From the NCBI RefSeq assembly GCF_003814705.1, contig NZ_RKRA01000001.1, positions 1-64,000 of the forward strand: a stretch of DNA of 64,000 bases, given 5' to 3'. The notes under the pieces were generated by a model. It was not told where the DNA came from. It did no database searches and saw only the letters and a list, made by a program, of their open reading frames with translations. This document shows, one piece after another, positions 1 to 64,000 of this stretch; positions within the stretch are counted from its first letter, which is position 1; each line of letters opens with the position of its first letter. Source of the stretch: Georgenia muralis. Lineage in GTDB: Bacteria; Actinomycetota; Actinomycetes; Actinomycetales; Actinomycetaceae. The position numbers were made by a program, and so were the translations under genes.

Positions 1-611
1 CCGGTCGAGGCGCCCGGTCTCGCTGACTCGTACGCCCGGGCACCGGCGACGCGGTGCCACGATGTGCCGGGGCAACGGCCGAGGCCGTGACGGCTCCGTC
101 TCAGGACGGCGGTGCTGTCCAGACGGAAACTGGCAGGTACCCGCCGAACAGGACGAGGCTGTCCTCTGGTGCCCGGGCTACGGCCGGCGCCGCCGGGGTG
201 CGCCGCCTTCGGGGCTGGTGGGGAAGGTCCTGGCCGGAGTCCGACGGGAGGTCGGTCAGGCGGCGCAGGACCTGCGCATACAGGCCCGCACGGTCATCGG
301 ACGACAGCAGCGGGTGCCCGTCACGGGCGCACCACCGAGGAAGGTGCGGGCCGGACCCGTGCTCTCCGTCATCGTTCCTCCGTCTTGCGGGCGGGGGCCG
401 GCTCCGGCGTCTCCGGGGCCTTCGTGGAGGAAGACTGCCCGGCTCGCCCCAGCCCCGCCGTTGTCCGTCTTGTCCGTCTCGCGCAGCGAGACGCCAGGGT
501 CCGTGAAGCGTCGATGTCTCCGTCCGCGAGACGACCGGGTCCGACCCCGCGCCTACGGCGCGCGCCCGTCGTAAGGTCCATCAGACCTGTCACCTGACCG
601 AGGAGAGCCGC
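1..611. other. Non-coding or decayed region at window start
   Basis: I see no convincing gene here. Several plus-strand frames are open but have arginine- and proline-rich, low-complexity translations typical of shadows in GC-rich DNA. A minus-strand stretch from about 390 down to a stop at 101 has genuine-looking codon use (many CTG, GAC, CAG, GTC) but has no start codon, so it could be the 3' remnant of a decayed gene. A possible -10 (TAAGGT, about 572-577) may belong to the flavin reductase gene that follows. Confidence 0.4.
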
Positions 612-1157
612 ATGAGCGCCGAGGACGTGGTCGCGCTCCCCCGCGCGGCCGAGGACCCGGGCCGCCACGGCGCGGAGATCGGTCCCGAGGAGTTCAAGCG
701 GATCTTCCGCCACCACCCGGGCGGCGTCGCGGTGATCACCCTCGCCGGCCCGCACGGGCCGGTGGGCTTCACCGCTACCTCGGTCATCTCGGTGTCCGCC
801 GCGCCCGCGATGCTCGCCTTCTCCCTCGCCTCGACCTCCTCCGCGCGGACCGCGGTCGAGGCGGCGCGCGGGGTCGCGGTGAACTTCCTCGCGGCCGACC
901 AGGAGGACCTCGCGGCACGGTTCGCCCGCCGCGGGGTCGACCGGTTCGCCGGCCTGGACTGGCTCTCGCTGCCCACCGGTGAGCCCGTGCTGCCGGGAGT
1001 CCGGGCCTGGGTCCGGGGCACCGTCGAGCAGCGCGTCCCGGTCGGCGACAGCCTGCTCGTCACGCTGCGGGCGGTCCGCGCCGACGACCGGGCCGCCGCT
1101 CCGCTCGTCTACGAGAACCGCACGTACCACCGCCTCGGCGGGCACACGCTGACCTGA
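612..1157 (+). CDS. Flavin reductase family protein (FMN-binding split barrel)
   Basis: Predicted cytoplasmic flavin reductase-like protein of 181 residues. Such proteins bind FMN or FAD in a split beta-barrel and supply reduced flavin to a partner monooxygenase or act as NAD(P)H:flavin oxidoreductases. What is seen: the family opening 'FKRIFRHHPGGVAVIT' near residues 30-45, followed by GFTATSVISVSAAPAMLAFS, the usual flavin-binding segment, then 'VNFLAADQEDLAARFA' and a C-terminal 'YENRTYHRL'. The ATG at 612 is preceded by a GAGGAGA ribosome site. It stands alone; no monooxygenase partner is adjacent, so the substrate pathway is unknown. Confidence 0.88.
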   Translation: MSAEDVVALPRAAEDPGRHGAEIGPEEFKRIFRHHPGGVAVITLAGPHGPVGFTATSVISVSAAPAMLAFSLASTSSARTAVEAARGVAVNFLAADQEDLAARFARRGVDRFAGLDWLSLPTGEPVLPGVRAWVRGTVEQRVPVGDSLLVTLRAVRADDRAAAPLVYENRTYHRLGGHTLT

Positions 1158-1261
1158 GCCTCCAACTTCCGGGTCCCACTCGTCTGTCCGCGCACGTTCC
1201 CGTCGCCCACGCGATCCCGTTCGTCCGCCTGCGCGGGGCCGGGCCGATCAGCCCCTCTCCG

Positions 1262-1267
1262 TATCGT
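1262..1267 (+). promoter_or_regulatory. Putative -10 element (TATCGT), leaderless start of the ComB-like gene
   Basis: TATCGT lies 7 nt upstream of the ATG at 1275, the spacing expected if transcription begins at or next to the start codon. There is no Shine-Dalgarno sequence before this ATG, which supports a leaderless mRNA. No clear -35 was identified. Confidence 0.45.
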
Positions 1268-1274
1268 GTGCGTC

Positions 1275-2174
1275 ATGGACGCCGACCCCCGCGCCCAGGC
1301 GGGCTACGGGTTGCGGTTCGACTGGGGCCTCGCCGGTGCTCGGGCCCTGGCGCACCCCCACGCGCTCGTGGTCGTCGTCGACGTGCTCTCCTTCAGTACC
1401 ACCGTCGCCATCGCCGTCGCCCGCGGCACCGCGGTTCACCCGTGCACCGACGACGACTCGGCCGCAGACCTCGCGCACCGGACCGGCGCGACCCTGGCCG
1501 TGCCGCGCCGCCAGGCGACACCGGAGCGCCCGTGGTCGCTCTCCCCCGCGCTGGCCCTGCGCGCCCCGGCGGTGCCCCGGCTCGTCCTGCCCTCGCGCAA
1601 CGGCTCCGCCATCGCTGCCGCGGCTGGTCATGCGGAGGCCATGCGGGCCGTCGCCCCGTCTGGTGCCCACGCCACGCCCGCCACGGGCGCCACGCCCGCC
1701 GCGGGCGCCACGCCCGCCATTGGCACCACGCCGGCCACTGGCGCCACGCCCGCCGACGGCGCCACGGCACCCGCCGTCGTCACCGCCGCCCTCCGGAACG
1801 CGCGGGCCGTGGCGGAGTGGGCCAGCGCCCGCGGCTACGGCACGCCGGACCGGCCTGTGAACGTCGTGGCGGCTGGTGAACGCTGGCCCGACGGCACGTT
1901 GCGCCCGGCCCTGGAGGACCTTCTGGGCGCCGCCGCCGTCCTGCGCGCCCTCGAGGTCGAGCCCGGCCGCCCCTCCCCCGAGGCACGCGCGGCCGCCGCA
2001 GCGCTCGACGGCGTGGGCGACCTCGACGCGGCGCTGAACGGCTGCGCCTCGGGCCGCGAGCTCGCGGCCATCGGCTGGCAGGACGACCTCGCCGCCGCGG
2101 CGGACGTCGACGCCGACACCGTGGTGCCGCTCCTGAGCGGCGGTGCGTTCAGGGACGCCGCAGCCGCACCCTGA
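1275..2174 (+). CDS. 2-phosphosulfolactate phosphatase family protein (ComB-like)
   Basis: A 299-residue member of the ComB family, Mg-dependent phosphatases named for 2-phosphosulfolactate hydrolysis in coenzyme M synthesis. Actinobacteria do not make coenzyme M by the archaeal route, so the real substrate here is unknown. Seen in the sequence: 'VVVVDVLSFSTTV' (residues 32-44, with the family's acidic metal residue D36) and 'LPSRNGS' (105-111). Odd feature: residues 133-164 are a six-residue repeat (ATPxxG) encoded by near-identical 18-bp units at about 1671-1766, an insertion in the middle of the fold. I chose the ATG at 1275 rather than the GTG at 1266 because of the leaderless -10. The 3' end overlaps the convergent proB by 26 bp. 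Confidence 0.8.
   Translation: MDADPRAQAGYGLRFDWGLAGARALAHPHALVVVVDVLSFSTTVAIAVARGTAVHPCTDDDSAADLAHRTGATLAVPRRQATPERPWSLSPALALRAPAVPRLVLPSRNGSAIAAAAGHAEAMRAVAPSGAHATPATGATPAAGATPAIGTTPATGATPADGATAPAVVTAALRNARAVAEWASARGYGTPDRPVNVVAAGERWPDGTLRPALEDLLGAAAVLRALEVEPGRPSPEARAAAAALDGVGDLDAALNGCASGRELAAIGWQDDLAAAADVDADTVVPLLSGGAFRDAAAAP
1671..1766 (+). repeat. In-frame tandem repeat, 18-bp units, inside the ComB-like gene
   Basis: About five imperfect copies of an 18-bp unit beginning GCCACGCCCGCC encode (A/T)-T-P-A-x-G repeats. The repeat keeps the reading frame, so copy-number changes would alter protein length without breaking it. Confidence 0.8.
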
Positions 2175-3309
2175 CCTGAACGAGGTCGTCCCGGTGGACC
2201 ACCGCGCGCGGGTGGCGGTCGTCCTCCGGTCCGCGCAGCTGGTCGGTGGACTTGCCCATCATCTCCGGGATCTCGGCGGAGCCGTAGGCGCTGAGCCCGC
2301 GCGCGACCACGCCGTCGGGACCGACGAGCTCGACGGCGTCGCCGGCCTCGAACTCGCCGTCGACCCCGACCACCCCCGCCGCGAGGAGTGAGCGCTTGCC
2401 GTCGGTGACGGCCCGGGCGGCTCCGGCGTCGAGGTGCAGCCGGCCGCGGATCTGGGCTGCGTGGGCGAGCCAGAGCCGTCGGGCCGACTTGCGCTTGCCG
2501 GTGGCCGAGAACCATGTGCCGACGTTCTCGCCGTCGAGAGCCTGGCGGGCACGGTCGGCCGAGGTCAGGACCACCGGGATCCCTGATCCGGTGGCGATCG
2601 CGGCGGCGTCGAGCTTGGTGACCATCCCGCCGGTACCGATCTCGCTCCCGCGCCCGGTGACCTCCACGTGCGAGAGGTCCGCCGGCCCGTCGACCTGGGG
2701 GACGAGCCGGCTGCCGGGGCGTCCCGGCGGACCGTCGTAGAGGCCGTCGACGTCGGTGAGCAGGACCATGGCGTCGGCGCGGACGAGGTGGGAGACGAGT
2801 GCGGCGAGTCGGTCGTTGTCCCCGAAGCGGATCTCGTCGGTGGCGACGGTGTCGTTCTCGTTGACGATCGGCACGACGCCGAGGGCCAGGAGGCGCTCGA
2901 GGGCGCGCTGGGCGTTGGCGTAGTTCGTGCGTCGGATGAGGTCCTCGGCCGTGAGGAGCACCTGGCCCACCCGCTGGCCGTAGTAGGCGAACGCCTCGGT
3001 GTAGCGCGCCACGAGGATGCCCTGGCCCACGGAGGCTGTGGCCTGGGCCGTCGCGAGGTCCCGCGGACGGCCGGTGAGACCGAGCGGCGTGATGCCGGCG
3101 GCGATGGCACCGGATGAGACGAGCACGATCTGCTGTCCTCTGGCGCGCCGCGCCGCGAGGATCTCCACCAGGGTGTGCAGGGCCGGCATGCTCAGTCGCC
3201 CGTCGACGGCGGTGAGCGAGGAGGACCCGACCTTGACCACGACCCGGGTGGCGGTGGCGATCCCGGAGCGGTCGGCGAGGGGCTTGTTCACGATCCCATC
3301 CTTCCCCAT
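2149..3309 (-). CDS. proB: Glutamate 5-kinase
   Basis: Catalyses ATP-dependent phosphorylation of L-glutamate to gamma-glutamyl phosphate, the first and feedback-inhibited step of proline synthesis in the cytoplasm. The protein (386 residues) has an N-terminal amino-acid kinase domain ('VVVKVGSSSLT', 'VLVSSGAIAAGI', 'IVNENDTVATDEIRFGDND', 'LLTDVDGLYDGPP', 'GTGGMVTKLDAA') and a C-terminal PUA domain from about residue 285. The ATG at 3309 has GGAG 8 nt upstream; a GTG at 3291 with AAGGA is an alternative. proB normally follows obgE in this group; here an IS21-type element starts 41 bp upstream, so its native promoter or co-transcription has probably been replaced. The last residues (VRVRLRRP) run past the usual family end and overlap the ComB-like gene. 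Confidence 0.96.
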   Translation of the reverse strand: MGKDGIVNKPLADRSGIATATRVVVKVGSSSLTAVDGRLSMPALHTLVEILAARRARGQQIVLVSSGAIAAGITPLGLTGRPRDLATAQATASVGQGILVARYTEAFAYYGQRVGQVLLTAEDLIRRTNYANAQRALERLLALGVVPIVNENDTVATDEIRFGDNDRLAALVSHLVRADAMVLLTDVDGLYDGPPGRPGSRLVPQVDGPADLSHVEVTGRGSEIGTGGMVTKLDAAAIATGSGIPVVLTSADRARQALDGENVGTWFSATGKRKSARRLWLAHAAQIRGRLHLDAGAARAVTDGKRSLLAAGVVGVDGEFEAGDAVELVGPDGVVARGLSAYGSAEIPEMMGKSTDQLRGPEDDRHPRAVVHRDDLVQVRVRLRRP

Positions 3310-3344
3310 GAGCAGCTCCGGGTGGTGCCCCTGGTCGTCCGGTG

Positions 3345-3350
3345 GACGTG
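3345..3350. repeat. Left target-site duplication GACGTG of the IS21-family element
   Basis: GACGTG immediately precedes the terminal TGT of the element and is repeated exactly at 9437-9442 directly after the terminal ACA. IS21-family insertions make 4-8 bp duplications. Confidence 0.85.
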
Positions 3351-3450
3351 TGTTGGCGGCCACGGGAGACTGCCCGGAGGCGGCCAGATAGCTGCCCGGT
3401 GGCGGTCGTGAGAGTTGCCCGCTGACGGTCATGGGATCTGCCCGACACGA
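3351..3450. repeat. Left terminal repeat array of the IS21-family element
   Basis: Four related units begin near 3355, 3380, 3402 and 3425, each ending in TGCCCG. They match, in inverted orientation, the array at 9328-9436. In IS21 elements such multiple repeats are IstA binding sites. The array lies between proB and istA, so any promoter in it could serve either gene. Confidence 0.85.
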
Positions 3451-3541
3451 CATTCCTGCCCTGCCGCGCTGACGTGGTTCGGGGCCCCTCCTCGGGTGCG
3501 ATAGCGGTGCTGAAGCGCCCATCGCCCCGAGGAGGGACAAC

Positions 3542-5074
3542 GTGAAGTCTGCCGAGGAGATCATGGAAATTCTCGAAGCGTTTGATCTGACTGGTTCGTA
3601 CAGGGACGCCGGCGAGCTCGCCGGGGTGTCCCATCACACCGTCGCCCGGTACGTCGCCGCTCGTGACGCGGGGCGGTTGAGCGAGAGGCCGGCGGCCCGT
3701 CCGCAGCTGATCGATGAGTTCTTGCCCAAGGTCGAGGAGTGGGTGGACAAGAGCAACGGCAAGATCCGCGCCGACATCGCCCATGGCAAGCTGGTTGCCC
3801 TGGGGTTCACCGGTTCGGAGCGGACAACCCGCCGGGCGGTCGCGGCGGTGAAGAAGGCTTACCGGCAGGGCAGGGCCCGGGTGCATCGGCCCTGGGTCAC
3901 CGAGCCGGGGCTGTGGTTGCAGTACGACTTCGGTGACGGCCCGGTCATCGACGGCGGACGGACGGTGTTGTTCTGCGCGTGGCTGGCGTGGTCGAGGTTC
4001 CGGGTCGTGCTGGCGATCAGGGACAAGACGATGCCGAGCGTGTTCGCCGCCCTGGACCAGGTCTTCCGGGTTCTGGGTGGGGTGCCGACGTATGTGCTGA
4101 CCGACAACGAGAAGACCGTCACCGTCGAGCACATCGCCGGGATGGCGGTGCGGAACCCGCAGATGGTGGCCTTCGCCCGGCACTACGGGGTCAGCGTGCT
4201 CACGTGCGAGCCGGCCGACCCGGCGAGCAAGGGTGGGACGGAGGCCACGGTCAAGGTCGCCAAGGCCGACCTGGTCCCGAAGGAGACGAACCTGCTGCCC
4301 GGTTACGCCTCGTTCGCCGAGCTCGAGGCGGCCTGTCAGGCGTTCACCGATCTGGTCAATCACCGGGTCCACCGGGTCACCCGGCGGGTCCCGGCGGAGA
4401 TGCTGGCCGAGGAACGCGCCCGCCTGCATGCCCTGCCGGCGGCGCCGCACACGGTCGCGTTCGGGCTGACCCGGCAGGTGCCGGCGAACTCGCCGATGGT
4501 GACCTTCGAGGCCGGGCAGTACTCCGTGCCGCACCACCTCCTCGGGGAGAGGGTGTGGGTCCGCACCTACGGCGCCGGGCCTGGGGAGCAGGTCGTCATC
4601 GTCCACGCCGGCGAGTCCGGCCCGGTCGAGGTCGCCCGCCACGCCCGCGCCACACCGGGCTCCCCGAGCATCGACGACGCGCACTTCCCGCCCGCCCCGG
4701 CCGGTGCCCTGGAGCGCCGGCCGCGTCCGAAGAGCGCCGCGGAGATCGAGTTCCTCGCCCTGGGCGACGGGGCCCGGCTCTGGCTGAGCGAGGCCGCCGC
4801 GGCCGGCACGACGAAGATGCGGGTCAAGATGGCCGAGGCCGTCGCCCTGGCCAAGCTCTTCGACCCCGGAGAGGTCGACTGGGCCCTGGGCCACGCCGCC
4901 GTCCACGCCCGCTTCGCCGAGGCCGACCTGCCCTCGATCCTGAACCACGCGGGCACGAGCGACGGTGAGGTCCACCGCGCCGGGGAGGACCGCTCCTTGA
5001 CCCAGGGCACCGCCGGCTGGGCCGCCCTGGGCCAGCAACCGCCAGCCAGCCCCGGCGTCGAGGAGGTGGCCTGA
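3542..5074 (+). CDS. istA: IS21-family transposase IstA
   Basis: DDE transposase of 510 residues that cuts and joins the IS ends with help from the IstB ATPase. Seen: N-terminal helix-turn-helix ('YRDAGELAGVSHHTVARYVAAR', residues about 20-41), then the RNase H-like catalytic core with 'WLQYDFGDGPVI' (first Asp), 'VPTYVLTDNEKT' (second Asp) and 'KGGTEATVKVAKADLVP' (Glu), and a C-terminal beta-barrel segment ('FEAGQYSVPHHLLGERVWVR'). The GTG start at 3542 follows GAGGAGG. The stop overlaps the istB start (ATGA), the usual arrangement for coupled synthesis. The gene looks intact. Confidence 0.95.
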   Translation: MKSAEEIMEILEAFDLTGSYRDAGELAGVSHHTVARYVAARDAGRLSERPAARPQLIDEFLPKVEEWVDKSNGKIRADIAHGKLVALGFTGSERTTRRAVAAVKKAYRQGRARVHRPWVTEPGLWLQYDFGDGPVIDGGRTVLFCAWLAWSRFRVVLAIRDKTMPSVFAALDQVFRVLGGVPTYVLTDNEKTVTVEHIAGMAVRNPQMVAFARHYGVSVLTCEPADPASKGGTEATVKVAKADLVPKETNLLPGYASFAELEAACQAFTDLVNHRVHRVTRRVPAEMLAEERARLHALPAAPHTVAFGLTRQVPANSPMVTFEAGQYSVPHHLLGERVWVRTYGAGPGEQVVIVHAGESGPVEVARHARATPGSPSIDDAHFPPAPAGALERRPRPKSAAEIEFLALGDGARLWLSEAAAAGTTKMRVKMAEAVALAKLFDPGEVDWALGHAAVHARFAEADLPSILNHAGTSDGEVHRAGEDRSLTQGTAGWAALGQQPPASPGVEEVA

Positions 5075-5628
5075 TGACCACCACGACCACACGCACGAGC
5101 GTGCCGGCCCTGGGGGTGCCGTCCGCGCCGCCGCTCCCCGCGGACCTGGAGACCCTGCTCCGCCGGCTGCGGCTGCCCCACATCCGCCACCAGGCACCCG
5201 AGATCATCGCCACCGCCAAGGCCCAACGCTGGGAACCCGTCGAGGTCCTGCGGGCCCTGTTCGCCGAGGAGGCCGCCGGCCGGGACCGGGCCTCCCTGGC
5301 CACCCGCCGGACCGCCGCCGGGTTCCCCACCGGCAAGACGTTCGACGCCTGGGACGAGGCAGCGTCCTCGATCCCGGTCCCGACCCAGCACGCGCTACGA
5401 ACCCTGGAATGGGTCCACCGCAAGGAGAACCTCGTCGTCTGCGGGCCGTCGGGGACCGGGAAGACGTTCCTGCTCGAGGCCCTGGGTCACCAAGCCGTCG
5501 AGCAAGGCCTGCGGGTCTCGTGGTTCACCCTCGAAGACCTCGGCGCACTCCTGCGCAGGCACCGCGCCGACGACACCGTCACCAAGGCCATCGCGAAGGT
5601 ACTGCGAGCCGACCTCGTGGTCGTTGAC
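5074..5628 (+). pseudogene. istB: IstB, 5' part, interrupted by RIT insertion
   Basis: Encodes the first 185 residues of the IstB AAA+ transposition helper: the N-terminal helical region and the Walker A motif 'CGPSGTGKT' near residues 128-136, then 'DLVVVD', where the Walker B strand begins. At 5629 the sequence leaves IstB and enters the inserted element; the frame runs on to a stop at 5733 with unrelated residues (CRCGDYVEGRDR and on). The continuation 'DIGLLPVATDAAEG' is found at 9060, so the Walker B aspartates D-D are separated by the insertion. The truncated product would lack Walker B and the sensor motifs and is unlikely to be a functional ATPase. Confidence 0.95.
5623..5628. repeat. 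Left copy of GTTGAC flanking the RIT element
   Basis: GTTGAC is present once in reconstructed istB and occurs on both sides of the inserted element (second copy 9054-9059). This is either a target duplication or, as fits a tyrosine recombinase mechanism, the exchanged spacer of the recombination site. Confidence 0.8.
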
Positions 5629-5703
5629 CTATGCCGATGCGGCGACTATGTCGAGGGCCGTGATCGGGCGGTGTGGGCGGCCGTGAGGTCGTGCGGGTTC
5701 ACG
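5629..5703. repeat. RIT left inverted repeat, 75 bp
   Basis: Starts CTATGCCGATGCGGCGACTA and ends GTGCGGGTTCACG. It is identical base for base to the reverse complement of 8953-9027. Within it CTATG recurs 17 bp apart, giving sub-repeats likely to be recombinase arms. Confidence 0.93.
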
Positions 5704-5733
5704 GGCCGGCGACCGCTGGCCGTCTCGGCATAG

Positions 5734-6723
5734 TCACAGGCTCTCGAGGAAGGCGAGGACCTTGTCTGTGGGTCGGTAGCGTCCTGGCTTCGCGGAGGCT
5801 GGTGTGGTGAGGGCGAGTGCTTTCTCCTTGATGGTGATGTCGGCGTGGATGTAGGCGTCGGTGGAGCGGACGCCGGCGTGGCCGAGCCAGAGGGCGATCA
5901 CTGAGGTGTCGACGCCGGCTTGTAGGAGGGACATCGCGCAGGTGTGGCGGAGGACGTGGGGGTGGACTCGCTTGCCCAGCAGTGAGGGGCAGTCCCGGGC
6001 TGCGGTCGCGGCGTGGGTGCTGACACGTAGTGCGATGGCGTCGCGGCTGAGGCGCCGTCCGGTGCGGGTCGGGAATAGTGGGTCGTGGGGAAGTCCGGCT
6101 CGCTCGGCCATCCAGGCTCGAAGCAGTGTCGTGACTGGGGTGGTGAGCGGGACTGCGCGGTGCTTGCGGCCTTTGCCTTCGCAGCGGATGTTCGCGCCGG
6201 TGCCGAGGGTGACGTCGCGGCAGTTCAACCCGGTGAGCTCGGAGACCCGAAGCCCGGTCTGGACGGCCAGCAGCAGCAGGGCCCGGTCTCGTCGTCCTTC
6301 CCATCGGGACTGGTCCGGGGCTGCGACGAGGGCGTCGACCTCGAGCGGTGTCAGGAAGGTGATGACCCGTTTGTCGAACCGTTTTGGTGGGATGGCCAGG
6401 ACGCGCTGGATGAGGAGAGCGTGCTCGGGGTGGCGCAGGGCGGCGTAGGAGAACAGTGACCGGATCGCGGTAAGCCGGACGTTGCGGGTGCGGATGCTGT
6501 TGCGGCGCTCGTTTTCCAGGTGGTTGAGGAACGCGGAGATCGTGGCGGCGTCCAGGTCGGACCAGTCGAGCTGGGCGGGCAGCTTGCCGGTCTTGGTGTG
6601 TACGAATCCGAGCAGCAGCCGCAGGGTGTCTCGGTACGCCGCGATGGTGCGGGGGCTGGCCTGGCGCTGCTGGGCGAGCCGGTCGGAGAAGAACGCCTGC
6701 AGCGTTGGCGCGATCAGCGTCAT
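5734..6723 (-). CDS. Third tyrosine recombinase of the RIT element (RitC-type)
   Basis: Site-specific tyrosine recombinase of 329 residues. Seen: N-terminal SAM-like core-binding domain ('LQAFFSDRLAQQRQASPRTI'), catalytic Arg in 'TGLRVSELTGL', 'HPHVLRHTCAMSLL' (H-x-x-R), 'LWLGHAG' and the nucleophile Tyr in 'STDAYIHAD' near residue 297. All five catalytic positions are present, so the enzyme should be active. Its ATG at 6723 overlaps the stop of the preceding recombinase by 4 bp (ATGA). The stop at 5734 lies 31 bp from the left inverted repeat. Confidence 0.93.
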   Translation of the reverse strand: MTLIAPTLQAFFSDRLAQQRQASPRTIAAYRDTLRLLLGFVHTKTGKLPAQLDWSDLDAATISAFLNHLENERRNSIRTRNVRLTAIRSLFSYAALRHPEHALLIQRVLAIPPKRFDKRVITFLTPLEVDALVAAPDQSRWEGRRDRALLLLAVQTGLRVSELTGLNCRDVTLGTGANIRCEGKGRKHRAVPLTTPVTTLLRAWMAERAGLPHDPLFPTRTGRRLSRDAIALRVSTHAATAARDCPSLLGKRVHPHVLRHTCAMSLLQAGVDTSVIALWLGHAGVRSTDAYIHADITIKEKALALTTPASAKPGRYRPTDKVLAFLESL

Positions 6724-7664
6724 GGCTGGGCCCCTGGTCGGGCCGCCGACCAGGCGGTGTGCTGACGACGGGCGGCCAGGGCGAGCAGTTCGGGCGCCGC
6801 GGACAGATACCAGTACGTCGAGGACGGCTCGCGATGCCCCAGGTAGGTCGACAGCGAGGGAATCTTCGCCTGCACGTCCTCGCCGGCGCGATACCAGCCG
6901 AGCAGGGTGCGGACCGCGAAGGTGTGGCGCAGGTCGTGAAGCCTCGGCGCGGCGGGGGCGGCAGCGCCGACGCCAGCGGTGTCGACCAACTGCCGGAAGG
7001 TCTGCGACACGACTGCGTAGCACAGCCGGTGACGGGTCAGAGACACGAAGAAGCTGCCGTCCTCCGGGTGGGGTTGGACGTCGTCGCGCAACGCGGCGTA
7101 CTCGGCCAGGAACCGCATGCTGGTCTCGTGCAGGGGAACCAGGCGGGTCTTGCCGAACTTGGACTCGCGGATCAACAACACGCCGTGTGTCCAGTCGATG
7201 TCGCTGCGGTCGAGCTTGATCGCCTCGCCTATCCGCAGGCCACTTGCTGCGAGGAGCCCGATCAGGGTGTCGTAGGTCGCGGCCCGTAGCGGGGAGGCGA
7301 TCGACGATCTGGCCCGGACCATCACCGCATCGATGTCGGCCGCCGAGTAGATGAACGGTTGCCGCCACCGCTGCCGATGCGGCACCAACCCGAGCGGTGG
7401 AACTTCGGTGTCGGCGTGGATGCCGACCAGGTAGCGGGCGAAGCCGCGGACGGACGTCATCCGCCGTGCCGCGAGAGTGGTCTCGGAGCCGGTGCTGGTC
7501 TCGTGGATCCAGGCCAGGGCCGCGCTGATGGTCACCGTGGGTGATCCGTGGGCGTCGAGGTAGGCCACGAAACTGGGCAGCAGCCACCCCGCCTCGGCCA
7601 GTTCGTGGCCCAATGAACGACGCAGCTGCAGGTACTGGGCCAGGTCCTGCTCCAGGGCGCTCAT
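6720..7664 (-). CDS. Second tyrosine recombinase of the RIT element (RitB-type)
   Basis: Tyrosine recombinase of 314 residues. Seen: catalytic Arg in 'ASGLRIGEAIKL', 'RLHDLRHTFAVRTLL' (H-x-x-R), 'STYLGHREPSSTYWYLS' containing the late His and the nucleophile Tyr. It is coupled by ATGA overlaps to both neighbouring recombinases, so the three are made together from one mRNA. The arm-binding N-terminus ('LAQYLQLRRSLGHEL') differs from its neighbours, consistent with three separate subfamilies in such trios. Confidence 0.93.
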   Translation of the reverse strand: MSALEQDLAQYLQLRRSLGHELAEAGWLLPSFVAYLDAHGSPTVTISAALAWIHETSTGSETTLAARRMTSVRGFARYLVGIHADTEVPPLGLVPHRQRWRQPFIYSAADIDAVMVRARSSIASPLRAATYDTLIGLLAASGLRIGEAIKLDRSDIDWTHGVLLIRESKFGKTRLVPLHETSMRFLAEYAALRDDVQPHPEDGSFFVSLTRHRLCYAVVSQTFRQLVDTAGVGAAAPAAPRLHDLRHTFAVRTLLGWYRAGEDVQAKIPSLSTYLGHREPSSTYWYLSAAPELLALAARRQHTAWSAARPGAQP

Positions 7665-8860
7665 CGCGCCGCTCCGGGCCAGGGCTGGGCAACGTGACGC
7701 AGCGTGTCCAGGTCGACCTTGGCGTAGAGGGCAGTGGTGGCCAGGTCCTGATGGCGCAGGACCTGGCTGATTGCGACCAGACCGGCGCCGTGACGAAGCA
7801 GATCGCCGGCCAGGGCATGTCGGAGCCGGTGTGGTCCGACCACCGGCTGCCCTGCTCGTTTGCAGGCCCGCTCGACGACATCGCCGACAAGGTCGGCGCG
7901 GATCGGTCCGCGGGGAGCACGACAGGTCAAGAAGACGTGACGGGCCCCGGCGGGGTTGCGGCCGGCCGAGAGGTAGTCGGCGAACGCTTCGCCGACGTCC
8001 GCCAACAGCGGTAGCCGGTCCTGCCTGCGGCCCTTACCGCGGACCAGGAGTTCACCGGCTCGCCACTCCACGTCCCGCAGTTCCAGGCGGGCGACCTCGA
8101 TGGACCGCAGGCCCAGCCGCGCGACCACCGTCATCATCGCGAAGTCGCGTAGGCCTACCGAGGTGTTGCGGTCACAGCTGTCGAGTAGCAGCTGGACGTC
8201 CGCGGCGCTGACCGTGGGCGGCAGCGTGGCCAACCGCCACCCACCCACCGCAGGCACCGCTGACCCGAGCCCGAGCGGCGTGATCTCCTGCAAGTACAAG
8301 AACCTCAAGACCGAGCGGAGCTCGGCGACCCGCCCCTTCGCCGACCCGGACGAGACTCGAGCGCACTCACGCAGGAGGAACGCGTTGACGTCCTCCCCGG
8401 TCAGGGCCGAGGGTGCAAACACCCCATCCTCGGTTGCCCGCTCCTGCAGGAAGCGGCGTGCGGTGTTCTCATAACGCAACACCGTGGTCGGGGCCAGGCC
8501 TCGTTCCTGAACCATCCAGGACCGGTAACACCTCAGCAGTTCACTCAACGCCGTCGGTGACAGCTGCGCCGCCGGGGTGACCCCGATCTCCCGGAGATAG
8601 CCCAAGAGTGGCGCCATCGCGCGCGGCCCAGGAACTCTGCGCTGGCCCGCCGCACCCAGGGAAGCGAGAAACGCCTCCATCCGCTCCTCGTTGAGCTGCC
8701 CGGCGACCAGCCCCTCCCCGGAAAGCCACCGACCGACCCGGCCGAGATCCTTGAGCATGTTCCGGATCGTGCCGGGCGTGTAGCCCCGTCGAGCCAACCA
8801 AGACCGATAACCCTCGACGTGTGGGCCGAGCTGCCCAGGCTTCCTCCTCGTTCCTGACAT
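7661..8860 (-). CDS. First tyrosine recombinase of the RIT element (RitA-type)
   Basis: Tyrosine recombinase of 399 residues, first in the three-gene operon. Seen: a long N-terminal DNA-binding region with two core-binding-like segments ('YRSWLARRGYTPGTIRNML' and 'YRSWMVQERGLAPTTVLRY'), catalytic Arg in 'RLGLRSIEVARL', 'VGPHRLRHALAGDLL', 'VLRHQDLATTALYAKVD' with the nucleophile Tyr. I prefer the ATG at 8860 (GGAGGAGG 8 nt upstream) to the GTG at 8878. The promoter must lie in the 90 bp between the start and the right inverted repeat or in the repeat itself. Confidence 0.92.
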   Translation of the reverse strand: MSGTRRKPGQLGPHVEGYRSWLARRGYTPGTIRNMLKDLGRVGRWLSGEGLVAGQLNEERMEAFLASLGAAGQRRVPGPRAMAPLLGYLREIGVTPAAQLSPTALSELLRCYRSWMVQERGLAPTTVLRYENTARRFLQERATEDGVFAPSALTGEDVNAFLLRECARVSSGSAKGRVAELRSVLRFLYLQEITPLGLGSAVPAVGGWRLATLPPTVSAADVQLLLDSCDRNTSVGLRDFAMMTVVARLGLRSIEVARLELRDVEWRAGELLVRGKGRRQDRLPLLADVGEAFADYLSAGRNPAGARHVFLTCRAPRGPIRADLVGDVVERACKRAGQPVVGPHRLRHALAGDLLRHGAGLVAISQVLRHQDLATTALYAKVDLDTLRHVAQPWPGAAR

Positions 8861-8952
8861 TGCACCCGCCTCCTCCACGGGAGCGCGGTGCTCCCACGAA
8901 CGAGGCTGCTCTCAGCCCGCAACTATGCCGAGCCGGGCAGCGTCGGCACGCG

Positions 8953-9027
8953 CGTGAACCCGCACGACCTCACGGCCGCCCACACCGCCCGATCACGGCC
9001 CTCGACATAGTCGCCGCATCGGCATAG
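8953..9027. repeat. RIT right inverted repeat, 75 bp
   Basis: Reverse complement identical to 5629-5703. It is followed outward by ATCAAC, a one-mismatch relative of the flanking GTTGAC read on the other strand, then by the 9029-9058 palindrome. Confidence 0.93.
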
Positions 9028-9028
9028 A

Positions 9029-9058
9029 TCAACCTATGCGGATGTCCGCATAGGTTGA
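9029..9058. repeat. 30-bp perfect palindrome at the right RIT junction
   Basis: Arms of 14 bp (TCAACCTATGCGGA and its complement) surround a TG centre at 9043-9044. The palindrome combines the flanking TTGA with a CTATGCGG block related to the start of the 75-bp repeat (CTATGCCG). It has no counterpart at the left end, so the element ends are asymmetric; it is probably a recombination footprint or a core site. Confidence 0.85.
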
Positions 9059-9059
9059 C

Positions 9060-9314
9060 GACATCGGCCTCCTCCCGGTCGCCACCGACGCCGCCGAGGG
9101 CCTCTACCGCCTCGTCGACGCCGCCTACGAGAAACGAGCCGTCGCGATCAGCTCCAACCTCCACCCCGCCGGGTTCGACGAGCTCATGCCCAAGACCATC
9201 GCCACCGCGACCGTCGACCGGCTCCTCCACCACGCCCACGTCTGCCAGACCAGCGGCGAGTCCGTCCGCCTGTCCCAGGCCCTGTCCGGTCGAGGAGTGA
9301 CGCCCTTGGCCTAA
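9060..9314 (+). pseudogene. istB: IstB, 3' part
   Basis: Encodes the last 84 residues of IstB, beginning 'DIGLLPVATDAAEGLYRLV' (Walker B continuation), 'AISSNLHPAGFDELMP' (sensor 1 region) and ending 'GRGVTPLA'. It has no start codon of its own. Joined to 5074-5628 it makes a normal-length 269-residue IstB with no other damage, indicating that the RIT insertion is recent. Confidence 0.95.
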
Positions 9315-9327
9315 CCACCCGGGCCGG

Positions 9328-9436
9328 TGATGGCCAGCCCCTGGGCAGATCCCATGGCCATCACCGGGCACATCCCGTGACCGTCACCGGGCAGGTCTCA
9401 CGACCGCCCCTGGGCAGTTCCCACTGTCCCTTGACA
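9328..9436. repeat. Right terminal repeat array of the IS21-family element
   Basis: Four copies of GGGCA-containing units (around 9343, 9366, 9389 and 9413), inverted relative to the array at 3351-3450. The outermost ends in CCCTTGACA at 9436. Confidence 0.85.
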
Positions 9437-9442
9437 GACGTG
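9437..9442. repeat. Right target-site duplication GACGTG
   Basis: Exact copy of 3345-3350, directly after the element's terminal ACA. Confidence 0.85.
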
Positions 9443-9767
9443 CGTCCGTACGAGCCGCCGGGGCCCGTCGGGTGGGCAACCTCTGCGTGGACCCTCCTCC
9501 CTGTGCGGTGGCGACGACGACCGCTGCCTGCTCGACGTACCGGACCCTGCAGCAGACTGCCTCTCCAGCTTCCGCACGCAGCCGTCACCGCTGAGCAGCT
9601 CGTGCTGGACCGTCCCGCGTACCGGCCGCCGTCTGCGTAGCGCCGAGGCCGCCCTGCGTGGCGGCGAGCCCACAGGGCCGTGGTGGGGGTGGTGTCCACA
9701 GTCGTGGTGGCGATGTCGTACCCCGGCTCTACGGTGGGAACACCAGTTCGAGGTGGAGGTGGGAGCG
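9443..9767. other. Intergenic region between IS21 element and DUF222/HNH gene
   Basis: No gene can be supported; open frames on both strands are arginine-rich and lack conserved motifs. Before the IS insertion this DNA lay upstream of proB on the minus strand, so it may hold the former proB promoter or leader. On the plus strand TACGGT at 9730-9735 is a possible -10 for the following gene. Confidence 0.5.
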
Positions 9768-12275
9768 GTGGACCAGGACCCCGGTGCGGCGGCCCCCGAC
9801 GGTGACGCTGAGCCCGGGGACGCCCCGGGCCGCGACGGCCAGGCCCGGGCGGGGGACGCCCCGGGGCGTGGCGGCGGCCCGGTCGGGGATGCCGAGGCGC
9901 GGGATGCGCAGGCGCGGGAGCGCGGGTACTGCTGTTACGCCGACGCGCTGACCAACGGTGGGTGCGAGCACCTGATCGCGGTGCAGCGGGAGTGGCGGGC
10001 CGAGGAACGCATCGCCCGGGCCCGGACCCTGACCGCGATCGGTCTCAAGGGCCTGGCCGAGCGGGCCCACGACGGCAACCGGTGGTCCCAGGGCGTCTTC
10101 GACCAGCTCCTGGGCCCCGGCGGGTACCAGGCCGTCGCCGAGACCCTCCCCCAGCCCACCGGCACCGCCGCCGACTCCGGCACCGGCCCGGCCGCCGACC
10201 CCGGCTCGGCCGCCGGCTCCGGCACCGACTCCGGCACCGACTCCGGCACCGACTCCGACTCGACCGCCGATTCCGGCACCGACCCGGCCGCCGGCTCCGG
10301 CACCGACCCGGCCGCCGGCTCCGGCACCGAGTCCGGCTCCGTCGCGCGCCTCGATCCCGACGACCAGGACGACGACCCCACTGCCGACACCCACGCCGAC
10401 GCCGGCTCCGATGCCGGTGCCGACGTTGAATCTGACGTTGAATCTGACGCTGATGGTGGTCGGGTTCGGCGGCGGCGGTTGGACCGGCCGATCGCGGAGG
10501 TCATCGCGCAGGTCTACGCCGAGCACGCGGCCACCCTCGGGGTCGCCCTGAACGTCCTGGCCGCCATGGCCCCAGGACCCGAGCTCGCCGCACTGCTGGA
10601 CGAGATCGACCTGGAGTCCCTCGCCCCCTTCGCCAAGGTCGAGGTCGTCGCCGCCTACAAACGCCTGGAGTCCTGGTCCGCCGGACGGGCCGCGCTCGCC
10701 GCCGCCCACGTCGCCACCGAACCGGTGATGTACGCCCAGACCGGCGCGGCCGCACCCAAGACCATCGACGGCACCGCCGAAGAGCTCGCCCTACGCCTGG
10801 CCACCACCCGCCAGGACGCCGCCAAGCTCGTCGCCACCGGGCAGGGCCTGACCCGGTCCTTCCACCAGACCCGGGACCGGCTCGAGGCCGGCGAGATCGA
10901 CTACCGCAAGGCCGCCACCATCGTCGCCACCCTCCACCACAGCCCCACCCCCGTGGCCTGGATGGTCGAGCACGACATCCTCACCGAGGCCGACCGGCGC
11001 ACCCACCCCCAGCTCGTCCGCGACCTCGCCGACAAGCTCATCGCCGTCGACCCCACCGACGCCCAGGCCCGCCACCACCGCGCCCGCGGCCACCGCCACG
11101 TCACCCACACCCAACCCCTACCCGACGGCATGGGCCGCATCAGCGCCATCACCACCGCCACCAGCTGCGTCCAGATCGACCTCGTCCTGGACCACATGGC
11201 CCAATCCGCCCGCGCCGCCGGCGACACCCGCACCACCGACCAGCTCCGAGCCGACATCCTCCTCGCCCTCATCACCGGCCGCTTCCGCCCCACCACCCAC
11301 ACCCACGACCACAACCACGACCACGACCACGGGGACGGCGACGGCGACGGCGACGACGGCCACGGCGACGGCGACGACGGCCACGCAGCCCCACCGACCA
11401 CCGACACCCACACACCCGGGGCCGGGCCGGACCCCGGGCGCGGGGCACCCGACGCCGGGGGCGAGGCCATCGGGACCGGGGGCGTCGGGGCCAGGGCCGT
11501 CGGGGCCGGGGCGACGTGCCGGTGCCCGATCCCCCAGGACCCCGGGCCCCGCCTGCCCCCGCTGCACCTGCTCATCCCCGCCGACGGCGAGTGGTTCGGC
11601 GACCCCCCACGAGTCGACCTCCGCCTCGACGTCCCCCTGTCCGTCCTCCTCCCACCACCCACCAGCGCCCCGCCGCCGACCACCACGCCGCCACCGACCA
11701 CGACGCCGACGTCTGACCCGCCGCAGGACCCGCCCGCCCTGACCGGCGAGTTCCCCGACGACCCACCCGCCGGCGTCGCCACCCTCGCCGGCTACGGACC
11801 CATCACCCCCGACGTCGCCCGCGCCCTCGCCGCCGGCGGAACATGGCGCCGGATCGTCACCGACCCCCTCTCCGGCGCCGTCCTCGACGTCGGACGCACC
11901 CGCTACCGGCCCCCCGCCGACCTCCTCGACCACGTCCGCCAACGCGACCGCACCTGCGTCCGCCCCGGCTGCCCCACCCCCGCCCACCGCTGCCAGTACG
12001 ACCACACCCAAGCCTGGGCCCACGGCGGCCACACCGCCGCACACAACGGCGGACCCCTGTGCACCCGCGACCACACCATCAAAACCGCCGGCATCTTCAC
12101 CGTCGCCCAACCCGAACCCGGCATCTTCGAATGGCTCACCCCCACCGGACACGCCTACCGACGCCAGATCAACGGCACCATCACCATGCTCCCCCACACA
12201 CCCCCCTACCTCCACAACCGCCGACCAGCGCACGAACGGCAGGACGGTCCCGCACCCGACGACCCGCCGTACTGA
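9768..12275 (+). CDS. DUF222 / HNH endonuclease domain protein (13E12-type)
   Basis: Long protein (835 residues) of the DUF222-HNH family, abundant and often multicopy in actinobacteria; biological role not established. Seen: DUF222 from about residue 215 to 500 ('LGVALNVLAAMAPGPELAALL', 'TGQGLTRSFHQTRDRLEAGEI', 'RRTHPQLVRDLADKL') and a C-terminal HNH nuclease fold ('DRTCVRPGCPTPAHRCQYDH', then a W-AHGG-H segment and 'NGGPLCTRDHTIKT') with paired Cys and His for metal. Two low-complexity inserts interrupt it: an S/G/T/D-rich repeat (about 125-210) and a His/Asp/Gly then Pro/Thr-rich region (about 510-660). The GTG at 9768 has GGAGG 8 nt upstream; a GTG at 9753 is possible. The family's spread is consistent with mobility. 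Confidence 0.88.
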   Translation: MDQDPGAAAPDGDAEPGDAPGRDGQARAGDAPGRGGGPVGDAEARDAQARERGYCCYADALTNGGCEHLIAVQREWRAEERIARARTLTAIGLKGLAERAHDGNRWSQGVFDQLLGPGGYQAVAETLPQPTGTAADSGTGPAADPGSAAGSGTDSGTDSGTDSDSTADSGTDPAAGSGTDPAAGSGTESGSVARLDPDDQDDDPTADTHADAGSDAGADVESDVESDADGGRVRRRRLDRPIAEVIAQVYAEHAATLGVALNVLAAMAPGPELAALLDEIDLESLAPFAKVEVVAAYKRLESWSAGRAALAAAHVATEPVMYAQTGAAAPKTIDGTAEELALRLATTRQDAAKLVATGQGLTRSFHQTRDRLEAGEIDYRKAATIVATLHHSPTPVAWMVEHDILTEADRRTHPQLVRDLADKLIAVDPTDAQARHHRARGHRHVTHTQPLPDGMGRISAITTATSCVQIDLVLDHMAQSARAAGDTRTTDQLRADILLALITGRFRPTTHTHDHNHDHDHGDGDGDGDDGHGDGDDGHAAPPTTDTHTPGAGPDPGRGAPDAGGEAIGTGGVGARAVGAGATCRCPIPQDPGPRLPPLHLLIPADGEWFGDPPRVDLRLDVPLSVLLPPPTSAPPPTTTPPPTTTPTSDPPQDPPALTGEFPDDPPAGVATLAGYGPITPDVARALAAGGTWRRIVTDPLSGAVLDVGRTRYRPPADLLDHVRQRDRTCVRPGCPTPAHRCQYDHTQAWAHGGHTAAHNGGPLCTRDHTIKTAGIFTVAQPEPGIFEWLTPTGHAYRRQINGTITMLPHTPPYLHNRRPAHERQDGPAPDDPPY

Positions 12276-12665
12276 TCGGACACGCTGACTGCTGACGACT
12301 CAGGACGTCATCCCGCGGCCGTTGTCAGACCCGATGTTCGAGGTCACTCGATGGAGCGAGAGCATCGCTGAGAGGTTCGGATGCAGCTGCGACGACGATG
12401 CAGATGCGACGCCGATGCGAAGAGCCCCGATGGCGCTAGGGCCGTACGGCGGCGTCTCGTCCCGAGTCCTGACCCTTGTGCCCGGTTCGTCCCCGGCGCA
12501 CCATGGAGGTCTCACCGCCGGGCGCGCGTTCCGGCGACTGCAGGGGGTGCCGGGGCTGCTGCACCCCGACGGCGAGGAGCCGCGGCGCGCGTGCGCGGCC
12601 CCTGTCGCGGGCTCGCCCGATGCCGCCCTGGGTCGTCCGTGCCCCTGCCGGGCGGTCGAGGTGGG
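12276..12665. other. Intergenic region, no gene seen
   Basis: The open frame of the following oxidoreductase extends upstream to 12381, but the extra 95 codons give a low-complexity Arg/Pro/Ala translation unlike the family, so they are not counted as coding. No clear promoter, hairpin or RNA was recognised. Confidence 0.5.
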
Positions 12666-14069
12666 ATGGACATGGACGACGGACCAACCGTGGCCGAACC
12701 AGTCGACGGCCTGCGCGAGCGGGTCGCAGGAGAGGTACTGGAGCCAGGCGACGACGGCTACGACGACGCGCGGCGGGTCTGGAACGGCATGGTCGACGCG
12801 CGTCCGCTCGCCGTCGTGCGGGCCTCCTCGGTGGAGGACGTGCGGCACACCGTTCTCGTGGCCCGCGACCACGGGCTCACGCTCGCTGTGCGCGGCGGCG
12901 GGCACGGCGTCGCCGGCAACGGCACGGTCGACGGCGGCATCGTCCTGGATCTCGGGGCGCTGAACGCCGTCAGGACCGATCCCGGCGCACGGACCGTGAC
13001 CGCCGGGGGCGGCGCGCTCCTCGCCGACGTGGACGCCGCGACGGCGCCGCACGGTCTCGTCGTCCCGCTGGGGGTCGTCTCACGCACGGGGGCCGGTGGG
13101 CTCACCCTCGGCGGTGGTGTCGGCTGGCTGACACGGGCGTACGGGCTGGCGGCAGACAACCTCCTGGCGGCCGACGTGGTGACCGCGACGGGCGAGGTGG
13201 TGCGCGCCGCCGACGACGGGGACCCGGAGCTGCTCTGGGGCCTCCGGGGCGGCGGCGGGAACTTCGGTGTCGCGGTCTCCCTGACGTTCCGCGCCCACCC
13301 CCTGCCCGAACGGGTCCTCGCGGGCACGCTCCTGTACGGCCGGCCCCGTTGGCGGGAGGTGCTCGCTGCCTACGAACGGTGGACCCGCAAGATGCCCGAG
13401 GCCATGCAGACCATCGTCTCCGTCATGACTCCACCCCCGGAGCTGAACGCCGGCGACGACCCGATCCTCATGGTCGGCTACGTCTGGGCCCTGCCCGACC
13501 ATGACGCCGGCGAGGCCGTCGTCGCCGAGCTGCGGGCCGTCGCCCCGCCGGACGCCGAGGAGTCGGGACCGGCCACCTGGAGGGACGTCCAGACGGCGCA
13601 GGACGCCTTCCTGCCCCCCGGCTCCCGCGCCTACTGGAAGAACGCCTCGTTCGACCGTCTCGACGACGAGGTGATCGAGGTCCTCGTCCGACGCGGCACC
13701 GAGCAGACCTGGGTCGGCACCGGGTACGACATCCACCACATGGCCGGGGCGTACGAGCGGGAGCCCGCGGGCGGCTCGCCCTTCCCGGCACGGTCGGCCA
13801 GGTTCTGGCTCAACGTCTACGGCTTCTGGGCCGACCCCGCGGACGACGCCCACCACACGGCCTTCGTCCGTGGCCTCGCGGCCGACATGGCACCGTTCGC
13901 GACCGGCGGGCTGTACGTGAACTTCATGGGCGGGTCCGAGGTGAGCGACGGTGCCGCCTGGGCACGGACGATCTACGGCGAGCAGGCGACGGCCAGGCTG
14001 GTGGCGCTCAAGCGCCGCTATGACCCGGAGAACCTCTTCCGGCTCAACCACAACATCCCGCCGGGCTGA
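12666..14069 (+). CDS. FAD-binding oxidoreductase with berberine-bridge C-terminus
   Basis: A 467-residue PCMH/VAO-type flavoprotein oxidase. Seen: FAD-binding domain with 'LAVRGGGHGVAGNG' (residues 73-86, where H80 is at the position used for covalent FAD attachment), 'VTAGGGALLADVDAA', 'GGLTLGGGVGWLTRAYGLAADNL', a substrate domain, and the terminal BBE motif 'LKRRYDPENLFRLNHNIPP'. Relatives oxidise sugars, alkaloids or polyketides; the substrate here cannot be told. No signal peptide is visible with the ATG at 12666 (GAGG about 6 nt upstream; an in-frame ATG follows at 12672). It is an isolated gene inside the accessory insertion between obgE and proB. Confidence 0.9.
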   Translation: MDMDDGPTVAEPVDGLRERVAGEVLEPGDDGYDDARRVWNGMVDARPLAVVRASSVEDVRHTVLVARDHGLTLAVRGGGHGVAGNGTVDGGIVLDLGALNAVRTDPGARTVTAGGGALLADVDAATAPHGLVVPLGVVSRTGAGGLTLGGGVGWLTRAYGLAADNLLAADVVTATGEVVRAADDGDPELLWGLRGGGGNFGVAVSLTFRAHPLPERVLAGTLLYGRPRWREVLAAYERWTRKMPEAMQTIVSVMTPPPELNAGDDPILMVGYVWALPDHDAGEAVVAELRAVAPPDAEESGPATWRDVQTAQDAFLPPGSRAYWKNASFDRLDDEVIEVLVRRGTEQTWVGTGYDIHHMAGAYEREPAGGSPFPARSARFWLNVYGFWADPADDAHHTAFVRGLAADMAPFATGGLYVNFMGGSEVSDGAAWARTIYGEQATARLVALKRRYDPENLFRLNHNIPPG

Positions 14070-14084
14070 GAGCCCGGAGCCCCG

Positions 14085-14330
14085 CTACGGCGTGAAGCCG
14101 CGAGGCCGCTCCCGGTCCTCGTCGTCCCCGACGGCCGTGTCCGCCTCGGCGCCGGCGGCGGGGTCGCCCCCGCCCTCCTCGCCGTGCACGGCGGGCGACG
14201 GGGCCAGCTCGTCCGACCGGTCCGCGTCCGCCGCGCCGTAGGTCCGGTCGGCGGGACCCGAGGTGGTCGGCCGCGCCGCGCGGCGGCCGGAGTCCTCGTC
14301 GGGCGGTGCGATGCGCTCGTCCTCGCTCAT
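14085..14330 (-). CDS. Small acidic hypothetical protein
   Basis: An 81-residue Asp/Glu-rich and Pro/Ala-rich sequence, probably disordered, with no recognised domain. It lies 108 bp downstream of obgE on the same strand and could be a conserved linker gene of the obgE operon or chance open frame. Codon third positions are GC-rich as in real genes here, but so are many shadows. ATG at 14330 has no obvious ribosome site. Confidence 0.4.
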
Positions 14331-14438
14331 GCGCCTACGGTCGCACCGAACTCACGCGGGGGCACGGCAAGTGGGGCACCGCCCCGGCGCCGCCGGACAT
14401 CTGGGGCGCCCGTCGCCCCAGCCGTCAGCCGACTCCCG

Positions 14439-15971
14439 TCAGGAGGTCTGGTCGTCGACGTCCTCGGGATCGGTCCACACGCCGTGCTGACGCTCGGTCC
14501 ACAGCTCGTCGCGAGCGGCGCTCTTGGCGTCCATGAGCTCGTGGTAGCCGCGGCGCTTCTCCGCACGGGTCGGCCGAGCGGTCTCCTCCAGCCGCAGGTC
14601 GGTGCCGCGCGGACCGAGCAGCTCGGCACCGGTCTGCATGGTGGGCTCCCAGTCGAAGACGACCCCGCCCTCGACCGCGCCGATGACGACCGTGTCGCCC
14701 GCGACGGCGCCGGCGCGGTAGAGCTGGTCCTCGACGCCGATCCGGTTGAGCCGGTCGGCGAGGTAGCCCACGGCCTCGTCGTTGTTGAAGTCGGTCTGAC
14801 GGACCCACCGCTCGGGCTTGGCGCCGCGCACCTGGTAGAACACCCCGTCCGGGCCGTTGCGGCGCGTGACGGTGAACCCGGCGTCGTCGACGGCGGTGGG
14901 CCGCAGGATCACCCGGGTGGCCTCCTGCGTGGGGGCCTCGGCCCGCGCCCGCGCCACGATCTCGGCCAGCGCGAACGACAGCTGCCGCAGACCCTCGTGG
15001 CTCGCCGTCGAGATCTCGAAGACCCGCAGGCCGCGCTGCTCCAGCTCGGGCCGGACCATCTCGGCGAGGTCCCGCGCCTCGGGGACGTCGATCTTGTTGA
15101 GGACGACGACGCGGGGGCGCTCCATGAGCGGCACCCGCCCCCCGGCGAGGTCGAGGTCCCCGGCGTAGGCGGCCAGCTCGGCCTCGATGGTGTCGAGGTC
15201 GCTCACCGGGTCGCGGCCGGGCTCGAGCGTGGCGCAGTCGAGGACGTGGACGACGACGGCGCAGCGCTCGATGTGGCGCAGGAACTCCAGCCCGAGGCCC
15301 TTGCCCTGCGAGGCACCGGGGATGAGGCCCGGCACGTCGGCGACGGTGTAGCGCTCCGAGCCGGCCTGGACGACGCCGAGGTTGGGCACGAGGGTGGTGA
15401 ACGGGTAGTCGGCGATCTTGGGACGCGCAGCGGACATGGCCGCGATGAGGGAGGACTTCCCGGCGCTCGGGAAGCCCACGAGCGCGACGTCGGCGACGGA
15501 CTTCAGCTCGAGGACGAGGTCGACCTGCTCGCCCTCCTCGCCCAGCAGGGCGAAGCCGGGAGCCTTGCGACGCGGCGAGGACAGGGCGGCGTTGCCGAGC
15601 CCGCCGTGACCGCCCTGGGCGGCGACGAACCGGGTGCCGGCACCGACGAGGTCGGCGAGGACGTCACCGTCGAGAGTCTTCACGACCGTGCCGTCGGGGA
15701 CCGGGAGCACCAGGTCCTCCCCCGTCCTGCCCGCGCGCATGTCACCGGCACCCTGGGTCCCGGACGTCGCGCGCTGGTGCGGGGAGTGGTGGTACGGCAG
15801 CAGCGTCGTCGTCTGGGGGTCGACGACGAGGATCACGTCACCGCCCTTGCCGCCGTTCGCGCCGTCGGGGCCGGCGAGCGGCTTGAACTTCTCGCGCCGG
15901 ATGGAGGCGCAGCCGTTCCCGCCGTCGCCCGCGGCGACGTGGAGAACCACGCGGTCGACGAAGGTGGCCAT
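14439..15971 (-). CDS. obgE: GTPase ObgE/CgtA
   Basis: Essential ribosome-associated GTPase of 510 residues involved in 50S assembly and stress response. Domains in order: glycine-rich Obg fold (1-160, '[15 protein letters not shown]', '[14 protein letters not shown]'), GTPase domain with P-loop 'GFPSAGKSS' (about 166-174), switch '[12 protein letters not shown]', G3 'DVPGLIPGA', 'NKID' (G4), and a C-terminal OCT domain ('[20 protein letters not shown]') followed by a charged tail. It is third in the rplU-rpmA-obgE string. Its usual downstream partner proB now lies more than 11 kb away. Confidence 0.97.
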
Positions 15972-16052
15972 CGCCGTCGTCCTCTCTCTCGGGTCCGGCG
16001 CGCCGTGGGGCGCTCCGTGGGTGGTGCGGTCCTGCCTGCCTCAGGCATGGAA

Positions 16053-16085
16053 CAGGGGCGGACGGCTGTGCGCCGTCCGCCCCTG
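16053..16085 (-). terminator. Strong hairpin between rpmA and obgE
   Basis: A perfect 14-bp stem (CAGGGGCGGACGGC with its complement) around the loop TGTGC. There is no T-run after it on either strand, so it may act as partial terminator or mRNA stabiliser that lets the ribosomal protein genes be expressed above obgE. Confidence 0.65.
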
Positions 16086-16105
16086 CCCGGAGCTGAAGGT
16101 GTTGC

Positions 16106-16363
16106 TCAGGCGTCGGCCAGGACGATGTCGACGACCTTGCGGCCGCGGCGCTGGCCGAAGGCGACGGCGCCGGGCTCGAGGGCGAAGAGGGTGTCGTCCT
16201 TGCCACGGCCGACGTTCAGGCCGGGGTGGAAGTGGGTGCCGCGCTGGCGGACGATGATCTCGCCGGCCTTGACGACCTGGCCGCCGAAGCGCTTGACGCC
16301 CAGACGCTGGGCGTTGGAGTCGCGGCCGTTCCGGGAGGAGCTGGCGCCCTTCTTGTGTGCCAT
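16106..16363 (-). CDS. rpmA: 50S ribosomal protein L27
   Basis: An 85-residue protein with the L27 signature '[22 protein letters not shown]' spread over its start (only the first residues quoted here are [10 protein letters not shown]) and '[20 protein letters not shown]'. Full family length. It lies 52 bp downstream of rplU in the ribosomal operon. The N-terminal AHKKG reaches the peptidyl transferase centre in known ribosomes; there is no cleavable N-terminal extension of the Firmicutes type. Confidence 0.97.
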
Positions 16364-16415
16364 CTCGAACCTGCTTTCGTGTGGTTGGTACGAACGGACC
16401 CTGGCGGGCCGCGAG

Positions 16416-16736
16416 TCAGTTGATGCCGGTGACCTTCAGGCGCGTGCGCTGGCTGCGGTAGCCCTGGCGCTTGCGGTAGCCGGTCTTGTTCTTGAACTTC
16501 ATGATCGAGATCTTCGGGCCCTTCTCGGCCCGGACGATCTCGGCGGTGACCTTGACCTTGCCGAGGTCGCCGGCGCCCGTGGTGACCTTGTCACCGTCGA
16601 CGAGCATGATCGGCTCGAGCTCGACGGTCTCGCCGACCTCACCGGTCAGCCTGTCGACGACGACGACGTCGCCGACGGACACCTTCTCCTGACGGCCGCC
16701 GGCCTTGACGATCGCGTACACCACGTTGCTGCTCAT
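16416..16736 (-). CDS. rplU: 50S ribosomal protein L21
   Basis: A 106-residue protein with family motifs '[14 protein letters not shown]' and '[15 protein letters not shown]' at the C-terminal rRNA-binding end. The open frame extends upstream, but the ATG at 16736 gives the family length ([10 protein letters not shown]). The ribosome site is weak. First gene of rplU-rpmA-obgE. Confidence 0.95.
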
Positions 16737-16845
16737 CTCTGTCGTTACGGGTGGGGTCACAGCTGCCCGGGGACCTGAGATCCCGCCGGGCCTGCCGGAC
16801 TTCACGGAACAGGCGCGCCGCGGAGGCGCACCGACGCTCTAGGTT

Positions 16846-16851
16846 ACGCGC
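16846..16851 (-). promoter_or_regulatory. Putative -10 (TAACCT) for rplU operon
   Basis: On the minus strand TAACCT would start transcription near 16839, leaving a leader of about 100 nt before rplU. A second candidate, TATCCT, lies about 75 bp further upstream. No confident -35. Confidence 0.4.
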
Positions 16852-17044
16852 TGGGGGTCCTACGGGCAAATGTCCACGGGGCCCCACCAGCGGTCCTGCC
16901 CTGTGGGATCCGGCACAAGGATACGCGAGCGCGGCAGCCGCTCGGGCAGCGCGGAGGCCCCGCCCCAGCGGGACCGGGCCCGTCACGTCGGGTCAGCCGG
17001 CGCACCCACCGGTAGCGTCGGTCGTCCCGAGACCTGGAGGTCCT
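16852..17044. other. Divergent intergenic region rplU / peptidase E
   Basis: Holds promoters for both directions; TAGCGT at 17013-17018 is a plausible plus-strand -10 for the peptidase gene with a short leader containing CTGGAGG. No ORF supported. Confidence 0.45.
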
Positions 17045-17782
17045 GTGCCCGCCGACTCCCCCACCATCCTCGCCACGTCGGGCGGGTACGTGCCCGGACG
17101 GCGCACCCAGCTCGAGCTCGGTCCGCTGGTCCACCACGCCGTCGAGCTGTCCGGGGTGAGCGGGCGAGCGCCCCGGCTGGGCTACCTCGGCACCGCCGGC
17201 GGCGACCAGCGCTGGGTGATCGCCGAGCGGTACGAGGCGGCGCGCCTGGCCGGTTACACGCTGAGCCCTCTGCGGCTGTTCACCATGCCCAACGTCGACG
17301 ACGTCGAGGGTTACCTGCTCGAGCAGGACGTCGTGTGGGTCGACGGCGGGTCTGTGGCCAACCTCCTCGCGGTGTGGCGGGTGCACGGTCTGGACGCGAT
17401 CTTCCGCCGGGTGTGGGAGGCCGGCGTCGTGCTGGCCGGCGTCAGCGCCGGTTCGATCTGCTGGCACACGTCCGGCACGACCGACTCCTTCGGGCCCGAG
17501 CTGCGCGCCGTCCACGACGGGCTGGGACTCGTGCCGTACGCCAACGGGGTGCACTACGACTCCGAGCCTCGCCGCCGGCCGCTCGTGCACGAGCTCGTCG
17601 CCGCCGGGGAGCTGGGGACCACGTACTGCACGGACGACGGGGTCGGCCTGCTGTATCGCGGCACCGAGCTGGCCGAGGCGGTGACCGAGGTGCCGGGCAA
17701 GGGCGCGTACGTGGTCACTCGCCGGGCGGCCGGCGCCGCCGCGGAGGAGCGGATCGAGCCGCGGCTGCTCCGGCGCGGCTGA
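17045..17782 (+). CDS. Peptidase E-like serine hydrolase (S51 family)
   Basis: A 245-residue cytoplasmic protein of the S51 family, whose model member PepE cleaves N-terminal Asp-X dipeptides. Seen: 'YLGTAGGDQ', the loop 'VVWVDGGSVANLL', and the nucleophile elbow 'AGVSAGSICW' with the catalytic Ser near residue 140, then 'DGLGLVPYANGVHYDS' with the catalytic His. GTG at 17045 is preceded by CTGGAGG at a good distance. Monocistronic or followed by the next small gene. Confidence 0.9.
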   Translation: MPADSPTILATSGGYVPGRRTQLELGPLVHHAVELSGVSGRAPRLGYLGTAGGDQRWVIAERYEAARLAGYTLSPLRLFTMPNVDDVEGYLLEQDVVWVDGGSVANLLAVWRVHGLDAIFRRVWEAGVVLAGVSAGSICWHTSGTTDSFGPELRAVHDGLGLVPYANGVHYDSEPRRRPLVHELVAAGELGTTYCTDDGVGLLYRGTELAEAVTEVPGKGAYVVTRRAAGAAAEERIEPRLLRRG

Positions 17783-17816
17783 GCCCGATGTCAGTGGTGG
17801 GTGGGACGGTGCACTC

Positions 17817-18320
17817 ATGGACACGGTGCCCCTCTCCGCCGAGCAGGTGATCGGCGTCTTCTGGGCGCGGTCGCGGCTGCTGCAGCACCCCGCGCTCCAC
17901 GCGCGCGGCCGCCTCGTGCGCCGCCACCTCGACGTCTACCTCGACACCGAGGCCGAGCAGTGGCTCACCACCCCGGAGCGGGCGCTCGTCGAGGCCGAGC
18001 GCCAGCTCGACCCGGCGGGCGCCGTGGCCCGGGTGACCGGGCCGGAGGCACTCGTCGCCGCCCTGCCCGGGTTCGTCGACGCCGAGTGGCTCCTGCCCTC
18101 GGTGGCCGACGCGCACGCCCAGCTGCTCGTCGTCGACTCGCTCGTGCGGTGGCTCCTCGCCTCCGGGGCGGTGGACGCCGGCGAGATGTCGTGCTCGGTC
18201 CTGGAGATCGAGACCAGGCTGGCGCGAGCGGCGGCCGGGCTGGACCGGCGCCGCGCGCTCAGTCGGTCAGATCCGCCAGGGCGACTGCCACCCGGTGCGG
18301 CCCGGAGACGACCTCGGTGA
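17817..18320 (+). CDS. Hypothetical protein
   Basis: A 167-residue protein with no domain I recognise. It is helical, with 'VIGVFWARSRLLQHPALHARG' features and a second helical block ('AHAQLLVVDSLVRWLLASG'); the last 25 residues are Arg/Pro-rich and overlap the convergent gene at 18259, so the true protein may end in a disordered tail. The ATG is 34 bp after peptidase E on the same strand. Confidence 0.6.
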   Translation: MDTVPLSAEQVIGVFWARSRLLQHPALHARGRLVRRHLDVYLDTEAEQWLTTPERALVEAERQLDPAGAVARVTGPEALVAALPGFVDAEWLLPSVADAHAQLLVVDSLVRWLLASGAVDAGEMSCSVLEIETRLARAAAGLDRRRALSRSDPPGRLPPGAARRRPR

Positions 18321-18912
18321 CCACCCCGGCCGTGGCCGGGTCGTCCAGGGCGGCGACGACGACCCGGGCGACGTCCTCGCGCGGGATCGTGCCCCGGCCG
18401 GGGCGGCCCACGCTGACCGTGCCGGTGCCCGGGTCGTCGGTGAGCCCACCGGGCCGGATGACCGTCCAGTCGAGGTCGCGGGCCATGAGGTCGTCGTCGG
18501 CGGCCTTCTTCGCGTCGAGGTAGGCGGCGAAGACGTCGTCCATGCCCGGCTCGCCGCCGGTGGCGGCGCCCATCGAGGAGATCATCACGTAGCGCCGCAC
18601 CCCGGCGCGCTCCGCCGCGTCGGCGAGGAGGACGGCCGCGCCCCGGTCGACAGTGTCCTTGCGGGCGGCACCGCTGCCCGCCCCCGCCCCGGCGGCGAAC
18701 ACGACGGCGTCGGCGCCGGCGAGGACCGCGGCCACCTCGTCGAGGGAGGCCGTCTCGAGATCCAGCAGGACCGGCTCGGCGCGGGCGTCGCGCACATCGG
18801 CCTCGTGGGCGGGGTTCCGGATCAGGCCGACCACCTCGTCGCCGCGGCCGGCGAGCTGACGGGAGAGGATGAGGGCGATCTTGCCGTGTCCACCGGCGAT
18901 GACGATTCTCAT
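18259..18912 (-). CDS. NAD(P)-binding SDR / NmrA-like protein
   Basis: Atypical short-chain dehydrogenase of 217 residues. Seen: Rossmann motif 'IVIAGGHGKIALILSRQL' at residues 3-20, 'DAVVFAAGAGAGSG', 'YVMISSMGA' and 'TVIRPGGLTDDPG', characteristic of the YwnB/NmrA-like group that binds NAD(P)H but often lacks a defined substrate. The ATG at 18912 starts exactly at the glycine motif. Downstream of the ABC transporter genes on the same strand, separated by 50 bp, so possibly in the same transcript. Confidence 0.88.
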   Translation of the reverse strand: MRIVIAGGHGKIALILSRQLAGRGDEVVGLIRNPAHEADVRDARAEPVLLDLETASLDEVAAVLAGADAVVFAAGAGAGSGAARKDTVDRGAAVLLADAAERAGVRRYVMISSMGAATGGEPGMDDVFAAYLDAKKAADDDLMARDLDWTVIRPGGLTDDPGTGTVSVGRPGRGTIPREDVARVVVAALDDPATAGVVTEVVSGPHRVAVALADLTD

Positions 18913-18962
18913 GTCGTCGACGTTACCCGGACCCGCCGCTCGCGCGCCGGGGCGCGGTCCCG

Positions 18963-19781
18963 CTACTCGCGCACCGCTCCCTCGAGCATCCCCTGGATGA
19001 AGTGGCGCTGGAGGACGAGGTAGAGCACCACGACCGGCAGGGCCACGAGCACGGCCGCGGCGGCGAGCAGCGTCGTGCCCTGGACGTACTGGCCCTGGAA
19101 GAGCGCGAGCCCGAGCGGCGCCGTGCGCAGCTGCGCGTTGGGCGACATCACCAGCGGGATGAGGAACTCGTTCCACGTCCACATGAACGTCAGCAGGACG
19201 AGCGTGACGATTGCGGGGCGCGCGACCGGGACGAGCACCTGCCACAGCACCCGGTGGTGCCCGGCGCCGTCCAGCCGGGCGGCCTCGATGAGGGAGCGGT
19301 TCGCGCCCCGGAAGTACGCGCGCATCCAGAAGGTGCCGAAGGCCACCGACTGGGCCACCTGCGGCAGGGCGATCGCCCACACGGTGTTGGTGAGCCCCAG
19401 GGCCTGGAGGTCGAAGAACAGTGGCACGACGATGGCCTCGGTGGGCACCATGATGCCCAGCAGGAACAGGTAGAACAGCGCCTGGGAGCCGCGGAACGTG
19501 AACGCCCCGAAGGCGTACCCCGCCATGATCGAGAAGGTCGTGGCCATCGAGACGACGATGACGCCCACGACGACCGAGTTGAGCATGTACTCGCTGAACC
19601 GGCCCTGCTCCCAGGCGCGGCCGAAGTTCTCCACGTGGAGCGGAGGGCCCGTCAGGGCGTCCTGCGGTGTCTCGGGGGCGAGCGCCGCCTGGAGGATCGT
19701 CAGGACGGGCGCGAGCGCCACGACGGCGAAGAGGATGAGGATGGCGTAGTTGGTGGCGCGCTCCCCCGCGGAGATCCTCAT
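18963..19781 (-). CDS. Carbohydrate ABC transporter permease (MalG-type)
   Basis: Inner-membrane permease of 272 residues, six predicted transmembrane helices beginning 'YAILILFAVVALAPVLTIL'. The ABC-interaction loop is visible as 'EAARLDGAGHHRVLWQVLVPVARPA' in part (EAARLDGAG is the conserved EAA motif). It pairs with the adjacent MalF-type permease and the lipoprotein upstream. Substrate is probably a sugar or oligosaccharide by family; no sugar hydrolase or regulator is nearby to refine this. The ATPase subunit is not encoded here and is probably shared (MsmK/MsiK type). Confidence 0.93.
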   Translation of the reverse strand: MRISAGERATNYAILILFAVVALAPVLTILQAALAPETPQDALTGPPLHVENFGRAWEQGRFSEYMLNSVVVGVIVVSMATTFSIMAGYAFGAFTFRGSQALFYLFLLGIMVPTEAIVVPLFFDLQALGLTNTVWAIALPQVAQSVAFGTFWMRAYFRGANRSLIEAARLDGAGHHRVLWQVLVPVARPAIVTLVLLTFMWTWNEFLIPLVMSPNAQLRTAPLGLALFQGQYVQGTTLLAAAAVLVALPVVVLYLVLQRHFIQGMLEGAVRE

Positions 19782-19806
19782 GACGCGTCCGCCGGACGGG
19801 ACGCGC

Positions 19807-20742
19807 TCATGACTCCCGCTCCCCGATGCGGTTCACGGCGATGTTGATCCCGAAGATGAGGACCGTCAGGACGACGGCGACCGCGGCGGCGGAACCCACC
19901 TCGCCGAGCTGGAAGGCGCGACGGTAGACCTCGAAGCTGGGGACCGTCGTCGTCGCCCCCGGGCCCCCGGACGTGGTGACGTAGACGAGGTCGAAGGTCT
20001 TCAGCGCGGCGATGATCGTCATCGTCAGGGCGACGACGACCTCCGCACGCACCGACGGCACGGTGATGAAGAGGAAGCTGCGCACCGCACCGGCGCCGTC
20101 GAGGGTGGCGGCCTCGTACAGCTCGGTGGGGATCCGCGACATCCCGGCCATGAGCAGGACCGTCACCAGGCCGGTGGAGACCCACGTGCCGATCAGCCCC
20201 ACGGCGGGGAGGGTGAGGGTGAAGTCCCCCAGCCAGGTGCGCGTGAGGGCGTCGAGGCCCACGGCACGCAGCAGGGTGTTGAGCTGCCCGTCCGGCGCGT
20301 AGATCTGACGCCAGGCGACGGCGACGACGACCATCGCGATGACCTGCGGGAGAAAGATGACCGTGCGGAAGAACCCCATGCCGCGGACCTGGCCACGGGT
20401 CAGCAGGGCGGCCAGGACGAGCCCGATGCCCAGCGGCAGCACCGCGAAGAAGAAGATCAGCACGAGGGAGTGCCCGAAGGCGCTGCGGAGCCGGTCGTCG
20501 GTGAGGACGTCGGCGTAGTTCGCCGGCCCGACGAAGGTCGCCAGGCTCAGTCCGTCCCAGTCGTAGAGGGAGATCTGCACGGCCCGGCCGAGCGGGTAGA
20601 GCAGGAACAGCGCGTAGACGACGAGCGCGGGCAGCAGGAACCAGTAGGGCGTCAGGCCGTAACGGCTCCGCCGACGGACGGGTGCGGGGCCGCCGGGGCC
20701 CCGCACCGCCGCGTCACTGGTTCGAGGCGACGAAGTCCGCAT
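19807..20742 (-). CDS. Carbohydrate ABC transporter permease (MalF-type)
   Basis: Membrane permease of 311 residues with first helix 'YWFLLPALVVYALFLLYPLG', the usual 'QISLYDWDG' and 'FVGPANYADVL' that follow, and the EAA loop 'YEAATLDGAGAVRSFLFIT'. The ATG at 20742 lies inside the end of the binding-protein gene (29-bp overlap). Second gene in binding protein - MalF - MalG order. Confidence 0.93.
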   Translation of the reverse strand: MRTSSPRTSDAAVRGPGGPAPVRRRSRYGLTPYWFLLPALVVYALFLLYPLGRAVQISLYDWDGLSLATFVGPANYADVLTDDRLRSAFGHSLVLIFFFAVLPLGIGLVLAALLTRGQVRGMGFFRTVIFLPQVIAMVVVAVAWRQIYAPDGQLNTLLRAVGLDALTRTWLGDFTLTLPAVGLIGTWVSTGLVTVLLMAGMSRIPTELYEAATLDGAGAVRSFLFITVPSVRAEVVVALTMTIIAALKTFDLVYVTTSGGPGATTTVPSFEVYRRAFQLGEVGSAAAVAVVLTVLIFGINIAVNRIGERES

Positions 20743-22102
20743 AGTCCGCCTCGACGGCCTCGGCGAACTCCTCCGGGGTCATCTCCCCAGCCATGAGCGC
20801 CTGCAGGGCCTGCCCGATGGTCTCCGCCATCGTCGGGGTGGCGTAGTCGAGGTAGGGCACGAGTCCGTCGTTCTGGCTGACCTCGTCGAACGCGGTGAAG
20901 ATCTCCGACTGGACGCCGCCCTCGGGCAGGTGCTCCGCCGTCTCCACCACCGGCATGTTGCCGGTCTCGGCGAGGATCGCCATGGCGTCGGCGCTGGTGA
21001 TGAAGTCGATGTACGCCGCCGCGACGTCGGGCGTCTCGGCTGCGGAGGTGATGGTGAAGGGCAGGCCGGTGCCACCGGTGGTCACCGACGTCTCGGCGCC
21101 CTCGACAGCCGGCGGCGGGAAGAAGCCGACGTCCTCGCCCATGGCAGCCTCGAGGTCGGCCGCGAGCCACGAGCCGCCGATGAGGTAGACACCGCCACCC
21201 TCGGTGAGGGACTGCCAGACGGCGTCGTAGTCGGCGCCGTTGAAACCCTCGTTGAAGTAGCCGGACTCGGCCCACTCCTGGATGGTCGTGGCCGCCTGGA
21301 GGTTCGAGTCGGCGGTCCAGCTGGCGCCCTCGTTGCCGAAGCCGAGGGTGCGGATCTCAGCCCTGTCGACGTAGGCGCCCTGGACGGGTCCGAAGACGTG
21401 CAGCGCGGGCCACTGCTCGATGTTGCCCAGCAGGAGCGGGGTCTCGCCGGCGTCCTTGATGGTGGCGAGCTGGGCCTCGAAGTCCGCCCACGTCTCGGGG
21501 ACCTCCAGTCCGAGCTCCTCGAGCTTGGGCTTGGAGTAGAAGACGCCGACGATCTCACCGACCTGCGGCATGCCGTAGAGGTTGCCCTCGCCGAACGTCG
21601 CGCCGTCCTCGCTGTAGCTGGAGTACTGCAGGACCGACTCGGGGTAGCGCTCGGTCCAGCCGTAGGCCTCGGCCCACGGGTCGAGCGGCACGAGCTGGCC
21701 GGCACCGACGAACCGGCCCATCTGGCCGCGGGAGTTGTTCGCCTGGACGACGTCGGGGGCGTCGTCACCGGTGAGGGCGAGCGGCAGGGTGGTCTCGAGG
21801 TCCTCGAAGGCCTGCGAGTTCCGCTCGATCGTGATGTTCGGGTACTGCTCCATGAAGGCCTCGTTGAGGCGCTCCATCTGCTCGTTCTGCCCGCCACGGA
21901 CCTCCTGGTCCCACACCACGAGGGTCTGGTCCTCCAGGTCCGAGATGTCGGTGACCACCTCGGCCGCCTCGCCGGTGGTGGGCTCCGAGGTCTCCTCCGA
22001 GCCGGTGTTCGAGCCAGGGGTGCAGGCTGCGAGGGCGAGGGACGCGGCCGCGAGCGCGGCCACCCCGACGACGCCGCGCGCATGGCGCAGTGAGCTGGTC
22101 AT
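20714..22102 (-). CDS. ABC transporter extracellular solute-binding lipoprotein (family 1)
   Basis: Secreted lipoprotein of 462 residues; the signal peptide ends with the lipobox 'LALAAC', placing the lipidated Cys at 27. Followed by a Thr/Glu-rich linker and a type-1 solute-binding fold ('LVVWDQEVRGGQNEQMERLN', 'MYQ-like' helices, 'GLPFTITSAAETPDVAAAYI', 'TIGQALQALMAGEMTPEEFA'). It captures the substrate outside and delivers it to the two permeases encoded downstream. I chose ATG at 22102, as the upstream nine codons add nothing to the signal peptide. No LacI regulator is adjacent. Confidence 0.93.
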   Translation of the reverse strand: MTSSLRHARGVVGVAALAAASLALAACTPGSNTGSEETSEPTTGEAAEVVTDISDLEDQTLVVWDQEVRGGQNEQMERLNEAFMEQYPNITIERNSQAFEDLETTLPLALTGDDAPDVVQANNSRGQMGRFVGAGQLVPLDPWAEAYGWTERYPESVLQYSSYSEDGATFGEGNLYGMPQVGEIVGVFYSKPKLEELGLEVPETWADFEAQLATIKDAGETPLLLGNIEQWPALHVFGPVQGAYVDRAEIRTLGFGNEGASWTADSNLQAATTIQEWAESGYFNEGFNGADYDAVWQSLTEGGGVYLIGGSWLAADLEAAMGEDVGFFPPPAVEGAETSVTTGGTGLPFTITSAAETPDVAAAYIDFITSADAMAILAETGNMPVVETAEHLPEGGVQSEIFTAFDEVSQNDGLVPYLDYATPTMAETIGQALQALMAGEMTPEEFAEAVEADYADFVASNQ

Positions 22103-22140
22103 GTTGGTTCTCCCGTCGTGTGCAAGCACCTCATTGTCAC

Positions 22141-22166
22141 CGAGGATGCCCCCGTCGGGGGCCTCG
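22141..22166 (-). terminator. Hairpin between PKD-like gene and ABC operon
   Basis: GCCCCC and GGGGGC pair around a GTC loop, with flanking CGAGG/CCTCG able to extend the stem. It follows the stop of the secreted protein gene (22185, minus strand) and precedes the ABC operon, so it probably insulates them. Confidence 0.55.
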
Positions 22167-22184
22167 CCACTCGGGACATTGCGC

Positions 22185-23045
22185 TCAGCCGTCGGTCAGG
22201 CTCGCCTCAGCGGTGCGAACGTCGAACGGCGCGGAGGTCTCGGTCGTCGTCGCCAGGCCCGCCACCGGCAGCCACGTGCCGGAGCCGGCCACCTGGAACT
22301 CGCCCGACCACCTCGTGGTGAGCTCGACGGCGGTGCCCTCCGCGGCACGGTCGTAGACATGCGAGACGGAGTGGTTCGGGTACGGCGCACCGGGGTCCGT
22401 GGTCACCAGCGGCGCCGAGCCGTCACCGAAGTCCCACGTGTAGTCCACCGGGGTCACCCGCACCTGGACCGGCGTGCCGAGCACCACCGTGTCGAAGGTC
22501 TGGGCGTCGCCGTCGGTCCACACCACGGTGTCCAGGTTGACGAGCACCCAGCCGCGGTCCGGCTGCACGGTCAGGCCGCCCGGCTCGATGGGAAGTCGCT
22601 GCATGTCCTGCGCCGTCACGACGACGGGCAGCGGCGCAGGGGCGCCCGGTGCTGCCGGGTCCCCCGGGGCCGGAGCGATCATCCACGGCGCAGTGTCGGT
22701 GTAGTCGACGAGGAACGACTCCCCGCACGCGGTGAAGTCGATCTCGTAGACGCCGTTGCCGATGGGGATGTACACGAAGCACGGCGGGGGCGCGGCTGGC
22801 CCCGACGCCGAGCCACCACCACCTGCATTACCTGAACCTGATCCGCGGTTCGGCTGAGACGAGCCTGTTGGGACGCCCCCATGGGATTCACTTCGAGACG
22901 CTCCGAGTTCCACGGAAGAGTCGCTCGCCTCGCCGGTAACCACTGTTGAGCCACTGTGCGCGGCGGATGCAGCACTCATCAGTAGGGCTTGCGAGGCAGC
23001 GGTAATCAGAACTGAAGCGCCTGCGATCCTCATTGCCGAATGCAT
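22185..23045 (-). CDS. Secreted protein with PKD-like motif
   Basis: A 286-residue protein. The N-terminus is hydrophobic and looks like a signal peptide ('GASVLITAASQALLMSAASAAH'), followed by a Ser/Gly-rich linker (40-85), a segment with two cysteines ('PPCFVYIPIG', 'DFTACGESF') and a C-terminal region with 'YTWDFGDGSAPL', the signature of PKD-type beta domains. This architecture is found in actinobacterial surface proteins of unknown role next to DUF6318 lipoproteins. Its ATG overlaps the stop of the upstream lipoprotein gene by one base (TGATG). Codon use in the first 80 codons is less GC-rich than in neighbours. Confidence 0.8.
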   Translation of the reverse strand: MHSAMRIAGASVLITAASQALLMSAASAAHSGSTVVTGEASDSSVELGASRSESHGGVPTGSSQPNRGSGSGNAGGGGSASGPAAPPPCFVYIPIGNGVYEIDFTACGESFLVDYTDTAPWMIAPAPGDPAAPGAPAPLPVVVTAQDMQRLPIEPGGLTVQPDRGWVLVNLDTVVWTDGDAQTFDTVVLGTPVQVRVTPVDYTWDFGDGSAPLVTTDPGAPYPNHSVSHVYDRAAEGTAVELTTRWSGEFQVAGSGTWLPVAGLATTTETSAPFDVRTAEASLTDG

Positions 23046-23680
23046 CAAGCGCCCTCCGCCTCAGCGTGCCTAACTTCTACACCTCGCACCGTCCACTCCT
23101 CACCCTGTCGGGCCATGGCGAAATCAAACTCGACCGGTCCTCCTTCGAACTCCTCAGCCTCACCCGATTCCGTCACACGGGTGGAGCGCCCCTCGGTCGC
23201 ATCAACCCATACGGCTGTATACGGGGTCGCGTCATCAGAACTTCGAGAATCGACAGCGGTCACCTCGTACCCGTCACTGAGTTGGTACCCGCCGGACGCG
23301 TGCAATTGCAGCGCATTCTCAGCAACGCTCTCGCAGAACTTGCACGCCGGATCCGACATCGCGTCCCACTCGGTCAGATCACCGGTGGCATAGACATACG
23401 GGTACAGCTCGAGGAAGTACTGCGCGGCGGCCTCCGCGCCGGCGACGTCGTCGCGGCGCATCGCCTCTGGCGGCACGGGCTTCTCGACCTCCGCCGAGGG
23501 AGCGGCGGTCGTCGGCTCGGGCGCCGCGCTGGACTGCGCCACCGACGGCGCCTCGGACGCGGAGACGGTGGGGGTCGGAGTTCCCGCTGATCCGTCAGTG
23601 CACCCGCCGAGCAGGACGGACAGCGACAGCGCCGCCGTCGCCCCGACGATCGTCCGCGGTCGTCTCTCCCCCAGCACCAT
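23045..23680 (-). CDS. DUF6318-type lipoprotein
   Basis: A 211-residue lipoprotein: positively charged start, hydrophobic stretch and lipobox 'LLGGC' with Cys near residue 27, then a Ser/Thr/Pro/Ala linker (30-70), and a globular domain with 'AAQYFLELYPYVYATGDLTEW' split around 'DPACKFCESV', typical of DUF6318. Function unknown; the domain resembles NTF2-like folds. Coupled to the PKD-like gene, so the pair probably acts together at the cell surface. Confidence 0.85.
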   Translation of the reverse strand: MVLGERRPRTIVGATAALSLSVLLGGCTDGSAGTPTPTVSASEAPSVAQSSAAPEPTTAAPSAEVEKPVPPEAMRRDDVAGAEAAAQYFLELYPYVYATGDLTEWDAMSDPACKFCESVAENALQLHASGGYQLSDGYEVTAVDSRSSDDATPYTAVWVDATEGRSTRVTESGEAEEFEGGPVEFDFAMARQGEEWTVRGVEVRHAEAEGA

Positions 23681-23775
23681 GGGCAGACGGTATTAGCGAC
23701 CCGCGGTGTCCGGCTAGCGTTTGGCCGCTTCTGTGGAAACTTCGCGAACTCCGGCCGAACCAGCGGACCACGACG

Positions 23776-23811
23776 AGGCGGGGGCCGGACCGTGTGGTCC
23801 GACCCCCGCCT
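23776..23811 (-). terminator. Terminator hairpin after rne
   Basis: A 16-bp stem with one G-T pair (AGGCGGGGGCCGGACC against its complement) around the loop GTGT, starting 26 bp after the rne stop on the minus strand. No T-run follows, as is common in high-GC actinobacteria. Confidence 0.7.
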
Positions 23812-23836
23812 GCCAGGTCCGAGGACCTGCGCTCGA

Positions 23837-26800
23837 CTACTGCTGCTGGCCCTCGGGCGTCGAGGACGGCGGCGTGACGACGCCACTCGCGACGACCCGT
23901 CGGCTGCGTCGCGCCCGCCGAGGTGCGGGGGCGGAAGGCGTCTCATCCGCTGCCACATCGCCGGGCGACGCCGGCGTGACCGCTGCGGCCGGGGCCGGTG
24001 CACCGATGACGCCGGTGGACTCGACGGCCGGCTCGGCGGCCTCCGCCGGCTCGGCGACCGAGGCCGTGGTGACGTCGGCCGCAGAGACCTCGGCGACAGC
24101 ACTCTGCTCCGACCGGGCCCCGTCCACCTCGGACGGCGCGCCCGCGGACGCCCGCAGTGCGCCGAGCTCCTCGCCGATGGCGCGTGCGGTCAGCTCGGTC
24201 TCCTTGCCCGTCGAGCCCGTCCCGGAGCTGTCGGACTCCGACCTGGGGTGCTCAGTGTCGTGCTCGTGGTCGTGCTCGTGCGCGCTGGCGGCGGCCGCCG
24301 CGATCGTCGCGAGCGTGGCCTTGACGGCCTCGCGCGCAGCGACGGCGGCCGGGTCCTCCGCCTGTTCCTTCGGCTCGGGTGCGGCCTCGGGCTGGGAGCC
24401 ACCACTGCCCTTGCGGCCCCCACGACGACGTGCGCTCGGGGGCGCCTCCTCCACGGCGGTGCCGTTGGCGCTGCGCTCGACCGGGGCGTCGTGGACGACG
24501 AACCCTCGGCCGTTGCAGACCTCGCAGGGGGTGGAGAAGGCCTCGACGAGGCCCTGGCCCACGCGCTTGCGGGTCATCTGGACCAGGCCGAGCGAGGTCA
24601 CCTCGGCGACCTGGTGACGGGTCCGGTCCCGGCCCAGGCACTCCAGGAGCCGGCGCATGACCAGGTCGCGGTTGGACTCGAGGACCATGTCGATGAAGTC
24701 GATGACGATGATCCCGCCGATGTCACGCAGGCGGAGCTGGCGGACGATCTCCTCGGCGGCCTCGAGGTTGTTACGGGTGACCGTCTCCTCGAGCGTGCCC
24801 CCGGAGCCGGTGAACTTGCCCGTGTTGACGTCGACGACGGTCATGGCCTCGGTGCGGTCGATGACGAGCGAGCCGCCGGAGGGCAGCCAGACCTTGCGGT
24901 CCATCGCCTTGGCCAGCTGCTCGTCGACGCGGTGCTCGGCGAAGACGTCGCGCTCGCTCGTCCAGTGGTGCATGCGGTGGGCGAGGTCCGGCGAGAGGTC
25001 GCGGACGTACCCCGAGATCGTCTCCCAGGCCCCGCCACCCGAGACGACGAGAGACTCGAAGTCCTCGTTGAAGACGTCGCGGACCACCCGCACGGCGAGC
25101 TCGGGCTCGCCCTTGAGCAGCAGCGGCGCGGCCTTGGCGTTCTTGGCCTTGGACTCGATGTCGGCCCACTGCTTGGTGAGGCGCTCGACGTCGGCGCGCA
25201 GCTGCTCCTCCGAGGCACCCTCGGCCGCCGTGCGCACGATGACCCCGGCCCCCTCGGGGACGATCTCCTTGAGGAGCTTCTTCAGCCGCGCCCGCTCGTT
25301 CTCCGGGAGCTTGCGGGAGATCCCCGTCATGGCCCCGGACGGCACGAGCACGAGGTGCCGCCCCGCGAGGGTGATCTGCGAGGTCAGACGCGCGCCCTTG
25401 TGCCCGATCGGGTCCTTGGTGACCTGGACGAGCACGGTGTCGCCGGACTTCAGCGCCTGCTCGATGCGGCGGGGCTGGCCCTCCATCCCGGCGGCGTCCC
25501 AGTTGACCTCGCCGGCGTAGAGGACGGCGTTGCGGCCCTTGCCGAGGTCGACGAAGGCGGCCTCCATCGACGGCAGCACGTTCTGCACGCGGCCGAGGTA
25601 GACGTTGCCCACCATCGAGGTCTGCGTGTGACGGGCGACGTAGTGCTCGACGAGGATGCCGTCCTCGAGCACGGCGATCTGGTTGAGACCGTCCTTCTCC
25701 CGGACGATCATCTTGCGGTCGACCGCCTCGCGGCGGGCGAGGAACTCGGCCTCGCTCAGCGTGGGTCGGCGACGCCCGGCCTCACGGCCCTCCCGGCGAC
25801 GCTGACGCTTGGCCTCCAGACGCGTCGAGCCCTTGAGCGCGGTGACCTCGTCCCGGGCGGGACGGGGCTCCTCGGCCTCCCCGGACCGGCCCGAACGGCG
25901 GCGCCGGCGACGGCGACGCGAGCTCGAGCCGCCCTCCTCGCCCTCGTCCTCACCGGACTCGGGCTCCTCCTCGGGCTCGTCCTCGGTGGGCGGCTCCTCG
26001 TCGTCCTCGCCACCGCTCTCGCCCTGGCCGCCGCGGTTACGACGTCCACGTCCGCCACGGCGACGACGACGGCGACCGCCGCGCTCCTCGTCGCCGGAGT
26101 CCTCGGCGCCCTCCTCGGGCTCCTCGGTGGCGCCACCGGTCTCCTCCGGCAGCTCGTCCTCGGCGGTCGGCTGCTCCGTCACCGGCTGCTCGGCCGGCTT
26201 GCGACGGCCTCCGCGACGACGGCCACGCGGCTCCTCGGCGGCCGGCTCCGACTCGGTGGTCGCGGCCTCGGCGGTCGCGGTCTCGGACTGGGTCCGCTCG
26301 GCGCGCTCGGTGGCCGGGACCGGTGCACCCGCGGGGGCGGAGGCCCGGCGGCGCGGGCGGGCGCGGCTGGTGTCGGGCGCCTGGAACAGCAGGGCGGCCG
26401 CGGGCAGTCGCGGCCCCTCGGCCGGCTCCGCGCCGGAGTCGCTGACCTCAGCAGCGTTCTGGGTCTCGTCGGCGAGGGCGAGCTCGTCGTCCTCGTCCTC
26501 GTCCGTCTCCTCCGTCGGCGGCTCGTCGGCGGGAGCGGCGGGACCGCCGAGCCCCAGCTCGGCGAGGACGTCGATCTTCTGCTCCGGCGAGCGGGCGGGC
26601 GCGGTGGCCCGGCGGCTGCGACGGGCCGGGCGCTTGCCGGTCCCGGCCGCGCCGTCCTCGGCCACGTCGGTCCCGGACACGCCGGTCTCGGACACGCCGG
26701 TCTCGGCAGCGCCGCTCCCGGTGGCGGTCCCCACGGGCGCTGCGTCGGCGCTGCGGACCTCGGCGGACGGCGCAGACCCGGTCTCCGCGGTCTCAGCGGC

Positions 26801-27457
26801 CGGCGAGGTCTGTCCCCCGGCGATCGTCTCGCTCGGGGCGTCGGTGGCCGCGTCGGTGGACGCCGCCTTCTTGATGGTGCGGCGGGCGCGGGTCTTCTTC
26901 GGTGCCGGCTCGGCCTCGGACCGGTCGGCCGTCTCGGCGGGGACCGGTGCCTCGCCCGCGGGGACAGGTGCGTCCCCGGCAAGGACAGGTGCGTCCCCGG
27001 CAAGGACAGGTGCGTCCCCGGCGAGGACAGGTGCGTCGCCGGCGGGAGGAACGGCCTCGGCGGTCTTGCGGGTGGACGCGCGGCGGGTGCGGGGCTTCTT
27101 CGGCGCCTCGCCCTCCGCGGCCGGGGCCACGGTGGAGCCGGCGTCCGCGGCGGGAGCGTCCGCGGCGGGAGCCTCGGCAGGTGCCTGCCCGGCCGGCCCG
27201 GCGTCGCCACCCTCCGTGGTGGCCGGCGGGGTCTTGGCGCGGCTGCGCCGGGCGGGTGCCTTCTTCGCCGCGGGGGCCGCGGCGGCCTCGTCGGGTGCAC
27301 CCGCCTCGGGGGTGGCCCCCTCCGCCGTCGTCGCTGCGCCGGCGGGGGCGGTGGCGCGGCGGGACCGGGTGCGTCGCTTGGGGGCCTCGGTGGCCTCGGC
27401 GCCGGTGGCCTCGGCGGTGGTGGTCTCGGCCGGGGTGGTGCTGTCGTTGTCGCTCAT
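23837..27457 (-). CDS. rne: Ribonuclease E/G family protein
   Basis: Endoribonuclease of 1206 residues for rRNA and mRNA processing. The catalytic core is central: S1 domain from about 605 ('TSMVGNVYLGRVQNVLPSME'), RNase H/5'-sensor region, DNase I-like domain with metal Asp in 'VVDVNTGKFTG' (about 872) and 'IIVIDFIDM' (about 915), and the zinc-link-like 'CEVCNGRGF' near 975. About 600 N-terminal residues are Ala/Glu/Pro/Arg-rich and disordered, including a short tandem repeat 'PVLAGDA' (about 137-165) and Arg-rich blocks that may bind RNA; the C-terminal tail is also disordered. The ATG at 27457 has GGAGAGG upstream. Usually followed directly by rplU; here the two are separated by about 7 kb. 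Confidence 0.95.
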   Translation of the reverse strand: MSDNDSTTPAETTTAEATGAEATEAPKRRTRSRRATAPAGAATTAEGATPEAGAPDEAAAAPAAKKAPARRSRAKTPPATTEGGDAGPAGQAPAEAPAADAPAADAGSTVAPAAEGEAPKKPRTRRASTRKTAEAVPPAGDAPVLAGDAPVLAGDAPVLAGDAPVPAGEAPVPAETADRSEAEPAPKKTRARRTIKKAASTDAATDAPSETIAGGQTSPAAETAETGSAPSAEVRSADAAPVGTATGSGAAETGVSETGVSGTDVAEDGAAGTGKRPARRSRRATAPARSPEQKIDVLAELGLGGPAAPADEPPTEETDEDEDDELALADETQNAAEVSDSGAEPAEGPRLPAAALLFQAPDTSRARPRRRASAPAGAPVPATERAERTQSETATAEAATTESEPAAEEPRGRRRGGRRKPAEQPVTEQPTAEDELPEETGGATEEPEEGAEDSGDEERGGRRRRRRGGRGRRNRGGQGESGGEDDEEPPTEDEPEEEPESGEDEGEEGGSSSRRRRRRRRSGRSGEAEEPRPARDEVTALKGSTRLEAKRQRRREGREAGRRRPTLSEAEFLARREAVDRKMIVREKDGLNQIAVLEDGILVEHYVARHTQTSMVGNVYLGRVQNVLPSMEAAFVDLGKGRNAVLYAGEVNWDAAGMEGQPRRIEQALKSGDTVLVQVTKDPIGHKGARLTSQITLAGRHLVLVPSGAMTGISRKLPENERARLKKLLKEIVPEGAGVIVRTAAEGASEEQLRADVERLTKQWADIESKAKNAKAAPLLLKGEPELAVRVVRDVFNEDFESLVVSGGGAWETISGYVRDLSPDLAHRMHHWTSERDVFAEHRVDEQLAKAMDRKVWLPSGGSLVIDRTEAMTVVDVNTGKFTGSGGTLEETVTRNNLEAAEEIVRQLRLRDIGGIIVIDFIDMVLESNRDLVMRRLLECLGRDRTRHQVAEVTSLGLVQMTRKRVGQGLVEAFSTPCEVCNGRGFVVHDAPVERSANGTAVEEAPPSARRRGGRKGSGGSQPEAAPEPKEQAEDPAAVAAREAVKATLATIAAAAASAHEHDHEHDTEHPRSESDSSGTGSTGKETELTARAIGEELGALRASAGAPSEVDGARSEQSAVAEVSAADVTTASVAEPAEAAEPAVESTGVIGAPAPAAAVTPASPGDVAADETPSAPAPRRARRSRRVVASGVVTPPSSTPEGQQQ
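26955..27050 (-). repeat. Tandem repeat in rne N-terminal region
   Basis: Near-identical 24-bp units (core GGGGACGCACCTGTCC on the minus strand) encode repeated GDAPVLA units, with a more diverged copy at each side. The length is a multiple of three, so expansion would be tolerated. Confidence 0.75.
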
Positions 27458-27839
27458 GGGGTGAGCCTCTCCACCCGGGACGCCGTCCACACCCTGCCGG
27501 CGCCCTCGGGCGTCAATCGTCCGCGGCGAGCCGTGGACGGAAGTCCTGGTGTACGTCGGGTGCGCATCCGGTGCGCGGCCCGCCGCCGACGAACGGGACG
27601 ACCCGCCTGCCGTCTCCGGCTCGGCGGTGCCTGCACCGGTGCCCCTGCTGCAGCGCACTCACCTGGTCTGGCGAGGCGGCGCGAGGTGGGCGCCCGGTAC
27701 GAGGCGGTCGCGACGTCGTCGGACCGGAGAACGGGGTGTGGATCTGCTCTCCGACCATCACGGAGTATCTCACAGGGCGGCCCCGTCCGGGCGGGACGCG
27801 CGCGGGGCGGACCGGGTGGTCCTGACGTCCCGTCATCTC

Positions 27840-27857
27840 CCGGGACCTTGGTCCCGG
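27840..27857. promoter_or_regulatory. DevR-box-like palindrome upstream of cydA
   Basis: Sequence CCGGGACCTTGGTCCCGG: perfect 8-bp arms around TT. Its inner core GGGAC-N4-GTCCC matches the core and spacing of the DevR/DosR binding box of mycobacteria (GGGAC-TWWA-GTCCC). With transcription from the TAGGTT -10 at 27878-27883 it would lie at about -50 to -33, the position of an activator overlapping the -35. A DevS-like kinase and a DevR-like regulator are encoded downstream. Confidence 0.6.
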
Positions 27858-27877
27858 TCGGTGGCAGGGCCCGATCG

Positions 27878-27883
27878 TAGGTT
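27878..27883 (+). promoter_or_regulatory. Putative cydA -10 (TAGGTT)
   Basis: Located 20 bp after the palindrome and about 83 bp before the cydA GTG. No -35 consensus is evident at the expected place, which is occupied by the palindrome, as expected of an activator-dependent promoter. Confidence 0.35.
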
Positions 27884-27965
27884 TGGACGTGGCAGAACTC
27901 GTGCTCGCACAGCCCGTCCCGGGCGCGGCGCGACCCCCTCCCCGCATCTGAGAAGGGCTTCGCAG

Positions 27966-29459
27966 GTGGAGACACTCGACCTGGCTCGGTGGCAGTTCGG
28001 CATCACGACCGTCTACCACTTCGTCCTCGTCCCGCTGACGATCGGCCTGGCGCCCCTGGTGGCCGGCATGCACACCGCGTGGGTGCGCACCGGCAAGGAG
28101 CACTGGCACCGCCTGACGAAGTTCTTCGGCAAGATCCTCCTCATCAACTTCGCCCTGGGCGTGGCCACGGGCATCGTGCAGGAGTTCCAGTTCGGGATGA
28201 ACTGGTCGGAGTACTCCCGCTTCGTCGGCGACATCTTCGGCGCCCCGCTCGCCGTGGAGGCGCTCGCGGCGTTCTTCCTCGAGTCGACGTTCCTCGGCCT
28301 GTGGATCTTCGGCGAGGGCAAGCTCCCCCGCTGGCTGCACAGCCTCTCCATCTGGATGGTGGCACTGGGCTCGACGATCTCCGCGTACTGGATCCTCGCG
28401 GCGAACTCGTGGATGCAGCACCCGGTCGGCGCGGTCTACAACCCCGAGACAGGCCGGGCCGAGCTCGACGGCGTCGGCGGCTTCCTCGAGGTGATGACGA
28501 ACAACACCCTCCTCGCCGCGTTCTCGCACACCATCACCTCGGCGTTCCTCGTCGGGGGCACGTTCGTCGCCGGCATCTGCGGCTGGTGGATCGTGCGCTC
28601 GGTGCGCGCCGGGCGGGAGAACGAGGCGCGCCAGGTGTGGCGCCGCGGGGCGTACGTCGGCCTCGTCACGATCGTCCTGGCCGGGATCGGCGTCGTCGGC
28701 ACCGGCGACATCCAGGGCAAGCTCATGTACGAGCAGCAGCCCATGAAGATGTCCGCCGCCGAGGCGCTGTGCGAGGGCACCGAGGGGGCCTCGTTCTCGC
28801 TGCTGACCATCGGCGACCTGTCCAACAGCTGCGAGAGCGCCCACGCCATCCTCGAGATCCCGGGCCTGACCTCCTTCCTCGGCACAGGCTCCTTCAGCGG
28901 CCCGGAGAGCTACCTCCCCGGCGTCAACGACATCCAGGCCGAGTACACCGAGCGCTACTCCGAGACTTTCGGCGAGGTCGACTACACCCCCAACCTCATG
29001 GTCACGTACTGGAGCTTCCGGCTCATGATCGGGCTGGCGGTCTTCTCCGCCGCCCTGGCGCTGGCCGGCCTGTGGCTCCTGCGCAAGGGCCGGGTCACCG
29101 ACAAGGTGTGGTTCTCCCGGCTGAGCCTGCTGGCCCTGCCCATGCCGTTCCTCGCGGCGTCCTTCGGCTGGATCTTCACCGAGATGGGCCGCCAGCCCTG
29201 GGTCGTCCACCCCAACCCCGCCAACCCGGTCGACCAGGTGTACCTCCTCACCCAGAACGGGGTCTCCACGGTCGTCTCGGCCGGCTCGGTCATCACCTCG
29301 CTGGTGGTCTTCACCCTGCTGTACGCGGCGCTCGGCGTGGTGTGGTTCATGCTCATCCGGCGCTACGTCCGCGAAGGGGTGCGCCCGCTGCCCGAGGACG
29401 TCACCGACGCGCCGCAGGGCACCGACGAGCCCGCGCCGACCTTGTCCTTCGCGTACTGA
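27966..29459 (+). CDS. cydA: Cytochrome bd oxidase subunit I
   Basis: Membrane quinol oxidase subunit (497 residues) carrying hemes b558, b595 and d; reduces O2 with high affinity without pumping protons. Seen: 'LARWQFGITTVYHFVLVPLT' with the heme b595 ligand His18, the 'FGKILLINFALGVATGIVQE' helix, 'FSHTITSAFLVGG' with the heme b558 His, the Q-loop region, and 'GWIFTEMGRQPWVV'. The Q-loop is of the short type. The GTG at 27966 (GAAGGG upstream) gives the expected N-terminus 'ETLDLARWQF'. First gene of cydABDC-kinase. Confidence 0.97.
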   Translation: METLDLARWQFGITTVYHFVLVPLTIGLAPLVAGMHTAWVRTGKEHWHRLTKFFGKILLINFALGVATGIVQEFQFGMNWSEYSRFVGDIFGAPLAVEALAAFFLESTFLGLWIFGEGKLPRWLHSLSIWMVALGSTISAYWILAANSWMQHPVGAVYNPETGRAELDGVGGFLEVMTNNTLLAAFSHTITSAFLVGGTFVAGICGWWIVRSVRAGRENEARQVWRRGAYVGLVTIVLAGIGVVGTGDIQGKLMYEQQPMKMSAAEALCEGTEGASFSLLTIGDLSNSCESAHAILEIPGLTSFLGTGSFSGPESYLPGVNDIQAEYTERYSETFGEVDYTPNLMVTYWSFRLMIGLAVFSAALALAGLWLLRKGRVTDKVWFSRLSLLALPMPFLAASFGWIFTEMGRQPWVVHPNPANPVDQVYLLTQNGVSTVVSAGSVITSLVVFTLLYAALGVVWFMLIRRYVREGVRPLPEDVTDAPQGTDEPAPTLSFAY

Positions 29460-29483
29460 CCGCCCCCGACCTGGAGACACGCC

Positions 29484-30548
29484 GTGGACCTCCCCCTCCT
29501 GTGGTTCCTGCTCATCGCGGTCCTGTGGACCGGCTACCTCGTCCTCGAGGGCTTCGACTTCGGCGTGGGCATGCTGCTGCGCCCGTTCGCCCGTGACGAG
29601 AACGAGCGCCGCGCCATGCTGCGCACCATCGGGCCCGTCTGGGACGGCAACGAGGTGTGGCTGCTCACCGCGGGCGGCGCCACCTTCGCCGCGTTCCCCG
29701 AGTGGTACGCCACGATGTTCTCCGGCTTCTACCTGCCGCTGCTGCTCATCCTCTTCGCGCTCATCATCCGCATCGTCGCGATCGAGTGGCGCGCCAAGAT
29801 CGACGACCCGCGCTGGCGCGGCCGCTGGGACTGGGCCCACACCGTCGGCGCCTGGATCCCCGCGGTCCTGTGGGGCGTGGCGTTCGCCAACCTCGTCCAG
29901 GGCATGGAGATCGAGGTGGTCGACGGCAACCACCAGCTCGTCGGCGGGTTCTTCTCGCTCATCACCCCGTTCACCCTCCTCGGCGGCGTCATGACCGCCA
30001 CGGTGTTCCTCACCCACGGCGCGGTCTTCCTCGCGCTGAAGACCGACGGCGAGATCCGCCACCGCGCCGGCGCCCTGGCCGCCCGGCTCTCGGTCCTGTC
30101 CCTCGTCGTCGCCGGGGTGTGGGCCGTGTGGGCGCAGCTGGCGTTCTCCGCCCACGCCCTCACCTGGGTCCCGCTGGTCGTGGCCGCCGTGGCGCTCGTC
30201 GGCGTCGTCGTGGCCGCCCGGGAGCGCCGCGAGGGCTGGGCGTTCGTCCTCAACGCCGTCGCGATCGTCGCGGCCGTGGTCCTCATCTTCGGGACCATGT
30301 ACCCCAACGTCATGCCCTCCTCGCTGGACCCGGCGTGGTCGCTGAGCATCGACCAGGCGGCCTCGACCGACGCCACCCTGACGGTGATGAGCATCGTCGC
30401 CCTGTTCTTCGTGCCGGTCGTCCTGGCCTACCAGGGCTGGACGTACTGGGTGTTCCGCAAGCGCATCGTCGCCGCCCCGGGCGGTGGCGACGACGGCCTC
30501 CACCCCACCGACGTCCGCGCGTTCGAGTCGACCACTGGGGCACACTGA
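29484..30548 (+). CDS. cydB: Cytochrome bd oxidase subunit II
   Basis: Heme-free partner of CydA, 354 residues with eight or nine transmembrane helices. Seen: the diagnostic start 'LWFLLIAVLWTGYLVLEGFD' followed by FGVGML, 'TIGPVWDGNEVWLLTAGGA', 'FPEWYATMFSGFYLPL'. GTG at 29484 is 24 bp after cydA, with TGGAGA upstream. Co-transcribed with cydA. Confidence 0.97.
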   Translation: MDLPLLWFLLIAVLWTGYLVLEGFDFGVGMLLRPFARDENERRAMLRTIGPVWDGNEVWLLTAGGATFAAFPEWYATMFSGFYLPLLLILFALIIRIVAIEWRAKIDDPRWRGRWDWAHTVGAWIPAVLWGVAFANLVQGMEIEVVDGNHQLVGGFFSLITPFTLLGGVMTATVFLTHGAVFLALKTDGEIRHRAGALAARLSVLSLVVAGVWAVWAQLAFSAHALTWVPLVVAAVALVGVVVAARERREGWAFVLNAVAIVAAVVLIFGTMYPNVMPSSLDPAWSLSIDQAASTDATLTVMSIVALFFVPVVLAYQGWTYWVFRKRIVAAPGGGDDGLHPTDVRAFESTTGAH

Positions 30549-30552
30549 GGCG

Positions 30553-32292
30553 GTGAAGCCGCTCGACCCACGCCTGCTCAGGCACGCCCGGGCGGCCCGC
30601 CGCTACATCGCCCTGACGGCGGTGACAGGGCTCGTCACCGCCGCGGCCGTGGTCGCCCAGGCCGTGCTCGTCGCCCGCGCGGTCTCCCCCGTCGTCGAGG
30701 GCCGTGCGGGCTGGGCGCAGGCCGCGCCGCTCGTGGCCGCCCTGGCCGGGGTGCTGGTGCTGCGCGCCGTCGTCCTGGTCGTCCAGGAGTCCCTCGCCCA
30801 CCGCGCCGCCCGTGACGTCGTCGCCGAGCTCCGCGAGCAGGTGCTCGCCCGGGCGGTGGCGCTCGGCCCGCGGTGGCTCGCCGACGGCAACGGCCCGCGG
30901 GTTGTCACCCTCGCCACGCGGGGGCTGGACGACCTCGAGCCCTACTTCGTGCGCTACCTCCCCCAGCTGCTGCTCGCCGCCACGGTCACCCCCGCCACGG
31001 TCCTGGTGATCCTCGGCCTGGACCTCACCTCGGCGCTCATCGTCGCCGCGACGATCCCCCTCATCCCGGTGTTCATGTGGCTCATCGGGGTGCTCACCCA
31101 GCGTTTCGCCGCGGAGCGGCTCGTCGCGATGCAGCGTCTGGGCGCCCAGCTCCTCGACCTCCTCGCCGGCCTGGCCACCCTCAAGGCCCTCGGCCGGGAG
31201 CGCGGACCCGCCGCGCGGGTGCGTGAGCTGGGGCAGGCCTACACCCGCACGACGATGGCCACGCTCAAGGTCGCCTTCCTCTCCGGCGCCGTGCTGGAGT
31301 TCCTCGCGTCGATCTCCGTGGCGCTCGTGGCGGTGACGATCGGCATGCGCATGGTCTACGGCGGGCTCGACCTCACCACCGGCCTGACCGTGCTCATGCT
31401 CGCGCCCGAGGTGTACCGCCCGCTGCGCGAGGTGGGATCGCACTTCCACGCCTCCGCGGACGGCGTCGCGGCCGCCGAGCAGGCCTTCGCCGTCCTCGAG
31501 GAGCGCCCGGCCACGCCCGGCACCGTGCCCGCACCCGACCTCCGCCGCACCGACATCGTCCTCGACGGCGTGAGCGTGGCGGCACCGGGCCGGGCGACGT
31601 GGGCGCCGTGGCGGCTGAGCGCGCGCCTGCACCCCGGTCGCGTGGTCGCCCTCGCCGGCCCCTCGGGCGCCGGCAAGACGACGGCCGCGCAGGTGGTCCT
31701 CGGTCTCCTTCGGCCGGAGGAGGGGTCGGTGCGCCTGGAGGACGTTCCTGCCGCCGGCCGGACCCGGCCGGCCGGCGCCGAGCCCGCCGACGCCGACGCC
31801 GGACCCGCCGGGCTCGACCTCGCCGACGTCGAGCCCGGCTCGTGGTTCGACCAGGTCACCTGGGTGCCGCAACGCCCGGTCATCGTGCCCGGGACCGTGC
31901 GGGCGAACGTCCTCGGTGACCGGCCGGTCGACGACGACGCCACGGCCGCCGCGCGCGCCACCGGCCTCGACACCGTCCTGGCCGAGCTCCCCCGCGGGTG
32001 GGAGACGCCCCTGGGCCACGGCGGGGTGGGGCTCTCCGTGGGCCAGCGTCAACGTCTCGCCCTGACCGCGGCCCTCCTCGGGAGCGCCCCGCTCGTCGTC
32101 CTCGACGAGCCGACCGCCCACCTCGACGCGGCCGCCGAGCAGCAGGTCCTGGACGCCGTGGCGGCCCTGCGCGACCAGGGCCGCACCGTCGTCGTCATCG
32201 CCCACCGGGCCGCCCTGCTCGACCTGGCCGACCACGTCGTCACGGTCGCCTCGGCCCCGGCCACCGCCGAGCCTGCCGAGGTGCGGTCATGA
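30553..32292 (+). CDS. cydD: Thiol reductant ABC exporter subunit CydD
   Basis: Half-transporter (579 residues) of the heterodimeric CydDC exporter of cysteine/glutathione-type reductants, needed for cytochrome bd assembly. Six-helix domain (1-300, 'DVVAELREQVLARAVALGPR', 'YLPQLLLAATVTPATVLVI') then nucleotide-binding domain: Walker A 'GPSGAGKTT', signature 'GLSVGQRQRLAL', Walker B 'LVVLDEPTAHLD'. GTG at 30553 lies 4 bp after the cydB stop. Order cydD before cydC as in other actinobacteria. Confidence 0.95.
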   Translation: MKPLDPRLLRHARAARRYIALTAVTGLVTAAAVVAQAVLVARAVSPVVEGRAGWAQAAPLVAALAGVLVLRAVVLVVQESLAHRAARDVVAELREQVLARAVALGPRWLADGNGPRVVTLATRGLDDLEPYFVRYLPQLLLAATVTPATVLVILGLDLTSALIVAATIPLIPVFMWLIGVLTQRFAAERLVAMQRLGAQLLDLLAGLATLKALGRERGPAARVRELGQAYTRTTMATLKVAFLSGAVLEFLASISVALVAVTIGMRMVYGGLDLTTGLTVLMLAPEVYRPLREVGSHFHASADGVAAAEQAFAVLEERPATPGTVPAPDLRRTDIVLDGVSVAAPGRATWAPWRLSARLHPGRVVALAGPSGAGKTTAAQVVLGLLRPEEGSVRLEDVPAAGRTRPAGAEPADADAGPAGLDLADVEPGSWFDQVTWVPQRPVIVPGTVRANVLGDRPVDDDATAAARATGLDTVLAELPRGWETPLGHGGVGLSVGQRQRLALTAALLGSAPLVVLDEPTAHLDAAAEQQVLDAVAALRDQGRTVVVIAHRAALLDLADHVVTVASAPATAEPAEVRS

Positions 32293-34235
32293 CCGCGCCC
32301 GCCCCACCGGCACCGCCGGCGGTGGCCGAGCGTCCCGGCGCCGGTGTGCTGCCGGCCGACGAGCGCCAGGCGCTGCGCCGGGCCGTCGGCCTGCTGGCCC
32401 TGGACCGGGTGCGCCTGCTGTGGGCGGTCCTCGCCGGCAGCGCGGGCCTCGGCAGCGCCGTGGCGCTCACGGCGACCTCCGCCTGGCTCATCGCCCGCGC
32501 CTCCCAGATGCCGCCCGTGCTGGAGCTGTCGGTCGCCGCGGTGGCCGTGCGGACCTTCGGCATCTCCCGCGCGGTGCTGCGCTACCTCGAGCGCCTCGCC
32601 TCACACCTGGTGGCGCTGCGCGGCATGGCGGCGCTGCGCGAGACCGTCTACCGCCGGCTCGCCGCCGGTCGCACCGACGCCGTCGCCGGCCTGCGCCGCG
32701 GGGACCTCCTGGCCCGGACGGGGGCCGACGTCGACGCAGTCGGCGACGTCGTCGTCCGCGCCCTGCTGCCCGCGGTGGTCGCAGCGGTCGTCGGGGTCGG
32801 GTCGGTCGTCCTCGTCGCGTGGCTGCACCCGGCCGCGGGCGCCGTGCTGGCCGTCTGCCTGCTCGTCGCGGGCGTCCTCGGGCCGTGGCTGAGCATGCGG
32901 TCGGCGCGGCTCGCCGAGCACGCCCAGGTCCTCGCCCGCGGTGAGCTCGCCGCCACGGCGATGACGATGGTCGACGGCGCCGCCGAGCTCACCGTCTCGC
33001 GGCGCGTCGCACCGCTCCTGCGCGACCTGGGCCGCACCGAGCGCGAGCTGGCCGCCGCCAAGGACGCCGCCGCGCGGCCGGCCGCGCTCGCCGCGGGCAT
33101 CGACACCCTCGCCATGGGGGCGGCCGTGCTCGGGGCCCTCGTGCTGGGCATCCCCGCCACCGTGGCGGGCACGCTCCAGCCGGTCGAGCTCGCCGTCGTC
33201 GTCCTCACCCCGCTGGCCGCGTTCGAGGGCACCGCCATGCTCGGCCCGGCGGCCGTCCAGCTCGTCCGGTCCGCCGGCTCGGCGGTGCGGGTCATGGCCC
33301 TGCTCGACGCCGCCGACCCGGACGGGCCCGAGCCGCCCGCCGGACCGACACCCGCACCCGCACCCGCCGGATCCGCACCCGCAGCCGCACCCGCCGGATC
33401 CGCACCCGCAGCCGTCGGGCCGGCCCTCGCGGCACCGGCGCTGACCACCGGCGCCCACCCCGGCGGACCGTGGCTGCGCGCCCGGGGCCTGGCCGTGGGC
33501 TGGCCCGGCGGCCCGGTCGTCGCGGCAGGCCTGGACCTGGACCTCGCGCCCTGCCGTGCGCTCGCCGTCGTCGGACCCAGCGGCATCGGCAAGACCACGC
33601 TCCTCCTCACCCTGGCCGGGCTGCTGCCGCCGCGGGCCGGCACGGTCACCCTCGACGGGACGGACGTGTGGGGCCGCTCCCGCGAGGAGGTCAGCCGGCA
33701 GGTCGTCCTCACGGCCGAGGAGGCGCACGTCTTCGCCACGACCGTCCTGGAGAACCTCCGCGTCGCCCGCGGCGACCTCACCGAGGACGCCGCCGCCGAC
33801 CTGCTGCGCCGCGCCGGTCTGGGCGAGTGGCTCGCCGGGCTGCCCGCCGGGACGGCCACCGGGCTCGGCACCGACGCCGCCACGATCTCCGGCGGGGAGC
33901 GCCGGCGCCTGCTCCTGGCGCGGGCGCTCGCCAGCCCGGCCCGGCTCCTCCTGCTCGACGAGCCCGCGGAGCACCTGGACCCGGCCACCGCCGACCGCCT
34001 GGTCACCGACCTCCTGCGTGCCGGGCGGGACGTCGCCGGCCGCGGGGTCCTGCTGGTGACCCATCGGCTCGCCGCCCTCGGCGCCGCGGACGAGGTCGTG
34101 GTCCTCGGCCCGGCGGGGGACGCGGGCGAGAGCCCGCCCGCACCGGCTACCGTGCAGGCCAGGGGCTCGCACGCGGAGCTCCTGGCCACCGTGCCCGCCT
34201 ACCGGTGGGCCGCCGAGCAGGAGGAGCGACGATGA
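32289..34235 (+). CDS. cydC: Thiol reductant ABC exporter subunit CydC
   Basis: Second half-transporter, 648 residues, coupled to cydD by ATGA. Membrane domain 1-320 ('ALTATSAWLIARASQMPPVL'), then nucleotide-binding domain with Walker A 'GPSGIGKTT', signature 'ISGGERRRLLLARAL' and Walker B 'LLLLDEPAEHLD'. Between the domains is a Pro/Ala linker (about 345-385) containing a duplicated 'APAGSAPAA' unit, encoded by a direct repeat near 33350-33415. The end overlaps the kinase gene start by ATGA, tying sensor production to the oxidase operon. Confidence 0.95.
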   Translation: MTAPAPPAPPAVAERPGAGVLPADERQALRRAVGLLALDRVRLLWAVLAGSAGLGSAVALTATSAWLIARASQMPPVLELSVAAVAVRTFGISRAVLRYLERLASHLVALRGMAALRETVYRRLAAGRTDAVAGLRRGDLLARTGADVDAVGDVVVRALLPAVVAAVVGVGSVVLVAWLHPAAGAVLAVCLLVAGVLGPWLSMRSARLAEHAQVLARGELAATAMTMVDGAAELTVSRRVAPLLRDLGRTERELAAAKDAAARPAALAAGIDTLAMGAAVLGALVLGIPATVAGTLQPVELAVVVLTPLAAFEGTAMLGPAAVQLVRSAGSAVRVMALLDAADPDGPEPPAGPTPAPAPAGSAPAAAPAGSAPAAVGPALAAPALTTGAHPGGPWLRARGLAVGWPGGPVVAAGLDLDLAPCRALAVVGPSGIGKTTLLLTLAGLLPPRAGTVTLDGTDVWGRSREEVSRQVVLTAEEAHVFATTVLENLRVARGDLTEDAAADLLRRAGLGEWLAGLPAGTATGLGTDAATISGGERRRLLLARALASPARLLLLDEPAEHLDPATADRLVTDLLRAGRDVAGRGVLLVTHRLAALGAADEVVVLGPAGDAGESPPAPATVQARGSHAELLATVPAYRWAAEQEERR

Positions 34236-35977
34236 GCGCCGAGGCCACCCGCGACGACGGCATCCACGTCCGCCGGGCCACCGACGCCACCGGCGGCGCG
34301 GACCGGCGACCGGACACCATCGCCTCGAACACCTCCTCCCTCCTCGGCGCGGCGATCGACCTCACCTCGCACCTGGACGTCCAGTCGGCGCTGAAGAACT
34401 TCGTCGACCGGGCCGCCCGCCTGTCCGGGGCCCGCTACGCCGCGCTCGGCGTCCTCGACAGCCGCGGCAACACCACCGCGTTCGTCCAGGTGGGCGTCAG
34501 CGAGGAGGAGCAGGCGGTCCTCAAGCACCCGCCGCGGGGGTACGGCGTGCTCGGCGCCATCCCCGTCGACGGCCCGCTGCTGCTGGACGACCTCACCCAG
34601 CACCCCGACTTCGGCGGCTTCCCACCCGGCCACCCCCCGATGCACTCCTTCCTCGGGGTGCCGGTGCGGGTCAACGAGCAGGTCTTCGGCCGGCTGTACC
34701 TGGCCGAGAAGCCGGGTGGGTTCACCGAGCACGACGCCCAGGACATGATGAGCCTGGCGGAGGCGGCCGCGGTCGCCATCGAGAACTCCCGCCTCTACGC
34801 CGAGGCCCGCAACCGCGAGCGCTGGATCGCCGTGAGCCAGGACATCACCACCACGCTGCTCGAGGGCACCGAGGAGGAGGAGGCCCTGGAGATGATCGTC
34901 TCGCGGGTCCGCGACGTCGCCGAGGCGGACACCGCGCTCATCGTGCTGCCCTCGGTCGGGGACGCCTGGGCGTGCGAGATCGCCGACGGGTACCTCGCCG
35001 GGGACCTCCTCGGCCTGGTCTTCCCGCCCGACGGCCGGGCGATGACGGTCCTCAAGGAGGGCACCGGCCTCATCGTCGACTCCCTCACCCGGCTGCGCAC
35101 GCTGCGCCTGCGCGAGCTCGCCCAGTTCGGCCCGGCCCTCTACGCGCCGATGATGCTGCGCGGTGAGGGCAAGGGCGTGCTCCTGCTGCTCCGGCGCATC
35201 GGCGGGCCGGAGTTCGACCCCTCCGACCGGGCCATGGCCGAGTCGGTCGCCCGCCAGGCCGCGCTGGCCCTCGAGCTCGCCGCGGCCCGGCACGCCCAGG
35301 ACGTCGCGGCGCTGCTCGACGAGCGCGCCCGCATCGGCCGGGACCTCCACGACCTGGCCATCCAGCAGCTCTTCGCCACCGGCATGCAGCTCGAGGCCGC
35401 CCGCACCGCCGCCGCCGAGCGCGGCGACCCCGCCCTGACCACCCTCCTCGAGGACTCCCTCTCCAGCGTGGACGAGTCCGTCAAGCAGATCCGCGCCATC
35501 GTGCACTCCCTGCGCGAGCCGGACACCGCCGTCGTGCTCGTCGAGCGGCTGCGGCGCGAGGCCTCGCTCGCCCGGACCTCGCTGGGGTACGCGCCCTCGC
35601 TCGTCATCGACGTCGAGGGCACCGTCATCTCCGACGACGACGCCCAGGCCGGGCTGGTCGACATCATCGACGACCGGGTCGACGCCGACATCTCCGACGA
35701 CGTCGTCGCGGTGGTCCGCGAGGGACTGTCCAACGCCGCCCGCCACGCCCGGGCCGCCTCGGTCCAGGTGCGCGTGAGCGTGCTCGGCTCGGGCCCGACC
35801 GGCCGGGTGGTGGTCGACGTCGAGGACGACGGCGGCGGCGTCGACCCCACCGTGAGCCGTCGCTCGGGACTGGCCAACCTCGCCACCCGTGCCCGGCGGC
35901 ACGGCGGGACGTTCTCCCTCGGCAAGAGCGAGCACGGCCAGGGCAGCCTCATGAGCTGGCAGGTGCCGCTCAGCTAG
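34232..35977 (+). CDS. DevS/DosT-like GAF-domain sensor histidine kinase
   Basis: Cytoplasmic kinase of 581 residues. Domains: GAF-A (50-185), GAF-B (205-350), HisKA_3 dimerisation/phosphoacceptor ('ARIGRDLHDLAIQQLFATGM', phospho-His 373) and HATPase ('VVREGLSNAARHARA' N-box, 'DDGGGVDP', 'SGLANLATRARRHGG'). GAF-A closely resembles mycobacterial DevS: 'PRGYGVLGAI', 'LDDLTQHPDFGGFPPGHPPM', 'FLGVPVRV'. His134 in PPGHPP falls at the position of the DevS heme ligand by eye, so binding of heme and sensing of O2/NO/CO are likely. No transmembrane helix. An extra acidic segment (about 450-470) precedes the N-box. Coupled to cydC; the partner regulator converges downstream. Confidence 0.92.
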   Translation: MSAEATRDDGIHVRRATDATGGADRRPDTIASNTSSLLGAAIDLTSHLDVQSALKNFVDRAARLSGARYAALGVLDSRGNTTAFVQVGVSEEEQAVLKHPPRGYGVLGAIPVDGPLLLDDLTQHPDFGGFPPGHPPMHSFLGVPVRVNEQVFGRLYLAEKPGGFTEHDAQDMMSLAEAAAVAIENSRLYAEARNRERWIAVSQDITTTLLEGTEEEEALEMIVSRVRDVAEADTALIVLPSVGDAWACEIADGYLAGDLLGLVFPPDGRAMTVLKEGTGLIVDSLTRLRTLRLRELAQFGPALYAPMMLRGEGKGVLLLLRRIGGPEFDPSDRAMAESVARQAALALELAAARHAQDVAALLDERARIGRDLHDLAIQQLFATGMQLEAARTAAAERGDPALTTLLEDSLSSVDESVKQIRAIVHSLREPDTAVVLVERLRREASLARTSLGYAPSLVIDVEGTVISDDDAQAGLVDIIDDRVDADISDDVVAVVREGLSNAARHARAASVQVRVSVLGSGPTGRVVVDVEDDGGGVDPTVSRRSGLANLATRARRHGGTFSLGKSEHGQGSLMSWQVPLS

Positions 35978-36037
35978 CCACGGCCGGCAGGATCAGCCGA
36001 GCCGGTCCGGCGGGCTCAGGCGCACGGTGCGGCAGGT

Positions 36038-36694
36038 TCAGCCGCGCCAGCCGGCGGCGCGCTGCCCGGCGACCCAGGCGGCGACCTGGGTGCGGCGCTG
36101 CAGACCCATCTTCGACAGCAGCGCCGTGATGTGGTTCTTCACGGTCTTCTCCGCCACGCCCAGCCGGTCGCCGATCTCCCGGTTGGACAGGCCGTCGCCG
36201 ATGAGCTCGAGCACGCGACGCTCGGACGGGGTGAGGTCGGCGGTGGGGTCCTCGTGGTCGGCGCGCCGGCGGGTGACCGTCCGCTCGTCCAGGAGGGTGC
36301 GGCCCGCGGCCACGGCCCGCACGACGTCGGCGATCTCCGCGCCGCGGACGGTCTTGAGGAGGTAGGCCTTGGCGCCGGCGGCGAGGGCGGACGCGAGCGC
36401 GTCGTCGTCGTCGAAGGACGTCAGGACGATGGGCCGGGCGTCCGGCACCTTCTCGCGCAGGGTGGCGATGATGTCGATGCCGGTGCCGTCGGGCAGCTGC
36501 AGGTCGACGAGGAGGACCTCGGGCCGGACGAGCTGCGCCCGGCGCACGGCCTCGGCCACCGAGCCGGCCTCCGCGACGACCGTGAGGCCCTCGGCGCGGT
36601 CGACGATCTCCGCGATCCCACGACGCACGACCTCGTGGTCGTCGATGATCATGACCCGGATGTCGTGAACGGGCGTCTCCTGCGTGTTCGGCAC
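36038..36694 (-). CDS. NarL/DevR-type response regulator
   Basis: A 218-residue regulator. Receiver domain with acidic pair D18-D19, phosphoacceptor D64 ('LLVDLQLPDG'), T/S 'IVLTSFDD' and Lys in 'YLLKTVRG'; C-terminal LuxR-type helix-turn-helix 'NREIGDRLGVAEKTVKNHIT'. The receiver and HTH resemble DevR of mycobacteria. It converges with the DevS-like kinase gene (60 bp between stops), making it the probable cognate regulator, though transcribed separately. Candidate target: the palindrome upstream of cydA. Confidence 0.93.
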   Translation of the reverse strand: MPNTQETPVHDIRVMIIDDHEVVRRGIAEIVDRAEGLTVVAEAGSVAEAVRRAQLVRPEVLLVDLQLPDGTGIDIIATLREKVPDARPIVLTSFDDDDALASALAAGAKAYLLKTVRGAEIADVVRAVAAGRTLLDERTVTRRRADHEDPTADLTPSERRVLELIGDGLSNREIGDRLGVAEKTVKNHITALLSKMGLQRRTQVAAWVAGQRAAGWRG

Positions 36695-36786
36695 GCCCCG
36701 AGCCTACCCAAGGTGGCCGGGATTACGGGCATCTCGGCGCCCACCGGACGTGGCGCGGACCACATCACGGGCCTGGGGCGCGGTGG

Positions 36787-37800
36787 TCACGCGCGGACCC
36801 GGCGCTGGCAGCCCGGGCAGGAGAACGAGCTGCGGTTCATGAACTGCTCCCGCCGGATCGGCCGCCCGCACCGCGGGCACGGCAGGCCCTCGCGGCCGTA
36901 GGCGTTGAGGGAGCGCGCGAAGTACCCGGCGGCCCCCTCGACGTCGACGTAGAGGGCGTCGAAGGACGTCCCCCCGACCGCCAGCGCCTCGCGCATGACG
37001 TCGGTCGCGGCGTCGAGGAGCTCGCGCACGCGCGCCGGCGCGAGGCGGTCCGTGGGCCGGGAGCCGTGGAGGCGGGCGCGCCACAGGGCCTCGTCGGCGT
37101 AGATGTTGCCCACGCCGGAGACGAGGGTCTGGTCGAGGAGGGCGCGCTTGACCTCGGTGCGCCTGGCCCGGGTGCGCCGGACGAGCGCGGCGCGGTCGAG
37201 CACGGGGTCGAGGAGGTCGCGGGCGATGTGCGCCACCGGTACGGGCAGCACCGGGGCCGCGCTGCCGTGGCCGCCCGGCCCGCCGTCGGCCGTGGGGACC
37301 GTGCCGGCGACCATGACGTGGCCGAAGGTGCGCTGGTCGACGAACCAGAGCTGGCCGCCGTCGTCGAAGACCAGCCGCACCCGCAGGTGCGCGGTCGAGA
37401 GCGGGACGGTGCGCACGAGCGTCGGCGGGAGGGTCGCGGTGAGGTCGCGACGGGGCACCTCGGCGAGGAACGCGGCAGCGTCGGCGTCGTGACGCCGGCT
37501 GCCGTCGGGCTCCTGGACGAGGAGCTGGCCCGACATGCCCAGGTGGGCGACGAGCGCCTCCTGCGGCCCGTCCTGCTCGCCGGGCCCGCCGGGCTCACCG
37601 AGGTTGAGCCACAGGTACTTCCCGCGCCGGACCGCCGCGGTGACCGTGCGGCCGGCCACCCGGGCGGCGAGCTCGGCGGCGCCGCCGGGCTGACGGCGGA
37701 CCGCCCGGGGGTGCAGCACCTCCGCGGTCGCCACCCGTCGCCCGACGACCCGGCCGGCGAGGCCGGCCCGGACCGTCTCGACCTCGGGGAGCTCAGGCAC
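36787..37800 (-). CDS. mutM: Formamidopyrimidine-DNA glycosylase
   Basis: Base-excision repair enzyme (337 residues) removing 8-oxoguanine and formamidopyrimidines. Seen: N-terminal '[13 protein letters not shown]' with the catalytic Pro and Glu directly after the GTG start at 37800, '[10 protein letters not shown]' with the conserved Lys, helix-two-turn-helix '[17 protein letters not shown]', and the C-terminal zinc finger '[13 protein letters not shown]' to 'CPGCQRR'. An insertion of Gly/Ala (about 148-165) lengthens it. Overlaps rnc by 8 bp. Confidence 0.96.
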
Positions 37801-38590
37801 GCCGGACCTCGTCGGCCCCCGGACCGAGAGGCTCGGCCTCGTCCGCACCGGGGAGCGGGCCGGCGTCGCCGTCGAGCCGCTCGTAGGCGTCCTCGGCGGC
37901 GTTCTGCTCGGCGACCTTCTTCGAGGGGCCCACCCCCTGGCCGTACCGCTCGCCCTCGAGGAGGACGACGGCGGAGAAGGTGCGGGCGTGGTCGGGCCCG
38001 GTGCCGCTGACCACGTAGCCGGGGGCGCCGAGCCCGCGCCCGGCCGCCAGCTCCTGGAGCGAGGTCTTCCAGTCCAGGCCCGCGCCGAGGCGGGCGGCCT
38101 GGCCCAGGAGCGGCGCCACGAGCCGCTCGACGACCCTGCGGGTGTGCTCCAGGCCGTGGCACAGGTAGGTCGCGCCGATGAGCGCCTCGACGGTGTCCGA
38201 GAGGATGGAGTCCTTCTCCCGTCCACCGGTCACGAGCTCGCCGCGGCCCAGGAGGATGAAGGCGCCGAGGTCGAGGTCGCGCGCCACGCCCGCGAGGGCC
38301 CGCTGGCTCACCGTCGCCGCCCGCATCCGGGCCAGGTCCCCCTCGGGGACGTCGGGGTGGTGGCGGTAGAGGTACTCCGTCACGACGATGCCGAGCACGG
38401 AGTCGCCGAGGAACTCCAGCCGCTCGTTGGTGGGCAGCCCCCCGGCCTCGTGGGCGAAGGACCGGTGGGTCAGCGCCAGGACGAGCAGCTCGGGGTCGAT
38501 GTCGGTGCCGAGCGCCCCCAGCAGCGCCTGGACGTCGTCGCGGGCGGGCGTCTCCACGACGTCGTCGTGCCTGGCCCGGCGCCGGCTCAT
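37793..38590 (-). CDS. rnc: Ribonuclease III
   Basis: Double-strand-specific endoribonuclease of 265 residues, processing rRNA precursors. Seen: signature '[13 protein letters not shown]', second catalytic acidic site '[12 protein letters not shown]', and a C-terminal dsRNA-binding domain starting '[14 protein letters not shown]' and ending '[13 protein letters not shown]', then an acidic tail. ATG at 38590 overlaps the yceD stop (ATGA). In most actinobacteria rpmF separates yceD and rnc; it is absent here. Confidence 0.96.
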
Positions 38591-39171
38591 CGAGCCTCCT
38601 CGCCGCCCTCGGGGTCCGACCCCTCGTTCTCGGCGAAGAGCGAGCCGAGGGCGGCCCAGCGCGGGTCCAGCTCCTCGTGGTGGTGGCCGGGCTCGGCGTC
38701 GTCGAGCCGGACCCCGCAGTGCGGGCACAGCCCGGCGCAGTCCGCGCGGCACAGGGGCTGGAACGGCAGGGCGAGGACGACCGCGTCACGCACGGTGGGC
38801 TCGAGGTCGAGGAGCTCGCCCTCGAGCTCGGGGAGGTCCTCGGCCTCCTCGTCGCCCTCCTCGGTCAGCGCGGCCTTGCGACCCTCGTAGTAGTACAGCT
38901 CCGAGACGTCGACGGTGATCGAGGAGTCGACGTCGCGCAGGCAGCGCACGCACTCCCCGTGCAGGGGCGCGGCGGCGGTGCCGGTGACGAGGACGCCGTC
39001 GGCCACCGCCTGCAGGGTCAGGTCCAGGTCGAGCTCGGCACCGAGAGGCACGCCGATGACCTCGGTGCCCATGTCGGCGGGGGCCGGGACACTCGTGCGC
39101 AGGGTGCGCATCGCCCCGGCCCGGCGGCCGAGGTCGTGCGTGCTGACCACGAGCGGGGATCGGGGGTCCAT
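38587..39171 (-). CDS. yceD: YceD family protein (DUF177)
   Basis: A 194-residue protein of the DUF177 family, associated with 23S rRNA/50S maturation. Seen: '[12 protein letters not shown]' start, '[12 protein letters not shown]' and '[18 protein letters not shown]', cysteine pairs that could bind a metal, with an acidic middle ('[20 protein letters not shown]'). ATG at 39171 is followed by the conserved N-terminus. Directly coupled to rnc. Confidence 0.93.
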
Positions 39172-39242
39172 GGCTCTCCTTGAGGGTGACGGCGGCTCCG
39201 CGACGGTGCGCGGACCGGCGTCGATGCTACCCGCCCGGGCCG

Positions 39243-39749
39243 CTAGCGCTCGGTGTCGGCGCCACTCTCGCGGCCGACCCTGGCGGCGAGCGCCTCCCGG
39301 CCGGCACGGACCTGGGTGCCGATCGCCCCGAGGTCGATCTCGAACTGGGCCAGCTGGCGGTCGCAGTAGTCGTTGGCGTCCGCGGCGAGCTTCGCGGCGC
39401 TCGCCTCCGCCTCGGCGACGATCTGGGCGGCGCGCTCCTGCGCGAGCCGCACCACGCGCTCCCCCGCCACGAGCTCCTCGGCGCGGGCGCGGGCGTCGGC
39501 GAGGACGGCCTCGGCCCGGTCGCGTGCCCGCTCGAGCATCGCGTCGGCGTCGGCGACGATGTCGTCCGCGGCGTGGATCTCCTCGGGCACCACGGCCCGG
39601 GCGGCGTCGAGGAGGTCGAGGACCTCGGCCCTGTTCACCAGCACCGACGCCGACATCGGCATCGCCCGGGCGTTGCCGAGCATCTCGGTGAGCTCGTCGA
39701 GGATCGACATCAGCGAGGCACCCTCGCGGGTCTGCTCGGTCGTGGTCAT
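39243..39749 (-). CDS. Coiled-coil protein (DivIVA-like / ATP synthase b-like)
   Basis: A 168-residue hydrophilic protein: N-terminal 'ILDELTEMLGNARAMPMSAS' resembling the start of actinobacterial DivIVA-like proteins, then an Ala/Glu/Arg coiled coil (55-125) and a short tail. Found between coaD and yceD in relatives; function not known to me. Coupled to coaD by ATGA with GGAGG 6 nt before its ATG. Confidence 0.8.
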   Translation of the reverse strand: MTTTEQTREGASLMSILDELTEMLGNARAMPMSASVLVNRAEVLDLLDAARAVVPEEIHAADDIVADADAMLERARDRAEAVLADARARAEELVAGERVVRLAQERAAQIVAEAEASAAKLAADANDYCDRQLAQFEIDLGAIGTQVRAGREALAARVGRESGADTER

Positions 39750-40264
39750 CGCGTACCTCCAGGGACGGGTGGTGCGGGGAGCACGCGGCGCAGCGCCGCG
39801 GCGACGTCGGCGGTGACGAGGTCCTCGACCGGGCCGCCGTGGCGGGCGACGTCCTTGACGAGGGAGGAGGCGACGTGGGCGAGTGCCGGGTCACCCATGA
39901 CGAAGACGGTCTCGACGCCGCTGAGGTGGCGGTTCATGAGGGCCATCGAGTGCTCGGCGTCGAAGTCGGCCGCACCGCGCAGGCCCTTGACGACGGCGGT
40001 GGCGCCCACCCGGGTGCAGAAGTCGGCGAGGAGGCCGGGCACGGCGGCCACCCGCACGCCCGCCATCGCGGCGGTGGCGGACCGGGCCAGCGCGAGGCGC
40101 TCGTCGAGGTCGAGGAGGTAGCGCTTGTCGGGGTTGTGCGCGACGGCGACGACGACCTCGTCGAAGAGGCCGCGCGCCCGCCGGACGACGTCGACGTGCC
40201 CGAGGGTGATGGGGTCGTACGACCCGGGGCACACCGCCAGGGTGCCGTCCCGCGTGGCGTCCAT
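39746..40264 (-). CDS. coaD: Phosphopantetheine adenylyltransferase
   Basis: Penultimate enzyme of coenzyme A synthesis, transferring AMP from ATP to 4'-phosphopantetheine; 172 residues. Seen: nucleotidyltransferase motif 'PGSYDPITLGHVDVV' (T-x-G-H), 'VVKGLRGAADFDAEHSMALM' and 'ASSLVKDVARHGG'. ATG at 40264 chosen; a GTG three codons upstream (40273) is possible. Confidence 0.96.
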   Translation of the reverse strand: MDATRDGTLAVCPGSYDPITLGHVDVVRRARGLFDEVVVAVAHNPDKRYLLDLDERLALARSATAAMAGVRVAAVPGLLADFCTRVGATAVVKGLRGAADFDAEHSMALMNRHLSGVETVFVMGDPALAHVASSLVKDVARHGGPVEDLVTADVAAALRRVLPAPPVPGGTR

Positions 40265-40324
40265 GGGCGTCACCGTAACGGCCGCGCGGGCCGACGCCGG
40301 GGAGGCGGGACCCGCGTGGCGGTG

Positions 40325-40906
40325 CTACCCCGACTGCGGGGCCGGCTCGCCCGACCGCGGGGCCGGCTCGGCGAACCAGACCTGGGTGTCGCCGTAGGTC
40401 CGGGAGTCGGTGCGGACCATCCCGGCCGGCCACGCCGGCTCGGGGCTGCGGCGCGAGCGTTCGACGACGACCACCCCGTCCGGGGCGACCCACCCGTCCC
40501 CGAGCCGGGCCAGGACCTCGGCGAGGTCGTCCTCGCCGATCTCGTAGGGCGGGTCGAGCAGGACGAGGTCGGCCGCCAGGGGCGGGCCGGCCAGGTGGGT
40601 CAGGACGCGTGCGCCGACGACGGTGACCCCGCCCAGGCCCAGGCCGGCGGCGTTCTTCCGGCACAGCGCCGCGGCCGGGCGGGCGGCCTCGACGAGGGTC
40701 ACGCGACGCGCCCCGCGCGAGGCCGCCTCCAGCCCGAGCGCGCCCGAGCCGGCGTAGAGGTCCAGGACGACGGCGCCGCGGACGACGCCGAGGTGGTCCA
40801 GCCGGGAGAACAGCGCCTCACGGACCCGTTCGGAGGTGGGCCGGGTGCCGCTGCGCGGCACGTCGAGGCTCCGCCCGCCGGCCGAGCCGGCCACGATCCT
40901 GGTCAT
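40325..40906 (-). CDS. rsmD: 16S rRNA (guanine966-N2)-methyltransferase
   Basis: SAM-dependent methyltransferase of 193 residues. Seen: 'RIVAGSAGGRSLDVP' start, 'RPTSERVREALFSRL', SAM-binding 'LDLYAGSGALGLEAASRGA' and catalytic 'LLDPPYEIG'. It ends with a short duplicated 'RSGEPAPQSG'-like tail. Usually next to recG; here the gene upstream is unrelated. Confidence 0.95.
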   Translation of the reverse strand: MTRIVAGSAGGRSLDVPRSGTRPTSERVREALFSRLDHLGVVRGAVVLDLYAGSGALGLEAASRGARRVTLVEAARPAAALCRKNAAGLGLGGVTVVGARVLTHLAGPPLAADLVLLDPPYEIGEDDLAEVLARLGDGWVAPDGVVVVERSRRSPEPAWPAGMVRTDSRTYGDTQVWFAEPAPRSGEPAPQSG

Positions 40907-40945
40907 CGGGCCAGCCTAGGCTCCGCCCGGACCGCCACCGCGGCT

Positions 40946-41398
40946 CTACGCGGCCCGCCGGCGCCGCGCGGACGACCTCGAGGAGCTGGTGGACGTCGTC
41001 CCGGCCGGGCCGGCTTCGGCCGCCGTGGTCACCCCGGCCGTCAGGACGGTGTCGGGGGCCACCCGTGACCCCGGCGCGACCCGGACCCACTCCCCGACCC
41101 GGGCGCGTGCCCCGATCGTGGCCCCGCTCCCGACGACGGCGCCCGGACCCACGTGGGCGCCGGGCCCGATCTCGGCGTCCGCGCCGACCACCGACCCGCG
41201 GTCGACCCAGGCCCGGGCGGCGACCCGTGCCCTCGGCATGACCTGCGCCCCGGGGTCGACGTAGGCACCCTCGCCGACGAACGCGGTGGGGTCCACGCGC
41301 GCGGCCGTCTCGACGTACCCGCCACCGTTGGCGTGGGGCGCGTAGCGTCGGGTGACGCCCTCGTCGTCCTCGAACTCGTTGCGCTGCTGGTTGCGCAT
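40946..41398 (-). CDS. Left-handed beta-helix (hexapeptide repeat) protein
   Basis: A 150-residue protein whose residues 28-110 are hexapeptide repeats of the form [V/A]-G-x-[G/D]-A-x ('[18 protein letters not shown]', '[20 protein letters not shown]'), the fold of bacterial acyl/acetyltransferases and of gamma carbonic anhydrases. No catalytic His signature or partner domain was recognised, so activity is unknown. The C-terminus is a Ser/Arg-rich tail ([13 protein letters not shown]). ATG at 41398 follows GGGAGG. Confidence 0.8.
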
Positions 41399-41530
41399 CC
41401 GTCCCTCCCTGTGCGATGCGTACACCTGTTCAACGCAGGACGAGCGAGACGTGTTCCGCCGGGTGCGCTGACGTACCGTGGACCGACATCGATTGACGAC
41501 CTCACGCGTCCGGTACCTCCAGGGAGCACC

Positions 41531-42517
41531 ATGTCCGTCCCCGTCTCCGTCCTCGACCTCGCGACCGTCCACACCGGTGGCACCGCCCGCGAGACGCTGG
41601 ACAGCTCCGTCGACCTCGCCCGCCACGCCGAGCGGTGGGGCTATCGCCGCTACTGGTTCGCCGAGCACCACAACATGCCCACGGTGGCGTCCTCGGCCAC
41701 CGCCGTGCTCGTCGGGCACGTCGCGGCGCACACGAGCACCATCCGGGTCGGGGCGGGCGGGGTCATGCTGCCCAACCACTCCCCGCTCGTCGTCGCCGAG
41801 CAGTTCGGCACGCTCGAGACGCTCTACCCCGGCCGCATCGACCTGGGCCTGGGCCGCGCCCCCGGCGGGGACCTGGCCATGCTGCGGGCGCTGCGCCGCG
41901 ACCCCTCGGCCGCGGAGAGCTTCCCGCAGGACGTGGTCGAGCTGCAGTCCCTCCTCGGGCCGCTCTCCCCCGGTCAGAGTGTCCGCGCCACCCCGGGCAC
42001 CGGCACCGAGGTCCCGCTGTACATCCTGGGCTCCTCCCTCTTCGGTGCCCGGCTCGCGGCGGCGCTGGGCCTGCCCTACGCCTTCGCCTCCCACTTCGCC
42101 CCGACGGCGCTCGTCGACGCCGTGCAGACCTACCGCCGCGAGTACCGGCCGTCCGAGCGTCACCCCGAGCCGTGGGTCATCGCCGGCCTCAACGTCTTCG
42201 CCGCCGACACCGACGCCGCCGCGCGCGAGCTCCACGCCGACGCCCTGCGCGCGGGTGCCGCCCGCCTGACACGCCGCGGCGAGGACCTCACCCCCGCCGA
42301 GGCCGACGCCGTCCTCGCCTCCCCCGCCGGTGACCAGATCAGGATGATGACGCACTACTCCGCGGTCGGCGGGCCCGAGGGCCTGCAGGACCAGGTCGAG
42401 ATGTTCGTCCGGCACGCGGCGGCGGACGAGATCATCGTGGCGACGAACGCCCCGACGCACGAGCAGCGCCGCCGCTCCTACGAGATCCTCGCCGAGGCCC
42501 TCGACCTGGCGGGCTGA
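41531..42517 (+). CDS. LLM-class flavin-dependent oxidoreductase (YhbW/MsnO8-like)
   Basis: A 328-residue TIM-barrel protein of the bacterial luciferase-like superfamily, using FMN or F420. Seen: '[19 protein letters not shown]', '[20 protein letters not shown]', '[20 protein letters not shown]' and '[14 protein letters not shown]', diagnostic for the subgroup of YhbW. Substrate unknown. ATG at 41531 with AGGGAG upstream; TACCGT near 41473 is a possible -10. Confidence 0.92.
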
Positions 42518-42556
42518 GCGCGGGCGGGGCGCGGGCACCTGCCGCAGACTGGCCCC

Positions 42557-44068
42557 ATGACCGACGCCCCCCTCGCCCTCGTCTCCGGCGCCACCGGCTA
42601 CATCGGCGGCCGCCTCGTGCCCGAGCTCCTCGCCGCCGGCATGCGGGTGCGCGCCATGGCGCGCCACCCGGACCGGCTCGACGGGCGGCCCTGGCGGAGC
42701 AGCATCGAGGTCGTCGCAGCCGACGCCCTCGACGAGGATGCCCTCGCCGCGGCGATGGACGGCGTCGACGTCGCCTACTACCTCATCCACTCCCTCGGCA
42801 CCGGCTCGACGTTCGAGGAGCGCGACCGTCGCACCGCCCGCACCTTCGGGGTCGCGGCCCGCCGGGCCGGCGTCGGGCGCATCGTCTACCTCGGCGGCCT
42901 GCACCCCGAGGAGGAGGAGCTCTCCGCCCACCTGAGCTCGCGCAAGGAGGTCGGGGAGATCCTCCTCGCCTCGGGCGTCCCGACCGCCGTCCTGCAGGCC
43001 GCGGTGATCATCGGCTCGGGCAGCGCGTCCTTCGAGATGATGCGCTACCTCACCGAGCGGCTCCCGGCGATGATCGCGCCGAAGTGGCTGGAGAACCGTA
43101 TCCAGCCCATCGCCGTGCGTGACGTCCTGCGCTACCTCGTCGGGGCGGCGTCCATGCCGGCCGAGGTCAGCCGCGCGTTCGACATCGGCGGCCCCGAGGT
43201 CCTCACCTACCGGCAGATGATGCAGCGCTACGCCGCTGTCGCCGGCCTGCCTCCGCGGGTCATCAGGACCGTCCCGGTCCTCACCCCACGGCTGGCGAGC
43301 CACTGGGTCGGCCTGGTCACCCCGGTGCCCGCCGGGCTCGCGCGCCCGCTCGTGGAGTCGCTCATCCACGAGGTCGTGGCGAAGGAGGAGGACATCAAGG
43401 CCTATGTCCCCGACCCGCCCGAGGGCCTCATCGGCTTCGACCGGGCCGTCGAGCTCGCCCTCCAGCGTGTCCGCGACTTCGACGTCTCCACGAGCTGGTC
43501 GTCCGCCTCCCCGGCCGGCGCGCCGTCCGACCCGCTGCCCGACGACCCGGACTGGGCCGGCGGGTCCCTCCAGGTGGACGAGCGCGAGACGGTCGTCGAC
43601 GCCGGCGCCGACGACCTGTGGACGGTCATCGAGGGCATCGGCGGGGCCCACGGCTGGTACTCCTGGCGGCTGGGGTGGGGGGCGCGCGGGCTCATGGACC
43701 GCGTCTTCGGCGGGCCGGGCCTGCGCCGTGGCCGACGTCATCCGCACCAGCTCGCCGTCGGCGACGCACTGGACTGGTGGCGGGTGGAGAAGCTCGACGA
43801 CGGCCACCTCCTGCGGCTGCGGGCGGAGATGCGTCTGCCCGGCGAAGCCTGGCTCGAGCTCGTGGCCGACACCGACGACGCCGGCCGGACGGTCTTCCGC
43901 CAGCGGGCGATCTACCACCCGCACGGCCTGCTCGGCCAGGCGTACTGGTGGGCGGTCTACCCCTTCCACGGCGTGGTCTTCGGCGGCATGCAGCGCAACA
44001 TCGCGCGCGCCGCCGAGGAGGCGGCGAAGGAGTCGACGGACGGGGCCACCCCGGGCACGGCGCCGTGA
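42557..44068 (+). CDS. SDR family NAD(P)-binding protein with C-terminal DUF2867
   Basis: A 503-residue two-domain protein. N-terminal extended-SDR Rossmann domain ('ALVSGATGYIGGRLVPELL', 'VDVAYYLIHSLGTG', 'RIVYLGGLHPEEEELS', lacking the classical Y-x-x-x-K) and a C-terminal DUF2867/SRPBCC-like domain ('ADDLWTVIEGIGGAHGWYSW', 'LRLRAEMRLPGEAWLEL'). Such fusions are common in actinobacteria and annotated only as NAD(P)H-binding. Stop overlaps the next gene (GTGA). Confidence 0.9.
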   Translation: MTDAPLALVSGATGYIGGRLVPELLAAGMRVRAMARHPDRLDGRPWRSSIEVVAADALDEDALAAAMDGVDVAYYLIHSLGTGSTFEERDRRTARTFGVAARRAGVGRIVYLGGLHPEEEELSAHLSSRKEVGEILLASGVPTAVLQAAVIIGSGSASFEMMRYLTERLPAMIAPKWLENRIQPIAVRDVLRYLVGAASMPAEVSRAFDIGGPEVLTYRQMMQRYAAVAGLPPRVIRTVPVLTPRLASHWVGLVTPVPAGLARPLVESLIHEVVAKEEDIKAYVPDPPEGLIGFDRAVELALQRVRDFDVSTSWSSASPAGAPSDPLPDDPDWAGGSLQVDERETVVDAGADDLWTVIEGIGGAHGWYSWRLGWGARGLMDRVFGGPGLRRGRRHPHQLAVGDALDWWRVEKLDDGHLLRLRAEMRLPGEAWLELVADTDDAGRTVFRQRAIYHPHGLLGQAYWWAVYPFHGVVFGGMQRNIARAAEEAAKESTDGATPGTAP

Positions 44069-44892
44069 GCCGTCCCGCCGCCCGGACGGACCGCGCCCGG
44101 CAGGTCGCGGTGACGCTCAGCTACGTCGTCTGCGTGGTCGGGTCGATGATCGGCGTCGGGGTCTTCGGCGGGACGCCGATCCAGGGCGCAGCGGGCGGGC
44201 TCCTCGGCGCTGACGCCACCCATCTGGCACCGGCCTCGCCGGCCTTCTCGGTCTGGTCGCTCATCTACCTCGGTCTGGGTGCGTACACGGTCGTCCAGTG
44301 GCTGCCAGGGCGCGCCGCCGACCGCCGCCACCGCGCCATCGGGTGGCCGGCCGCCGCATCCATGCTCCTCAACGCGGCCTGGATCCTCGTGGTGCAGGCC
44401 GGTCTCGTGGCGCTGTCGGTCGCGGTCATCGCTGCGCTGCTCGCCGTGCTCGTGCTGGTCTTCCTGCGGCTGCGCGGCCTTCGGTCCGCGCGGCGACACG
44501 GCCGGCTGGTGGCCGGCTCGCGGCTCGACCGGCTCGTGGTCGACGGGACCTTCGGGGCCTACCTGGGCTGGGTGAGCGTGGCGACGGTGGCCAACGTGGC
44601 CGCGGCGCTGCTCGGTGCGGGCTTCACCGGGGCGGGCGCCCCGCAGGCGTGGTCGGTGGGCGTGCTCGCCGTCGCCGCGGCGGTCGGGGCAGGGCTCGCC
44701 CTCGCGGGCGCCGGCCGGGTGTCGGCCGCGGGCCGGTACGGCGTCGCCGCGGCGATGGTGTGGGGCCTGGTGTGGATCGGCGTCGGACGCACCCAGGGCG
44801 ATCTCCTCGTCCCGGTGACGGCCTACGCCGCGTGGGCCGCGGCGGCAGTCATCGCTGTCGTGACGCTGCGGGCCCGCCGCCGCAGCGCCTGA
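44065..44892 (+). CDS. TspO/MBR-like multi-pass membrane protein
   Basis: A 275-residue integral membrane protein with about seven hydrophobic segments. The arrangement 'PASPAFSVWSLIYLGLGAYT', 'NAAWILVVQAGLVALSVAVI' and 'DGTFGAYLGWVSVATVANVA' is that of actinobacterial TspO-related (tryptophan-rich sensory-like) proteins, which may bind tetrapyrroles or carotenoids. It is translationally coupled to the SDR-DUF2867 gene; such pairs, often near carotenoid genes, are inferred to be light or pigment related. Function not certain. Confidence 0.7.
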   Translation: MSRPAARTDRARQVAVTLSYVVCVVGSMIGVGVFGGTPIQGAAGGLLGADATHLAPASPAFSVWSLIYLGLGAYTVVQWLPGRAADRRHRAIGWPAAASMLLNAAWILVVQAGLVALSVAVIAALLAVLVLVFLRLRGLRSARRHGRLVAGSRLDRLVVDGTFGAYLGWVSVATVANVAAALLGAGFTGAGAPQAWSVGVLAVAAAVGAGLALAGAGRVSAAGRYGVAAAMVWGLVWIGVGRTQGDLLVPVTAYAAWAAAAVIAVVTLRARRRSA

Positions 44893-44951
44893 CGAGGCGT
44901 CGCCGGACGGGCTCGCCGCCGCCTCTGAGGGGGCGCGGCGGACCCCGCAGA

Positions 44952-44990
44952 GGAAATTGCCTCGGGAGAAGTGCATCCAGACGCATCGAC
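44952..44990 (+). promoter_or_regulatory. Candidate ECF-type promoter of the DUF4397-sortase-sigma operon
   Basis: GGAAATT at 44952-44958 resembles an ECF -35 (GGAAC-like), followed after 16-20 bp by CATCCAGACGCAT. The sigma factor encoded in the operon could drive it autogenously. Based on visual resemblance only. Confidence 0.3.
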
Positions 44991-45052
44991 CTGGGGGAAG
45001 TCCTCCATGTCAGCACCACAGCGCCCTACGGGGCACGACACGGAGGACCACC

Positions 45053-45856
45053 ATGAAGACTGCAGCAGCGCTCGGCGGCTCCGTCGCCGCGATCCTCGCC
45101 TTCGCCGCCGTCCCCGCCCAGGCGGACGAGCACCAGGCGCAGCTCTCCGTCCTGCACGGCGTCCCCGACCTCGTCGTCGACGTGTGGGTCAACGGCGAGC
45201 TCACCCTCGACGACTTCGAGCCCGGCGAGCTGGCCGGTCCCCTCGATCTCGACGCCGGCACGTACACCGTGGCGATCACCGCGTCCGACGCGGCCGACGA
45301 CTCCGAGCCCGCCATCGGCCCGGTCGACCTCCCGCTGGAGGCCGGCATGAGCTACACCGCCGCGGCGCACCTGGCCGAGGACGGCACGCCGACGGCGACC
45401 CTCTTCACCAACGACACCAGCGCCACCGAGGCCGGCCAGGGCCGCCTGACGGTGCGCCACGTGGCCGCGGCACCGGCCGTCGACGTCCTCGCCGGCGACC
45501 AGGCCGTCATCACGGGCCTGGCGAACCCCGACGAGGCCTCCCTCGAGCTCGACGCCACCACCGTGCCCGCCGCGGTGGCCGCCGCCGGGACCACGGACCC
45601 GGTGATCGGGCCGGCCGACGTGCCCGTCCAGGACGGCGTGGCCACCATCGTCTACGCCTGGGGCAGCCTCGAGGACGGCAACCTCGCGCTGGCCACGCAG
45701 ACCATCGAGGGCCTGCACTCCGCGCCCGCCGGCGTCCCGACCGGCCTCGTCGAGGTCCAGGAGACGACCTCACCGGCCCTGTACCTGGGCCTGGCCGGTG
45801 TGCTCGCGCTCGGCCTGGGGGTCGGCGCCCGCCGCCTCGCCGCCGCCCGCAGCTGA
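45053..45856 (+). CDS. Secreted DUF4397-domain protein
   Basis: A 267-residue surface protein: signal peptide ('GGSVAAILAFAAVPAQA', cleavage near residue 24), two DUF4397-type beta domains ('LSVLHGVPDLVVDVWVNGEL' and 'LTVRHVAAAPAVDVLAGDQA'), and a C-terminal hydrophobic helix ('LYLGLAGVLALGLGVGA') with an Arg-rich tail, the layout of a sortase substrate. No canonical LPxTG precedes the helix. ATG at 45053 has GGAGG upstream. A class F sortase follows 68 bp downstream. Confidence 0.9.
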   Translation: MKTAAALGGSVAAILAFAAVPAQADEHQAQLSVLHGVPDLVVDVWVNGELTLDDFEPGELAGPLDLDAGTYTVAITASDAADDSEPAIGPVDLPLEAGMSYTAAAHLAEDGTPTATLFTNDTSATEAGQGRLTVRHVAAAPAVDVLAGDQAVITGLANPDEASLELDATTVPAAVAAAGTTDPVIGPADVPVQDGVATIVYAWGSLEDGNLALATQTIEGLHSAPAGVPTGLVEVQETTSPALYLGLAGVLALGLGVGARRLAAARS

Positions 45857-45924
45857 TCCGTCACCGGCACGTCGCCGGCGACCCCACCCCGCACGACCAA
45901 GAACGCACTCGTCAGGAGGATCCC

Positions 45925-46644
45925 GTGACCGGCACCCGAGCTCTCACCGTCGCCGTCCTCCTCCTGGGTGGCTGCGCCGTGACAGTGCAGCCACCCACCG
46001 AGACCCCGTCCCGCTCCGCCTCGGCGGAGCGGGCTCCGGCGGGGGATGCGGATACTGCCGCGGCGGAGCCCCCGACGGCAGACCGTCCCCCGGCGTCAGG
46101 GGAGCCCGGCGCGGCGGTGGTGCCCCCGCCACCGTCCGCGCCGGTGCCCGTGTCCGTGCGCGACGCCACCGGCGTCCCCGCCGTTCCGACGCGGACGGCG
46201 CCGGTCCGCCTGGTCTACGAGGCCCTGGGGGTCGACATCCCGGTCGACGCCGTCGGGGTCGCCCCCGACGGGCAGATGGAGATCCCGGAGGACGCCGCCC
46301 GGGCCGGCTGGTACCGCCACGGTCCGGGGCTCGACGCCGGCGCCGGCACGGCCGTCGTGGCGGCGCACGCCGGCAGCTACGTCACCCCGCGCGGACCGCT
46401 CTACGACCTGCCCGACGCCCGTCCCGGCGACGTCGTCGTCCTCACCGGCGACGACGGGTCCGAGGTCCGGTACGAGGTGGAGACGGTCGAGCAGACCACC
46501 AAGACGGTCATCGACTGGTCCGCCTACTTCCGCCGCGACGGCGAGCCCCGCCTGGTCCTGGTGACCTGCGGCGGCGAGTGGGACGCGCAGCGGCAGAGCT
46601 ACGACGACAACGTCACGGTCACCGCTAGGCTCGTGGGGAGCTGA
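45925..46644 (+). CDS. Class F sortase
   Basis: A 239-residue exported cysteine transpeptidase. The N-terminus has a lipobox-like 'LLGGCAV' (Cys about 17), then a Pro/Ala-rich spacer (25-95) and the sortase beta-barrel with catalytic His ('VVAAHAGS'), Cys ('LVLVTCGGEW') and Arg ('NVTVTARL'). It probably acts on the DUF4397 protein encoded just upstream. GTG at 45925 follows AGGAGGA. Class F sortases are frequent in actinobacteria next to DUF4397 proteins. Confidence 0.92.
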   Translation: MTGTRALTVAVLLLGGCAVTVQPPTETPSRSASAERAPAGDADTAAAEPPTADRPPASGEPGAAVVPPPPSAPVPVSVRDATGVPAVPTRTAPVRLVYEALGVDIPVDAVGVAPDGQMEIPEDAARAGWYRHGPGLDAGAGTAVVAAHAGSYVTPRGPLYDLPDARPGDVVVLTGDDGSEVRYEVETVEQTTKTVIDWSAYFRRDGEPRLVLVTCGGEWDAQRQSYDDNVTVTARLVGS

Positions 46645-46645
46645 G

Positions 46646-47254
46646 ATGTCCACGGTCGCACCGCCGCGCGGCCGGGTCCCGGCAGGGGAGGTGGCCGCCG
46701 TCGACGAGGATCTCGACGCACTCGGGGCCGCCTTCCGGGCCGGCCAGCCCGAGGCCGTGCGCGACGCCTACGAGCGCTTCTCCCCGATGGTCTTCTCCAT
46801 CGCCCGGCGCTCGCTCGGCAACGTCGCGGACGCCGAGGACGTCACCCAGCAGGTGTTCGTCTCGGCGTGGCGCTCGCGCGAGCGGTTCGACCCCGACCGC
46901 GCCCGGATCGGCGCCTGGCTGGTGGGGATCACGCGCCACGCCGTCGCCGACGCCCACGAGCGGCGCTCACGGGAGCGGCGCACGGAGGACGCCCTGTCCG
47001 CCACCGCCGAGCCGCTGACCGCCCCGCCCGAGGAGCACCCCGACCGGGTGGTCGACCGGGTGATCGTCACGGACGCGATCGAGAGCCTGGGCGACCCGCA
47101 GCGCGCGATCATGTCCCTGGCGTTCTTCGAGGACCTCACCCACGGCCAGATCGCCGCCCGGCTCGACCTGCCGCTGGGGACCGTGAAGTCCCACATCACC
47201 CGAAGCCTCAGACGACTACGAGCAAGGATGGAGGTGCCCGATGTCGCGCTCTGA
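46646..47254 (+). CDS. ECF-family RNA polymerase sigma factor
   Basis: A 202-residue sigma factor. Region 2 'VADAEDVTQQVFVSAWRSRE' and region 4 'QRAIMSLAFFEDLTHGQIAA' followed by 'LPLGTVKSHITRSLRRLR'. Start ATG is one base after the sortase stop. The downstream anti-sigma gene overlaps its end by 14 bp, so both are made together. Likely released by a membrane or redox signal and drives its own operon, including the sortase and its substrate. Confidence 0.94.
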   Translation: MSTVAPPRGRVPAGEVAAVDEDLDALGAAFRAGQPEAVRDAYERFSPMVFSIARRSLGNVADAEDVTQQVFVSAWRSRERFDPDRARIGAWLVGITRHAVADAHERRSRERRTEDALSATAEPLTAPPEEHPDRVVDRVIVTDAIESLGDPQRAIMSLAFFEDLTHGQIAARLDLPLGTVKSHITRSLRRLRARMEVPDVAL

Positions 47255-48008
47255 CCACCACGTCGACGACGAGACCCTGGCCCTCCTCGCCCTGGGCGAG
47301 CCCGCGGACCCGGCGGTGGCCGCGCACACCCGCGACTGCGCGGTGTGCCGCGCCTCCCTCGCCGAGCTCGCCGACGTCGTGGGTCTGGCCCGCCACCCCG
47401 AGGTCGCCCGTGGGCTGGAGCGGCCCGGCCCGCACGTCTGGGACCGGATCGCCGCCGAGCTCGCGGCCGGCGACGCCCCCGTCGCCCCGGCGTCCGCACC
47501 GGCGTCCGCGACCCCGGCTGCGCCCCGGCCGGTCGCAGCACCCGACGCCGCCGCACCCGCCGCGAGCGCGGCCGGCAGCCCGTGGTGGCGCCGCCGCACG
47601 GCCTGGGTGGCGGCCGCGAGCTTCGCGCTCGGCATCGCCGGCACGCTGGCTGCGGAGAACCTCCTCGCCACCGGTCCGGGACCGGCCGTGGCCTCGGCCG
47701 CGCTCGACCCGCTGCCCGGCTGGAGCGAGACGGGGACCGCCTCGGTCCACGAGGTCGACGGCCGCCGCGTGCTCACCGTCGAGGTGCCGGGAGCGGCGGA
47801 GGACGCCTACCGCGAGGTCTGGCTCATCGACACCGAGGTCCAGCGGCTCGTGAGCGTGGGCATCCTCACCGGCGAGCAGGGCACGTTCGAGCTGCCGGAC
47901 GGGCTGGACATCGACGAGTACCCCATCGTCGACGTCTCCCGGGAGCCCCTGGACGGAAACCCGGCACACTCCGGGGACAGCATCGTCCGCGGGCAGCTGA
48001 GCGCCTGA
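47241..48008 (+). CDS. Anti-sigma factor (RskA-like)
   Basis: A 255-residue single-pass membrane protein: N-terminal zinc anti-sigma domain with H29-x3-C33-x2-C36, Pro/Ala linker, a transmembrane helix about 116-138 ('AWVAAASFALGIAGTLAAEN'), and an extracytoplasmic RskA domain ('AYREVWLIDTEVQRLVSVGI'). It holds the upstream sigma factor inactive at the membrane. Overlaps the sigma gene and is last in the four-gene unit. Confidence 0.93.
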   Translation: MSRSDHHVDDETLALLALGEPADPAVAAHTRDCAVCRASLAELADVVGLARHPEVARGLERPGPHVWDRIAAELAAGDAPVAPASAPASATPAAPRPVAAPDAAAPAASAAGSPWWRRRTAWVAAASFALGIAGTLAAENLLATGPGPAVASAALDPLPGWSETGTASVHEVDGRRVLTVEVPGAAEDAYREVWLIDTEVQRLVSVGILTGEQGTFELPDGLDIDEYPIVDVSREPLDGNPAHSGDSIVRGQLSA

Positions 48009-48015
48009 CCGTCCC

Positions 48016-48522
48016 TCACCCGTCCGACGCCGCCCGCAGCGGGGTGCCGGCGAGGTCGAGCTCCTCGGCCATGGCGTGGAGGAAGTCCGCGACGTCCTGG
48101 CGGGCCTCGGGCCGCACCGCCCGGGCGATCTCGCCCATCCGGCGGTGCATGCGGGCCATCCGCTCGCGCAGCTCGCGGTGCGCGTACGGCGTGGCCCGCA
48201 GGACCACCGAGCGCCGGTCCCGCGGGTGCGGCACACGCTCGAGGTGTCCCGACGCCGCGAGCCGGTCGACGAGCTTGGTGGTCGAGGCGGTCGAGATCCC
48301 GAGGTGGGCGCTCACCTGGCGCGGGGTGGCGACCTCCCCGCGGTTCTCCGCTGCGATGATCAGCTGCAGCGCCTGGACGTCGCTGACGTTCATGTCCATG
48401 TCGGCGCTCATGCGCCGGCGCATCTCCTGGTCCGCCCGCCGGAACCGCCGGAGTGCACCCAGGACGAGGGTGGCCGGATCGTCGTCGTCGTACCAGTATC
48501 CAGGTACCTGCTCGGTGGTCAC
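48016..48522 (-). CDS. crtR: MarR-family regulator of the carotenoid operon (CrtR-like)
   Basis: A 168-residue winged helix-turn-helix protein ('PRQVSAHLGISTASTTKLVD' then 'LERVPHPRDRRSVVLRATP', the MarR wing). It is diverged from idi-crt with an inverted repeat between them. In Corynebacterium a MarR protein at the same place (CrtR) represses the crt operon and is relieved by geranylgeranyl diphosphate. The same role is inferred here from position. The GTG at 48522 lies 18 bp from the palindrome, so it probably represses itself too. A TTG or internal start is possible. Confidence 0.85.
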   Translation of the reverse strand: MTTEQVPGYWYDDDDPATLVLGALRRFRRADQEMRRRMSADMDMNVSDVQALQLIIAAENRGEVATPRQVSAHLGISTASTTKLVDRLAASGHLERVPHPRDRRSVVLRATPYAHRELRERMARMHRRMGEIARAVRPEARQDVADFLHAMAEELDLAGTPLRAASDG

Positions 48523-48539
48523 ACAACTACCTTACTCGA

Positions 48540-48566
48540 CAACTTGCTTGCTTATCTAGTAAGTTG
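48540..48566. promoter_or_regulatory. Operator candidate between crtR and idi
   Basis: CAACTT and AAGTTG face each other across 15 bp, inside an AT-richer stretch that stands out from its surroundings. A related half site (ACAACTACCTTACT) lies just to the left at 48523-48536. The palindrome covers the likely idi promoter, fitting repression by the MarR protein. Confidence 0.6.
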
Positions 48567-48600
48567 CCGTCATCCCCCGACGCTCCTCCAGGAGGCCGAG

Positions 48601-49194
48601 ATGCCGACGTCGACCACCCTCACCACCGCGGACCACGTCGTGCTCGTCGACGACGACGGCCGGGCCGTCGGCACGGCCCCCCGGGCGAGCGTGCACGGGC
48701 CACGGACGCCCCTGCACCTGGCGTTCTCCTGCTACGTCTTCCGGACCGACGGCGACCTGCTCATGACCCGGCGGGCCCTGGCCAAGCGCACGTTCCCGGG
48801 CGTGTGGACGAACAGCTTCTGCGGGCACCCGCGGTCCGGGGAGCCGATGACGGTGGCGATCGCCCGCCACGCGCGCTCCGAGCTCGGCCTCAGCCTCACC
48901 GACGTCACGTGCGTGCTGCCCGACTTCCGCTACCGGGCGACCGACGCGTCCGGCGTCGTGGAGAACGAGCTGTGCCCCGTCTACGTCGCCACCGCCCTGC
49001 ACGACCCCGCCCCGAACCCCGAGGAGGTCATGGACCTCGCCTGGGTGGCGCCCGAGTCCCTCGGCCGGGCGGTGGTCTCCGCGCCGTGGGCGCTGAGCCC
49101 CTGGACGGTCGAGCAGGTGCGGGCGCTCGCCGAGGCCGACCTCGACGAGGCCGACCTCGACGACGTCCCCGGAGTGACGGAGCTGGCGGGATGA
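48601..49194 (+). CDS. idi: Isopentenyl-diphosphate delta-isomerase type I
   Basis: Nudix-fold enzyme of 197 residues interconverting IPP and DMAPP, supplying prenyl starter for carotenoids. Seen: catalytic Cys in 'TNSFCGHPRSGE' and the metal/catalytic Glu in 'ENELCPVYVA', with the Nudix region 'AIARHARSELGL'. ATG at 48601 after CCAGGAGG. First gene of the seven-gene crt operon. Confidence 0.95.
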   Translation: MPTSTTLTTADHVVLVDDDGRAVGTAPRASVHGPRTPLHLAFSCYVFRTDGDLLMTRRALAKRTFPGVWTNSFCGHPRSGEPMTVAIARHARSELGLSLTDVTCVLPDFRYRATDASGVVENELCPVYVATALHDPAPNPEEVMDLAWVAPESLGRAVVSAPWALSPWTVEQVRALAEADLDEADLDDVPGVTELAG

Positions 49195-50213
49195 ACGCCG
49201 TCGACGCCGTCCTCGAGGCCCACCTGCGCCGCGACAGCGGCTCGCTCGGCCCGGAGTACGCCCGGCTCTGGGCGGCGCTGGGCGACGCCGCCGAGGGCGG
49301 CAAGCGGTTCCGGCCGGCGCTCGTGGCGGCGATGTACCGCTCGCTCGGCGGCGGCGACGACGAGCTCGCCACCCGGGTCGGCGCGGCCGTGGAGCTGCTG
49401 CACTGCGCGTTCGTCATCCACGACGACGTCATCGACGGCGACGACACCCGCCGTGGCCGCCCGAACGTCTCCGGGACCTTCTACGCCGCCGCCCGCCGGG
49501 CCGGCGCCGCCGACGGGCCAGCCCGGGGCTACGCCGACACCGCGGGGATCCTGGCGGGCGACCTCGCTCTCGCCGCCGCGGTGCGCGCCATGGCGACCTG
49601 CGGCGCGGCCCCGGCCGTGACCACCCGCCTGCTGGACCTCATGGACGAGGCGCTGCACGTCACCGCGGCCGGCGAGCTGGCCGACGTCCACCTCTCCCTC
49701 GACCTCGCGCCGGTCTCCCTCGGCGAGGTGCTGACCATGGAGGAGCGCAAGACCGCCGTCTACTCCTTCGAGCTGCCGCTGCAGGCGGGCGCCGTCCTCG
49801 CCGGCGCCCCGGAGCCGCTGGTCGCCGGCCTCGCCGAGCTCGGCCGCCTCGTCGGCATCTCCTTCCAGCTCCTCGACGACCTCCAGGGGGTCTTCGGCTC
49901 CGAGGACCTCACCGGGAAGTCCGTCCTGGCCGATCTGCGTGAGGGCAAGCACACCCCGCTCATGGCGCACGCCCGAACGACCGCCGCCTGGCCGCGGATC
50001 GCGGCCTACGTCGGCGACCCGGACCTCACCGAGGCCCACGCGGGCGAGGTCCGCGAGCTGCTCACGACGTGCGGCTCGCGCACCTTCATCGAGGACCTCG
50101 CCGAGGACTACGTCTCGGCCGCCCTGGGGCTGGCCGCCGACCTCGGGGTCGCCGACGACGTCGTCGCGCACCTCACCGCCCTGACCGACCAGCTCGTCCG
50201 GAGGGCAGCATGA
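49191..50213 (+). CDS. crtE: Geranylgeranyl diphosphate synthase
   Basis: Trans-prenyltransferase of 340 residues making C20 GGPP from IPP and allylic diphosphates. Seen: first Asp-rich motif 'IHDDVIDGDDTRRGRP', 'GDLALAAAVRAM', second motif 'ISFQLLDDLQGVFG' and 'KSVLADLREGKHTPL'. Coupled by ATGA to idi and to crtB. Length fits short-chain polyprenyl synthases of actinobacteria. Confidence 0.95.
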   Translation: MNAVDAVLEAHLRRDSGSLGPEYARLWAALGDAAEGGKRFRPALVAAMYRSLGGGDDELATRVGAAVELLHCAFVIHDDVIDGDDTRRGRPNVSGTFYAAARRAGAADGPARGYADTAGILAGDLALAAAVRAMATCGAAPAVTTRLLDLMDEALHVTAAGELADVHLSLDLAPVSLGEVLTMEERKTAVYSFELPLQAGAVLAGAPEPLVAGLAELGRLVGISFQLLDDLQGVFGSEDLTGKSVLADLREGKHTPLMAHARTTAAWPRIAAYVGDPDLTEAHAGEVRELLTTCGSRTFIEDLAEDYVSAALGLAADLGVADDVVAHLTALTDQLVRRAA

Positions 50214-51085
50214 GCCTCGACCACACCACGTCGACACCCGCGCGGGCGATCTACGACGACGTCGCCCGGCGCAGCGCCGCCGTCGTCATCCGTGCGTACT
50301 CCACCTCGTTCGCCTGGGCGTGCCGGCTCCTCGCCGAGCCGGTGCGCACCCACGTGCGCAACGTCTACGCCCTGGTCCGCATCGCCGACGAGGTCGTCGA
50401 CGACCCCGCCGCGGCCACCGAGGCCGTCCACCGGGGCCACCTCCTGACCGTCCTGGAGGAGGAGACCTACCAGGCCCTGCGGACCGGCTACAGCACGAAC
50501 CTCGTCGTGCACGCCTTCGCCGGCACCGCCCGTGCCTGCGGCATCGGCCCCGAGCTCCTCACGCCCTTCTTCGCCTCGATGCGCGCCGACCTCGCCGTCC
50601 ACGAGCACGACCGGGCCAGCCTGGACACCTACGTGTACGGCTCCGCGGAGGTGGTGGGCCTCATGTGCCTGCGGGTCTTCCTCACCGACCCGGCCGTGCG
50701 CTCCGGCTACGACGAGCTCGCACCCGGCGCGCGCCGCCTCGGTGCGGCGTTCCAGAAGGTCAACTTCCTGCGCGACCTCGCCGAGGACCACGACGACCTC
50801 GGCCGGACCTACTTCCCCGGGCTGGACCCCGAGCACTTCACCGACACCCACAAGGACGCGCTCCTGGACGACATCGACGCCGACCTCGCAGCGGCCGCGG
50901 CCGTGGTCCCGCTGCTGCCGCCCAGCAGCCGCCGGGCCGTCCGCGCGGCGCACGGCCTCTTCGCCGAGCTCTCCCGGCGCCTGCGCACCACCCCGGCCCG
51001 CCGCATCCGCGCCGAGCGGGTGCGGGTGCCCGGACCGGTCAAGGCCCGCATCCTCCTCGGCTCGCTGCTGGGGGTGGGGGCGTGA
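50210..51085 (+). CDS. crtB: Phytoene synthase
   Basis: Condenses two GGPP to C40 phytoene; 291 residues. Seen: 'YSTSFAWACRLLAEP', first aspartate motif 'VRIADEVVDDP', 'DTYVYGSAEVVGLM', second aspartate motif 'KVNFLRDLAEDHDDLGRTYF'. Membrane-associated soluble enzyme by family. ATGA/GTGA overlaps on both sides. Confidence 0.95.
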   Translation: MSLDHTTSTPARAIYDDVARRSAAVVIRAYSTSFAWACRLLAEPVRTHVRNVYALVRIADEVVDDPAAATEAVHRGHLLTVLEEETYQALRTGYSTNLVVHAFAGTARACGIGPELLTPFFASMRADLAVHEHDRASLDTYVYGSAEVVGLMCLRVFLTDPAVRSGYDELAPGARRLGAAFQKVNFLRDLAEDHDDLGRTYFPGLDPEHFTDTHKDALLDDIDADLAAAAAVVPLLPPSSRRAVRAAHGLFAELSRRLRTTPARRIRAERVRVPGPVKARILLGSLLGVGA

Positions 51086-52770
51086 GCGCCCGCACCGTCC
51101 CGGCCGTGCCCGGCGACGCCGGTGCCGTGCCGGACCGGCCCGGGACCGGTGACGGCGCCCGGCCGCGCGCCGTCGTCGTCGGCGGCGGGATCGCCGGTCT
51201 GGCCTCCGCCGCGCTCCTGGCCCGCGAGGGGTACGAGGTGGACCTGCTCGAGCAGAACGACGAGCTCGGCGGCCGGGCCGGGTCCTGGGAGTCCGGCGGC
51301 TTCCGGTTCGACACCGGACCGTCGTGGTACCTCATGCCCGAGGTGTTCGACCACTTCTTCGAGCTGCTCGGCACCTCGGCCGCGGAGCAGCTCGACCTCA
51401 GCGTCCTGGACCCCGGTTACCGGGTCTTCTTCGAGGACGGCTCCGCCCCCCTCGACATCCGGGCCGACCGGGCCGCGAACATCGCGACGTTCGAGTCGGT
51501 CGAGACCGGCGCGGGACGCCGGCTCGAGGCCTACCTCGCCTCCGCGCGGCAGGCCTACGACCTGGCGGTGCGACGGTTCCTCTACACGACCTTCGCCTCG
51601 CCGCGGTCGCTGCTGCACCGCGACGTCCTGGTCCGGGCGCCGCGCCTGGCCGAGCTCCTGCTCCGGCCCCTGGGCTCGTTCGTCGCCGCCCGGTTCCAGG
51701 ACCCGCGCCTGCGCCAGGTGCTCGGCTACCCGGCGGTCTTCCTCGGCTCCTCGCCCGACCGGGCGCCCAGCATGTACCACCTCATGAGCCACATGGACAT
51801 CGCCGACGCCGTGCGGTACCCCCAGGGCGGCTTCACCCGCCTCATCGAGGTCGTCGCCGCACTGGCCGTGCGCGAGGGCGCGCGCCTGCACACCGGCGCG
51901 ACGGTCACCGCGATCCTCACCGGCGCCGTCCCCGAGCGGGTCGCGCGCCGCCGTGGCCTGTCCGCCGCCGCCCGCCGCGCCGGCGTCCGCGCCGGGGCGC
52001 GCGGGGTGCGCTACCGCACCGCCGACGGCGCCGAGCACACCGTCCGGGCCGAGGTCGTCGTCGCCGCGGCCGACCTGCACCACGTCGAGACCCAGCTCCT
52101 CCCCGAGCCCCTCCGGACCTACCCGCAGCGCTGGTGGGACCGCCGGACCTCCGGACCGGGCGCCGTCCTGCTCTACCTCGGCGTGCGCGGCAGCCTGCCC
52201 GAGCTCCCCCACCACTCGCTGTTCTTCACCACGGACTGGCAGAGCAACTTCGACGCCATCTTCGGCCGCTCCCCCCGGGTGCCGGAACCCGCGTCGTCGT
52301 ACGTCTGCAAGCCGTCCCAGACCGACCCGACGGTCGCCCCGCCGGGCACGGAGAACGTCTTCGTCCTCGTGCCGGTCCCGGCCGACGTCACCCTGGGGCG
52401 CGGGGGCGTCGACGGCGCCGGCGACCCCGCCGTCGAGCGGATCGCCGACGCCGCCATCGACCAGATCGCCGCCTGGGCGGACATCGGGGACCTGCGCGAG
52501 CGGGTCGTCGTGCGCCGCACGGTCGGTCCGGCGGACTTCGCGGCGGAGCTCAACGCCTGGTCGGGCGGGGTGCTCGGGCCCGCCCACACGCTCCGCCAGA
52601 GCGCGTTCCTGCGCGGGTCCAACGCCTCGCGCCGGGTGGCCGGGCTGTACTACGCCGGGTCGAGCACGATCCCCGGGATCGGGCTGCCGATGTGCCTCAT
52701 CAGCGCCGAGATCATGCTCAAACGGCTGCGTCACGACCACTCCACCGAGCCCTTGGCGGTCCCGCTGTGA
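51082..52770 (+). CDS. crtI: Phytoene desaturase (CrtI-type)
   Basis: FAD-dependent desaturase of 562 residues converting phytoene to lycopene. Seen: FAD-binding 'VVVGGGIAGLASAALLAREG' near residue 30, 'LLEQNDELGGRAGSW', 'FRFDTGPSWYLMPEVFDHFF', and the C-terminal 'GLYYAGSSTIPGIGLPMCLI'. A 28-residue N-terminal extension (Pro/Gly/Asp) precedes the dinucleotide fold. GTG start overlaps crtB stop. Confidence 0.95.
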   Translation: MSARTVPAVPGDAGAVPDRPGTGDGARPRAVVVGGGIAGLASAALLAREGYEVDLLEQNDELGGRAGSWESGGFRFDTGPSWYLMPEVFDHFFELLGTSAAEQLDLSVLDPGYRVFFEDGSAPLDIRADRAANIATFESVETGAGRRLEAYLASARQAYDLAVRRFLYTTFASPRSLLHRDVLVRAPRLAELLLRPLGSFVAARFQDPRLRQVLGYPAVFLGSSPDRAPSMYHLMSHMDIADAVRYPQGGFTRLIEVVAALAVREGARLHTGATVTAILTGAVPERVARRRGLSAAARRAGVRAGARGVRYRTADGAEHTVRAEVVVAAADLHHVETQLLPEPLRTYPQRWWDRRTSGPGAVLLYLGVRGSLPELPHHSLFFTTDWQSNFDAIFGRSPRVPEPASSYVCKPSQTDPTVAPPGTENVFVLVPVPADVTLGRGGVDGAGDPAVERIADAAIDQIAAWADIGDLRERVVVRRTVGPADFAAELNAWSGGVLGPAHTLRQSAFLRGSNASRRVAGLYYAGSSTIPGIGLPMCLISAEIMLKRLRHDHSTEPLAVPL

Positions 52771-53108
52771 CGGGGTGGGAGTACCTGCTCGCCCTGGCCG
52801 TCTCGCTGGCGTCGATGGTGGTCATGGACCGCCGGTGGCGCCTGGTCCTGTGGCGCCGGCCCCGCCGGGCGGCCGGGGCGCTCCTCGCCGGCGTCGCGTT
52901 CTTCCTCCTGTGGGACCTCACCGCCATCGCGCTGGGCTTCTTCGAGCGCGGCGAGTCGGCGGCGATGACCGGGATCGAGCTGCTGCCCGAGCTGCCGCTC
53001 GAGGAGCTGTTCTTCATCACCTTCCTGTGCTACCTCACCCTCGTGCTGCACGCCCTCGCGCTCCGCCTGCTCCCGGCGGCGCCCGTCCGGCAGGGGGCAC
53101 GGCGGTGA
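52767..53108 (+). CDS. crtYe: C50 carotenoid cyclase subunit A (CrtYe-type)
   Basis: A 113-residue membrane protein with three hydrophobic helices, one half of a heterodimeric lycopene/flavuxanthin-type cyclase. The family motif with paired acids is visible as 'ELPLEELFFITF' near residues 77-88. Small size and pairing with the next gene identify it. Whether ring type is epsilon (decaprenoxanthin) or gamma (sarcinaxanthin) cannot be told from sequence by eye. Confidence 0.9.
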   Translation: MTGWEYLLALAVSLASMVVMDRRWRLVLWRRPRRAAGALLAGVAFFLLWDLTAIALGFFERGESAAMTGIELLPELPLEELFFITFLCYLTLVLHALALRLLPAAPVRQGARR

Positions 53109-53491
53109 CCTACCTCGGCCTGGGCCTGCTGTTCGTCGCCGTGGCCGTCGCGGTCCTGGTCGTGGCCTGGTGGACGGTGCGGCCGCCGCGCCGGTGGTGG
53201 CTCGCGACGGCGGTCACGGTCGTGGCGCTCGTCGTGCTCACCGTCGTGTTCGACTCCGTGATGATCGCCGCGGACCTGTTCCGGTTCGACGAGGCCGCGC
53301 TGACCGGGCTGCGTCTCGGCCTGGCGCCCGTGGAGGACCTGGCGTGGCCGGTGGCCGCCGGGCTCGGGCTGCCGGCGCTGGTGGCCCTGCGGGCCAGCCG
53401 GTCGTCGTCGACGGCGTCGACCGCCTCGGCCGGTCCGGCCACCTCGACCAACCAGACCACCGCGGCGGAAGCGACCGGGAGGAACGCATGA
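53105..53491 (+). CDS. crtYf: C50 carotenoid cyclase subunit B (CrtYf-type)
   Basis: A 128-residue membrane protein, second half of the heterodimeric cyclase. Three helices ('LGLLFVAVAVAVLVVAWWTV', then 'VVALVVLTVVFDSVMIA') and the acidic motif 'LAPVEDLAWPV'. Followed by a Ser/Thr/Ala tail. GTG overlaps crtYe stop and its own stop overlaps crtEb. Confidence 0.9.
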   Translation: MTYLGLGLLFVAVAVAVLVVAWWTVRPPRRWWLATAVTVVALVVLTVVFDSVMIAADLFRFDEAALTGLRLGLAPVEDLAWPVAAGLGLPALVALRASRSSSTASTASAGPATSTNQTTAAEATGRNA

Positions 53492-54378
53492 GCGTGTCGC
53501 AGACAGGCGGTGCGAGCGCGGCCCTGCGCCAGGTCGTCGGCTCCTCCCGACCCGTCAGCTGGATCAACACCGCGTACCCGTTCGCGGCCGCGTACCTCCT
53601 GGCCGGCGGTGGCGTGGACGTCGCCCTCCTCGTCGGCACCCTGTACTTCCTCGTCCCGTACAACCTCCTCATGTACGGCATCAACGACGTCTTCGACTTC
53701 GAGTCCGACCTGCGCAACCCGCGCAAGGGCGGCATCGAGGGCATCGTCCTGGCGCGGCGGTGGCACCGGGTCACCCTGTGGTCGGCGGTCCTGAGCAACC
53801 TCCCCTTCCTCCTCGCCCTCCTCCTGATCGGCACGGCGACGTCGGCGCTCGTGCTCGCGGTGAGCGTCTTCGCGGTGGTGGCCTACTCCGCGCCCGGCCT
53901 GCGGTTCAAGGAGCGGCCCGTCCTGGACTCGGCCACCTCGGCGACGCACTTCGTCAGCCCGGCGGTCTTCGGGCTCGCCCTCGCGGGAGCCGCACCCACC
54001 GGGGCGGCGGTGGCGGCGATGGTCGCCTTCTTCCTCTGGGGCATGGCCTCCCAGGCCTTCGGCGCCGTCCAGGACGTCGTGGCGGACCGGTCCGCGGGCA
54101 TCGGCTCGATCGCCACCTGGCTGGGCGCGGCCCGCACCGTCCGGCTGGCGATGGCGCTGTACGTCCTCGCCGGCGTGGTCGTGCTGGGCACCGGCTTCCC
54201 CGGGGCGCTGGCCGGCCTCCTCGTCGTGCCCTACGTCCTCAGCGTCGCCCCCTACCGGTCGCTGCCGGACGAGGACTGCGAACGGGCGAACGGCGGGTGG
54301 CGCCGGTTCATCTGGCTCAACATGGTCACGGGGTTCCTGCTCACCCAGCTGTTCATCTGGATCGCCCTGCGGGGCTGA
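53488..54378 (+). CDS. crtEb: Lycopene elongase (UbiA-family prenyltransferase, CrtEb-type)
   Basis: Integral membrane prenyltransferase of 296 residues that adds two C5 units to lycopene, giving the C50 acyclic precursor. Seen: first Asp-rich motif 'YGINDVFDFESDLRNPRKGG', second 'AVQDVVADRSAGIGSIATW', and eight or so helices. The presence of CrtEb with CrtYe/CrtYf defines the pathway as C50 rather than C40. Last gene of the operon, convergent with recG. Confidence 0.94.
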   Translation: MSVSQTGGASAALRQVVGSSRPVSWINTAYPFAAAYLLAGGGVDVALLVGTLYFLVPYNLLMYGINDVFDFESDLRNPRKGGIEGIVLARRWHRVTLWSAVLSNLPFLLALLLIGTATSALVLAVSVFAVVAYSAPGLRFKERPVLDSATSATHFVSPAVFGLALAGAAPTGAAVAAMVAFFLWGMASQAFGAVQDVVADRSAGIGSIATWLGAARTVRLAMALYVLAGVVVLGTGFPGALAGLLVVPYVLSVAPYRSLPDEDCERANGGWRRFIWLNMVTGFLLTQLFIWIALRG

Positions 54379-54469
54379 CAGCACCCGCCCTGCCGACCCG
54401 CGCATCGAACCGTGCACCGACCCGCGCCCGTCCGACCCGTCCGCGAGCGGCTGCGAGGCCGCCGCGTCG

Positions 54470-56782
54470 CTACGCCCGCTCGAGGTAGGCGGCGGTCTCC
54501 TCGTCGACGTGCCGGGCCAGCACCTCGGCGAGATCGGTGTGCTCGGCGAGCTCCGGGTCGGCCGCGACGACCGCCCGCGCCGCCGCCCGGGCGGCGTCGA
54601 TGATCTCGGCGTCCTTGGTCACCCGGAGGAGGCGCAAGGACGTGCCGCGCCCGGACTGCGCTGCCCCCAGGACGTCGCCCTCCCGTCGCATCTCCAGGTC
54701 CAGCTCCGCGAGGCGGAAGCCGTCCGCCGTCGTCGCGAACGCCCCGACCCGGGCGAAGGCGGGGCTGCCGGGCGCGGCCGCGGTGACCGCCATGCACACC
54801 CCCGGCCGGTCACCGCGGCCGATCCGGCCGCGCAGCTGGTGCAGCTGGGACAGCCCGAACCGGTCGGCGTCGAGGACGACCATGACGGTGGCGTCGGGGA
54901 CGTCGACCCCGACCTCGATGACGGTGGTGGACACCAGCACCGGGGTCTCGCCGGTGGCGAAGGCGCGCATGGCAGCGTCCTTCTCCTCCCCGCTCAGGCG
55001 CCCGTGCATCTGCCCGACGGCGACCCCCGCCAGCGCCGGGACGGCCCGGAGCAGCTCGGTGACCTCCTCCACCGACGCCAGCGGCGGGCCGGCCGGCGCG
55101 GCGGCGTCGAGCAGGTCGGCCGGCACGTCGTCGGGGTCCCCGTCGGCCACGAGGGCGGCGTCGTCCGCCGCGTCGATCCGCGGGCACACGACGTAGGCGC
55201 GACCCCCGCCGTCGACCTCCTCGCGGATGCGCTCCCACATGCGCCGGACCCACCGCTCGTTGCCGGCGGGCACGACCGAGGTGGTCACCCCGGCCCGGCC
55301 TGCCGGCAGCTCGCGCAGCGTGGACGTCTCGAGGTCCCCGAAGCTCGTCATCGCCACCGTGCGCGGGATCGGCGTGGCGGTCATGACGAGCAGGTGCGGG
55401 CTCACCCGGGCCTTCGCCCGCAGGGCGTCGCGCTGCTCCACCCCGAACCGGTGCTGCTCGTCGACGACGACGAGGCCGAGGTCGGCGAGCTGGACCACGT
55501 CACCGAGGAGGGCGTGGGTGCCCACGACGATGCCGGCCTCCCCGGACGCGGCGGCGGCGAGCACCTTGCGCCGGGCGGCGGCGCCCATCGACCCGGTGAG
55601 CAGCACCACGCGGGTGCCCTCCTCGGCGCCGCCGAGCATCCCGCCCTCGGCCAGCGGTCCGAGCAGCCCGGTGATGGAGCGGTGGTGCTGGTGGGCCAGG
55701 ACCTCGGTCGGGGCGAGCAGGGCCGCCTGCCCGCCGGCGTCGACCACCTGGAGCATCGCCCGGAGCGCGACGACGGTCTTGCCCGAGCCCACCTCGCCCT
55801 GGAGGAGGCGCTGCATGGGCACGGGGCGGGCCAGCTCCTCGGCGACGACGTCGCCGACCTCGCGCTGCCCGGCGGTCAGGGTGAAGGGCAGACGCGCCTC
55901 GAAGGCCTCACGGATCCCGCCGGCGCGCGGCGGCCGGGCCGTCGCGGGCTCGGCGAGCGCCGCGGCCCGGCGGCGCGCCAGCGCCGTCTGCAGGACGAAC
56001 GCCTCCTCGTGACGCATGCGGTCCTGCGCGCGCCGCCACTCCCCCTCGCTGTGCGGCAGGTGGATCGAGCGGAAGGCCTCGAGGGCCCCGGGCAGGCCGT
56101 GCTCACGGCGGTACTGCGCCGGCAGCGGCTCGGGCACGTCCTCGAGGCGCAGCGGCCGCAGGACGGTCTGCACGGCGTCGGCGACCTTCCAGGACGGCAT
56201 CTCCGCGCTGGCCGGGTAGATGGGGATCGGCCAGTCCATGCTCTCCATCGCCGCGGCCTCGTCGTCGACGTCGCGGAAGGTCCGGTAGTCCGGGTGCGTG
56301 AGCTGGCGGGTCCCGCGGTAGTCGCTCACCGTCCCGGTGAACATCCCGCTCTCCCCGGGCCGGAGCCGGCCCTCGTGGTACTTCACCGTGCCGAGGTTCT
56401 TGCCGAAGAACGTCAGCGTGAGCTCGTTGGTGCCGTCGGTGATGATCGACGTGAGGATCGCCCCGGGACGGTTCTGCATGCGCCGCGCCGAGGTCCGGGC
56501 CACCTGGGCGATGACCGTGACGTGCTCGCCCACGGCGAGGCTGCGCAGGTCGGACAGGCGGCCGCGGTCGCCGTAGCGACGCGGGTAGTGACGGAGGATG
56601 TCCTCCTCGGTGCGCAGTCCGATCTTGTCCAGCGCCTTGGCCGTGCGCTCGCCGAGGAGGTCCTTCAGCGACCGTCCGAGGCGGAAGCGCACGTCCCCGG
56701 CGACGGCGGGGTCGTGGCGGACGCCGCGCGCGAGCGGTGCGCCCGCGCGCGCCCCCCCGGTGCCCACGTGGTCGGTGCTCAC
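54470..56782 (-). CDS. recG: ATP-dependent DNA helicase RecG
   Basis: Branch-migrating helicase of 770 residues, reversing stalled forks. Wedge/OB domain near 60-190 ('YPRRYGDRGRLSDL', 'GTRQLTHPDYRTF'), helicase motif I 'QGEVGSGKTVVALRA', Ia 'LLAPTEVLAHQHH', II 'VVDEQHRFGVEQRDAL' (DEQH), III 'TATPIPRTVA', and late motifs 'QMHGRLSGEEKDAAM', 'STTVIEVGVDVPDA', 'QLRGRIGRGD'. The GTG at 56782 is preferred over that at 56812 because TAACCT lies 7 nt upstream. An Ala/Asp-rich insertion lies near 555-590. Confidence 0.95.
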   Translation of the reverse strand: MSTDHVGTGGARAGAPLARGVRHDPAVAGDVRFRLGRSLKDLLGERTAKALDKIGLRTEEDILRHYPRRYGDRGRLSDLRSLAVGEHVTVIAQVARTSARRMQNRPGAILTSIITDGTNELTLTFFGKNLGTVKYHEGRLRPGESGMFTGTVSDYRGTRQLTHPDYRTFRDVDDEAAAMESMDWPIPIYPASAEMPSWKVADAVQTVLRPLRLEDVPEPLPAQYRREHGLPGALEAFRSIHLPHSEGEWRRAQDRMRHEEAFVLQTALARRRAAALAEPATARPPRAGGIREAFEARLPFTLTAGQREVGDVVAEELARPVPMQRLLQGEVGSGKTVVALRAMLQVVDAGGQAALLAPTEVLAHQHHRSITGLLGPLAEGGMLGGAEEGTRVVLLTGSMGAAARRKVLAAAASGEAGIVVGTHALLGDVVQLADLGLVVVDEQHRFGVEQRDALRAKARVSPHLLVMTATPIPRTVAMTSFGDLETSTLRELPAGRAGVTTSVVPAGNERWVRRMWERIREEVDGGGRAYVVCPRIDAADDAALVADGDPDDVPADLLDAAAPAGPPLASVEEVTELLRAVPALAGVAVGQMHGRLSGEEKDAAMRAFATGETPVLVSTTVIEVGVDVPDATVMVVLDADRFGLSQLHQLRGRIGRGDRPGVCMAVTAAAPGSPAFARVGAFATTADGFRLAELDLEMRREGDVLGAAQSGRGTSLRLLRVTKDAEIIDAARAAARAVVAADPELAEHTDLAEVLARHVDEETAAYLERA

Positions 56783-56789
56783 GTGTGGC

Positions 56790-56795
56790 AGGTTA
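56790..56795 (-). promoter_or_regulatory. Putative recG -10 (TAACCT), leaderless
   Basis: TAACCT on the minus strand ends 7 nt before the GTG at 56782, with no ribosome site between. Confidence 0.4.
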
Positions 56796-56885
56796 GCCGG
56801 TGGCGCCGACACGGCGCCGTGCCGCTGTGGTCGACGCCACCGGCCGCGTCACCGGCATGGTTTGGGGCCCCGGCCCGTGGTCGGG

Positions 56886-56891
56886 TACTCT
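56886..56891 (+). promoter_or_regulatory. Putative rpmB -10 (TACTCT)
   Basis: TACTCT lies about 105 bp before the rpmB start, giving a leader of roughly 100 nt. Promoter assignment is by position and match to TANNNT only. Confidence 0.35.
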
Positions 56892-56995
56892 TGCCAGGTT
56901 GCCCGCGACCTCAGGCCCATGCCTGCCCGCCGGGCTGGAGACATCGCGTACGGCCGCCCCGGCCGCGCGTCAGCGAGAAGATCAGGAGAACGACC

Positions 56996-57187
56996 GTGGC
57001 TGCCACCTGCGACGTCTGCGGCAAGCGCCCCAGCTTCGGCAAGAGCGTCTCGCACTCCCACGTGCGGACCAGCCGCCGTTGGAACCCGAACATCCAGCGC
57101 GTCCGCGCGCTCGTCAACGGCGCGCCCAAGCGTGTGAACGTGTGCACCTCGTGCCTCAAGGCCGACAAGGTCACCCGCGCCGTCTGA
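56996..57187 (+). CDS. rpmB: 50S ribosomal protein L28
   Basis: A 63-residue protein with 'CDVCGKRPSFGKSVSHSH' at the start and 'NVCTSCLKADKV' at the end, i.e. two CxxC pairs of the zinc-binding form. 'RRWNPNIQRVRALVNGAPKR' is the conserved centre. GTG at 56996 follows AGGAG. Divergent from recG, as in many actinobacteria. Confidence 0.96.
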   Translation: MAATCDVCGKRPSFGKSVSHSHVRTSRRWNPNIQRVRALVNGAPKRVNVCTSCLKADKVTRAV

Positions 57188-57201
57188 CCCGACGCGCCGC
57201 C

Positions 57202-57232
57202 AGGGCCGCCACCCGTGAGGGTGCGCGGCCCT
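57202..57232 (+). terminator. Terminator hairpin after rpmB
   Basis: AGGGCCGC-CACCC pairs with GGGTGCGCGGCCCT around GTGA, with one bulged base, and is followed by TTCGTG. Located 15 bp after the rpmB stop; also lies just after the convergent SRPBCC gene. Confidence 0.65.
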
Positions 57233-57245
57233 TCGTGCGTCACCG

Positions 57246-57947
57246 TCAGGCCAGGACCGGTCCCACGACCGGGACCTCGGAGGCGGCGCCGCGCGCGCGG
57301 GCCCCGGGCGACGACCGCTCGGCCAGGGCCCTGATGTTCCGCAGCATCTCCCTGCCCATGACGAACGGGACGGCCTCGAGCACGCCCAGGCGCGCGAGGA
57401 GCCGGACCGGCGCGGCCGACGCCGGGGCGAACGAGACCCGCTCCACGAGCCGGGACCGCCCCTCCGGCAGGGGCCGCACGTGCAGGCTCCAGCGCCCCAC
57501 GGCAGGTCCGCCCGCGGGACCACCGGCGAGGACGAGATCGCGCTCGGGCTCGAGCCGCGCCACCCGCAGGGGCGGCGCGGTGGCGGCGAGCCGGACGTCG
57601 TCGCCCGCGGCGAGGGTCTGCAGGTGCGGCAGGATCCGGTCCACGTTGCGGATGCGGCACCGCGCGAGGTTCTCGAGCCGCTGGAAGCTGTAGAAGCCGC
57701 CGCGACCCTGCCCCACCTGGACCAGCCACGGCCACACCCGCTCCGGCGGGGCCGCGACCGTGATCGCCCGGGTCGTGGCGGAGGCGCCCGGCGCGAGCAG
57801 CTCGTCGCCCGGCAGGGCGCCGCGGACCTCGGCCGGGGTCGCTCCCCAGGTCGCGTGCCGGCGCCGCAGGAGCGGCGCGGCCAGGAGGTGGCCGGCCACC
57901 TCCACCGCGCCGCGCAGGTTGGCCCGCACGCTCCGTCCGACGTCCAC
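57246..57947 (-). CDS. SRPBCC-family hypothetical protein
   Basis: A 233-residue protein with a START/polyketide cyclase-like fold: 'ATTRAITVAAPPERVWPWLV' and 'QVGQGRGGFYSFQRLENLA' are characteristic of a group of uncharacterised actinobacterial SRPBCC proteins. Probably binds a hydrophobic ligand. An Ala/Arg-rich C-terminal stretch is disordered. Convergent with rpmB. Confidence 0.82.
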   Translation of the reverse strand: MDVGRSVRANLRGAVEVAGHLLAAPLLRRRHATWGATPAEVRGALPGDELLAPGASATTRAITVAAPPERVWPWLVQVGQGRGGFYSFQRLENLARCRIRNVDRILPHLQTLAAGDDVRLAATAPPLRVARLEPERDLVLAGGPAGGPAVGRWSLHVRPLPEGRSRLVERVSFAPASAAPVRLLARLGVLEAVPFVMGREMLRNIRALAERSSPGARARGAASEVPVVGPVLA

Positions 57948-58019
57948 GTCGCCCTCCTCTATCGCCCGGACTCCCCACGCTAGGGACCCGAGCGGCCCGA
58001 CGACACCGACCTATGGCCC

Positions 58020-59009
58020 CTACGCCTGCGCGGCGTGCCAGGCGTCGACCTCGGCTGTGAGCTCCGCCCGACGGGCGTCGTCGACGAACGCGGCCTCCAC
58101 GCCGTTGCGGGCGAGGGTGGCGAGCTGGTCGGGGGTCAGGCCCAGCAGCCGGGTGAGCTCACGGACGTTGTCGTCGACGTAGCCGCCGAAGTAGGCGGGG
58201 TCGTCGGAGTTGACCGTGACGACCAGGCCCCGCTCGAGCATCCCGACAAGGGGGTAGTCGGCCAGGGAGTCCACCACCTGCAGGCGGAGGTTGGACAGCG
58301 GGCACAGGGTCAGCGGGACCCGCTCGGCGACGAGCCGGTCGACGAGCGCGTCATCCTCGAGCGCGCGGATGCCGTGGTCGACCCGCTCGACGCCCAGGAC
58401 GTCGAGGACCTCCCGGACGTTGGCGGCCGGGCCCTCCTCCCCGGCGTGGGCGACCCGGTGCAGGCCGCGGGCGTGGGCGAGGTCGAAGGTGTCCTTGAAC
58501 GGCGCGGCGGGCCCGACCTCGCTGGAGCACAGGCCGACCCCGAGGACCGGGAAGCCCAGGGCGAGGACCTCCTCGAGCGCCGTGCGGGCGTCCTCGGCGG
58601 GAAGGTGGCGCAGGAAGGTGATGATGAGGCCGCTCGTGATGCCGTGGTCCGCCTCGCTCGTGGCCAGGACGCCGGTCACGCCCCCGAGGGCGACGGCGGC
58701 CGGCACGCCCCGGGCGGTGTGGGCCTGGATGTCGAGGAAGACCTCGGCGTGCCTGACCCCCGCCCGGCGGGCCCGGTCCAGGTAGGCGCGGGTGAGGTCG
58801 GCGAAGTCCTCCTCGGTGCGCAGGACGACCATGTTCGCGTAGTACAGGTCGAGGAAGCTCTGGAGCCCGGTGAAGGAGTACCGCGAGCGCAGGTCCTCGA
58901 TGCCGTCGTAGGGCAGGTCGATCCCGTTGCGCTCGGCCAGGGCGTAGATGAGCTCGGGCTCGAGGGTGCCCTCGAGGTGGAGGTGGAGCTCGACAGTGGG
59001 CATTGTCAT
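58020..59009 (-). CDS. Adenosine/adenine deaminase family protein, probably adenine deaminase
   Basis: A 329-residue TIM-barrel zinc hydrolase of purine salvage. Metal and catalytic residues: 'ELHLHLEGT' (H9, H11), 'HRVAHAGEEG' (His and Glu), 'ERVDHGIRA', and 'VTVNSDDPAYF' (Asp pair). The stretches 'LEPELIYALAERNGIDLPY' and 'VRHAEVFLDIQAHTARGV' resemble the subgroup whose characterised bacterial and yeast members deaminate adenine rather than adenosine, so annotation as adenosine deaminase may be wrong. ATG at 59009; no ribosome site is evident; a GTG six bases upstream is alternative. Confidence 0.88.
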   Translation of the reverse strand: MTMPTVELHLHLEGTLEPELIYALAERNGIDLPYDGIEDLRSRYSFTGLQSFLDLYYANMVVLRTEEDFADLTRAYLDRARRAGVRHAEVFLDIQAHTARGVPAAVALGGVTGVLATSEADHGITSGLIITFLRHLPAEDARTALEEVLALGFPVLGVGLCSSEVGPAAPFKDTFDLAHARGLHRVAHAGEEGPAANVREVLDVLGVERVDHGIRALEDDALVDRLVAERVPLTLCPLSNLRLQVVDSLADYPLVGMLERGLVVTVNSDDPAYFGGYVDDNVRELTRLLGLTPDQLATLARNGVEAAFVDDARRAELTAEVDAWHAAQA

Positions 59010-59056
59010 CGGCACATCATGACAGCGCTTCCCGGGCGGGCCCGCGAGCCGGGAGC

Positions 59057-59190
59057 GCCGTGTCGGGAGCTCCGTGTCCGGCGTGCCGTGTCGGGAGCTC
59101 CGTGTCCGGCGTGCCGTGTCGGGAGCTCCGTGTCCGGCGTGCCGTGTCGGGCGTGCCGGTCGAGCGGCGCGTGCCGGTCGAGCGGCGCGT
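59057..59190. repeat. Intergenic minisatellite: 28-bp x 3 then 18-bp x 2
   Basis: Three identical 28-bp units (start GCCGTGTCGGGAGCTCCGTG) at 59057-59084, 59085-59112 and 59113-59140, a partial fourth to 59151, then two identical 18-bp units (GCCGGTCGAGCGGCGCGT) at 59155-59172 and 59173-59190. No spacers, so not a CRISPR. It sits between the deaminase start and a lipoprotein stop, 48 bp upstream of the deaminase ATG, and could affect its expression. Confidence 0.9.
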
Positions 59191-59221
59191 GCCGGGGCGG
59201 GGCGCGCCGTGGGGCGCGCCC

Positions 59222-59656
59222 TCAGAGCGGGGCCTGGGGGTTCTCGCACAGGAAAGGTGCCCGCGAGCCGCCCGAGTGGTACTCGTACGTGGTCCCGTCC
59301 ACCTCGAGCACGACGAGCGTGCCGTTGGTGAGGACCTGCGCGTAGGCCATCCCCGGGCTCGGGCACCCCAGGGACGCGTCGCGCCAGGTGACCTCCTCGA
59401 CCCGCACCACCGCGACGTCCTCGGCGGCGACGCCCAGGCGGTCCGTGAGGTCCTCGACGGCGAGCGCCGCGGCTCCGGTCGGAGCGGCCGACGACGCCCC
59501 CGGGCTCGGAGGCTGGCTCGGTCCTCCCGTCGGGGTCGCCGGCGACGACGCGCTCCCCGCGTCCCCGGGTCGCTCCACGTCGCCCTCCGTCCCCGCGCCG
59601 CACCCGGCCAGCAGCGCCGCCGCCGCCGCCGCCATGCCGCGCGTCCTGGTCCTCAT
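59222..59656 (-). CDS. Hypothetical lipoprotein
   Basis: A 144-residue lipoprotein: 'GMAAAAAALLAGCGAG' gives a lipobox with Cys about 19, then a Ser/Pro/Gly linker (30-65) and a small domain with 'SLGCPSPGMAYAQVLTNGTL' and 'YEYHSGGSRAPFLCENP', two Cys that could form a disulfide. Similar Cys-containing domains occur in uncharacterised actinobacterial lipoproteins. ATG overlaps the thiL stop (ATGA), so it is co-translated with thiL; a functional link to thiamine is not implied. Confidence 0.8.
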   Translation of the reverse strand: MRTRTRGMAAAAAALLAGCGAGTEGDVERPGDAGSASSPATPTGGPSQPPSPGASSAAPTGAAALAVEDLTDRLGVAAEDVAVVRVEEVTWRDASLGCPSPGMAYAQVLTNGTLVVLEVDGTTYEYHSGGSRAPFLCENPQAPL

Positions 59657-60630
59657 CGCCGGAAGTGGTCCCACCCCGGGCTGATCGTCGGCTCGACCCC
59701 ACCGACGAGCACCGCGCCCGCCTGCGCCCCGGCGGCCGCCCGGACGGTGCCGAGCCGCGTGAACCCGGCGGGCAGCGTGCCGGCGGGGAACGTCGCCAGC
59801 ATGCCGTGGTCCTCCCCGCCGGTCAGCGCCCACACCGCGGGGTCGACCCCGAGCCGGGCCGCGGCGTCGGCGAGCCCCGCGAGGGCGGACGGCACCGAGT
59901 CCTCGAGCGGCTCGAGGTCGAGCACGACCCCGGACGCGCGGGCCAGCCGACGGCCGTCGCGCAGCAGGCCGTCCGAGACGTCCATGAGGGCGCTGGCCCC
60001 GGCCGCGGCGGCCGCCGGGCCGGCGTCGAGCGCGGGGCGGGGGCGCAGGAAGTCGGCGATGAGCGCCTCGTCGGAGCCGCCGTGACGTCCCTCCGTCAGG
60101 AGGGCGTGGCCGGCCGCGGACCGGCCCAGCGCGCCCGCGTGAGCGACGACGTCGCCCGGCCTCGCGCCCGAGCGCAGGATCGGCGCGCGCCCGCCGAGGT
60201 CGCCGTGCACCGTCACGGCGACGACGAGCTGCTCCCCGGCGGAGAGGTCGCCGCCGTCGACACCCACGTCGAGCGGACCGCACGCCTCGGCGAACCCCCG
60301 GCACAGGTCGTGCACCCAGGCCACCGGGGTGCTCGGCGGGAGAACGAGTCCCATGACCATGGAGGTCGGGACCGCCCCCATGCCCGCGATGTCGGAGAGG
60401 TTCTGCATCGCGGCACGCCACCCCACGTCGGCGGCCGAGGACCACTCCGGCCGGAAGTGGTGCCCGGCGACGAGCAGGTCGGTGGAGACGCAGAACCGGC
60501 CGTCGGGGGCGGCGACGACGGCGGCATCGTCCCCGGTGGGGACGAGCGTGCGGCTGCCCCGTGGCAGCAGGGGGACGAACGAGGCGATGAGGGCGTCCTC
60601 GTCGAGGTCCGCGACGGTGGGCTGGGTCAC
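59653..60630 (-). CDS. thiL: Thiamine-monophosphate kinase
   Basis: Makes thiamine diphosphate from thiamine monophosphate and ATP; 325 residues of the PurM/ThiL fold. Seen: 'LVPTGDDAAVVAAPDGRFCV', 'WRAAMQNLSDIAGMGAVPTS', 'GVDGGDLSAGEQLVVAVTVH', 'SALMDVSDGLLRDGRRLA', 'ALTGGEDHGMLATFP'. GTG start at 60630 appears leaderless. Divergent from the DUF3515 gene. Confidence 0.95.
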   Translation of the reverse strand: MTQPTVADLDEDALIASFVPLLPRGSRTLVPTGDDAAVVAAPDGRFCVSTDLLVAGHHFRPEWSSAADVGWRAAMQNLSDIAGMGAVPTSMVMGLVLPPSTPVAWVHDLCRGFAEACGPLDVGVDGGDLSAGEQLVVAVTVHGDLGGRAPILRSGARPGDVVAHAGALGRSAAGHALLTEGRHGGSDEALIADFLRPRPALDAGPAAAAAGASALMDVSDGLLRDGRRLARASGVVLDLEPLEDSVPSALAGLADAAARLGVDPAVWALTGGEDHGMLATFPAGTLPAGFTRLGTVRAAAGAQAGAVLVGGVEPTISPGWDHFRR

Positions 60631-60636
60631 CCCGCC

Positions 60637-60642
60637 ACGCTA
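60637..60642 (-). promoter_or_regulatory. Putative thiL -10 (TAGCGT), leaderless
   Basis: TAGCGT on the minus strand is separated by 6 nt from the thiL GTG; no Shine-Dalgarno sequence is present. Confidence 0.45.
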
Positions 60643-60669
60643 CGGCGTGGCCGTCACCCTCCGCGAGCC

Positions 60670-60675
60670 TAGGGT
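60670..60675 (+). promoter_or_regulatory. Putative -10 (TAGGGT) of the DUF3515 gene, leaderless
   Basis: TAGGGT is separated by 6 nt from the ATG at 60682, with no ribosome site. The two leaderless -10 elements of this gene and thiL lie back to back, only 27 bp apart. Confidence 0.45.
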
Positions 60676-60681
60676 GGCTCC

Positions 60682-61188
60682 ATGCCCCGTCGTCGCGTCG
60701 CGCTCGCGCTCACGGCCGCCGCCGTCCTGTCCGGGTGCGCCGCCCCGGTCTCGCTGCCCCCCGGGGAGCTGGCCGCCGACCCGGTGTGCGCCCGCGTCCT
60801 CCAGGCGACCCCCGACGTCCTCGGCGGTCTCGAGCGGCGCTCGACCACCACCCAGGCGGCGACGGCGTGGGGCGACCCCGCCGTGACGCTGCGGTGCGGC
60901 GTCGCCCCGCCGGGGCCCACGACCGACCGGTGCCTGAGCGTGGACTCCGGCGACGGCACCGCCGTCGACTGGATCGCGCTGGAGGGGGACGACCCCGACC
61001 TGCCCGAGCACGCCCGCCAGGGCGGCGGCTCGTGGACCTTCATCACGTACGGGCGCCGGCCCGCGATCGAGGTCGTCGTCCCCGTCGAGCAGGTGGGCGG
61101 GCAGCCGACGGCCGCGCTGGTCGACCTCGCCGGTGCGGTCTCCCTCGTCCGGGCCGAGCGCGCCTGCGTGGGGGCGACCGACGCCTGA
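60682..61188 (+). CDS. DUF3515-family lipoprotein
   Basis: A 168-residue predicted lipoprotein; 'RRRVALALTAAAVLSGCAAP' provides the signal with Cys19. The remainder ('CARVLQATPDVLGGLERRST', 'WGDPAVTLRCGV', 'WTFITYGRRPAIEVVVP') matches DUF3515, which lies between ddl and thiL in many actinobacteria. Function unknown; conserved cysteines suggest disulfides. Confidence 0.9.
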   Translation: MPRRRVALALTAAAVLSGCAAPVSLPPGELAADPVCARVLQATPDVLGGLERRSTTTQAATAWGDPAVTLRCGVAPPGPTTDRCLSVDSGDGTAVDWIALEGDDPDLPEHARQGGGSWTFITYGRRPAIEVVVPVEQVGGQPTAALVDLAGAVSLVRAERACVGATDA

Positions 61189-61300
61189 CCGGGCTGCGCG
61201 GCCCGGCCGGACGCCCTAGCGTGGCGGATGTCCGTGCCGTGGACGACGCGGCCGGTGCGCCCGGGTGGAGCTAGCGCGGGTCGACGATGAGGAGGCGTTC

Positions 61301-62185
61301 ATGGCGGGACCGGTGTCGGTCGCGGTGTCGGTCGTAGGGGTCCTGCTCGTGCTCGGGGTCGTGTGGGACGTCTTCCACACGATCTTCCACCCGAGCGGGC
61401 AGGGCCGGATCAGCGGTGCCGCGATGGCCGGTGTCTGGCGTCTGACGGCCCGCGGCGGGCCCCGTTTTCGCGAGCTCGCCGGACCGAGCGCGCTGGTGGC
61501 CGTCATCGCCGCCTGGGTCTCGCTCGCCGTCGTCGGCTGGGCCCTGGTGTACTGGCCACACATGCCGGCCGGGTTCGTCCACAGCAGCGGCCTGGACGTG
61601 AGCGGGCGCAGCACGGCCGCGGACGCACTCTACGTCTCCGTCGTCACGCTGGCGACCCTCGGCTACGGCGACGTCGTCCCCGCCGCGACGGGGCTGCGGC
61701 TGGTGGCGCCGCTCGAGGCGCTCATGGGGTTCGCCATCCTCACGGCGGCGGTCACCTGGGTGCTGCAGGTGCAGCCGGCGCTGGTGCGCCGCCGCACGGC
61801 GGTGATGACGCTGTCGGGGTTGCGGCGTGCGGGCCTCGAGCGCGAGGTCCGCACGCTCGACGCCGACCTGCCGGCCGTCGTCCTGGCCGACCTGGCGGCG
61901 GCGGTCACCCAGGTCGGCGTGGACCTCACCCAGTACTCCGAGACCTACTACTTCCGGGAGGGCGAGGAGCGGCGTGACATCGGCGAGGCGCTGATCTTCG
62001 CCGCCGACCTCGCCGAGGCGGGCTCCGTCTCGCCGCGGCCGGACGTCCGCCTCGCCGGACGCGCTCTGCAGACGGCGCTCGACGACCTCGCCGCGCACGC
62101 CGCGTCCACGTTTCTCGGGGTGACGGGCGACACCCGGTCCGTGCTCGAGGCCCTCCGGCGCGACCGCGCGAAGCGCCCGCGGTGA
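61301..62185 (+). CDS. Two-TM potassium channel family protein
   Basis: A 294-residue membrane protein. First helix 'SVAVSVVGVLLVLGVVWDVF', second around 'ALVAVIAAWVSLAVVGWALV', then the pore helix and selectivity filter 'VTLATLGYGDVVPA' (GYGD) and inner helix 'LEALMGFAILTAAVTWVLQV', followed by an approximately 140-residue cytoplasmic helical domain without a recognised RCK fold. Ion_trans_2 family. ATG at 61301 has GAGGAGG 7 nt upstream. Placed in the ddl-DUF3515 interval, where it is not usual. Confidence 0.88.
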   Translation: MAGPVSVAVSVVGVLLVLGVVWDVFHTIFHPSGQGRISGAAMAGVWRLTARGGPRFRELAGPSALVAVIAAWVSLAVVGWALVYWPHMPAGFVHSSGLDVSGRSTAADALYVSVVTLATLGYGDVVPAATGLRLVAPLEALMGFAILTAAVTWVLQVQPALVRRRTAVMTLSGLRRAGLEREVRTLDADLPAVVLADLAAAVTQVGVDLTQYSETYYFREGEERRDIGEALIFAADLAEAGSVSPRPDVRLAGRALQTALDDLAAHAASTFLGVTGDTRSVLEALRRDRAKRPR

Positions 62186-62228
62186 TCGGCCCAGCCCCGC
62201 GCGCCGGCGCCGGTTCGCCGGCCGCCCG

Positions 62229-63425
62229 CTACCGCAGGCCCGCCGGCCGCTCCAGCGCCAGCGAGATGAGCTCGTCGATGAGCTCGGTGTAGCTCAGCCC
62301 GGACTTCTCCCACAGCAACGGGTACATGGAGAACGGTGTGAACCCGGGCATGGTGTTGAGCTCGTTGATGACGACGTCGCCGCCGTCGGTGTAGAAGAAG
62401 TCCGCGCGTGCGAGGCCCTCACACCCCAGCGCCTCGAAGGCCGCCGCGGCGAGCTCGCGGACCCGGTCGGCCACCTCGCGCGGCAGGTCTGCCGGGGCCG
62501 ACATGGTCAGGGCGGCGGTGTCGAGGTACTTCGTCTCGTAGTCGTAGAAGCCGGCGGCCGGCTGGTCGAGGACGATCTCGCCCGGCACCGAGGTGCGCGG
62601 CGCGTCGTCGCCGTGGCCCTGGAGGACGGCGCACTCGATCTCGCGGCCGACGATCCCGGCCTCGACGATCACCTTCGGGTCGTGCCGCTGGGCCTCCTCG
62701 ACGGCGGCCGCGACGTCCTCGGCCCGCTCGACCCTCGTGATGCCCAGGGACGACCCGGCCCGGGCGGGCTTGACGAACACCGGCAGCCCGAGAGAGGCGA
62801 CGGCGTCGAGCGCCGCGGCCGGGTCGGTGCGCCAGGCCCGGGGGGTGATGACGGTGTAGGGCCCCACCGGGAGCCCGTGGCCGGCGAGCACGACCTTCAT
62901 GTAGTGCTTGTCCATGCCGACGGCGGAGGCGAGGACGCCCGAGCCGACGTAGCGGGTCCCGGCCATCTCGAGCAGGCCCTGGAGGGTGCCGTCCTCGCCG
63001 TAGGGGCCGTGCAGGAGGGGCAGGACGACGTCGACGGCGGCCAGCTCGTCGGGCACCCGGCCGGGCTCGGCGACGACGAGGGGACCCGGTCGTTCGCCCA
63101 GCGGGACGAGCAGTCGCCCGTCGGCCGGCTGGATCTCGGCACGACCGCCCTCGAGGCGGGCGGGGTCGTCGGCGGTGAGCACCCACTCCCCGGCCCGGGT
63201 GATCCCGATCGGGACGACCTCGTAGCGGTCCCGGTCGATCGCGCGCAGCACGCCCGCGGCCGTGGCGCAGCTGACCGGGTGCTCGCCGCTGCGGCCGCCG
63301 AACAGGACGGCCACGCGGGTCCGGCGGGCACCGTCGGCGGGCGCGCCGTCACGGGCGGGGGCCGCGGCGTCGTCGCGGCGGGGTGCGACGGCCTCGCCGT
63401 CGGGGGTTCTCGCGTCGTTGGACAT
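62229..63425 (-). CDS. ddl: D-alanine--D-alanine ligase
   Basis: ATP-grasp ligase (398 residues) forming D-Ala-D-Ala for peptidoglycan. Seen: 'RVAVLFGGRSGEHPVSCATA', 'VLPLLHGPYGEDGTLQGLLE', 'GMDKHYMKVVLAGHGLPV', 'VFVKPARAGSSLGITRV', 'GFYDYETKYLD', and C-terminal 'VVINELNTMPGFTPFSMYPL'. About 38 N-terminal residues are Asp/Ala-rich and non-conserved. Start ATG at 63425 with GGTTGGAGG-type spacing not evident; leadered by 49 bp from the divergent next gene. Confidence 0.96.
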   Translation of the reverse strand: MSNDARTPDGEAVAPRRDDAAAPARDGAPADGARRTRVAVLFGGRSGEHPVSCATAAGVLRAIDRDRYEVVPIGITRAGEWVLTADDPARLEGGRAEIQPADGRLLVPLGERPGPLVVAEPGRVPDELAAVDVVLPLLHGPYGEDGTLQGLLEMAGTRYVGSGVLASAVGMDKHYMKVVLAGHGLPVGPYTVITPRAWRTDPAAALDAVASLGLPVFVKPARAGSSLGITRVERAEDVAAAVEEAQRHDPKVIVEAGIVGREIECAVLQGHGDDAPRTSVPGEIVLDQPAAGFYDYETKYLDTAALTMSAPADLPREVADRVRELAAAAFEALGCEGLARADFFYTDGGDVVINELNTMPGFTPFSMYPLLWEKSGLSYTELIDELISLALERPAGLR

Positions 63426-63462
63426 CGGTTGGAGGGTACCCGCAGCGGGCCCCCGGGCCGCA

Positions 63463-63468
63463 TAGCCT
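63463..63468 (+). promoter_or_regulatory. Putative -10 (TAGCCT), leaderless
   Basis: TAGCCT lies 6 nt before the GTG at 63475; no ribosome site between. Confidence 0.4.
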
Positions 63469-63474
63469 GGCCCG

Positions 63475-64000
63475 GTGAGCACCGAGAACCTGCCCGAACG
63501 CCTCTCCCCCGCGACCGTCGCCGTCGCCGCGGGCCGGCCCGACCGTGTCAAGGGTGGCCCGGTCAACCCGGCCGTCGTGCTGAGCAGCACCTACGTCTCC
63601 ACCCGCGAGCCGGGCGGGGAGCTGCTGTACGCGCGCTACGACACCGAGACCTGGCACCCCCTGGAGGAGACGATCGGGGCGCTGGAGGGCTCGGCCCTGC
63701 CGGCGCTGGTCTTCTCCTCCGGCATGGCCGCGATCGACGCCGCCCTCCGCCTCGCCGCCCCGGGGACGGCGGTCGTCGCGCCGCGTCACGCCTATCTCGC
63801 CACCCTGACGGCGGCCCGCGAGCAGGCGCAGCGGGAGGGCTCCGAGGTCCGGCTCGTCGACATCGCCGACACCGACGCCGTCGTCGCGGCCCTGCGTCCG
63901 GCCGACGGTGCCGCCGCGAGCGTGCTGTGGATCGAGTCACCGACCAACCCCATGCTCGAGGTGGCCGACGTGCCCGCGCTCGCCGCCGCCGCGCGCGAGG
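63475..64000 (+). CDS. Trans-sulfuration PLP enzyme (cystathionine gamma-synthase/lyase family), 3' truncated by window end
   Basis: The first 175 residues of a Cys/Met-metabolism PLP-dependent enzyme, cut off by the window. Seen: 'GGPVNPAVVLSSTYVSTREP', 'YARYDTETWHPLEETIGALE', 'VFSSGMAAIDAALRL' (phosphate-binding region), 'VLWIESPTNPMLEVADV'. The lysine that binds PLP lies beyond the end. Family members make or cleave cystathionine; which one cannot be told from this part. GTG start appears leaderless. Confidence 0.9.
   Translation, partial: MSTENLPERLSPATVAVAAGRPDRVKGGPVNPAVVLSSTYVSTREPGGELLYARYDTETWHPLEETIGALEGSALPALVFSSGMAAIDAALRLAAPGTAVVAPRHAYLATLTAAREQAQREGSEVRLVDIADTDAVVAALRPADGAAASVLWIESPTNPMLEVADVPALAAAARE

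Follow-up and report, generated by a model that had tools for sequence, protein, structure and literature searches.

The window analysed here is the whole stretch of 64,000 nucleotides from Georgenia muralis (NZ_RKRA01000001.1, positions 1-64,000; 74% GC). It contains a cydABDC cluster for cytochrome bd oxidase that ends in genes for a sensor kinase and a response regulator, and a 508-bp gap (27458-27965) bordered by cydA and by a divergent gene of the ribonuclease E/G family on the minus strand. This gap holds the 18-mer CCGGGACCTTGGTCCCGG at 27840-27857, in which two perfect 8-nt arms flank TT. The features of the locus are as follows.

27823-27835, no strand: second conserved palindrome, TGACG-TCC-CGTCA, centred near -61
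27840-27857, no strand: predicted DevR-type box, CCGGGACC-TT-GGTCCCGG, from sequence and conservation
27842-27855, inside 27840-27857: core of the predicted DevR-type box, GGGACCTTGGTCCC
27878-27883, plus strand: inferred -10 element of the cydA promoter, TAGGTT, at a conserved fixed spacing to the box
27950-27956, plus strand: likely ribosome-binding site of cydA, GAGAAGG, read in the sequence
27966-29459, plus strand: cydA, cytochrome bd oxidase subunit I, GTG start (Pfam PF01654, 519 bits)
29484-30548, plus strand: cydB, cytochrome bd oxidase subunit II (TIGR00203, 331 bits, above cut-off)
30553-32292, plus strand: cydD (TIGR02857, 578 bits, above cut-off), start codon approximate; the open reading frame listed and searched begins at 30484
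32289-34235, plus strand: cydC (TIGR02868, 565 bits, above cut-off)
34232-35977, plus strand: DevS/DosT-like sensor kinase, GAF-GAF-HisKA_3-HATPase_c, overlapping the end of cydC
36038-36694, minus strand: DevR-like response regulator (receiver and LuxR-type HTH), convergent with the kinase gene

The preliminary description had correctly located a palindrome in this intergenic region, and presented it as perfect over 18 bp, with AT-free arms, isolated and unlikely to arise by chance. The 8-nt arms are indeed perfect; because the central TT is not self-complementary, 16 of the 18 positions pair. The arms are not AT-free, since CCGGGACC and GGTCCCGG contain one A and one T, nor is the 18-mer isolated, because the conserved TGACnnnnnGTCA stands just upstream (TGACG-TCC-CGTCA at 27823-27835, the sole exact TGACGnnnCGTCA in the window). 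Apart from the 18-mer, no inverted repeat in the gap has perfect arms of at least 7 nt and a spacer of 0-10 nt. Eight perfect repeats of the same geometry (8-nt arms, 2-nt spacer) occur in the window, where spacers of 0-4 nt give 38 listings, some nested, at 31 distinct centres. Such repeats are common in a window of 74% GC; the bare palindrome is therefore unremarkable, and we discarded its statistics as evidence. The weight of the 18-mer comes from its exact sequence and its conservation.

Another conserved block lies between the ribonuclease E/G gene and cydA at 27711-27775 (GTCGTCGGACCG ... CGGGGTGTGG ... AGTATCnCACAG), some 255-320 nt upstream of the minus-strand gene. Many of its columns are invariant in all ten aligned genomes, and the leader fold z-score is -2.55. 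It is probably the promoter or a structured leader of the ribonuclease E/G gene. The Rfam search of 27000-28200 found no family above threshold for this block; the one match returned, to a miRNA, scored 19.5 bits where the gathering score is 88, and was discarded.

A conserved box upstream of cydA

A motif search upstream of cydA in relatives, as suggested in the preliminary description, revealed a strong footprint both at named loci and in whole genomes. The best 80 named cydA loci among the matches listed were used, 79 of them with enough upstream DNA. Within 250 bp of cydA, GGGACCnnGGTCCC was found with 0, 1 and 2 mismatches at 10, 11 and 12 of these 79 listed loci, against 0, 0.2 and 3.3 expected from shuffles; at no more than one mismatch, it thus precedes cydA at 21 of the 79, against 0.2. 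Two control stretches of the listed loci, one inside cydA (80 loci) and one from -1250 to -1000 (74 loci), each gave 0, 0 and 1 matches at 0, 1 and 2 mismatches. When 60 arms of the same composition were compared over the matches listed, the real arm reached 21 loci at no more than one mismatch and the next best 3, and spacers other than 2 nt occurred at one listed locus at most. Carriers among the matches listed include Occultella, Bowdeniella, Cellulomonas, Demequina and Quadrisphaera, as well as Amycolatopsis, Lentzea, Longimycelium, Virgisporangium and Mobilicoccus; the box is absent before cydA in most of the listed Mycobacterium, Rhodococcus and Nocardia loci.

The whole-genome set comprised 59 genomes of the order to which the window belongs, with a CydA match, sometimes distant, in 58. 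In the 250 bp upstream of cydA, the box was present with 0, 1 and 2 mismatches in 7, 12 and 10 genomes (29 of 58 in total), compared to a shuffle expectation of 0, 0.2 and 2.4. Seven members of the own genus (G001-G004 and G006-G008) have it at no more than two mismatches; in G005 CydA is only distant, yet a 2-mismatch box lies upstream. When ten genomes were aligned, GGGAC and GTCC of the box proved invariant. The two centre bases, left free in the search, are both A or T (WW) in 28 of the 29 cydA boxes, and the base beside the centre is mostly C or G (GGGACC). The site therefore has the two-fold symmetric GGGAC/GTCCC half-sites and A/T-rich 2-bp centre of the DevR/DosR-type consensus, and such boxes are conserved before the orthologous target genes cydA, nrdD and nrdJ.

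Several additional observations concern individual loci. At several cydA loci of Amycolatopsis, Prauserella, Longimycelium and Lentzea, a second, weaker copy of the box lies about 22-24 bp away; such pairs of a strong and a weaker box (L077, L079, L082 by eye, L087 and L089) look as if two dimers stood side by side. Genome G015 contains a second, broken copy of cydA with stop codons (G015:C1:2813379-2814814) besides an open copy that lies on another contig and has the same box upstream, and the broken copy could be an assembly artefact. Two contigs labelled as Proteobacteria and Acidobacteria metagenome-assembled genomes (L033 and L061) encode CydA proteins with 62% and 57% identity to that of the window, respectively, and L033 also has the linked kinase and regulator; both are probably mis-binned actinobacterial contigs.

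Promoter geometry and a second palindrome

We searched for a -10 element downstream of the 27 boxes, out of 29, that leave room for it. In 21 of these 27 genomes, TANNNT follows the start of the 14-bp core by 36-39 nt, against 0.46 expected from shuffles; among the 26 genomes that lack a good box, such a hexamer was found in one. In the window this element is TAGGTT at 27878-27883, which places the inferred transcription start at about 27890 and the centre of the box at -41.5, in agreement with the earlier placement of the palindrome at -50 to -33. A centre at -41.5 is the classical position of an activator overlapping the -35 region.

The conserved columns of the second palindrome were first noticed in the ten-genome alignment. 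At no more than one mismatch and 18-20 nt before the start of the box, TGACnnnnnGTCA occurs in 12 of the 27 genomes with a box against 0.03 expected, with a spacing of exactly 19 nt in 11 of these 12. Nine of the 12 belong to the own genus or are G015. At named loci it was found in 4 of 33 among the matches listed, against 0.02 expected, always at 19 nt. This palindrome may be another, divergent site for the DevR-like regulator, in which GAC-N5-GTC replaces GAC-N4-GTC, or it may serve a partner protein.

The linked regulator and kinase

The best solved relative of the regulator is DevR of Mycobacterium tuberculosis (3c3w, 184 bits), followed by VraR at 131. Read from the 3c3w alignment, it matches DevR at Asp8, Asp9, Asp54, Thr82, Lys104, Lys179, Lys182 and Asn183. 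The accessible text of PMC4082495 gives the last three as base contacts in the DosR-DNA complex. The protein thus has the receiver and LuxR HTH of a DevR response regulator, equivalents of Lys179, Lys182 and Asn183, and the phospho-acceptor Asp54. No good box was found in the 300 bp before its own gene, where the 10-letter core was matched at best with two mismatches, at -195, and an auto-regulatory box was discarded.

The first GAF domain of the kinase aligns with GAF-A of DevS/DosT at 114 bits, and the alignment retains a histidine at chain place 92, which is taken to be the haem ligand His149 under an inferred numbering. With this offset, Tyr171 lands on a conserved tyrosine of the kinase, and the place of Glu87 in DosS is occupied by Gly, as in DosT (both hand-counted); the roles of His149, Tyr171 and Glu87 are those described in the accessible text of PMC4082495. 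These residues would predict an oxygen-binding haem, and the Gly shared with DosT a stable oxy complex. The kinase thus combines the GAF-GAF-HisKA_3-HATPase_c architecture of DevS/DosT with a putative equivalent of the haem ligand His149/147, placed by the inferred chain-to-DevS numbering.

A relative of the regulator, at E values up to 1e-45 and down to 45% identity, was detected in 51 of the 59 genomes. The cydA box at no more than two mismatches is present in 29 of the 51 genomes with the regulator and in 0 of 7 without it (Fisher p 0.005), although Fisher tests overstate the case because the genomes are related and the seven regulator-less genomes mostly have a more distant CydA. The remaining 22 of the 51 have the regulator and no box within two mismatches before cydA; among them are 16 same-family genomes of 1.8-2.7 Mb. 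In 33 of 51 genomes the regulator gene is convergent with cydA and lies 0-15 kb downstream of it, and in 14 of the other 18 the two genes are on different contigs. Of the named loci among the matches listed, 18 have a linked kinase and regulator, and the box precedes cydA in 15 of them; of the 46 loci lacking this pair, 10 have the box. The group of 18 was hand-picked as loci where both matches exceed 100 bits, and 16 of the 80 loci were dropped for too short a flank. L067, L068 and L072 have the linked pair and no box.

Other genes preceded by the box

Exact sites with a WW centre (GGGACCWWGGTCCC) number 44 in the 59 genomes against 3 for the reversed control. Eighteen of the 44 could be assigned: seven precede cydA, six nrdD, two nrdJ, two universal stress protein genes and one a DevS-like kinase gene. 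The other 26 lie before other genes, are ambiguous or fall inside open reading frames from a rough gene caller. All four exact WW sites of G006 precede nrdD, a universal stress protein gene, cydA and nrdJ, and the two in the own genome precede cydA and the B12-dependent ribonucleotide reductase gene nrdJ (NF005122, 889 bits, above cut-off); own-genome nrdD has the near-match GGGACCATCGTCCT upstream. At no more than one mismatch, the GGGAC-N4-GTCCC core was found at 13 of 30 nrdD loci (30 of 35 matches) against 0.97 in shuffles, and at 8 of 22 nrdJ loci against 1.9. The signal at nrdJ is the weaker one, with the 12-letter pattern at no more than one mismatch in 3 of 22 loci against 0.17 in shuffles. 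A box is also found at a GAF-HisKA_3 kinase gene in G043 (L139).

With GGGACNWWNGTCCC, the own genome yields 7 sites and the control 0; one lies just before a flavodoxin-domain gene (L237), and a near-match lies between a flavodoxin-domain gene and an Hsp20 gene (L012). Exact arms occur at 9 sites in the own genome, and with one mismatch allowed at 69 against 29 for the reversed control. Besides cydA and nrdJ, exact-arm sites precede genes for arginine deiminase (L005), thioredoxin (L006), a YwiC-like protein (L003) and an FMN-reductase-like protein (L008; labelled by eye, no NCBIfam match), and those of L002, L007 and L009 have no obvious hypoxia target by eye. As their centres are not WW, these additional sites were not counted as proof. 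The one shortly before the arginine deiminase gene, GGGACCTCGGTCCC at L005:1501-1514, could mark an anaerobic energy target.

Some boxes or near-matches are followed by ACAACATATGGTG- or CCACAACATCT-like stretches, as at L274, L283 and L287 (nrdJ) and L256 and L257 (nrdD). These stretches resemble an NrdR box, and the combination suggests a joint control of ribonucleotide reductase genes. According to the accessible text of PMC4428469, nrdZ belongs to the DosR regulon of M. tuberculosis, and universal stress proteins and alpha-crystallins are among its core members in mycobacteria and related actinomycetes, so the set of co-targets is sensible for a DevR relative.

Discussion

Taken together, our observations indicate that the 18-mer is very probably a DevR-type activator box for the low-oxygen induction of cytochrome bd. 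The sequence, conservation, promoter spacing, linked DevS/DevR-like genes and co-targets were computed here, while haem sensing, phosphorylation, binding and the direction of regulation are what we infer from them. Oxygen shortage would lead the DevS/DosT-like GAF kinase at the end of the cyd cluster to phosphorylate the convergent DevR-like regulator. The phosphorylated dimer would then sit on the box with one subunit per GGGAC half-site, by analogy with the DosR-DNA complex. Overlapping the -35 region at -41.5 and facing the -10 element TAGGTT, it could recruit RNA polymerase and switch on cydABDC, and probably the kinase gene too. The upstream TGACGtccCGTCA near -61 may be occupied by a further dimer or by a partner protein. 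Through the same box, the same regulator would also act on oxygen-independent ribonucleotide reductase genes and other hypoxia genes.

The box could instead be the conserved operator of another regulator of the NarL/LuxR family, a paralogue of the cyd-linked DevR relative. Our search of the own genome yielded 34 matches to the regulator, several near full length, and ten named loci among the matches listed have the box without a linked kinase-regulator pair; both speak for a paralogue. However, the next own-genome match reaches only 107 bits and 40% identity, so the linked regulator has no close paralogue there, and the box is missing in all seven genomes that lack a close relative of the linked regulator. 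The GGGAC halves and WW centre fit DevR/OsdR sites, and the co-targets include universal stress protein and class II ribonucleotide reductase genes, both known as types of DevR target. We therefore consider a paralogue improbable.

Rex differs from DevR in both protein family and operator. A repressor site for a redox regulator of the cyd genes, such as Rex or ArnR, has a precedent in Streptomyces coelicolor, where Rex represses the same operon under oxygen- or redox-linked control (accessible text of PMC2799521). In contrast, no site like the Rex motif TTGTGnnnnnnCACAA was found near cydA or at the cyd promoter at up to two mismatches, the 4 matches to TTGTGnnnnnnCACAA in the window are at chance level (4.5 expected), and the box itself is unlike this motif. 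The preference for a DevR-type activator site over a Rex site in the preliminary description was thus well placed, considering also the footprint and the DevR-like regulator and DevS/DosT-like kinase in the cluster; a Rex or ArnR site is highly improbable. Just as hard to believe is a chance palindrome, RNA hairpin or terminator: repeats of this geometry are common (8 in the window), but the conservation of the box at a fixed promoter position across genera contradicts this reading, as do the lack of a T run after the 18-mer, the divergent orientation of the neighbouring genes and an inferred start downstream of it.

In M. tuberculosis, the DevR/DosR box has the consensus TTSGGGACTWWAGTCCCSAA. 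It likewise consists of two GGGAC-type half-sites around a WW centre; the base beside the centre is T or A there and mostly C or G here (GGGACC). The regulator shares the base-contacting residues of DevR, the GAF-GAF kinase has the aligned putative haem-ligand histidine of the DevRS-DosT system, and universal stress proteins and class II ribonucleotide reductase are target types in common with the DosR regulon. In contrast to M. tuberculosis, the box here stands on cydABDC and nrdJ/nrdD, and the cyd cluster includes the genes for the kinase and the regulator. Mycobacterial cyd regulators named in the accessible parts of the literature are SenX3/RegX3, in Mycobacterium smegmatis also the cyclic AMP receptor protein (PMC7719681), and PrrAB (PMC6898941). 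Another comparable system is OsdKR of S. coelicolor, where the OsdR palindrome is of about the same length with the consensus AGGGCCGATCGGCCCT (PMC5069765, accessible text). The OsdR consensus half-site is GGGCC instead of GGGAC, the narG2 gene is preceded by AGGGACCTTCGGCCCC, which closely resembles the box described here, and the OsdR targets include stress and nitrate reductase genes; 'cydA' and 'cytochrome' are absent from the main text of that paper in its accessible form.

Box, regulator and kinase are each of a type already known. The features that look new are a DevSR-like pair physically joined to cydABDC, a coupling, in this order, with oxygen-independent ribonucleotide reductases, and an operator in two parts. 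Among the accessible papers, searches for a DosR/DevR box with cydA, or for nrdD together with cydA and DosR, found none; subscription papers may have the link. The accessible text of PMC2799521, PMC6898941, PMC7719681 and PMC11203133 does not name DevR/DosR as a cyd regulator, and that of PMC10581053 contains no such link; the comparative study of DosR regulons by Gerasimova (2011), cited in PMC4428469, may already contain it.

As a tentative joint reading, which may or may not hold as a whole and to which we give slightly less than even credence, DevSR would be built into the cytochrome bd cluster across a large part of Actinomycetia. It would act primarily as a switch for microaerobic growth, the high-affinity oxidase and the oxygen-independent ribonucleotide reductases allowing respiration and DNA synthesis to go on at low oxygen; the dormancy regulon of mycobacteria would be a specialisation that arose later or in parallel. 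The cydA operator would then have two parts, a DevR box at -41.5 and the second palindrome at a fixed 19-20 nt upstream.

DevR/DosR is the dormancy regulator of the tubercle bacillus. Our findings suggest that in much of this order a close relative appears to be wired to the cytochrome bd operon and to oxygen-independent synthesis of DNA precursors. They point to a regulator of cydABDC outside mycobacteria that can be tested, and they shed light on the roles that DevR-type systems may have in the relatives of the tubercle bacillus.
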